A stretch of DNA of 29,567 nucleotides from a virus. Position 1 is the first letter of the stretch; each line of letters opens with the position of its first letter. The stretch is from the IMG/VR virus record IMGVR_UViG_3300023210_000153, positions 1 to 29,567 of that record. The stretch is one strand, 5' to 3'. Of this stretch, positions 1 to 29,567 are shown in pieces. The notes below the pieces were generated by a model, which ran no database searches, was not told the origin of the DNA, and worked only from the letters and a program-made list of their open reading frames with translations. The position numbers and the translations under genes are program-made.

Positions 1-3000
1 ACAAGTAAGTTACCAAATTGATTTGCTACACCTATGTGTTGTTCATTTGTAAACCTATTACCATAAACAGCTTTATGAGCATTTTTTAATTTTGTTTTAA
101 TCTGCGTAGAGGTTAACTCTTGTAGGTTTAATCTTTTAACTTCATCATAAAACCTAGTTCTATTATCCAACCAGTCTGTTCTTTCGCCGTCAGTAAATAA
201 AGCTAATTGATCTTTAACACTTGGTCTAGAAACATCATACATTAATTGCTCTACGTAATTGTCTAGTATGTCAGCTCCAAAAAACTCTTGACGTTCTATA
301 AAGTCTCTTCTTATTTCACTATTAACATCTTGTATCTGCTCATTAAACATGTCTAATCCTATCTCTTGAGCTATTTGTTTAGCTAAAGCTTCTGTAGGCA
401 TTTGAGGTATTTTTAACTTACCATTATCAAGTTTAATATATTTAGATTTAAATTTCGCTAAAGGTATAGCGTTTTTAATATCTTTTACTCTTCGTATTTT
501 TTGATTACCAGCGGTGCTACCAGCCATAGGACCTAGTTCAGTAGACCTGTAAAAATCTATTTGCCCGTCTTTACTGCCTTTTGTTCTACCTTTCCATTTA
601 TCATACTTAACCCAACCCATGCCGTTAACATACTTCTCTACAGCCAAAGGAAAAGCTTTTGCTAGATATGTAGTTGTAAGACCGTTTGGCCCTAGCAGTG
701 TAGTGTAGTTTTCATTTAAAAATTGCTCGTATAGATTTATGGTTTTATTTCTAGCACCCATTGCATCTATAACAATTTTAAAAGATCCTTGCATTCCTTT
801 TCCTAACTCATTTACAAAATCAGTTTTTTGTTTTGTGGTAGTGTCGGCGTTATATTTAGGTAATCTATATCTAATTTCTTTACCTAGTTTTTGTTCTAGT
901 TTACTTTCTACTTCTGCTTGGTTTGAAAACTTTACTTTTTCTTTTAAAGTAGGTTTTACTTCTTTAGCTTCTACTTCGGCTCTTCTGTTTAAGGTTTCTG
1001 TATTGTCTGTTGACTGAACATTTTCAGCCGCATTATCTTCACCTATTCTAACATTGGCTTTTCCTTTTGGAACACCTAGCTCCGTGGCAAATGCATTAGC
1101 TCTTTGCATACCAGTATTAGCCATGTAACTATTGAAGGTTGCTAAATCTGGATCCCATTTTAATGCTATCTCACGAAGTTTACTTTTCGCGTGATCTAAG
1201 TATGTTCTTCTACTGTAGTGTACTTCTCTTATGTTAAACGGTACTAAGCTACCAAATCTAGTCCAAGCTCTATTAGCAACTTTATTAACCATAGCATCTA
1301 CGTCTTCAGGTAGAATAGATTTAAAGTTTTCTTTGCCTTTAAATTTAATGTTTATTCTATCAGCTATTTGCTTAGAGTCATTAACTCCTTGTCTAGGTTT
1401 AATACCTTCTTTACCTACCTTTGCTCTAACTTGAGAGGTAAATTCACCTCTTCTAAAAGCTGCATTGTTTCCTATTAAATAACTTAAAGCTTTCTCAGGT
1501 GTATTCACCTTCAATCCAAAGCCAGCTCTATTAGCTAGCTTACTTAGTATATTTTGAGTACCATAAGTATCTTCTAAGTTTAATTCTTTTTCTAAAGCAT
1601 AACTAAGTGATTGCATTTCTGCAGCATACTCTATTTTAAACGTATCACCTCTTTCGTTAAAAGGTAATAATTCGCCTTTATCATTTCTAGCATCATTTGA
1701 ATATTCTTCATTACTTAACAAAGCATTTTCAACTTTTGTATTTAAAGATCTTAATATAGGGCTTTCACTAGTTGATGTGGCTTTGTAGAGGTTGTCTGTG
1801 TACTTATTAAACTCTTCTTTAGTGTCAAAGTAAGATTCATCGATAGCGTGACTGATCTCATGGTACACAACAACGCCAGCTCTAATGTCTCCATTTTCCA
1901 TAGCTTGATCTGCCGCCTCTTTATTTATTGTAATATATTCGTTGTCTACAATAAAACCATTCCCACCTTGTTTTAACTTGTCCGTGAAAAGACTTATGTC
2001 TTTAGGGTTTATCTTACCGTTCTCAGCTAGTGTATATAAGTAACTTATCTGATCTTCTATTTTAGGTATTTCAATTATTTTTAAAGCGCCTATGTTTTCA
2101 CGAGCCATTAATTGATCTGCCTTAAAGTCTATATCACTAGATACAGTTACTACTCTAGTGTCTTGGTCAAATAAAGATCTACCGCTTTGAGCATAGAAAG
2201 CATCCTGTAAAGCGTTTATTCTTTCTTTATATTCTTTTTTTCTTTTATCACCTTCATATTTAGAAGCTGCATTTTCTTTTAACTGCTCCCACTCTTTCTG
2301 TATTTCAGTATCTTCTTTAGCCTTATTAACATAAGACTCAGTCTCCATTCTATGTATTTCTTCTACAACTTGTGCTAACTCTTGTCTCTTGTCTAGTTTA
2401 CCGTTCCAGTTAGGGGTCTTTTCATCTAAGTTTAATTTAGCTTTTTTACCTGCATCACCTAATAACGTTTCTACATTGTCATAGTTTTTATTACCTTCTT
2501 TTATAGAGTTTATATTTGTATCTAAACTGTTTAAGTTTTGATCAAACCTATCTGCTTCAGTAGTAGTTAGTTTTTCTTTTTTGTAGTTATCAATTTGATT
2601 TTGAGCTTGGCTAGAATCCATATCAGGAGTAACGCCAGCTTCACTAAGTAAATTATTTTTTAATACATTTAAACCTACTAAGTCAACTACATTTTCAGAA
2701 CCTAAAGCAATTACATCTACGCCTAAAGCAGTTTGCTCAGCTCCTATATCTATAAGCTTTTGTTTTATAGCTGCGGTAAATGTTTTTCTTTGATTTTGAC
2801 TAACACCTGGACCATTCATTAGGTTAACCATTTCTTGTATCTCAGACGTAGCTTTGTTTACTGTTTCTCTAAACTTTTTAGTAGCCGACATTTCAGTTAT
2901 AGCTGATGTAGCTATTCCAGACGTGTTTGCAAATCCAGCTGTTATAAGAGTAGCTAAAGTAGTGTCGTCAAACTGAGACCAATCAGCGTCTCTTTGTAAT

Positions 3001-5702
3001 ATTAAAGATTCAGATATACCTTGTGTTCCACCGTATATAAGATTTTCTTCTACTAGTTCACCACCAATTCTTTTACCACCTTCTATTGCAAAACTTCCCC
3101 AAGCGTTTAAACTTGGTTTGTTAAATAGATTATATATATTAATTTGACCTTGTCCTTTAACATCTTTTAAAAACTTAAAGGTGTTATTAGCAGAACCTAT
3201 ATAATAAGTAACTCCACCCTCTATTATACCCGTAGCAACTGAAGCAGCGCCTATTTGAAACGGTGTCATTTCACCCATTGCTATAGTTTTCTCTGCATCA
3301 AGTAATCCTTGAGAATAATCAAATTGATCTATTCTACCAGCCTCCCATAAATTATTAAGAGTTTCAACTTGTTTGTTTGCCATGTCTAAAAGATCAGCTT
3401 GAATGCTAAGATTCCTATACATGTCCGTACCAGAAGTCACACCAAACGTAGACGCTATAGATGTTTTAACTAAACCATCACTAAGCTTTAAGGCATTACC
3501 TGCAGATCCAGTACCAATAGCTAATATTATATTTGGCGCTTGTTGAAATAAAGTTCTTACAGAATATAAACCAAATTCACCTTCACCAAACGCATCATCA
3601 TATGCTGCTGATGATTTATAGTATTCTTCTTTTCTTTGTAAAGCTTTTTGCTCATTAATAGCCCATTCAGAATTAAATAAAGTAGGTAAAGCTAAGGCTA
3701 TATTATAACTAGCGTCTGTAAAGTCTTTAGCAACTAAACTACCTATTTCATATTCTTTAAAAACATTACCAAATTCGTCTAGTATATTTCTTTTTACGTC
3801 TTTACCTTCTTCGTCTTTACCAACAACAACGTTAGTGCCTTCTCTAAATTGAGCAGCTTCAGCAACGTGATTAACGTAGTTTCCTACTGTTTTTTTGTAA
3901 TCAGATTCTAATCTTCCTAATGTGTTTTGTAGGGTTATTAAACGTGCGTTAGCCTCGTCGTATAACTGCTGTTGCCCTTCTGTTAATTCTTCTGTAGCCT
4001 CTAAATTAAAAAATAAAGTATTGTCTACAATACCGTCTGTCTTGGTGTAACCTATTTTAGCTGGTATATCTTTTAAGCTGTTGGCTATTAATTGTATTTC
4101 ACCTTCTATAATAGAACTTGTAGTATCATTATAGTTTTGAATTATTTTTGCTTCGCTTTTAATCTCATCTCTTATAACGTCATATCCAGCATTTTGCACA
4201 AGCAAGCCTATTCTAACCAACTCTCTTTCTCTTCTGTCATAATCATACATAACAGATTCAGCAGCTGTTTGTTTCGCTTTAGCAATTGCCCCTTCTCTTT
4301 GTGTTTTAACAGAGTAGTCTATAGCGTTAGACCACAAGTTGTTATTTAAAAGTTTTTCTTTTAAAGCAGCACTATCAATTCTAACCCCTTCGTCAGCAAA
4401 CTGCATAGTATCTAAAAAATCTAGATTACGTACATAATTTAATTGTTCTTCAGGTGTAAGCATTACCAACTCGTCTTCTGTTAACATACTTCCAGAGTCT
4501 ACATATTCACCTCTTCCCTCGGGATTAGCAGAAAACTTAAGCATATAATCTATGGCTTTTTGTTCTGCCTCTGTAAAATACTCTTTATTTTTTAATATAT
4601 CCGCAAGTTTAGAAAACTGTCCAGATAAAACATCATAATCAAAAAGTTCTTCGTCTGGCTTACTATTTACAGCATCAATACGTTTTGTCTCTTCAAGATC
4701 TAAAGTTTTTAAATGAGTAGATAACAAAGGGTACATGTTGGCCATAGACTTAGATAAATCTTCTTTAGTGAAGTTTTCAGCTATATAGTTTTCTATACTA
4801 TCCGTATTACCTGTTCTTACTGGACTTTCTATTTCTTGATTAAATATATCACTAGCTACTACTTGTCCGTTTTGTTTTAATTCATAACCTATCACAAGAC
4901 CTTCCTGTTCTACAGGTTCAAATGTATAAGGGGTATCTTTTAAATTATCATTAACGTCTTCAACGTTTAAAGCTCCGCTATCAAAAGCGTTCATTATATT
5001 AGAAAACGCACCTTGTTCAAAAGCGTTTTTGGCTTTAATTGTTTTTTCGTATTCTTGTATTTTCTTATAATTCTCAAAGAATTCTTTTTCACCTTTTTCA
5101 GTAAGTGGATTTAAGTCTAATGTAACTTTATCACCACCTAGATTAGCTGTAATTTTGTCATCTAAAAAATAAGAGTTATCATCAAAAACAATACCTGAAA
5201 ATTCACCTTGTAAAGCAAGTATAACTTCTTCGTTACCTTTTCTTATTATAGTCTCAGGTATTTCTAAGTTTATATCTCCTTGCTCTATTTTAGTCTGAGC
5301 GTCTTTAACTAGTTTTTCTAATTTTTTTCTAGCACCTAAACCTGCTCTACCATTATTGGGATCAAATAGTTCGTTATTAAAATGAGCTAGATTAGCCTTA
5401 GCTTGTTTTAATTCTTTAAAAGGGTCTTCATCAAATACATCTGTGGCTGAGGCCAAAGAAATATTTTCCAAATCTAATTCCGTACTCTCGGGTGCTGGAT
5501 CTATATCCGTCACTACACTTGCACCCGCATTTGGTACAGTGACTTGTTGAAAATCTATTTTTTCAGTTTCAATCTCCTCAACATCACCTAGTTCAGCTAG
5601 GCCATTTTGGCTTATATATTGATCAACAAGTTCTACACCACCAGCTAGACCCACTAGCTCGTCATATGTGTATCGTTGTCCCGTTTCTGGGTTTACATAC
5701 AT
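1..5702 (-). CDS. giant putative virion-internal (cargo/ejection) protein with HExxH motif, partial (C-terminus beyond window)
   Basis: One frame stays open from an ATG at 5702 to the left edge, giving at least 1900 residues without a stop. I spot-checked the frame at several places and saw no frameshift. The N-terminus (VNPETGQRYTYDEL) resembles starts I associate with marine phage proteins. Three hydrophobic, Gly/Ala-rich stretches lie near residues 710-740, 810-840 and 910-940 and could insert into a membrane. A zinc-peptidase motif HEISH sits at residues 1281-1285 (1848-1862), with candidate third-ligand glutamates E1358 and E1362 in an EYAAE context. Long charged, coiled-coil-like segments fill the rest. 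It is the last and largest of three consecutive genes after the muzzle genes, the place where T7-like phages keep ejection proteins and crAss-like phages keep giant cargo proteins. An injected multidomain protein is my inference. I cannot assign an enzyme family beyond a zincin-like site. Confidence 0.75.
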   Translation of the reverse strand, partial: MYVNPETGQRYTYDELVGLAGGVELVDQYISQNGLAELGDVEEIETEKIDFQQVTVPNAGASVVTDIDPAPESTELDLENISLASATDVFDEDPFKELKQAKANLAHFNNELFDPNNGRAGLGARKKLEKLVKDAQTKIEQGDINLEIPETIIRKGNEEVILALQGEFSGIVFDDNSYFLDDKITANLGGDKVTLDLNPLTEKGEKEFFENYKKIQEYEKTIKAKNAFEQGAFSNIMNAFDSGALNVEDVNDNLKDTPYTFEPVEQEGLVIGYELKQNGQVVASDIFNQEIESPVRTGNTDSIENYIAENFTKEDLSKSMANMYPLLSTHLKTLDLEETKRIDAVNSKPDEELFDYDVLSGQFSKLADILKNKEYFTEAEQKAIDYMLKFSANPEGRGEYVDSGSMLTEDELVMLTPEEQLNYVRNLDFLDTMQFADEGVRIDSAALKEKLLNNNLWSNAIDYSVKTQREGAIAKAKQTAAESVMYDYDRRERELVRIGLLVQNAGYDVIRDEIKSEAKIIQNYNDTTSSIIEGEIQLIANSLKDIPAKIGYTKTDGIVDNTLFFNLEATEELTEGQQQLYDEANARLITLQNTLGRLESDYKKTVGNYVNHVAEAAQFREGTNVVVGKDEEGKDVKRNILDEFGNVFKEYEIGSLVAKDFTDASYNIALALPTLFNSEWAINEQKALQRKEEYYKSSAAYDDAFGEGEFGLYSVRTLFQQAPNIILAIGTGSAGNALKLSDGLVKTSIASTFGVTSGTDMYRNLSIQADLLDMANKQVETLNNLWEAGRIDQFDYSQGLLDAEKTIAMGEMTPFQIGAASVATGIIEGGVTYYIGSANNTFKFLKDVKGQGQINIYNLFNKPSLNAWGSFAIEGGKRIGGELVEENLIYGGTQGISESLILQRDADWSQFDDTTLATLITAGFANTSGIATSAITEMSATKKFRETVNKATSEIQEMVNLMNGPGVSQNQRKTFTAAIKQKLIDIGAEQTALGVDVIALGSENVVDLVGLNVLKNNLLSEAGVTPDMDSSQAQNQIDNYKKEKLTTTEADRFDQNLNSLDTNINSIKEGNKNYDNVETLLGDAGKKAKLNLDEKTPNWNGKLDKRQELAQVVEEIHRMETESYVNKAKEDTEIQKEWEQLKENAASKYEGDKRKKEYKERINALQDAFYAQSGRSLFDQDTRVVTVSSDIDFKADQLMARENIGALKIIEIPKIEDQISYLYTLAENGKINPKDISLFTDKLKQGGNGFIVDNEYITINKEAADQAMENGDIRAGVVVYHEISHAIDESYFDTKEEFNKYTDNLYKATSTSESPILRSLNTKVENALLSNEEYSNDARNDKGELLPFNERGDTFKIEYAAEMQSLSYALEKELNLEDTYGTQNILSKLANRAGFGLKVNTPEKALSYLIGNNAAFRRGEFTSQVRAKVGKEGIKPRQGVNDSKQIADRINIKFKGKENFKSILPEDVDAMVNKVANRAWTRFGSLVPFNIREVHYSRRTYLDHAKSKLREIALKWDPDLATFNSYMANTGMQRANAFATELGVPKGKANVRIGEDNAAENVQSTDNTETLNRRAEVEAKEVKPTLKEKVKFSNQAEVESKLEQKLGKEIRYRLPKYNADTTTKQKTDFVNELGKGMQGSFKIVIDAMGARNKTINLYEQFLNENYTTLLGPNGLTTTYLAKAFPLAVEKYVNGMGWVKYDKWKGRTKGSKDGQIDFYRSTELGPMAGSTAGNQKIRRVKDIKNAIPLAKFKSKYIKLDNGKLKIPQMPTEALAKQIAQEIGLDMFNEQIQDVNSEIRRDFIERQEFFGADILDNYVEQLMYDVSRPSVKDQLALFTDGERTDWLDNRTRFYDEVKRLNLQELTSTQIKTKLKNAHKAVYGNRFTNEQHIGVANQFGNLL

Positions 5703-5717
5703 ATTTATTTATTTTTA

Positions 5718-7484
5718 TTATAAGTCAATGTAATCTGTTAACTGCACTCTTTCATCGTTAGTAAATGAGGATTTTCCATTGTGTTTTGAAGTTACCCAGG
5801 CACCAGCGCCTGTTACACCTTCTGAACTAGACTTCACCCATATCATTGGTTTCCAATTATCTCCAGAAGACATTATTTTTCTATCACCAGCTTGTGGTTT
5901 AGATAATCTACCAGACATAGCTGCACTAAATATATCACCTCTAAAGTTTGTATTTTCAAATCTATTTACTTGAGCGTTTTTATTAGACAAGGCTGTTTGT
6001 TGATTCGCCGTCAAACCTTTAGAACCTTGTGGAGCATAAGATACAGATGGAGCTGATTCTTTGAAGTAACCATATTCACCAGCTTTGTAATTAGTAAGAC
6101 CTCTTTCTTGTAGCTGTTTTATATCATCGTCTGTTAATTCTTTTCTAACAAAACCAAAGCCAGGTGTTTCACCCACTTCATCTTCAGCTTCTTCACGAGT
6201 ATACTTTTTATTAGTATCTGGATTTGTACTTGCCATTAACTGGTCAATATTCATAGAGCTAGTTAATCCGGCGTCTTCTCGTATTTTATTTATTTCAGCT
6301 AACCTTAACCACGATTTTTGCTGTTCTTCTGTTAGTTGGACAAACTCGTTAATATTAATATCACCCATTTCTAAGCGTTGTTCCATATAAGCTTTCTTAT
6401 CTCTAGGTGGTAAAGCATATAAACTAGCTAATCTTCCGTCTAATTGTTTTTCTAAACTTTTATTTATACCTTTCATATCTATAAATTCAGACGCGACTAA
6501 AGTTCTAACTTTACCAGCATCTGTACGTATGGTATCTCCAACAGGCGTCCAAGCCGTTTTAAAACTAGCTGTTACTTCACCTTTTGATTTATCTAGTATA
6601 TTAGCATCTACTAAAGTTTGATTTCCATCAGTGGCTGCTTCAGTCGCTTTTAATAACTGACCGTCCCAGTTTTTCATGTTTTTCTTCCACGTAAAAGTAA
6701 CACTACCATCATCATTTATTTTATATGCATTATTAGCGTCTTTGTTTTTAGCCTCTGTTAACCAACCACCTTCTCCTAAACCACTTTTTAATATTTTAGA
6801 ACCTTTTGCAACTGTGGTTACAACTTCTACTACTCTATCACCGTTACTTAATCTCCTGTAATCTTTGCTATCAACAGTCATTCCTTCAGCTGAAATGTTC
6901 GATAAACTAAAAGCTGCTAATTGAGTACCTAGTTGTTCTTGAAAATTACCACCTTCCCAGTTTGATTCACGACCTGGACCTGGTCCATCTTTATATAATT
7001 CTACATCTTGTACGTCTGATAGTATTATACCAGCATCGTTTTGTAAATCTCTTAAGTTTTTATTTGCAGCAGAAACTTTATCATTTAGATCTTTTCTTTC
7101 TTGTTTATCTAAACCTCCTCTAGTTTTTAAAATAGTTTGAGCTTCTATAGAACCCATTACATAATCATCGTCACCAGGTTTACCAACACCTTCCATTAGT
7201 CTAACTTGTGTTTCTTTACCTTTGTCTATTAAAGAGTTTTCTAAACCAGCGTCTTCAAGATCTTCGTAAGTCTTGTCAGCATTTTCGTAAGCTTTTAATG
7301 AAGCTTCGTTCCAAGCTAAATCAAATACTTCTTGTTTTTTCTTAGCTGTTTCAGCGTTTTTAATTTTAAAATCTACATAATTCTGATAACCTGTGACTAC
7401 AGCTTGACTGACTTGTTGTGCAGCTGCTGCCCAAGCTAAAGCTGATTTATCGTTTATTAATTTAGGATTGTCGTATGCGCTCAT
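5718..7484 (-). CDS. putative internal virion / ejection protein (588 aa)
   Basis: I do not recognise a family. The N-terminal 60 residues include an Ala/Gln-rich helix (ALAWAAAAQQVSQAVV) followed by a Lys/Ala-rich, coiled-coil-like region. The middle carries short hydrophilic loops and a patch reading GDRVVEVVTTVAKGSKIL that looks like beta structure. No signal peptide or clear membrane span is visible. It is separated by 15 bases from the giant protein downstream and by 17 bases from the 242-aa hydrophobic protein upstream. Its place as the middle member of a small, medium, giant trio resembles T7 gp14-gp15-gp16, so a role as an internal or cargo protein that travels with the DNA is plausible. 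That is inference from position and size. The ATG is preceded by an A/T-only leader, as elsewhere in the window. Confidence 0.72.
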   Translation of the reverse strand: MSAYDNPKLINDKSALAWAAAAQQVSQAVVTGYQNYVDFKIKNAETAKKKQEVFDLAWNEASLKAYENADKTYEDLEDAGLENSLIDKGKETQVRLMEGVGKPGDDDYVMGSIEAQTILKTRGGLDKQERKDLNDKVSAANKNLRDLQNDAGIILSDVQDVELYKDGPGPGRESNWEGGNFQEQLGTQLAAFSLSNISAEGMTVDSKDYRRLSNGDRVVEVVTTVAKGSKILKSGLGEGGWLTEAKNKDANNAYKINDDGSVTFTWKKNMKNWDGQLLKATEAATDGNQTLVDANILDKSKGEVTASFKTAWTPVGDTIRTDAGKVRTLVASEFIDMKGINKSLEKQLDGRLASLYALPPRDKKAYMEQRLEMGDININEFVQLTEEQQKSWLRLAEINKIREDAGLTSSMNIDQLMASTNPDTNKKYTREEAEDEVGETPGFGFVRKELTDDDIKQLQERGLTNYKAGEYGYFKESAPSVSYAPQGSKGLTANQQTALSNKNAQVNRFENTNFRGDIFSAAMSGRLSKPQAGDRKIMSSGDNWKPMIWVKSSSEGVTGAGAWVTSKHNGKSSFTNDERVQLTDYIDL

Positions 7485-7501
7485 AGTAATTATTTTTTTA
7501 T

Positions 7502-8230
7502 TTATCCGGTTGCAGCTTTATAATTTAAACCAGCTGAAGCCATACCTGTTACACCTGATATAGCAGATCCCCATGCCCCTGCTTCCGCAGCAGCTGCGTT
7601 AGATTGTGATTGCATAGCGTTTGCTAAGTTACCAGCTTCATACCCTAAATCAGCATTAGATCTAGCTTCTTCCATTTGCATTTGGAAAGTCTTACCAGCG
7701 GCTTCACCAGCTTGTAATCTTTGACCTTCTGCTATTGCTATACCTTGTAGTCTCTGTTCCTCTGAAACCTTCATAGCTTGAAGCGATGCTTCGCCTTGTG
7801 CTCTTAGTTGTTCGTTCTTAGCCTCTTGAGCTTCAATGTCTGCAGCAACACCTTTCTTACTAGCTAAGGCAGCTTGAGCTAAAGCGGTTGCTCCACCAGC
7901 GCCAGCACCTGTAGATTTTATTGTATCCAACGTATTAGCTAAAGCTATATCAGCTTGTTCCATTTTAATTTCTGCGGCTTGAGTCGCTACACCTAAACTA
8001 GAAAATGGATTATTCATCATACCAGACAAATTCTCAGCTAATCCAGATAGGTTAACTTGATTTGCATAAGGATTAACTATATCAACTCTAGCAGCTTTAA
8101 TCGCTGCTATTTCTGCTCTAGCCCTATTAGCATCATTACGAGCTCCTTGACCTGCTTTTTTTGCCTGGTTAGCTGACACTGCTCCTCCAATAAGGGAAAC
8201 TCCAGCTCCGATTGCTGCTACTGCTGCCAT
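7502..8230 (-). CDS. putative internal virion protein, T7 gp14-like in character (242 aa)
   Basis: A small, very Ala-rich protein. Residues 2-20 form a hydrophobic, glycine-spaced segment and residues about 217-236 a second one (GAWGSAISGVTGMASAG). Between them is a long Ala/Gln/Glu-rich stretch, about residues 85-215, that should be helical or coiled coil. Hydrophobic ends around an amphipathic helical core are typical of small podovirus ejection proteins that form a channel in the host outer membrane, such as T7 gp14. I infer the function from this character and from the position between the muzzle genes and the larger internal proteins. The start lies one base from the stop of the GNAT-like gene upstream, which suggests coupled translation. 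A structural role outside the ejection apparatus cannot be excluded. Confidence 0.7.
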   Translation of the reverse strand: MAAVAAIGAGVSLIGGAVSANQAKKAGQGARNDANRARAEIAAIKAARVDIVNPYANQVNLSGLAENLSGMMNNPFSSLGVATQAAEIKMEQADIALANTLDTIKSTGAGAGGATALAQAALASKKGVAADIEAQEAKNEQLRAQGEASLQAMKVSEEQRLQGIAIAEGQRLQAGEAAGKTFQMQMEEARSNADLGYEAGNLANAMQSQSNAAAAEAGAWGSAISGVTGMASAGLNYKAATG

Positions 8231-8231
8231 A

Positions 8232-8645
8232 TTATCTTATTTTTTTAATTATTTCATGTGATGGATTTTCATCCACCGTGTACCCTAATTTCTTGTGTTT
8301 ATCTATTAGACTTTTGCTTCTACCTATACTAAGTATTAATTTAAAACCTCCATCATAAGCCCATTGCTCTAATGAATCTATTAATAATAATATAGCTTGC
8401 TCTCTGTCTTTTTTAATTCTATACTTTGGATTTGATATAATCCACTCCATCCAAGCTATTTTTGAATTTGTTCCGTATAAAAAACCTGCTACTATAGGTT
8501 CACCTTCTTTTTCTATTATAATTCCACCTGTACCGTTTTCAGGTAACATTTCTTGTGACAAAGGTTCCCATTCTGGCCAAGACTTCCACCATTCTACAAT
8601 AGTACTATAGTCTTCTTCAGTTAGTCTTCTTGCTGTTAATTTCAT
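8232..8645 (-). CDS. GNAT-fold acetyltransferase-like protein (137 aa)
   Basis: The protein starts with a beta strand and helix typical of GNAT proteins (TARRLTEEDYSTIVEWW, residues 4-20), then a strand pair around IIIEKEGEPIVAGFLYGT (residues 42-59). A WMEWIISNPKYR strand (65-76) follows, with a helix at 80-97 and a C-terminal KKLGYTVDE segment (118-126), which matches the usual GNAT ending. The normal acetyl-CoA pyrophosphate loop (Q/R-x-x-G-x-G/A) is not obvious: YRIKKDREQ lies where it should be. The protein may therefore be a divergent enzyme or a non-catalytic relative. GNAT-like genes occur inside structural modules of other marine phages as I remember them. Here the gene sits between the muzzle genes and the ejection genes. 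The substrate is unknown. Confidence 0.72.
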   Translation of the reverse strand: MKLTARRLTEEDYSTIVEWWKSWPEWEPLSQEMLPENGTGGIIIEKEGEPIVAGFLYGTNSKIAWMEWIISNPKYRIKKDREQAILLLIDSLEQWAYDGGFKLILSIGRSKSLIDKHKKLGYTVDENPSHEIIKKIR

Positions 8646-8659
8646 TTAATTGTATTTAA

Positions 8660-10225
8660 TTAATAAGATGATCTATTGAATTCGCTAGAAACTGCGAATA
8701 ATTCTCTTTGTGCTGACTGGTTCGCTGTTGGAACAGTAAACTTTACTTCAGAGGTAAAACCTTTAACACCTGTCACAGCTTGTCCAAATAAAACCTCACC
8801 TTGTTGTACAGCTGTTAGGTTTAATAAATTAGCAAAATATTTATTTTCTTTTCTTTTAAAATTGTTAGTAAATAAAGATGTTTGCAAGTCAGCTAGTGTT
8901 GTTGATAGTTGATATTCTGATATTTGTAAAGCTACATCTTGATCAGTTGTCAATGACTCCATGATCCAACCACCACTACCTTCGTAGTTAATAGTGTTAA
9001 AGTTTTTAACAACCGAAGGTGAAGGATTAAGCACTAGATTAACACTAGATGTGTGAGTTGTATTATAAAACTGAGCTCTGTTTACGCTTGTAGAATAATG
9101 CTGCCATATTTCACCTTCATAATAAGTGTATAAATTATTTCTTAAACTTCCAATTGCATCTGGGAAATAATCAAATCTACTAGTCCAACCCTTTACCGCT
9201 TCATCAAAAGCGACAGTCTCAGGATCAAAACCATTTTTAACTAAACCTTCAGCTCCACCTATAGAAACGATGTATTGTTTATTGTGCATGTCGTAACCAC
9301 CAACTATTGGTAAACTACCTGCGCCAGCTAAATTGTCTCTAAAGAAATCAATCATACCATACATAGATATTTCAGTAATACCGTCTTGTGATAATCTTAA
9401 TATTAGATTTTTAGTTCTATCTGCAAAGTACTTTCTATATCCAAACACACCAAAGCTTTCTGGATTTGTACTTATTCCGTATTCACCAGCATAAGGTACT
9501 ATGCCACCTATCACTACGTTTGAAGCCGCTTGTAATGGTTGACCTTCTTGAGTATATATAGCGTCTTTATCTATAAGTGCTTTACTTACTTTTAATTCTT
9601 GAAATATAATTAAGTTAGTATCTTCGGCATAAAGTTTTTGTATAGAACCATAAGAAGGGTCTACGCTTCTAGTGATGTTATCTGCTACAGAAAATTGATT
9701 AGTATTGTTAACGCCTGTTCTAGAATTAAAAACTCCAGAATATATCATAGAATTAAATCTATTGTTCTGGGAAGCGTTGTCCTCTACTAAATAAGCTTTT
9801 ACACCTAAGTCCACATTTGTGTTGTTGTAACCTCCTCTTATCCTAGCTTCTTCAGCGTACCAGTCTGTTGGATCACTTGAGTAAACTCTAGGTATTTCAG
9901 TAAATAATTCAATAGGACCAAAAATTAAAACATCTGTAGCTGTTAAATTTACAGGTTCAGACAAAGTAACTGTATAAGGAGATGCACTCATTGAAGAGGA
10001 TATTAAATAAACTTTACTTGGAAATCCTACCACATCAACTCCATTTGCATCTTTAGCATAAACCCTTTGTCCATAACCTAAATCAGGAACATAAGTAGTA
10101 ATTGTTTGAGTAGCGCTATTAGCATCTACATCTATTATACCAGTATTAGGCCTAACCTCTGCTATAGAATCCATCTTCTTTATCCAAAAAGAGTTAAAAT
10201 AGTTTATTTCAATAGTTGCCGCCAT
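8660..10225 (-). CDS. muzzle/stabilization-type tail protein, smaller second part (521 aa)
   Basis: The protein is mostly beta-rich and lacks a signal peptide. A conserved-looking block in the middle, about residues 160-230, includes SGVFNSRTGVNNTNQF, GSIQKLYAEDTNLIIFQE and LIDKDAIYT. I recall these from the tail stabilization or muzzle proteins of crAss-like and other marine podoviruses, where they occur in the same long protein as the signature found in the neighbouring 1770-aa gene. Here the two blocks lie in separate genes, 33 bases apart. A later segment (FGVFGYRKYFADRTKNLILRL, about residues 255-275) also looks propeller-like. I infer a virion protein at the distal end of the short tail. 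A receptor-facing role is possible but not shown. The ATG follows an A/T-only leader (TAATATAATATGG). Confidence 0.72.
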   Translation of the reverse strand: MAATIEINYFNSFWIKKMDSIAEVRPNTGIIDVDANSATQTITTYVPDLGYGQRVYAKDANGVDVVGFPSKVYLISSSMSASPYTVTLSEPVNLTATDVLIFGPIELFTEIPRVYSSDPTDWYAEEARIRGGYNNTNVDLGVKAYLVEDNASQNNRFNSMIYSGVFNSRTGVNNTNQFSVADNITRSVDPSYGSIQKLYAEDTNLIIFQELKVSKALIDKDAIYTQEGQPLQAASNVVIGGIVPYAGEYGISTNPESFGVFGYRKYFADRTKNLILRLSQDGITEISMYGMIDFFRDNLAGAGSLPIVGGYDMHNKQYIVSIGGAEGLVKNGFDPETVAFDEAVKGWTSRFDYFPDAIGSLRNNLYTYYEGEIWQHYSTSVNRAQFYNTTHTSSVNLVLNPSPSVVKNFNTINYEGSGGWIMESLTTDQDVALQISEYQLSTTLADLQTSLFTNNFKRKENKYFANLLNLTAVQQGEVLFGQAVTGVKGFTSEVKFTVPTANQSAQRELFAVSSEFNRSSY

Positions 10226-10258
10226 ATTATATTATCACTTATTTTTTTAATTTATTAC

Positions 10259-13200
10259 TTAGCAAATGTTTGCCGCTGAACCAGACATTCCCGCGAATCG
10301 AGTTACTGGTATACCTCCAGGTTTTACGTTTGTAGAACCATTAACAGTACCTGTACCATCAAAAGATTGCGCTAGAATAACTGTTGCTGAATCACTAGGG
10401 TAATTAGGATCGCTTATTGTATAACCATTTACGACTTCACCAGTTGCGCTAAATTTTCCTTTATAAACTACCATGCTAGCACGTTTCATGTTTGAAGGTT
10501 CAGATGGTGGATTCCAAGTGCTAAAACCTGAACAAATGGTACCTGGATTATCATTAACAGTCCAGTAGAATTCCCCAGCTTGGCAATTACCTCCTTGAAC
10601 ACAGTAGAATTTTTGAATTAAACCTCCTTCGAAAGTGTGATACAAATCACCTTGAACACCTTGATTTGGCTCCCATGGAGTTAATAAAGTTGAATCACTA
10701 AAGAATTGTCTAACAGTACTACCATACTTTGCGTGAGCATACACTGTGTCTGTTGGAGCTCCTATTGGTAGCAAACTTGCGTTCGGAAAAGTGCTGGTTG
10801 TTCCACCGTTTGTTTGAACTGTATATGGATAACTATATAAAACACCTTGATCTTGAGCTGCTCCTGTAAAATCAAAATTAGCATCTTCAGCTGTTATATA
10901 AGCGTAACCTTGATACATCCCTTGAACTCCAAAACCCGAATCACAAGCGCAACATCCTTGCTGCACTCCAGATGCAGCTATATTATTAATAGCTTTTACA
11001 GCTATAAAATATTCACCAGGTAATTGATTAGCGTCTATGTAAAAAATACCTGATGTACTGACAGAGTTAGCTTTTGTTGCAGGGGAGCTTCTTACAGCAT
11101 CTGCTTTCAGATCAAAAGCTGGTGAAGATCCAACATTATTATTTGAGCGCTCTGCTGCATTAGCATCGCTGATTTCAACCCAAGAGTTTTGGTTTGGTGC
11201 GGTTACACTAGCTGCTCTATGAAATATCTTAACATATTGAATTTCTGAGTTGTTTGCTGGTATCGACTCATTGTTATTACAATCCATTAAATTTTCTAAA
11301 TTAACAGTTATCACCATTGCTCCAGTTGTTAATGCTACAGGTGTTAAGCCAAGTTGACCACCTATACTACCCTCAACTTGACTAACCATGTTATAAACCT
11401 CACCACTACCTAAACTAGGCGCTTGATTATTAGTTCCATTAACAATAAGTGGTGTTGTGCCTGGGCCACCGTTTTGTCTTGGTCCAAAATAAAAACCACC
11501 AATACCAAAACACTGTGGATTACCGCTGGCTGGAGTTAAACCAACGCCAGTACCATCAGCGTTAGTAGTAGGATCAATAACGCCTGATTGATACCCCATT
11601 CTGTTACAGTCTCCATTACCAGGAGCTTGACAAGGATTTTGAACAGTACTTGCTTCCTGTGTCCATATTGGTTCACTCTGAAAATCACCTTGATAATAAG
11701 GTGGAACCATTTCAGGACCTACAGTTATTGTAAATGAGCATGTTGTTTGCATTGTTGCGTACTCAGGCACCGCATTAGTGAGAGGACCACCAGTGCTAGT
11801 TAAATATGCGTCTCTAACTCTAACAGTTAAAGGATAAACCCCTAAAGGAACGTTTTGACCTAAAGTTTGATTTAAAGTAAGTATACCTGTTGTGCCATTT
11901 AACACAAAATAATTACTGCTGTTACCGGTTGTTATATCAAAAAACAAATCTGTTCCTACATCTGCTAATTTTGTTGTGCCATTAACTGCATTAAAATCTA
12001 TAACAGTTCCTGTTTCTGTTTGACTAGTTACAGTTATATAATCACTACAATTAGCAAGTGTAAATGACGGTGTAAAGTTTTGTAGTCTACCTGGAAAAGT
12101 TCTTGTTGTTACTTCTCCGTTATAAGTTATAGCTAAAGAGAAAGTAAAATTTTCTACAGTTGCTGCTGAATTTAAAAAAGCGTGATTGCTGTTTATAAAC
12201 TTAACTCTATAACCACCTGCATCTTGCTGTGAAGATTGAGGCACTTGTTCTAATTGAAAATCACCAGAAACATCACTACCAGCAAGATTCGTAACAGTCA
12301 TAACCGCTGTTGTGTTTGTGAGATTTACACCTGTGTTATTACGAGGATAAAATATATCTGTTATCCAAGGTGATGCTGGGTCACCTGTAATACCGGTTAA
12401 TATTAAATTATCTAGCCCGTCAAAGTTTTGATTTTCAATAAATTTAAAACCTACATCTGAAAAACCACCTGGTGCATCTGATCCAGCTTCTACATCTTGA
12501 TTGATGTCTGAAATATAATTCCAACCGGTCGTGCTTTCCCAGAAAATATCTAATAACGAATCTACTGGGGCAGTTTCATATATGCTCAACCAAGGTACCA
12601 TATCAGCCGCTATAACACCTAGTTTTTGATTTGTAGAAAACCTAGCTATAATAGGATTTGTTTCTAATTGATATAAGTTTCTAGCTGCGCTACCGTTAAA
12701 ATTATCTACTGAGTATTGATAAAAACCTAAGTCATCTGCAGTACCTACTGTAGAGGCAATATCAGGTTTTTGTGTAGGGTAATATTGTTCGTTGTCACCA
12801 TACTCTATTATTATATTATCAGCGTCTGCTTTAATAGCACCACCTGGGCTAAATGTAACTATTGTTTCATCTTCAACAGCATCGTATTCCACTTTTGTTA
12901 TTAAAGTAGCATTAGAGAAAAACTGAGGATCTTGATAAGCAGGAGGGTTACTAGTTGGCGTACAATCTGGGTACGAGATTTCACACTTGCCCATTAACAA
13001 AGCCATACCTGGTTCTAACGCTTTTTCTTGACCTGTACAAGAACCTGTTGGACAAAACACTGTTGTGTTTGTAGGATCGTTAACTCCATCGAATCTAATT
13101 TCATTTACCTGATCAGCACCAGCACCACCAGGCTGGCCACCAGAATGACTCCAGTTTGTTATATTAAATTTACCCTCGTAGTTGTTTACTCTACCAAATA

Positions 13201-15571
13201 ATTCTACACTACTTCTATATTGTTTTTGATCAGGTCCTACTTCAGATAAATCTCTAGGTATTTTATTTATATTATCGTTTATTAAAACAGCATGAGCGGT
13301 ATCGTCTAGTTCACCACCTGGAAATAAAATTTCATTTATACCATTAGCGTTTGCTGCATAAGAATAAGCATCACCTGCTGTGTCTGTGCCTACCACATAT
13401 TGAATTTCGCTACCTTGAGTCATTTGCTCAGGATATCCATCTAAAAATCCAGGTAGATATGCGTTATAATAATCTTGTTCTCTTTGTTTAACTACTATCT
13501 TATAAGAATACCAGCCTAATGGATTTATAAAGTAAGCAAACTTAGTATCAGTGTCTGTATTTTCTATTAAGTATAAATAATAGCTATTTGGCTTATCAAG
13601 CGTTGTAATGCTAGTTGTCCCTGCTGCGCTACTAATGCTTAGTACTTGAGTGTAGTCTACGTATTCACCTCTTAAATACATGTCTGTTGTAGGTAAAGAA
13701 CCTATAGTTGGTGTAGAGAAGCTTAATGTCCACCTGTTAGTACCTGCGTCATAAGTTAAAGAATCATTAGTGCTATTATCTACAACCCAAGATGTTTGAG
13801 GTTCTCCGTATATACCTGGAGCACCTGTAGCTAAATTACGATCCGAAGATCCTATTGTAAAATCACCTATTGTTTGATTTAACAAAAGCAAAGCCGCGTC
13901 ACCAAACCAAGACTTTACATCTAATGAATCATTAGCGTCGTAGTACGGGTGGAAAACAGTTGATCCGCCAAATATAGTACTACCTTGAGAGGCTGAAAGC
14001 GTATCGTATGTAGATAAAATAACCGAGGATTGTCTTCCAAATTTATCTGATAAAACAAAACCTATTTGATAAGTTCTATTTTGTTTTATTGTGTGATTAG
14101 GATATTCTGCCCAAGAAGTATACAAGTCATTTTTTTCTTGCACTGTACAGTTGTAGTCAAGCGTATCGTAAGGTGTGTGCTTGTCTCTAAAGTTGCCATA
14201 TATAACTCTATTACCAGCAACAGATTGTGCTAATGCTCTAACTGGTACTTTATCATAAACCCTAGTTGTTTGTCCTTCAGTTAACGTTTTATATGGTTTT
14301 TCAGATTGATATTCATAAACATAAACATCTTCGTCCATTTCAGAAGCCATAGTCGTACCTGATATGGTTTTTAAAACCTTAACAACTAAACCATTTGATT
14401 CTTTATATAGTATGTCTATGTTTTTTATCTTATATTCTGTAAGTACGTTTTTAGAGGTACTACCTCCTAAGTTTTGATTTGTACCGACTCCAGGCAAAGG
14501 TATTCTTAATTTAACATTATCCACGTTGTTCTCGAACCACTTAACAATAGTACTTTCATAAGCCTGTGTTTCGTTTCCATTTAGAAAAAATCCAGATTGT
14601 TGAGGTATAAATGCTATTTGGGTAAAAGGAGACATTAAAGAATATTCACCATCATCAAATTGAAACCTATACGCAAATCTAACGTATTTATCTTCTAAAT
14701 ATCTAGGATCACCAGGCCAACTAGTATTACCACTTTCGTTTGTCATTGTAGTTTCAATAAACCTAAGCCTTTGCCCAACAACAACAACGGTAGCAGGATC
14801 TGCATTAATAGTTACAGTGTTTGTAACTGTATCTATAGCTGTTACTCTTATATATTCACTACCAAGTATACTTTCTGATCCTACGTTTTGAGCAGCATTG
14901 GAAACTACAAACATATCAATAGATATACCGGTAACTGTTTCTAATATAAAATTCTTAGTATCTGTAATTGTAACGACAGTAGTATCTACCTCTTTATAAA
15001 GTTCAGGAGGATTTGTCGGCATATATTTAGCTACAGATATTTGACTTTCTTTAGTGTAATAGTTAGGGTTTGATAAAGCTGTAGTTACGTTTATTTTTCT
15101 AGGTTGATTTCTATTATCAGTCCAAAATAATAAATTCTCTACTAAATTTATTCCTGTAACTTGCCAACATCTGTTTTTAGCTAAATTTAAAAACTTACCT
15201 TCAACTAAAGTACTATAAGTATTATTATTAAGATCAAGAACAGTTATTTTCATTTCTACAGCAGTAGATGCTGATGGATAATTTATCGTTTGGCAAGTAG
15301 CGTCTACATCAGTATAGTCTGTTAATATTTGAAATATTCTATTACCAACTTCATCTTCAAACTTACCTATACATTTTAAATTAGCATTGCTAGAGGTTGT
15401 AGGCGGGATTAAAATATTACCTAATATATTCTCAAGCGAACCAACATCATTGTCTTCTGATCTACCTACAGATATATTCAGAGCATCTCTATATTCACCG
15501 TTAGGCAATATTCTATCATCAAGATCTTTATTCATCTTGGATTTTAGAAAAGTATTTTTAGCTTCTGCCAT
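10259..15571 (-). CDS. large muzzle-type tail protein with adhesin-like C-terminal half (1770 aa)
   Basis: The N-terminus contains KDLDDRILPNGEYRDALNIS followed by ENILGN, a signature I associate with muzzle/stabilization proteins of crAss-like phages. A second signature, GNRVIYGNFRDKHTP with a nearby DKFGRQSSVIL, lies at about residues 450-510. The C-terminal half differs: about residues 1170-1280 look cadherin/Ig-like (FVLNGTTGILTLNQ then YPLTVRVRDA). The final 450 residues are rich in Cys, Gly, Asn and Pro, with a CCACDSGFG cluster near residue 1540 and other scattered cysteines. I therefore see an N-terminal virion-anchoring part plus an exposed part that could bind the host surface. It ends three bases after the 418-aa ring protein gene stops. 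The family assignment comes from remembered motifs; the adhesin role is inference. Confidence 0.75.
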   Translation of the reverse strand: MAEAKNTFLKSKMNKDLDDRILPNGEYRDALNISVGRSEDNDVGSLENILGNILIPPTTSSNANLKCIGKFEDEVGNRIFQILTDYTDVDATCQTINYPSASTAVEMKITVLDLNNNTYSTLVEGKFLNLAKNRCWQVTGINLVENLLFWTDNRNQPRKINVTTALSNPNYYTKESQISVAKYMPTNPPELYKEVDTTVVTITDTKNFILETVTGISIDMFVVSNAAQNVGSESILGSEYIRVTAIDTVTNTVTINADPATVVVVGQRLRFIETTMTNESGNTSWPGDPRYLEDKYVRFAYRFQFDDGEYSLMSPFTQIAFIPQQSGFFLNGNETQAYESTIVKWFENNVDNVKLRIPLPGVGTNQNLGGSTSKNVLTEYKIKNIDILYKESNGLVVKVLKTISGTTMASEMDEDVYVYEYQSEKPYKTLTEGQTTRVYDKVPVRALAQSVAGNRVIYGNFRDKHTPYDTLDYNCTVQEKNDLYTSWAEYPNHTIKQNRTYQIGFVLSDKFGRQSSVILSTYDTLSASQGSTIFGGSTVFHPYYDANDSLDVKSWFGDAALLLLNQTIGDFTIGSSDRNLATGAPGIYGEPQTSWVVDNSTNDSLTYDAGTNRWTLSFSTPTIGSLPTTDMYLRGEYVDYTQVLSISSAAGTTSITTLDKPNSYYLYLIENTDTDTKFAYFINPLGWYSYKIVVKQREQDYYNAYLPGFLDGYPEQMTQGSEIQYVVGTDTAGDAYSYAANANGINEILFPGGELDDTAHAVLINDNINKIPRDLSEVGPDQKQYRSSVELFGRVNNYEGKFNITNWSHSGGQPGGAGADQVNEIRFDGVNDPTNTTVFCPTGSCTGQEKALEPGMALLMGKCEISYPDCTPTSNPPAYQDPQFFSNATLITKVEYDAVEDETIVTFSPGGAIKADADNIIIEYGDNEQYYPTQKPDIASTVGTADDLGFYQYSVDNFNGSAARNLYQLETNPIIARFSTNQKLGVIAADMVPWLSIYETAPVDSLLDIFWESTTGWNYISDINQDVEAGSDAPGGFSDVGFKFIENQNFDGLDNLILTGITGDPASPWITDIFYPRNNTGVNLTNTTAVMTVTNLAGSDVSGDFQLEQVPQSSQQDAGGYRVKFINSNHAFLNSAATVENFTFSLAITYNGEVTTRTFPGRLQNFTPSFTLANCSDYITVTSQTETGTVIDFNAVNGTTKLADVGTDLFFDITTGNSSNYFVLNGTTGILTLNQTLGQNVPLGVYPLTVRVRDAYLTSTGGPLTNAVPEYATMQTTCSFTITVGPEMVPPYYQGDFQSEPIWTQEASTVQNPCQAPGNGDCNRMGYQSGVIDPTTNADGTGVGLTPASGNPQCFGIGGFYFGPRQNGGPGTTPLIVNGTNNQAPSLGSGEVYNMVSQVEGSIGGQLGLTPVALTTGAMVITVNLENLMDCNNNESIPANNSEIQYVKIFHRAASVTAPNQNSWVEISDANAAERSNNNVGSSPAFDLKADAVRSSPATKANSVSTSGIFYIDANQLPGEYFIAVKAINNIAASGVQQGCCACDSGFGVQGMYQGYAYITAEDANFDFTGAAQDQGVLYSYPYTVQTNGGTTSTFPNASLLPIGAPTDTVYAHAKYGSTVRQFFSDSTLLTPWEPNQGVQGDLYHTFEGGLIQKFYCVQGGNCQAGEFYWTVNDNPGTICSGFSTWNPPSEPSNMKRASMVVYKGKFSATGEVVNGYTISDPNYPSDSATVILAQSFDGTGTVNGSTNVKPGGIPVTRFAGMSGSAANIC

Positions 15572-15574
15572 GTA

Positions 15575-16831
15575 TTATGATTTTATCCATTTAGATTTAC
15601 CCCTCATTACTTGTACTATTTCTTCAAGCTTTATATTAGATAATCTTATTTTTGCGTTTCGCAATTTTGAACTCTTGTCTTTTCTTAGTCTTTGAACTAC
15701 ATACTCTTGTTGGTTTGCTCTAGTAGATATTATAGAATAAAGTATATAAGCGTACATTGCCTCTTCAGCAAGCTTAGGTAACTTAGTGTCTAAATCAGTA
15801 GCTAAGCCGTCTGATATGTATTCTAAAACAATTAACTTGTCTTTTAAGTTTGCTGAAAAAGATACTTTACCTTCTCTTTCGTTCATATTAAACCAGCCAT
15901 TGTACTGTGAGTACTGAGGATCCATTCCATACATTTGGCCTCTTGTTGCGCCAAAGAAAGAACCTGGGTAGTCCCAGTTGTAAGCCCATAAATCATTAGT
16001 GAAATCTTGCATTGTCCAACTCCCGTTTATTAACTTGTCATTAGCGCTATGCCATCTTTCTTGAACTATAGATGTTCCCTCTAAATCATTACCAAAATTA
16101 TCTTGCGTAGGTATTCCTTGATTATCTTGCAACTGAGTATTGAAAGGACTTATTGTTAGATTATTAGCTGGATATATAGGTCTTTTTACTCCTTGCCCAT
16201 CGATCCAAGACATAGCCACGTAATTAACGTAGTCTTGAGGAAGAACTAGAGTCAAACCCTCAGGTATTGTTAACTCAGAAGATTTAATACTTTTTAAAGT
16301 ATCATAACTAAATTCTTGCATACCTCTTTTTGCGTGAAAGATAACATCTGTTCTTTTAGCGTCTGGTAGTAATTTACCAGTACCAACATATCCTACTAAA
16401 AAGTTATTTACTATGTCAACTAGTTTTACGTATTTGTAACTACCATAGTTATCTTCTACGGTTTGACCATATGCTTTTTCAGCAGGCGTAGAACCGTATT
16501 TACCACCATCTAGTATTTTTAATTGAACTACTATATACAAACCATTAGCGGGTATCGCATTGGCTGGAAAAACAATTGAATTATCTGAAATAGAAAACTC
16601 TGTAATGTATTCAGACCAAGATCCAGGAAAACCACTAGTACTAGTATACACTTTAAAATTATTTAATGCGTAGTTTTCAGCACTAGGATTCCAATTACCT
16701 AAATATAAGTCAGTATCAAAAGTTGTAGTAAAGGTTCTATTAGCCCCATCACCTACAAAACCTTCAGCACCTTGGTAGTATTGTTGACCAGTTTCGTTTA
16801 GTAATCCGTTATTTGGAGGTTGTATAGCCAT
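15575..16831 (-). CDS. ring/tail tubular connector protein 2 (crAss-like ring type, 418 aa)
   Basis: The core, about residues 135-235, reads VDIVNNFLVGYVG, then KRTDVIFHAKRGMQEFSYDT, then LPQDYVNYVAMSWIDGQG. This matches what I remember of a ring/tail tubular protein beside the muzzle gene in crAss-like phages. Residues about 24-106 (GFVGDGANRTFTTTF through PANGLYIVVQL) look like an added beta-sandwich of the kind that docks fibres or decorates the tail. A basic C-terminus (RGKSKWIKS) follows a helical segment. It sits between the first ring protein, three bases upstream, and the muzzle gene, three bases downstream, consistent with a vertex-ring role. The function is family-based; the added domain is judged from pattern only. 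Confidence 0.78.
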   Translation of the reverse strand: MAIQPPNNGLLNETGQQYYQGAEGFVGDGANRTFTTTFDTDLYLGNWNPSAENYALNNFKVYTSTSGFPGSWSEYITEFSISDNSIVFPANAIPANGLYIVVQLKILDGGKYGSTPAEKAYGQTVEDNYGSYKYVKLVDIVNNFLVGYVGTGKLLPDAKRTDVIFHAKRGMQEFSYDTLKSIKSSELTIPEGLTLVLPQDYVNYVAMSWIDGQGVKRPIYPANNLTISPFNTQLQDNQGIPTQDNFGNDLEGTSIVQERWHSANDKLINGSWTMQDFTNDLWAYNWDYPGSFFGATRGQMYGMDPQYSQYNGWFNMNEREGKVSFSANLKDKLIVLEYISDGLATDLDTKLPKLAEEAMYAYILYSIISTRANQQEYVVQRLRKDKSSKLRNAKIRLSNIKLEEIVQVMRGKSKWIKS

Positions 16832-16834
16832 GTT

Positions 16835-17764
16835 TTATATTTTTTCGTTTTGGTTATCCATAGCAACCTGTTGAGCTGCGCTTTGTATTAACTGCGGATC
16901 TTTAACTATGACACCAGCGTACATTAGTATTCTTAATACTATTTCAGTTTGCTCTGTTGGATGTAATTCAAAGTTTACAGAACTACTAGCATTGTAAATA
17001 TACTGATAAGCTGGAGCTGTTGCTGTAAAGTTCCACATTGGGTTTAGTGGTTTTCTTAAGTAAGTACAAGATAAATCACTCTGTATAGTTGCTGGTGATA
17101 CAAATATTTGTCTATCTTTATATCTGTAAACAGGAAAAGAAGTAGATGGTTTTGTTATAGGTGATAAATTTAGTTCTAATAATTCATTAGGTTGAACATA
17201 TTGAACAGGTGTTTCATCTTTATGTATAACAGTTCCTAGTTTATAAAAATCAAACTCATTAACTGTTAATATTAAAGCTCTGCCAGCTGTAGGTACGTTA
17301 GTTAAACTAAGTGTAAGACCAGATATAGTCCAATCAGTAAATTCAGCTAAAGGTTGTTGAATACCATTAGCGTCTTCTAAGGTAACGCTTGGTTGCCCAG
17401 CGTCTAATTCATCTGCTGTAATAGTAGTTACTACATACTGCTGAGCTGTTGTTGTGTTAAATGTTTGAGATGTGGTAGTACCTGATACTGTTGGTACGCC
17501 AAAATAAGGGCCTACGTAAGGACACGTGCCCGCTTCTTGAAAGAGCGCAATTTTTTCTTGCGTATTTTTTACACGATCTGAGTATTCAGAGTCGTTATCT
17601 GGCACACGTAATTGTTGATTTAAATCTTCAAAATAAGACTCGAATATTTCAAGCTGCACTTGTGCGCCTATTCTATTAAATTCATCAGGAGTTAAATATC
17701 CCCTTTGTTCTTTATTGAGAATAAGTAAAACTGTTTGATAAACTTGATTTACGTTTATTGCCAT
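16835..17764 (-). CDS. ring/head-tail connector protein 1 (crAss-like, P22 gp4-like role, 309 aa)
   Basis: The N-terminus VYQTVLLILNKEQRGYLTP (residues 8-26) followed by a helix containing QLEIFESYFEDLNQ is characteristic of the first ring protein that binds the portal in crAss-like phages, as I remember it. The C-terminal part (FELHPTEQTEIVLRILMYAGV) is a helix of the same type. About residues 100-170 form a beta-rich insertion ending in NVPTAGRALILTVNE, similar in pattern to the N-terminal domain of the next protein. The gene begins a tight block with the second ring protein and muzzle genes and lies just after a hairpin. The start has an A-run leader (ten A, then CATATAATGG) rather than a Shine-Dalgarno sequence. 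Assembly onto the portal is inferred from the family. Confidence 0.78.
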   Translation of the reverse strand: MAINVNQVYQTVLLILNKEQRGYLTPDEFNRIGAQVQLEIFESYFEDLNQQLRVPDNDSEYSDRVKNTQEKIALFQEAGTCPYVGPYFGVPTVSGTTTSQTFNTTTAQQYVVTTITADELDAGQPSVTLEDANGIQQPLAEFTDWTISGLTLSLTNVPTAGRALILTVNEFDFYKLGTVIHKDETPVQYVQPNELLELNLSPITKPSTSFPVYRYKDRQIFVSPATIQSDLSCTYLRKPLNPMWNFTATAPAYQYIYNASSSVNFELHPTEQTEIVLRILMYAGVIVKDPQLIQSAAQQVAMDNQNEKI

Positions 17765-17788
17765 TATATGTTTTTTTTTTAATAATTA

Positions 17789-17809
17789 GGTGACCACAAA
17801 GTGATCACC
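17789..17809 (-). promoter_or_regulatory. RNA hairpin between the 254-aa gene and the ring protein gene
   Basis: In the minus-strand RNA, GGUGAUCAC and GUGGUCACC pair over nine bases around a UUU loop, with one U-G wobble. On the plus strand the same position is a C-A mismatch, so the structure is complete only in the sense RNA. It is followed by an A-rich leader, not a U-tract, so it is not a standard terminator. It could be a processing, stability or attenuation element before the connector genes. Confidence 0.6.
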
Positions 17810-17827
17810 CATTATTATAATCACCTG

Positions 17828-18592
17828 TTAAATCATTTTTTTCTCTATTGATTTAAATACTTCTACACCTTCGTCTGTTTTTAAATAAGCAGCAAAAGCT
17901 GAATAAGGATTTTCATCAAACGGAACGTTCATTAGTTTTCTACCGTTAGACGCCCAGGATATTTGCCTTTGATCTTGAGACAATAAAATTATTCCAAGTT
18001 CAGCTGATCTAACCGCAAAGTTTCTCAACATCACGTTTTCGTCATTAGCTAAATCTAAGAACAACTTAGGATTGTTTTTAGCAAATATTAATAAATCTCT
18101 TTTTAGTTCTTTAGAACTCATCTTATTAACCCTAGAGCCAATCTCTACTCTCATGATTGCTTCAGCTTGATCTATTTCTATTTCCCTAGCAGCATTTAAT
18201 GCATCTATTTCTATATTTAAATCAGCTAATTGATCTTGAGCGATTGCTTGAGGTTTGTGTTCTAGGTATTTTTTACCTAATAAAGGGTGGTATATAGATA
18301 GCATTTTCTGCAAAGCTTGCTGTTCTTTTGGAACCTGCAAAACACCATCGGTAAAAGATATATGCCCCATTGTTGCTTCACCTTTTTGCTCATCAACAAA
18401 TACAGATGCTTGATTTGTAGCATATCTCAACTCTCTTTGAGATCCTGTTTCTTCGTCAAACCATAGTAGAGCGTGTTTTTTTGTATGCTTACTAGGTATT
18501 GTTAATGTTAATGGTGAAGAGTTATCTTTTAAAAAATATCTTCTATCTTTTATCTCCCAACCAGTTTGTTGGATTTTTTCTTTTTTTTCCAT
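17828..18592 (-). CDS. unrecognised capsid-region protein with WFDEETG motif (254 aa)
   Basis: I do not recognise a named family. The N-terminal 65 residues look beta-rich, with ALLWFDEETGSQRELRYATN at residues 41-60 as the most conserved-looking segment. The middle, about residues 110-175, is helical and charged (IEIDALNAAREIEIDQAEAI), and the C-terminal part is mixed. There is no signal peptide and no membrane span. The gene lies alone between two hairpins, after the major capsid protein and before the ring proteins. That is the usual place for a capsid decoration, head-completion or other minor virion protein, so I suggest a head-associated role from position only. The leader before its ATG is A/T-rich, and the upstream hairpin may insulate it from capsid gene transcription. 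Confidence 0.68.
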   Translation of the reverse strand: MEKKEKIQQTGWEIKDRRYFLKDNSSPLTLTIPSKHTKKHALLWFDEETGSQRELRYATNQASVFVDEQKGEATMGHISFTDGVLQVPKEQQALQKMLSIYHPLLGKKYLEHKPQAIAQDQLADLNIEIDALNAAREIEIDQAEAIMRVEIGSRVNKMSSKELKRDLLIFAKNNPKLFLDLANDENVMLRNFAVRSAELGIILLSQDQRQISWASNGRKLMNVPFDENPYSAFAAYLKTDEGVEVFKSIEKKMI

Positions 18593-18600
18593 GATATAAT

Positions 18601-18652
18601 ATAATAAAATTAATAAAAGTAATAATTACCCCCGTTGATATAACGAGGGTAA
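18601..18652 (-). terminator. intrinsic-type terminator after the major capsid gene
   Basis: In the sense RNA, UUACCCUCGUU pairs with AACGGGGGUAA over 11 bases around an AUAUC loop (18626-18652), with one U-G wobble that is a C-A mismatch on the plus strand. It begins 18 bases past the capsid stop and is followed by a U-rich tail (about 18 of the next 25 bases). A partial terminator could lower expression of genes after the capsid gene. Confidence 0.68.
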
Positions 18653-18670
18653 GAATTACATTAATTTACT

Positions 18671-20137
18671 CTAGATTCCTTTGAATAATACAAAGTTGTT
18701 TCTAGCTTGAGTTACTAAACATCTTTCAGATAAGAAGTTAACTTCCATTGCATCTAATGTAGAAGTAAACGCACCACCAACTGAACCAGTTAGCCATGAT
18801 TTCATTCGTCTGTCATCAGCTTGAGAAGCTCTGTATCTTACGTGTAAGAAAGGACGTCTAATGTTTGTACCTAAGATTTGGTCATAAACAGTAGAAGTAC
18901 CTGCAGGAACTAATACTCCTTCAATTGAAGCAGGACCAGTCATTGCACCACGCGTTGAAGCGTCGTTTAAGTATTTCCAATCTGTCTTGTAGAAATCATA
19001 AGAACCTCTACGGAATCCTGAGAATCCTAAGTTCAATGCCATTTCTTCAGAGTTTTCGAAAAGACCAAAAGCAGTACCACCTGCATAACCTCCAGAGATA
19101 GAAGCTAACATATCGTCAAAATCAAGAGCAGTGTTTCTGTTCAAGAATAACATGTTTTCTTCGATAGCTCCTTGAGTATCTAGGTTTTTAAGTATTGCGT
19201 CGAAAGCGTCGATACCAGCAGCAGCAGTAAATCCTACTTCTACGTTACCTCCGTTTTGGATAGCAGCAAATAAACCTTCAGTACCAATGATACCTACACC
19301 AGCAGCTCCAGCAATAGGAGATACAGCAGCGTTTTTAAGTTCACCTTCAACCATAGACATTTCTAAGTAATCTTCGAAACGTAGTCTAGTTTCAGACTCA
19401 GCTTTTAAATACCATAAGTAACCACCTGTTCCATCTTCAGTAGCAACTTCTACCCAACCGATCTGAGCAGTGTCAGAACCATTGATAGAATATTGGCTTC
19501 TAATGATAATAGGATTGTTGCTAAAAGTAGTAAACGCAGGGTTTACAGTAATCATAGGGTTAGCACCTCCAATTGCGTTTGCACCAGAAATAGCTTGAGC
19601 TGAACTCTGTCCTTTTTGGTAATCAGAACCATATACAAATACTTTAACTAAACCAGTTAGACCGGATAGATCAGCAGCAGTATAAGGTTGTACAGATATA
19701 AGACCAGTAGCGCTATTAGAAGCATCTACAAAACATTTTAATTCACCACCAAAGTCGTCCATAACTACAACCGTAGAGGCTGGAGAAACAACGTTTGACA
19801 CTTGTGTGTTTGCACCACCGTTAGTAATATCAATACCTAGATTTGCACCACCACCAGAGTTAGCAGCGATTGCACAATCAGCATAAGATATGTGTAAACG
19901 ATTTTGTTCAGACCAAATTACTTGATCAGAAGTCATAGGCATTTCAGCGCCTACCATTCTTAAAAATCCGGATAACGTTCTGTTACCGTATCTTTCTACT
20001 TCAGCTTCGTAAAGCTCTGGTAAATATTGCTGAGCAAAATTTCCACCAGCAGCACCATCGAATGTAAGATAGTTCTGTTGAAGTAATTGTTGAGTTTGAG
20101 AAGGTACTATACTTCCAAACTGTGGGGATAAAGCCAT
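18671..20137 (-). CDS. major capsid protein (488 aa)
   Basis: Length, position after a scaffold gene and composition fit a HK97-fold major capsid protein. The N-terminus (VPSQTQQLLQQNYLTF, then LPELYEAEVERYGNRTLSGF) is helical, as expected for an N-arm. At about residues 236-272, LWYLKAESETRLRFEDYLEM and a GELKNAA segment form the region I associate with capsid proteins of crAss-like and marine podoviruses. GTEGLFAAIQNGGN follows shortly after. The DNA is somewhat GC-richer than the neighbouring portal gene by a one-line count (about 43% against about 30%), as expected for a highly expressed gene. It is 14 bases from the scaffold gene upstream and ends before a terminator-like hairpin. The fold is inferred; the identity is well supported by context. 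Confidence 0.86.
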   Translation of the reverse strand: MALSPQFGSIVPSQTQQLLQQNYLTFDGAAGGNFAQQYLPELYEAEVERYGNRTLSGFLRMVGAEMPMTSDQVIWSEQNRLHISYADCAIAANSGGGANLGIDITNGGANTQVSNVVSPASTVVVMDDFGGELKCFVDASNSATGLISVQPYTAADLSGLTGLVKVFVYGSDYQKGQSSAQAISGANAIGGANPMITVNPAFTTFSNNPIIIRSQYSINGSDTAQIGWVEVATEDGTGGYLWYLKAESETRLRFEDYLEMSMVEGELKNAAVSPIAGAAGVGIIGTEGLFAAIQNGGNVEVGFTAAAGIDAFDAILKNLDTQGAIEENMLFLNRNTALDFDDMLASISGGYAGGTAFGLFENSEEMALNLGFSGFRRGSYDFYKTDWKYLNDASTRGAMTGPASIEGVLVPAGTSTVYDQILGTNIRRPFLHVRYRASQADDRRMKSWLTGSVGGAFTSTLDAMEVNFLSERCLVTQARNNFVLFKGI

Positions 20138-20151
20138 AATTTTAATTTTAA

Positions 20152-21363
20152 TTAGTTAAACTTTTTTGTTTTTATTTTTAATTTTGATGAATCTAAACCA
20201 CTAATCGACTTTACTTTTAATCCATTTATGAAAACATTTCCATCGGCAACTTGCCTAGGTCCGTCTTGCGCTGGATTTTTAGAATTTGTAATAACACCTT
20301 TGATGCCATCCGCTTTTCCTTGTTCGTAAAAATGATGAGCTAGTTTATCAGCATTCATTGCAGCGTACATAGCCTTGTGATACCCACTTGGATCTATCAT
20401 ATTTCCGTCTTTGTCTAAATACTTACCTACGAAATTCTGAACATCTATTTGGGTTTCACCTACCTTAGCTGGGTCTTTAACACCGTATCTAAATTTCTTA
20501 TCCCCCACATTAAAATCAAAACCTTTGAATTCTTTATTGAATAATCTTTTAGTACGATCTCTAAAATCACCGTGTTGTGCTTGAGCTTTTTCTTGCTGCT
20601 CTTTATATCGGTCATAAAAGCTTAACGCTTCTTGCTGTTCTTGAGTTACGCCCGGTCTCAACTTGATATCGTCGTAATATTTACTCTTAGAACTTTCTAA
20701 GTATTGTTTTGCTTTTGCAACTTCTTCTTTATAAGCGAGTTTCTTTTTACGTATAGCTCGCTCTTCATCTATATCCTCATCATACTTAAAATTATCTTCC
20801 ATTAAGAAAGCTATTTCTTCTAAGTCTAAGTGTGGTTTGGATTTAAGATAATATTCTTTTAAAACCTCTGAGCCATTAAGCTTAGAGTAATCTTTGTTTA
20901 ATGCCACGTAGTCTTCTACGCTTCCACCTGTTTCCTCCATAAAAGAAACTAGTTTTTCTACATTTTCCGGTAAAGGTTTTCCTAAGATCTGCTGATCTCT
21001 TACAGCTTCCTTAGCTTCTTGTTTAACCTCTTTAACTTCTTCATCGGTTATTTCTTGGAGTGGGGTGACTTCTTCAACAGCCTCGCTGGGCTCTTGTATT
21101 TGTTTGTCCACTTCAACCAAATCTCCGGCTTGTTTTTCTTCAGGAACACTTCCTGTTTCTCCGATACGAATGGCATTATCTTCTTTTGGTATTTCAACCT
21201 TTACAACATCTGGTATAATTTCACCTGTTGCTTCTGGTTTTGTTAAATCTACTTTTACAGGATCATTACCACTAAGGTGTCCTAAGTTTTTTGGTGTTTT
21301 CTTTTTTTTAATTTTAAAATCACCTTCTTGTTTGACTTCTTGAGTCGTTGTGTTTTCTGACAT
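20152..21363 (-). CDS. scaffolding protein (403 aa)
   Basis: This is a highly charged, mostly helical protein between portal and major capsid genes, the classical scaffold position. The first 130 residues are disordered-looking and acidic with Lys-rich patches (KIKKKKTPKN). The centre, about residues 150-270, has helical segments including VLKEYYLKSKPHLDLEEIAF and a Gln/Glu-rich coiled-coil region. The C-terminus ends with KLKIKTKKFN, a basic tail of the kind by which scaffold proteins contact coat protein. No protease signature is present. I see no sign that it is fused to a maturation protease. The ATG follows an A/T leader that holds three copies of an 8-base repeat. Scaffolds diverge fast in sequence, so the call rests on position and composition. 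Confidence 0.8.
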   Translation of the reverse strand: MSENTTTQEVKQEGDFKIKKKKTPKNLGHLSGNDPVKVDLTKPEATGEIIPDVVKVEIPKEDNAIRIGETGSVPEEKQAGDLVEVDKQIQEPSEAVEEVTPLQEITDEEVKEVKQEAKEAVRDQQILGKPLPENVEKLVSFMEETGGSVEDYVALNKDYSKLNGSEVLKEYYLKSKPHLDLEEIAFLMEDNFKYDEDIDEERAIRKKKLAYKEEVAKAKQYLESSKSKYYDDIKLRPGVTQEQQEALSFYDRYKEQQEKAQAQHGDFRDRTKRLFNKEFKGFDFNVGDKKFRYGVKDPAKVGETQIDVQNFVGKYLDKDGNMIDPSGYHKAMYAAMNADKLAHHFYEQGKADGIKGVITNSKNPAQDGPRQVADGNVFINGLKVKSISGLDSSKLKIKTKKFN

Positions 21364-21372
21364 AATATAATA

Positions 21373-21396
21373 TAATTAAATAATTAAATAATTAAA
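21373..21396 (-). repeat. three perfect tandem copies of an 8-base AT repeat
   Basis: Plus-strand TAATTAAA (sense TTTAATTA) occurs three times head to tail. The last copy overlaps the portal stop codon and the block lies in the leader of the scaffold gene. It may simply be low complexity. Confidence 0.7.
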
Positions 21397-23803
21397 CTTT
21401 AGGCATTAACTCTTCTATGTTAAATCCTAAGTTGTTTTCTCCTGTATTTTCAAAATCAACAGGGTTAGAGTCATTTTGTCTCTGCTGTATCAATTTACTC
21501 TGTTGAGTACCTTGCATTTTTAATCTTTTATCTTTACGATCTTCAATATCTTTCTCTTTAGAACCTTCAGCTCCTGTTTTTATTTGAGCTAATTGAAATT
21601 GATAACCATACTCTTGCTGCATTAATTTAGCTTTTATCTGCATTTCAGTTTCCATTCTACTTATTTCAAATTGAGACTTAGCTTGCTCTATACTAACTTT
21701 TTGTTGAGTTAATGCTGCTTGTTTTTGAGTTTCTGCTAATGCAGTTTGCTCTGCTGTTTTAGCAGCTGCTTCACCTTGAGCAGCTATCATTCTCTCTTGA
21801 TTTGCTCTTTCTCTAGCTAATTTCTTTTTACGTTTTTGTTTTAGTAATTGATTTGCTAGTTTTAGATTTTTAATTTGACGAATATCTATAGCGTCTTCTA
21901 AGTCAATACCTCCAGACTGCAAGGCAACTTGGATGTTTTGTTCTAGCTGAGCTTTCTCTTCATCGTCAGGTTCTAGCTCTAAGAATATACCAAAGTCATG
22001 TAAGTTTAAATTAGATATCTCTCTTAATGTTTCTACATTATATATAGATATACCTTCTATTAAAGCATTAGCTGTTAAAGGATAACTTAAAGCATCTGCT
22101 AGTTTTAAAGATATGTTTTCACATATTTTTAAAGCAATATATAAGCTACCTTGATTTATATGTTTTGTAGCTATATTAGATTGATTAGCTGCCATTTTAG
22201 CAAGACCTACTAAAGCATCTTTATCAGGTAAACTACCATCTCTAGCCTCGTTAAGACCCGTGACATCACGTATCATTTGTAAATAGTATTGATACGTTTG
22301 TATTAAAGCTGCTAGTTTTTGACCACCAGCAGATGACTGTAATTCTTGAATAGGTATCTTGCCTCTATTTGGATCACCATCTTGTGTCAGTGATCTACCG
22401 ACTATACTACCTGTTTGGAAATACATATTCAACGCTTCAGCTGGATTGTAGTTTGTTCCATTACCTAGATCAACTTCTGCTAAACCGTCCATATCTAAGA
22501 ACACCCCATCTGGAACCATTCTAGCTAGTACTTGCTGCATCTTTAAATGCGTTAACTGTATCATGTCTGCAAAACCTGTACATCTACTTACAATAGATTC
22601 TATTCTACCTTTGTACATTCTTGGCGCAACTATAGAATAATTCATTTCTACTTTAGTAGTATCAGCAGCTGGTCTTGTCATATTTTCTGCTAGCTCCCAC
22701 TTAAGCATTGTGTTTGTTCCTAACACTTTAGCTCCAGTGTATAATACTTCTATACTTCTACCGACTCTTTCAAACCCATCATTTGGCGGAGGATTAAATT
22801 CGTCTGTTTTTTCTATTATTTTTTCTAAACCGTTTTCAGTTCTTTTTAATTTAAAAACCTGATTCATGTAAGTTTTATATTCAAAATACATTACTTGAAC
22901 CGTATTGTTGTCATAGTTGCCCCACCCAGTTATATACTGCCTGTTACCAGGCATTTCTTGAATTCTTTGTAATTCTTCTTCTGGAATATTAGGAAACTGC
23001 TTCTTAAGCTCTGGTATAGTTATTGATTTAACTTCACCAACATAGTATATGTCTTGAAAATTAGGATCTTCTGTGTAAGAGTATACTAAATAAGAAGGAT
23101 CAACGTAGTCTAAAGTTATGCCATTAGCTACATTAAAACTAGTTTTTGCACATGCTATTCCGCATACAACAAGATCTTCATTTAATCTTCTTTTAGTAAG
23201 TTCCCATTTATTTTTAGCTAAAGTCTGCGTTATAGCTTCTTCTTCCGCTATTTCAATAGCTTGTTTATAACTTAACTGTAAATGTAACTCTAATTCTTCT
23301 TTTGTTTCTGGTAAATCTGCGGGAGGAATACTTGTTCTTTGTAATTGAACTCCTAGTAAATCTTCAGCAGCTTGCATTTGTTCCTTAGCAAACATATCTT
23401 CTGCAACAGCGGTTGCATACATAGTTCTTTTCTTTACAGAAGCAGGATCTTGAGAATAAGCTTTTATGTCATATTCTTTACTAGATATACCGTTTACAAC
23501 AATATCAACAAACTTAGATAATATAGGAACTGGCTTCCAGTCTAGATTTAAGTAGCTTAAGTCACCGTTTATTGATAGTTCATCTTTGTATTTTTGAACA
23601 GGTTGTTCACCTCTAGCATATAATCTTAAGTGATGAAAATTATTAAAACTAGTAAGATATCTATTACCATTAGTTCGGCCTTGATTAAACCACTCTGTCT
23701 CAATAGCCTGCGCCACTTGTGAACCATATTCTAACGAAGCTTTTTCATAATCCGGTACTACCTGACTAGGAAAGGCGCTATTTGAGTTAGTGTACATTTT
23801 CAT
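21392..23803 (-). CDS. portal protein (803 aa)
   Basis: The N-terminal region carries LRLYARGEQPVQKYKDEL (residues 59-76) and YLNLDWKPVPILSKFVDIVV (84-103), which match my memory of crAss-like portal proteins. The body continues with helical and beta segments typical of a portal wing and stem. The last 150 residues or so, about 655-775, are an Ala/Gln/Lys-rich, coiled-coil-like tail (for example EISRMETEMQIKAKLMQQEY), consistent with the long barrel of P22-like portals that extends into the capsid. The start codon immediately follows the TerL stop (TAAATG), which suggests coupled translation. A further in-frame ATG lies two codons downstream. The portal forms the ring through which the terminase packages DNA and onto which the ring proteins assemble. 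Confidence 0.87.
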   Translation of the reverse strand: MKMYTNSNSAFPSQVVPDYEKASLEYGSQVAQAIETEWFNQGRTNGNRYLTSFNNFHHLRLYARGEQPVQKYKDELSINGDLSYLNLDWKPVPILSKFVDIVVNGISSKEYDIKAYSQDPASVKKRTMYATAVAEDMFAKEQMQAAEDLLGVQLQRTSIPPADLPETKEELELHLQLSYKQAIEIAEEEAITQTLAKNKWELTKRRLNEDLVVCGIACAKTSFNVANGITLDYVDPSYLVYSYTEDPNFQDIYYVGEVKSITIPELKKQFPNIPEEELQRIQEMPGNRQYITGWGNYDNNTVQVMYFEYKTYMNQVFKLKRTENGLEKIIEKTDEFNPPPNDGFERVGRSIEVLYTGAKVLGTNTMLKWELAENMTRPAADTTKVEMNYSIVAPRMYKGRIESIVSRCTGFADMIQLTHLKMQQVLARMVPDGVFLDMDGLAEVDLGNGTNYNPAEALNMYFQTGSIVGRSLTQDGDPNRGKIPIQELQSSAGGQKLAALIQTYQYYLQMIRDVTGLNEARDGSLPDKDALVGLAKMAANQSNIATKHINQGSLYIALKICENISLKLADALSYPLTANALIEGISIYNVETLREISNLNLHDFGIFLELEPDDEEKAQLEQNIQVALQSGGIDLEDAIDIRQIKNLKLANQLLKQKRKKKLARERANQERMIAAQGEAAAKTAEQTALAETQKQAALTQQKVSIEQAKSQFEISRMETEMQIKAKLMQQEYGYQFQLAQIKTGAEGSKEKDIEDRKDKRLKMQGTQQSKLIQQRQNDSNPVDFENTGENNLGFNIEELMPKV

Positions 23804-26014
23804 TTATTCAATTATTTTTGACATTGTTCCTTTATTATTATATCTTTTAAAACCAAGATCATAAGTTTTTCTTGTAATTGTAGGTATTGGTCTATATTTG
23901 TTTTTATTGCAGGCCATTATTGCTAGGCCAGAACTTATAGAAGCATCATGTTTTGTTCTGTTATTTATATTAAATTTAGACCAATCGTTTAATGTTCTTT
24001 GAAAGTAAACATCTCCATATGTTCCATTTTGTTTTAAACCTACAAAATCTTCTATATATGATTCTATAGCAGCTGCGTGAGCTTGTTTAATATCTTCTGA
24101 TGAATTAGGTATTCCACCTATCTCTCTTTCTGTAATAGATAGTTTTAATTTATCCGGTCTATTCATTGCAAAACCTCTATAACCTCTTCTTTTAAAATGA
24201 TACAGTAATCTAGGTTTATTATTTTCCGCTAATATAGGCATTCCATAAAAAATACAAGCCATTAAAACATCTTCAAAAAACATTTCAGCGGTTTGAGGTC
24301 TTGCTATATATTCTAAAAAGAAATGATTCGCAGGAGCGTTCTCCATGCTAAACTTAGTTAGACCATGCAAAGATCCATTAGAACCTCTGCCATCCACTGT
24401 TCCTGATATGTCATAAGAGTCACATCCAAAAGCTCCCATGTGTTCATTAGCTGGGTATTTTATACCTCTTTTAATTATAATCTTATTTTGTTGACTAACA
24501 TCTGGCACCCATGATAAATAAAATTTACCATTATTTTTAGGTGCAAAAAGAACTCGTGTATCTTTTATTCCGTTTTCCCAGTAAAAATCTCCTCTTGTTA
24601 CTAGCTTTGTTTTACCAACATCACCATTGTAATCTATTTGCTCATAAATCTTAGTTAAATTAAATAACGAAGATTTAGCTTCGTCTCTAAAAGCATGCTC
24701 TTCAGTTCTTGGAAATTGTCTATAGAATTCATTTAAAGCGTCTTGATCTTGCTTTAAACCATCTACTTCATTTTGCCAATATTCTATTACCCCTTGTTTT
24801 ATTTTTACTCCGTGAGGGTCTTCAACCGGTTTCTTTGGTGTGTCGAATACAGGTACGCCATGAGAATCAATGTATCCTTCGTAGTTCCATTCCATAGGTA
24901 TGAACAAAGAATAGAGTCCGCTGCGAGTCTGTCCATTGGCGTTTCTTTCTGTAACATCTGAGTCATAGTATAATTTCTTGAAGTTATCACCTCCTTTGTC
25001 TAAAGCATTAGATGTTGAACCCATCATACACTTTCCAATAATTCTACTACCTAATCTAAGGGTGGTTTTCGTAACGCGCCAGTTGTTGAGGATGTTGTTC
25101 GGCCTCTCCCATTTACCGGATTCATCGTGGACGAGGAGTTTGAGTTTCTCCCCATCATAGGCATTGTCGCCCGTGTTTTTCCAATCGATAGTGGTATCGA
25201 GTCCCTCGAGATCGGCCGCGGTCTCGTTGGCGATGAGTTTCCTCCTGGTGAATTTGGACGCTGGTACTCTATAGGCAAGTTCGGTTTTGGGACGGTCCAT
25301 TCCGTCTTGTATCGGTTTAAAAAAGAACGGATAATTGACCGATATTGGTACGACTTTATCAGTGAACATTGTCTTCGCGTCGGCCCCAGATTTGGACAAT
25401 ATTCCGTATCGTGAATCGGAATTAATAGTTGCAAGATTAACCACCTCTCCTGATGCCATAAAAGAAAATCCCGATCTACGGTTTTTGAGATAGCACATTC
25501 CATAACACCTGACATCGGCTTTACAAGCTTCCCAGAATATAAAGAATAATCTGTTTGCTTCCCTAAAGTCTGGTTTCCCAACATCAATTTTGGACCACTG
25601 CAGGTACATATAGTGAGTACCAGTAAGGTAAGTAGCCACACTTTTATTATAGAACCAAAAACCTTGTTCTCTTCTATTAAATTCTTTATCAATATAATCA
25701 TACCATTTTTCTTTAAAATCAACTGGGTATTCTTCCCAATCAAAAATTGTTTTGATTTTTTTGAAATCAACTGGTAGTGTTTCTCTATTCCATTTGTTGT
25801 TTTTAAATTTAACAACATCTTTAGGAACCTCAGGTAGCCCTATATATAAATTTTGTATTTTATATATTTCACCTATTTTTCCTGTTTTAGATATAATAAC
25901 TATATCATGTTCTTCATTATAACCATACTCCCACTTGTTATACCTATTCATTCTTTTTAGAACTTTAGGTTTTATGTGGTCTTCAACAACAGTAAAAAGA
26001 TCTTGCGTATACAT
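23804..26014 (-). CDS. terL: large terminase subunit (736 aa)
   Basis: The DNA-packaging motor. The N-terminal ATPase has a deviant Walker A, KNRRSGFS at residues 177-184, with the lysine at the start of the loop as in lambda gpA (KSARVGYS). Walker B is LLVHDE with D297 and catalytic E298. Upstream, NRREQGFWFYNKSVATYLTG and HYMYLQWSKIDVGKPDF resemble terminases of crAss-like phages as I recall them. The C-terminal nuclease starts at about residue 530 with GCDSYDISG (D532 a likely metal ligand) and includes an FFEDVLMA helix and later acidic residues. The start overlaps the preceding stop by one base (TAATG), and the portal gene follows at once. The ATPase-coding part is distinctly GC-richer than the rest of the gene, yet the frame is intact. 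Confidence 0.93.
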   Translation of the reverse strand: MYTQDLFTVVEDHIKPKVLKRMNRYNKWEYGYNEEHDIVIISKTGKIGEIYKIQNLYIGLPEVPKDVVKFKNNKWNRETLPVDFKKIKTIFDWEEYPVDFKEKWYDYIDKEFNRREQGFWFYNKSVATYLTGTHYMYLQWSKIDVGKPDFREANRLFFIFWEACKADVRCYGMCYLKNRRSGFSFMASGEVVNLATINSDSRYGILSKSGADAKTMFTDKVVPISVNYPFFFKPIQDGMDRPKTELAYRVPASKFTRRKLIANETAADLEGLDTTIDWKNTGDNAYDGEKLKLLVHDESGKWERPNNILNNWRVTKTTLRLGSRIIGKCMMGSTSNALDKGGDNFKKLYYDSDVTERNANGQTRSGLYSLFIPMEWNYEGYIDSHGVPVFDTPKKPVEDPHGVKIKQGVIEYWQNEVDGLKQDQDALNEFYRQFPRTEEHAFRDEAKSSLFNLTKIYEQIDYNGDVGKTKLVTRGDFYWENGIKDTRVLFAPKNNGKFYLSWVPDVSQQNKIIIKRGIKYPANEHMGAFGCDSYDISGTVDGRGSNGSLHGLTKFSMENAPANHFFLEYIARPQTAEMFFEDVLMACIFYGMPILAENNKPRLLYHFKRRGYRGFAMNRPDKLKLSITEREIGGIPNSSEDIKQAHAAAIESYIEDFVGLKQNGTYGDVYFQRTLNDWSKFNINNRTKHDASISSGLAIMACNKNKYRPIPTITRKTYDLGFKRYNNKGTMSKIIE
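24900..25620. other. GC-rich block inside the terminase ATPase region
   Basis: By line-by-line count this stretch is mostly 32-60% GC, against about 25-32% on the two lines just beyond its upstream edge. Between 25081 and 25320, 122 of 240 bases (51%) are G or C. It encodes roughly TerL residues 131-371, including both Walker motifs, and uses codons such as CTC, GTC, CGG and CCG that are rare nearby. The borders are gradual and approximate. A recombinant patch from a GC-richer relative, or an assembly chimera, would give this picture. Confidence 0.7.
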
Positions 26015-26289
26015 TATTTAGATCTTCCTTCTGCAAAACCTTTAAAAGCTTTTTCTTCTTTAACTTCTTTTGGTTTTTCGTTTATAATATTTTCTTCTTC
26101 TTGTATTCTTTGTAATATTTCAAAGGCATCAAATATAGCTAATTTTTTAGTAGCCGCGGCATTCTTAAGTCTATCTGCTGAGATGTCAGGGCCAAAATCT
26201 ATAATGGGCTCTTTAGCGACCTTTATTAGTTCTTCAACCGCTACTTGCCCAGCTTGGATTATACTCTTCTTGGTTTTCTTTATTTCCAT
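26014..26289 (-). CDS. possible small terminase or packaging-associated protein (91 aa)
   Basis: A short, charged, mostly helical protein (for example SIIQAGQVAVEELIKVAKEP and RLKNAAATKKLAIFDAFEIL) directly upstream of TerL, with stop and start sharing one base (TAATG). Small terminase subunits are often small helical proteins in exactly this place, so a TerS role is a reasonable guess. I see no clear helix-turn-helix, and I am not confident of the assignment. The only in-frame ATG is at 26289, inside the end of the GroES-like gene, which gives a 56-base overlap in a different frame. A non-ATG start downstream would remove much of the overlap. The C-terminal 25 residues (KEVKEEKAFKGFAEGRSK and preceding) look disordered. 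Confidence 0.6.
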   Translation of the reverse strand: MEIKKTKKSIIQAGQVAVEELIKVAKEPIIDFGPDISADRLKNAAATKKLAIFDAFEILQRIQEEENIINEKPKEVKEEKAFKGFAEGRSK

Positions 26290-26839
26290 ATTTAATTACA
26301 ATATCATTAGATTTCATACAATATAAACGCTCGTTCTCTACATTAAAATCATATTCCCCATAAGGAGTATAACCAACACAGTCTCCCTCGTTTATTCCTA
26401 GCGCTTCTAAGGAACTATTACCTATTTTAAGTATACCAATAAGGTGCTGTTCTTTATTTGTTGTTAATTTGTCCTTAGATTTTAAAGGTTTAACAAAACA
26501 TCTATCGTTTACAGCTTTCCATTTGTTCTTATTTTTATATAAGTATATTTGATCAAGAGCACAAAAAAACAGATCATCTTTAAAGTAAGATCTTGATTTT
26601 TTCTTTACACCTTGCATACTATAAAAAGTTCTAAAAACATTATGGTGTATTAACACTAAATCTCCTTTTTTTATAATAGTTTCATAAGCAGCTGGAGTTT
26701 CAATAACCTCTGCTACATTATTTACGAATTTAAAACTCTCAATTTTAGTATTTAATATAAGTTCTTTGTCACCTATTGTTTTTTTATTTTCATAAGTATC
26801 ACCTAGAGGTTTTACTATAAAATCATAAAGGCTTTTCAT
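26234..26839 (-). CDS. GroES-like (co-chaperonin fold) duplicated protein (201 aa)
   Basis: Two GroES-like beta-barrel halves can be seen. The first, about residues 1-95, opens with YDFIVKPLGD and has a GDLVLIHHNVFRTFY segment (KKGD...HHN) near residues 60-75. The second, about residues 105-185, repeats the plan with NDRCFVKPLKSKDKL, then IGILKIGNSSLEALGINEGD and VGYTPYGEYDF. Co-chaperonin-like proteins of phages such as T4 gp31 help the host GroEL fold the capsid protein, so a folding aid for the nearby capsid genes is likely, but this duplicated form could be structural instead. No mobile-loop consensus is evident. The start shares one base with the stop of the 75-aa gene (TAATG). The last 18 codons overlap the next gene. 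Confidence 0.7.
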   Translation of the reverse strand: MKSLYDFIVKPLGDTYENKKTIGDKELILNTKIESFKFVNNVAEVIETPAAYETIIKKGDLVLIHHNVFRTFYSMQGVKKKSRSYFKDDLFFCALDQIYLYKNKNKWKAVNDRCFVKPLKSKDKLTTNKEQHLIGILKIGNSSLEALGINEGDCVGYTPYGEYDFNVENERLYCMKSNDIVIKYGNKENQEEYNPSWASSG

Positions 26840-27066
26840 TAATACTCTAAATCATATTCAATGGATATAGCCATGTTAGAATTAAACTTCTTCCACGGCA
26901 ATACCTCATTGTTTTTCTTTATGTGAATATTATAAGAATTATCTTTCTGGTCTTGAGTTATATAGGCAATTTCATGACCACCATAGACACTTTGTCCAAC
27001 AGAGTAGTGCATAGCATCGCTTTTATAATCAGCACCTATACTGATTTTTCTTATTACGTTAGTCAT
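26839..27066 (-). CDS. small conserved-looking protein of unknown function (75 aa)
   Basis: I do not recognise a named family. The first half contains RKISIGADYKSDAMHYSVGQ and a VYGGHEIAYI segment that looks beta-rich. The second half contains NSYNIHIKKNNEVLPWKKF and ends in an aromatic and acidic tail. No membrane span or signal peptide is visible. It shares one base with both neighbours at TAATG junctions and sits directly before the GroES-like gene, so it is probably translated together with the packaging block. I have a recollection of similar small proteins next to GroES-like genes in marine phages, but cannot confirm it. Confidence 0.65.
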   Translation of the reverse strand: MTNVIRKISIGADYKSDAMHYSVGQSVYGGHEIAYITQDQKDNSYNIHIKKNNEVLPWKKFNSNMAISIEYDLEY

Positions 27067-27341
27067 TAGTCCTCAGCTTTAACAACAGCTGTTTCACCAT
27101 CATCATCTTTCTCTATTTCAGTGTACTCACCTGTTTGTATGTTTATATTAATAGAACCGTATTTGTCTTCAAGAGCTTGTTTGTTTTCTTCTATTTTAGG
27201 AAGTAGTACGTCTAATTGAGATAAAAGCGTGTGCTTTCTCACGTCAGACAAACCTAATTGCTCTATTATTTTTTGATAATTTACTTGTTGTTCTTGAACA
27301 ACTTTTAACTCTTCTTCTGTAATTTTAAAGCTTTCTGCCAT
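27066..27341 (-). CDS. small coiled-coil protein of unknown function (91 aa)
   Basis: An acidic, helical protein. Residues about 5-62 should form a coiled coil, with a first helix rich in Glu/Gln (ITEEELKVVQEQQVNYQKII) and a second reading KHTLLSQLDVLLPKIEENKQ. A short beta-like segment (YGSININIQTGEYTEIE) and an acidic tail follow. No signal peptide or catalytic motif is visible. Small coiled-coil proteins of this type near the packaging genes of phages are usually of unknown function. The downstream 75-aa gene starts inside its stop codon (TAATG), so the two are likely co-translated. The gap to the upstream secreted-protein gene is only five bases. Confidence 0.65.
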   Translation of the reverse strand: MAESFKITEEELKVVQEQQVNYQKIIEQLGLSDVRKHTLLSQLDVLLPKIEENKQALEDKYGSININIQTGEYTEIEKDDDGETAVVKAED

Positions 27342-27346
27342 TTTAT

Positions 27347-27688
27347 TTAATTTAATTTAGTGAATTGTTGAAGCATACCATTCGCTTCTTTTGTTAATAT
27401 ATTATCTTCTAATCTGTACTCGGTAATAAATTTTACATTATTAATATTGTCTTCATACTCTGTTTGAACTAAACCGTTTTTTTCATATAAAAAACTTTCT
27501 TTAATGTTAAACTTGTCACCTAACTTAAAGTTCCAAAATTTTAAAGATTTAATAATCTTGTCGTGATACACAACTAAAACAGTTTCATCGTTATTGATGT
27601 CTTGCCATATTCCAGCAAATTCTTTTCTATCTTGTGAATACATTAAAATAGAACAGAATAAACATAATGATAATATTAGTTTTTTCAT
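27347..27688 (-). CDS. small secreted protein with N-terminal signal peptide (113 aa)
   Basis: The first 19 residues are a classical signal peptide (KK, then LILSLCLFCSILMYS, then a likely cleavage after SQ before DRKEF), in a form common in Flavobacteriia. A lipoprotein signal is less likely because no L-x-x-C sits at a cleavage site. The mature part, about 94 residues, looks like a small beta barrel (FAGIWQDINNDETVLVVYHD and LKFWNFKLGDKFNIKESFL), with a lipocalin-like flavour but no diagnostic motif. A secreted protein in a late phage operon could alter the host surface or aid lysis, or be a moron gene. It lies between the holin and the small packaging-block genes. I do not recognise a family. 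Confidence 0.68.
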   Translation of the reverse strand: MKKLILSLCLFCSILMYSQDRKEFAGIWQDINNDETVLVVYHDKIIKSLKFWNFKLGDKFNIKESFLYEKNGLVQTEYEDNINNVKFITEYRLEDNILTKEANGMLQQFTKLN

Positions 27689-27724
27689 TTTATTAGATTT
27701 TATTTAATTTAATTAATACTCTTA

Positions 27725-28126
27725 CTATTTATTATTACTTATAGATTTGAATTTTTCCACGCCTCGTGATCCAAAATAAGCTATATAAACAGTTGTAAGT
27801 AACTGCTTTAATAATCCAATCCACTCTTGTTCTACAGTAAAAGATATTTCATGATGACTATCAACCCATATAAAAGCTATAGCCATAATAGATAAAAATA
27901 TTAAAGCCATAGGTCGTGTGTTTTTAGAAAGCCAAGAATCTGATTTCATATCGCTTTCCCAACGCCTTGTTATTTGACTCTCTGCCTCAGCGTTAGCCTT
28001 ATCCATGATTTCTTGGATTTGCTTTTTAATTAGCAGCTTTTCTTCTTTCGTGGTTGTAAGCTTATCAATGACGTCACCAACTTCTTTGATGACGCCACCT
28101 GTAAGCCATTGAATTATTTTTTTCAA
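27725..28126 (-). CDS. holin, three-TM gene-transfer-release type (133 aa)
   Basis: The segment RRWESDMKSDSWLSKNTRP (residues 54-72) is diagnostic in my recollection of the holin family named after gene-transfer-agent release. It is followed by a hydrophobic span LIFLSIMAIAFIWV at about residues 75-88 and a second span at about 102-119 (WIGLLKQLLTTVYIAYFG). The N-terminus is a short amphipathic helix followed by a charged coiled-coil-like region, as in other members. Holins perforate the inner membrane at the end of infection and let the lytic enzyme reach the cell wall. No endolysin is recognisable in this window. The gene ends 36 bases before the secreted 113-aa gene. Confidence 0.83.
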   Translation of the reverse strand: MKKIIQWLTGGVIKEVGDVIDKLTTTKEEKLLIKKQIQEIMDKANAEAESQITRRWESDMKSDSWLSKNTRPMALIFLSIMAIAFIWVDSHHEISFTVEQEWIGLLKQLLTTVYIAYFGSRGVEKFKSISNNK

Positions 28127-28132
28127 AATTTA

Positions 28133-29050
28133 TTATTGTTTATTTTGACCACCTCTATACATTTTAACAACCTCGTCTCTACTGAAAAGACCGCTCTTAA
28201 GTCTAGATTGTGCAGCTGCTTGACTTCCAGCTCTACCTGCGAACCTCTGTCCTTGTGGCGTTAATTGTCTATGTCTAGGCAATCTATCTAACGCTTTATT
28301 AGCAGAGTTAATAGAATCATTAGCGGCTGTAATATTTGCCTCTTCTCTATCAAAATTCAAAGTCTGTGCTCTATTTTCATTTCCAATATTAGCTTGAAGA
28401 AGTGTCTCAGCCATTGAGTTTGGTGATGTAGTTGTATTAGAAGTAGTTGTACTGTTACCAGCGTTAGTATTGTCAGATGAACTACTAGACGTCGTTACAT
28501 TCGCAGAACTATTTTTATTCTTTTTTTCCGCCAACATTTGTTTGTACTTTACTGGATTATTTGCTATCCATTCCTTTTGCTTTGCTCTTTCTACAGGGTC
28601 AGAGCTAAAGTTTGTTCTTGTTGATGTTGAAGAGTTAGAATTAGAAGAACTAGAATTATCGCCTCCAGTAGTGTTTGAGCTAGAAGAAGTACTTCCACCA
28701 CCACTAGTATTTCTAGAGGTTATTGTTTTTGTAGGGTGAGTATGACCTTCTGGGCCACCGTGCCCTGTGTCAGCTGCTCCATGCTTCATGTACTTAGAAG
28801 CTCCAAAACTCATTACACTAGCTACTTTCGCAGCTCCTTTAGCATAACCATTCATTCTTGCAGCTCCAAAAGATTGAGAGTAACCCATTTTTGCAGCACC
28901 ATGTGGGTGATCGTGAGAACCTTTAGATGTATCATAATCATGAGCACCTTTGTATTTAGCTGCACCTTTTTGGTTTGCTTTTAATTCGTTAGCAGGGGCT
29001 GTTGAACTTTCGCCACCACCGTCTTGATTTGTTTTCATTTTTTTATCCAT
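28133..29050 (-). CDS. low-complexity His/Ser-rich protein with GAAK-type repeats (305 aa)
   Basis: The start at 29050 (MDKKMKTNQDGG) is chosen because it overlaps the preceding stop in a TAATG junction; the longer frame to 29110 would overlap the previous gene by 61 bases. Residues about 27-95 carry seven short motifs of the pattern G-A-A/S/H-K/R/D (KGAAK, KGAHD, HGAAK, FGAAR, KGAAK, FGASK, HGAAD) between His-rich stretches (SHDHPHGAAK, GHGGPEGHTHP). About residues 105-150 and 175-215 are Ser/Thr/Asn-rich linkers. The C-terminal 80 residues are charged and possibly helical (LNFDREEANITAAND, then LPRHRQLTPQGQRFAGRAGS). I do not recognise a family. It could be a virion protein whose basic repeats contact DNA or capsid. 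Confidence 0.68.
   Translation of the reverse strand: MDKKMKTNQDGGGESSTAPANELKANQKGAAKYKGAHDYDTSKGSHDHPHGAAKMGYSQSFGAARMNGYAKGAAKVASVMSFGASKYMKHGAADTGHGGPEGHTHPTKTITSRNTSGGGSTSSSSNTTGGDNSSSSNSNSSTSTRTNFSSDPVERAKQKEWIANNPVKYKQMLAEKKNKNSSANVTTSSSSSDNTNAGNSTTTSNTTTSPNSMAETLLQANIGNENRAQTLNFDREEANITAANDSINSANKALDRLPRHRQLTPQGQRFAGRAGSQAAAQSRLKSGLFSRDEVVKMYRGGQNKQ
28769..28969 (-). repeat. protein-level GAAK-type repeats and His-rich patches
   Basis: Within the 305-aa gene, seven GA(A/S/H)(K/R/D) motifs occur at irregular spacing, preceded by K, H or F. The DNA is not a perfect tandem repeat, so selection acts on the protein pattern rather than on recent duplication. Confidence 0.65.
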
Positions 29051-29427
29051 TACGTTTGTTTGTTTTTTTGCATTAATTTTTTTTCTGCTAATTGAGCATC
29101 TTTTTCCCAAGGACCTTTACCGGCCTGCATTACTGAGTAATCATATTCTTTTCCTTTAAACATTACTTTACCAGCTCCTTCAGAATTTACCTCATAATCT
29201 AATCCACTACCTGGATTTTTTATTTCACTTTTGTATTGATCAACGTGAACTTGCTCATGAGCTAATGTTTTTTGCATTTCTACTGGATCATCTAGTAAAT
29301 CTTCATTTAAAATAATAACTCCATTTTTAGGCGTTCGCGCATAAACAGGATCATCACCCATATCTCTTTCAAATACAGACGTGTTCATTTTGTTTAAATC
29401 GAACGGAGGGTTTATTTTAAATGCCAT
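29050..29427 (-). CDS. small zinc-peptidase-like protein with HEQVH motif (125 aa)
   Basis: HEQVH at residues 57-61 is a classical zinc-binding HExxH site, preceded by NGVIILNEDLLDDPVEMQKT (35-54) as a strand and helix leading into it. A later WEKDAQLAE segment (107-115) offers E108 and E115 as the third ligand. Phage-encoded predicted peptidases of this size are usually unassigned, and the target is unknown. I choose the ATG at 29427 over one at 29478: the longer frame would overlap the upstream gene by 62 bases, while 29427 overlaps it by only 11. The next gene starts inside its stop codon (TAATG), so peptidase and repeat protein are likely made together. No signal peptide is visible. Confidence 0.68.
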   Translation of the reverse strand: MAFKINPPFDLNKMNTSVFERDMGDDPVYARTPKNGVIILNEDLLDDPVEMQKTLAHEQVHVDQYKSEIKNPGSGLDYEVNSEGAGKVMFKGKEYDYSVMQAGKGPWEKDAQLAEKKLMQKNKQT

Positions 29428-29567
29428 TGTTGTAAGGAAATTTTTTATTAAACCATGATTGTCTTTTATCACAACCACAAGGTATGTTAAGACCGTCTGA
29501 TATTTTATCTACAACGGTCTTAATACCTGTTTTGTTAGTGAATTTAGCAATGCTATCGCCTAATCCT
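29417..29567 (-). CDS. partial protein with C-terminal Cys-Gly-Cys motif (5' end beyond window)
   Basis: The minus-strand frame is open from the right edge to a TAA at 29417-29419 and gives 49 residues. They read as a helical segment (SIAKFTNKTGIKTVVDKISD) and then IPCGCDKRQSWFNKKFPYN. I have seen CGC-K/R-R...FPY tails in unnamed small proteins of Bacteroidota phages, but I can give no function. The two cysteines may bind a metal or form a disulphide. The stop lies 11 bases past the next start codon, as in other coupled pairs here. The N-terminal part is outside the window. Confidence 0.62.
   Translation of the reverse strand, partial: GLGDSIAKFTNKTGIKTVVDKISDGLNIPCGCDKRQSWFNKKFPYNNGI

Follow-up and report, generated by a model that had tools for sequence, protein, structure and literature searches.

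A putative zinc metallopeptidase domain in a giant, probably ejected protein of environmental crAss-like phages

Zincins and giant ejection proteins in described phages

Zincin-like metallopeptidase (MPTase) domains were described in the polyvalent proteins of phages by Iyer et al. 2017 (PMC5512222). Since that year, zincins have been predicted for giant proteins that phages inject, with no substrate reported in the literature searched. The C1 domain of the N4 virion RNA polymerase (vRNAP), gp50, is a zincin in such an injected giant (PMC12633501). In phage crAss001, the cargo proteins C1 and C2 and gp47/gp49/gp50 are stored in the capsid and tail and are ejected (PMC10172136). The searchable text of Iyer et al. 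2017 (PMC5512222) mentions neither crAss-like nor Cellulophaga phages, and no report that brings crAss-like phages and zincins together was found in the literature searched. The original prediction, that no injected peptidase of this type had been described in crAss-like phages, held for this group in that literature, but it needs narrowing, as injected zincin giants as such are known (PMC5512222; PMC12633501).

We analyzed a window of 29,567 bases from an IMG/VR virus record, by which we mean the whole stretch of DNA, and which by its Pfam and PHROG matches appears to be part of the genome of a crAss-like podovirus from the environment. In a PHROG search of the window proteins, the terminase matched phrog_6681 (E=1.9e-163) and the capsid protein phrog_13704 (E=5e-84); the match to Crass_capsid (PF23898) in the Pfam search was weak (E=0.061). 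Judged by the muzzle, capsid and terminase families that were matched, the window appears to belong to the crAss-like phages in the broad sense. Comparisons of capsid and muzzle pointed to phages infecting marine Flavobacteriia (Cellulophaga, Flavobacterium, Maribacter, Tenacibaculum) and to the Manatee Spring genome MW202828 as the nearest isolates.

Like the polyvalent proteins (PMC5512222), the giant protein of the window is a multidomain protein with a zincin in mid-protein, in which HExxH is followed by a Glu in a later helix. The HExxHxxD and HExxxH variants of polyvalent-protein zincins (PMC5512222) are both represented here, by the window and by the homolog L089, respectively. The giant is encoded next to virion genes, and unrelated enzymatic domains, a zincin and a HAD-like phosphatase domain, are combined in one chain, as expected of a polyvalent protein. 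In its presumed mode of working, it would count among the polyvalent proteins of phages that bear a zincin. It differs from the described members in that no ART, MuF, SWI2/SNF2 or LPD-type hub domain was detected by Pfam.

The giant shares with N4 gp50 the last place in a small-medium-giant ejection set (gp52, gp51, gp50 in N4) and the HExxH motif, which is located at position 2228 in the ejected N4 protein. In contrast to the N4-type enzyme, the giant lacks a T7-like RNAP domain; no Pfam or PHROG match to a single-subunit RNAP of this kind was obtained for the related giants P0002 and P0003. A comparison of the window and N4 zincin profiles with hhalign gave a probability of 20% (p=0.0012), which is suggestive only, and a likeness between the C-terminal part of the giant and the N4 C2 domain was discarded, since none was detectable. 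By sequence, the giant has the site residues of a gluzincin but does not reach the Pfam cut-off for M78, and it is not an N4-type RNA polymerase. The location of the giant after the muzzle gene is shared with the large cargo of crAss001, but that cargo is RNA-polymerase-associated, whereas the window giant matched no RNAP family. The order of a small, a medium and a giant protein (242, 588 and 3,237 aa) also corresponds to that of the T7-type ejectosome (gp14/gp15/gp16).

Extent of the giant and its gene neighborhood

The features of the locus are listed in Table 1. The giant had been predicted to occupy a single long frame, and 1,900 residues without a stop were indeed found in the window. 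The frame is cut by the window edge, and the C-terminus falls outside. The missing end could be recovered from related contigs, in which the complete giant has 3,237 aa (P0002) or 3,264-3,265 aa (L006/L008). Across the shared part, P0002 is about 96% identical to the window giant, and the L006, L008 group about 70%. Searched as a whole protein against Pfam, PHROGs, PDB sequences and annotated phage genomes, the window giant yielded nothing significant. When the full-length giant was compared to a profile of sister giants of about 2,200 residues, residues 513-3183 were aligned with a score of 950 bits, which shows that the syntenic giants are homologs and not chance neighbors.

Table 1. Features of the giant protein and of the neighboring genes in the window.
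Feature	Position	Strand	Basis
Giant protein in ejection-gene position (residues 1-1900 out of about 3,237)	3..5702	-	ORF without stop from the ATG at 5702 to position 3; complete length in L002, L004-L008
Zincin-like metallopeptidase domain (putative), residues about 1196-1425	1428..2117	-	Alignments A4/A6, AF2 models, L108 Peptidase_M78 match
HEISH, residues 1281-1285 (HExxH; D1288 makes HExxHxxD)	1848..1862	-	H1281, E1282, H1285 invariant
E1358, candidate third zinc ligand, within EYAAE	1629..1631	-	Invariant in 33 rows of A6; predicted helix
Gly/Ala-rich, weakly hydrophobic region, residues 640-960	2823..3785	-	20% G+A; maximum Kyte-Doolittle 1.15
588-aa protein, T7 gp15/N4 gp51-like place in ejection set	5718..7484	-	Position and order alone
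242-aa Ala-rich T7 gp14-like protein	7502..8230	-	Pfam T7_gp14 (PF24072) E=0.021, below curated cut-off; position of phi38:1 gp99
137-aa GNAT-like protein	8232..8645	-	phrog_17252 E=3.9e-32; conserved neighbor, locus anchor
Muzzle-type tail protein, crassvirus muzzle C-terminal domain	8660..10225	-	PF25729 E=3.7e-10, above cut-off; phrog_14478 E=3.9e-49

Upstream of the zincin, membrane-like Gly/Ala segments had been suggested. The richness in Gly and Ala was confirmed for residues 640-960, but since no 19-residue stretch in this region exceeds a mean hydropathy of 1.15, the segments are weakly hydrophobic or amphipathic and not clear membrane helices. The region is among the slowest-changing parts before residue 1900, with a dN to L008 of 0.15 as compared to 0.34 for the zincin, and the corresponding N-terminal region of the sister giants is kept in L101, a giant without zincin. 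The most conserved part of the family, as seen in the alignment of full-length giants, is the C-terminal 700 residues (about 2490-3150).

Beyond the window, a HAD-type phosphatase/polynucleotide-kinase-like domain was observed at residues about 2315-2510 of P0002 (about 15943-16530 in L002). It contains the motifs DFDDT, LTARP and TDD, its counterpart in P0003 matched phrog_415 “polynucleotide kinase” (E=6.7e-4), and it was found in a subset of the relatives only. A motif resembling sigma-factor region 2 (EYDPxxGVPLAAYI) just past the zincin in relatives was rejected, as Pfam gave no sigma match in the 14 full-length giants.

Along the direction of transcription, the giant is located after the terminase, portal, capsid, tail and muzzle genes and closes the series of muzzle, GNAT-like, gp14-like and gp15-like genes, in agreement with the last place in the ejection-gene block that had been predicted for it. 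The sequence match of the gp14-like protein to the T7 gp14 family is under the cut-off (Table 1), and the 588-aa protein had no family match in Pfam or PHROGs. The identical gene order was identified in Cellulophaga phage phi38:1 (gp97-gp101), the elemo phages (gp22-gp18) and Manatee Spring, and Maribacter phage Panino, phi19:3 and Gundel_1 retain the small-medium-giant set with local rearrangements. Database annotations label the giants of phi38:1, elemo, phi19:3 and Gundel_1 as structural or virion structural. This conserved order, together with the structural labels of the isolates, makes carriage in the virion and ejection likely, and we consider the window giant very probably to be a virion-carried ejection protein, as originally suggested.

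In a very large number of environmental phages (at least 540 confirmed matches in viral contigs), a single gene for a GNAT-like protein lies between the muzzle gene and the ejection genes, and the phi38:1 counterpart, gp98, is annotated as a structural protein. The muzzle-type protein is one ORF in phi38:1 (about 1,325 aa) and elemo (about 1,470 aa); in the window, the muzzle part is a separate ORF of 521 aa (8660-10225) behind an ORF of 1,770 aa (10259-15571, minus strand), as if split.

Conservation and predicted fold of the zincin-like domain

With the GNAT-like neighbor as anchor, a procedure that is blind to the sequence of the giant itself, 80 syntenic loci were gathered. Giants with 1,500 or more residues, from both these loci and the isolates, formed 42 clusters at 80% identity. 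The HExxH motif was retained, and not lost, in most of these homologs: it is present in 36 of the 42 clusters, as compared to 0.18 expected by shuffling, and in none of 200 residue-shuffled copies of the cluster representative L031. A 37th cluster, L089, has the HExxxH variant HEMVGH (giant residues about 1011-1100), with EYLAYMLEAFA downstream.

In the window giant, HEISH and EYAAE are located at residues 1281-1285 and 1358-1362, as predicted, with 77 residues from H1281 to E1358, and the sequence context VVYHEISHAID places HExxH on a hydrophobic helix. In the trimmed alignment of 33 homologs (A6), the only invariant columns are H1281, E1282, H1285 and E1358. The H, E and H of HExxH are also invariant across the 38 sequences of alignment A4, and in the alignment of 14 full-length giants (A5) only G1249, the HExxH residues and G1394 are invariant before position 2270. 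The four invariant residues of A6 are those that a gluzincin-type zinc peptidase needs, and their persistence in divergent homologs argues for the zincin-type peptidase site that had been proposed. The alternative third ligand, E1362, was ruled out because it is not conserved, being Y or S in some relatives.

The homolog L108 passes the gathering cut-off of Peptidase_M78 (PF06114; 30.5 bits versus a cut-off of 22) with residues 96-236, which span HExxH and the third Glu. The domain of the window itself, in contrast, has no Peptidase_M78 match and is above no Pfam cut-off; three weak Pfam matches were obtained for the segment, including the zincins M91 (E=0.011) and ATLF (E=0.22). AlphaFold2 (AF2) models made from 38 and 33 sequences had mean pLDDT values of 80.6 and 83.4, with values of about 94-98 for the catalytic helices. 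In the models, a strand is followed by two helices, two strands, a further helix, the HExxH helix, inserted helices and the E1358 helix; the core series of strand, helix, strand, strand, HExxH helix and Glu helix has pLDDT 87-98. E1358 is residue 159 of the 228-residue model and lies in predicted helix 154-170. The order of the elements agrees with the minimal zincin core of polyvalent proteins, which consists of three strands, the HExxH helix and the Glu helix (PMC5512222). The models put HExxH in a confidently predicted mixed alpha/beta core and not on the surface of a coiled coil. A Foldseek search of the PDB returned no significant match with either model, and a search of BFVD with the longer model likewise returned none, so the case for a zincin rests on conservation. 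A search of PDB sequences with the A4 profile recovered helical repeat and coiled-coil chains only, which were judged to be compositional matches.

HExxH is a short motif, and the empty Foldseek searches might be taken to mean that it arose by chance in a helical protein. Set against the number of clusters that retain it, the four invariant residues and the L108 score above the Pfam M78 cut-off, such an origin is exceedingly improbable, and we consider it refuted by the conservation. The sequence evidence suggests that the domain binds zinc and that it is likely to be an active peptidase.

The syntenic giants of the isolates (phi38:1 gp101, elemo gp18, Manatee Spring UOF82488.1, Gundel gp74, phi19:3 gp129 and Panino gp69) follow the muzzle, gp14-like and gp15-like genes, as in the window. 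Those of elemo, Manatee Spring and Gundel contain HExxH like the window giant, unlike those of phi38:1, phi19:3 and Panino. The motif is absent from the latter three and from L072 and L101, and this distribution argues that it is not essential to ejection. The zincin is a module that is sometimes lost, and five clusters are without it. Close to nine in ten clusters in this large group of phages have the domain, and its sequence evolves rapidly around the four fixed catalytic residues; a few lineages lack it naturally. In L072, it has been cleanly lost at giant residues about 690-715, with both flanks homologous to giants such as L055. The difference in giant size with and without zincin was set aside as evidence, since the domain itself explains it.

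Other modules are found in the isolate giants: the elemo giant has DUF3293, and that of Manatee Spring has two HEFGH motifs. The Panino giant (L025:13229-18718), in which there is no zincin, has a tRNA-methyltransferase domain (phrog_4752, E=1.7e-16).

Possible targets of the zincin

We propose, tentatively, that the giant is an ejected modular protein with a zinc metallopeptidase that cuts most likely a host protein. The giant would be packed in the head as the final and biggest member of a set of three ejection proteins (gp14-like, gp15-like and giant) and would be driven into the host together with the DNA or before it. Packaging and envelope passage may be the task of the Gly/Ala-rich region and of the strongly conserved C-terminal part of about 700 residues, and the domain at residues about 1196-1425 would fold after delivery as a zinc metallopeptidase payload, which would then cleave a protein, most likely of the host. 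That a host protein is the main substrate is, taken by itself, also quite possible, though we stop short of calling it probable. The dN of the zincin is 0.34, as compared to 0.15-0.16 for the flanks; selection on it is purifying, with omega at about 0.05 between close pairs, and a surface that diverges faster than the flanks is expected if the substrates differ between hosts. Also, the zincin is the only recognizable enzyme-like domain in most complete sister giants. Because these giants have no recognizable second enzyme that would need release, and because the zincin diverges fast, we lean slightly toward cleavage of something other than the giant. In a narrower version, which we regard as doubtful, the last ejection protein throughout a broad environmental crAss-like clade would have a dedicated zinc protease as its constant payload, and a specific host protein, such as a defense or transcription factor, would be cut in the first minutes after entry, before phage gene expression.

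A somewhat less probable reading than cleavage of a host protein is that the zincin cuts the giant itself, during head maturation or after ejection, and thereby frees the N-terminal part for envelope passage from C-terminal modules such as the HAD-like domain. Self-processing has been proposed for polyvalent-protein zincins, with the processing of phage P1 DdrB as precedent (PMC5512222). The zincin lies downstream of the Gly/Ala-rich part and ahead of the C-terminal modules (HAD-like near 2315-2510 in P0002), which suits such a role, and an enzyme that co-varies with its own cleavage site in the giant would likewise account for the faster divergence. However, N4 vRNAP, with its HExxH domain, is packaged unprocessed (PMC5512222) and was solved as a recombinant full-length protein (PMC12633501), and many zincin-bearing relatives have no recognizable second enzyme. 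Moreover, L072 retains the flanks without the zincin, which indicates that the zincin is not needed for ejection itself. Alternatively, the fold may be kept for packaging or ejection and cleave nothing any more. The region of N4 that includes the HExxH domain is required for encapsidation (PMC5512222), and the loss of the zincin in five clusters implies that catalysis is dispensable in some lineages. Such a degenerate domain is nevertheless improbable, because the catalytic E1282 is invariant beside the metal ligands and would not be required by a purely structural metal site.

The last ejection proteins of the T7 type (T7 gp16) can bear wall-degrading domains. By analogy, and in view of the place of the giant in the ejection block, the zincin may act during passage on a peptide of the cell wall or on a protein of the envelope, and action on the cell-wall barrier was part of the original prediction. 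We find this just as improbable as a degenerate fold: the best family matches are to zincins of the intracellular type (M78, M91, ATLF), and no peptidoglycan-hydrolase family was matched by Pfam anywhere in the giants, which speaks against the cell-wall part of that prediction. Cultured relatives are available both with an HExxH giant (the Flavobacterium elemo phages and Tenacibaculum phage Gundel_1) and without one (Cellulophaga phi38:1 and phi19:3, Maribacter phage Panino), which makes the choice between self-processing and host targeting directly testable.

A second, small HExxH protein, which has no relation to the giant by size or position, is encoded at 29050-29478 on the minus strand. 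It consists of 142 aa, TLAHEQVHVDQYKSE, and matches the metallo-protease family phrog_87 (E=9.8e-6).
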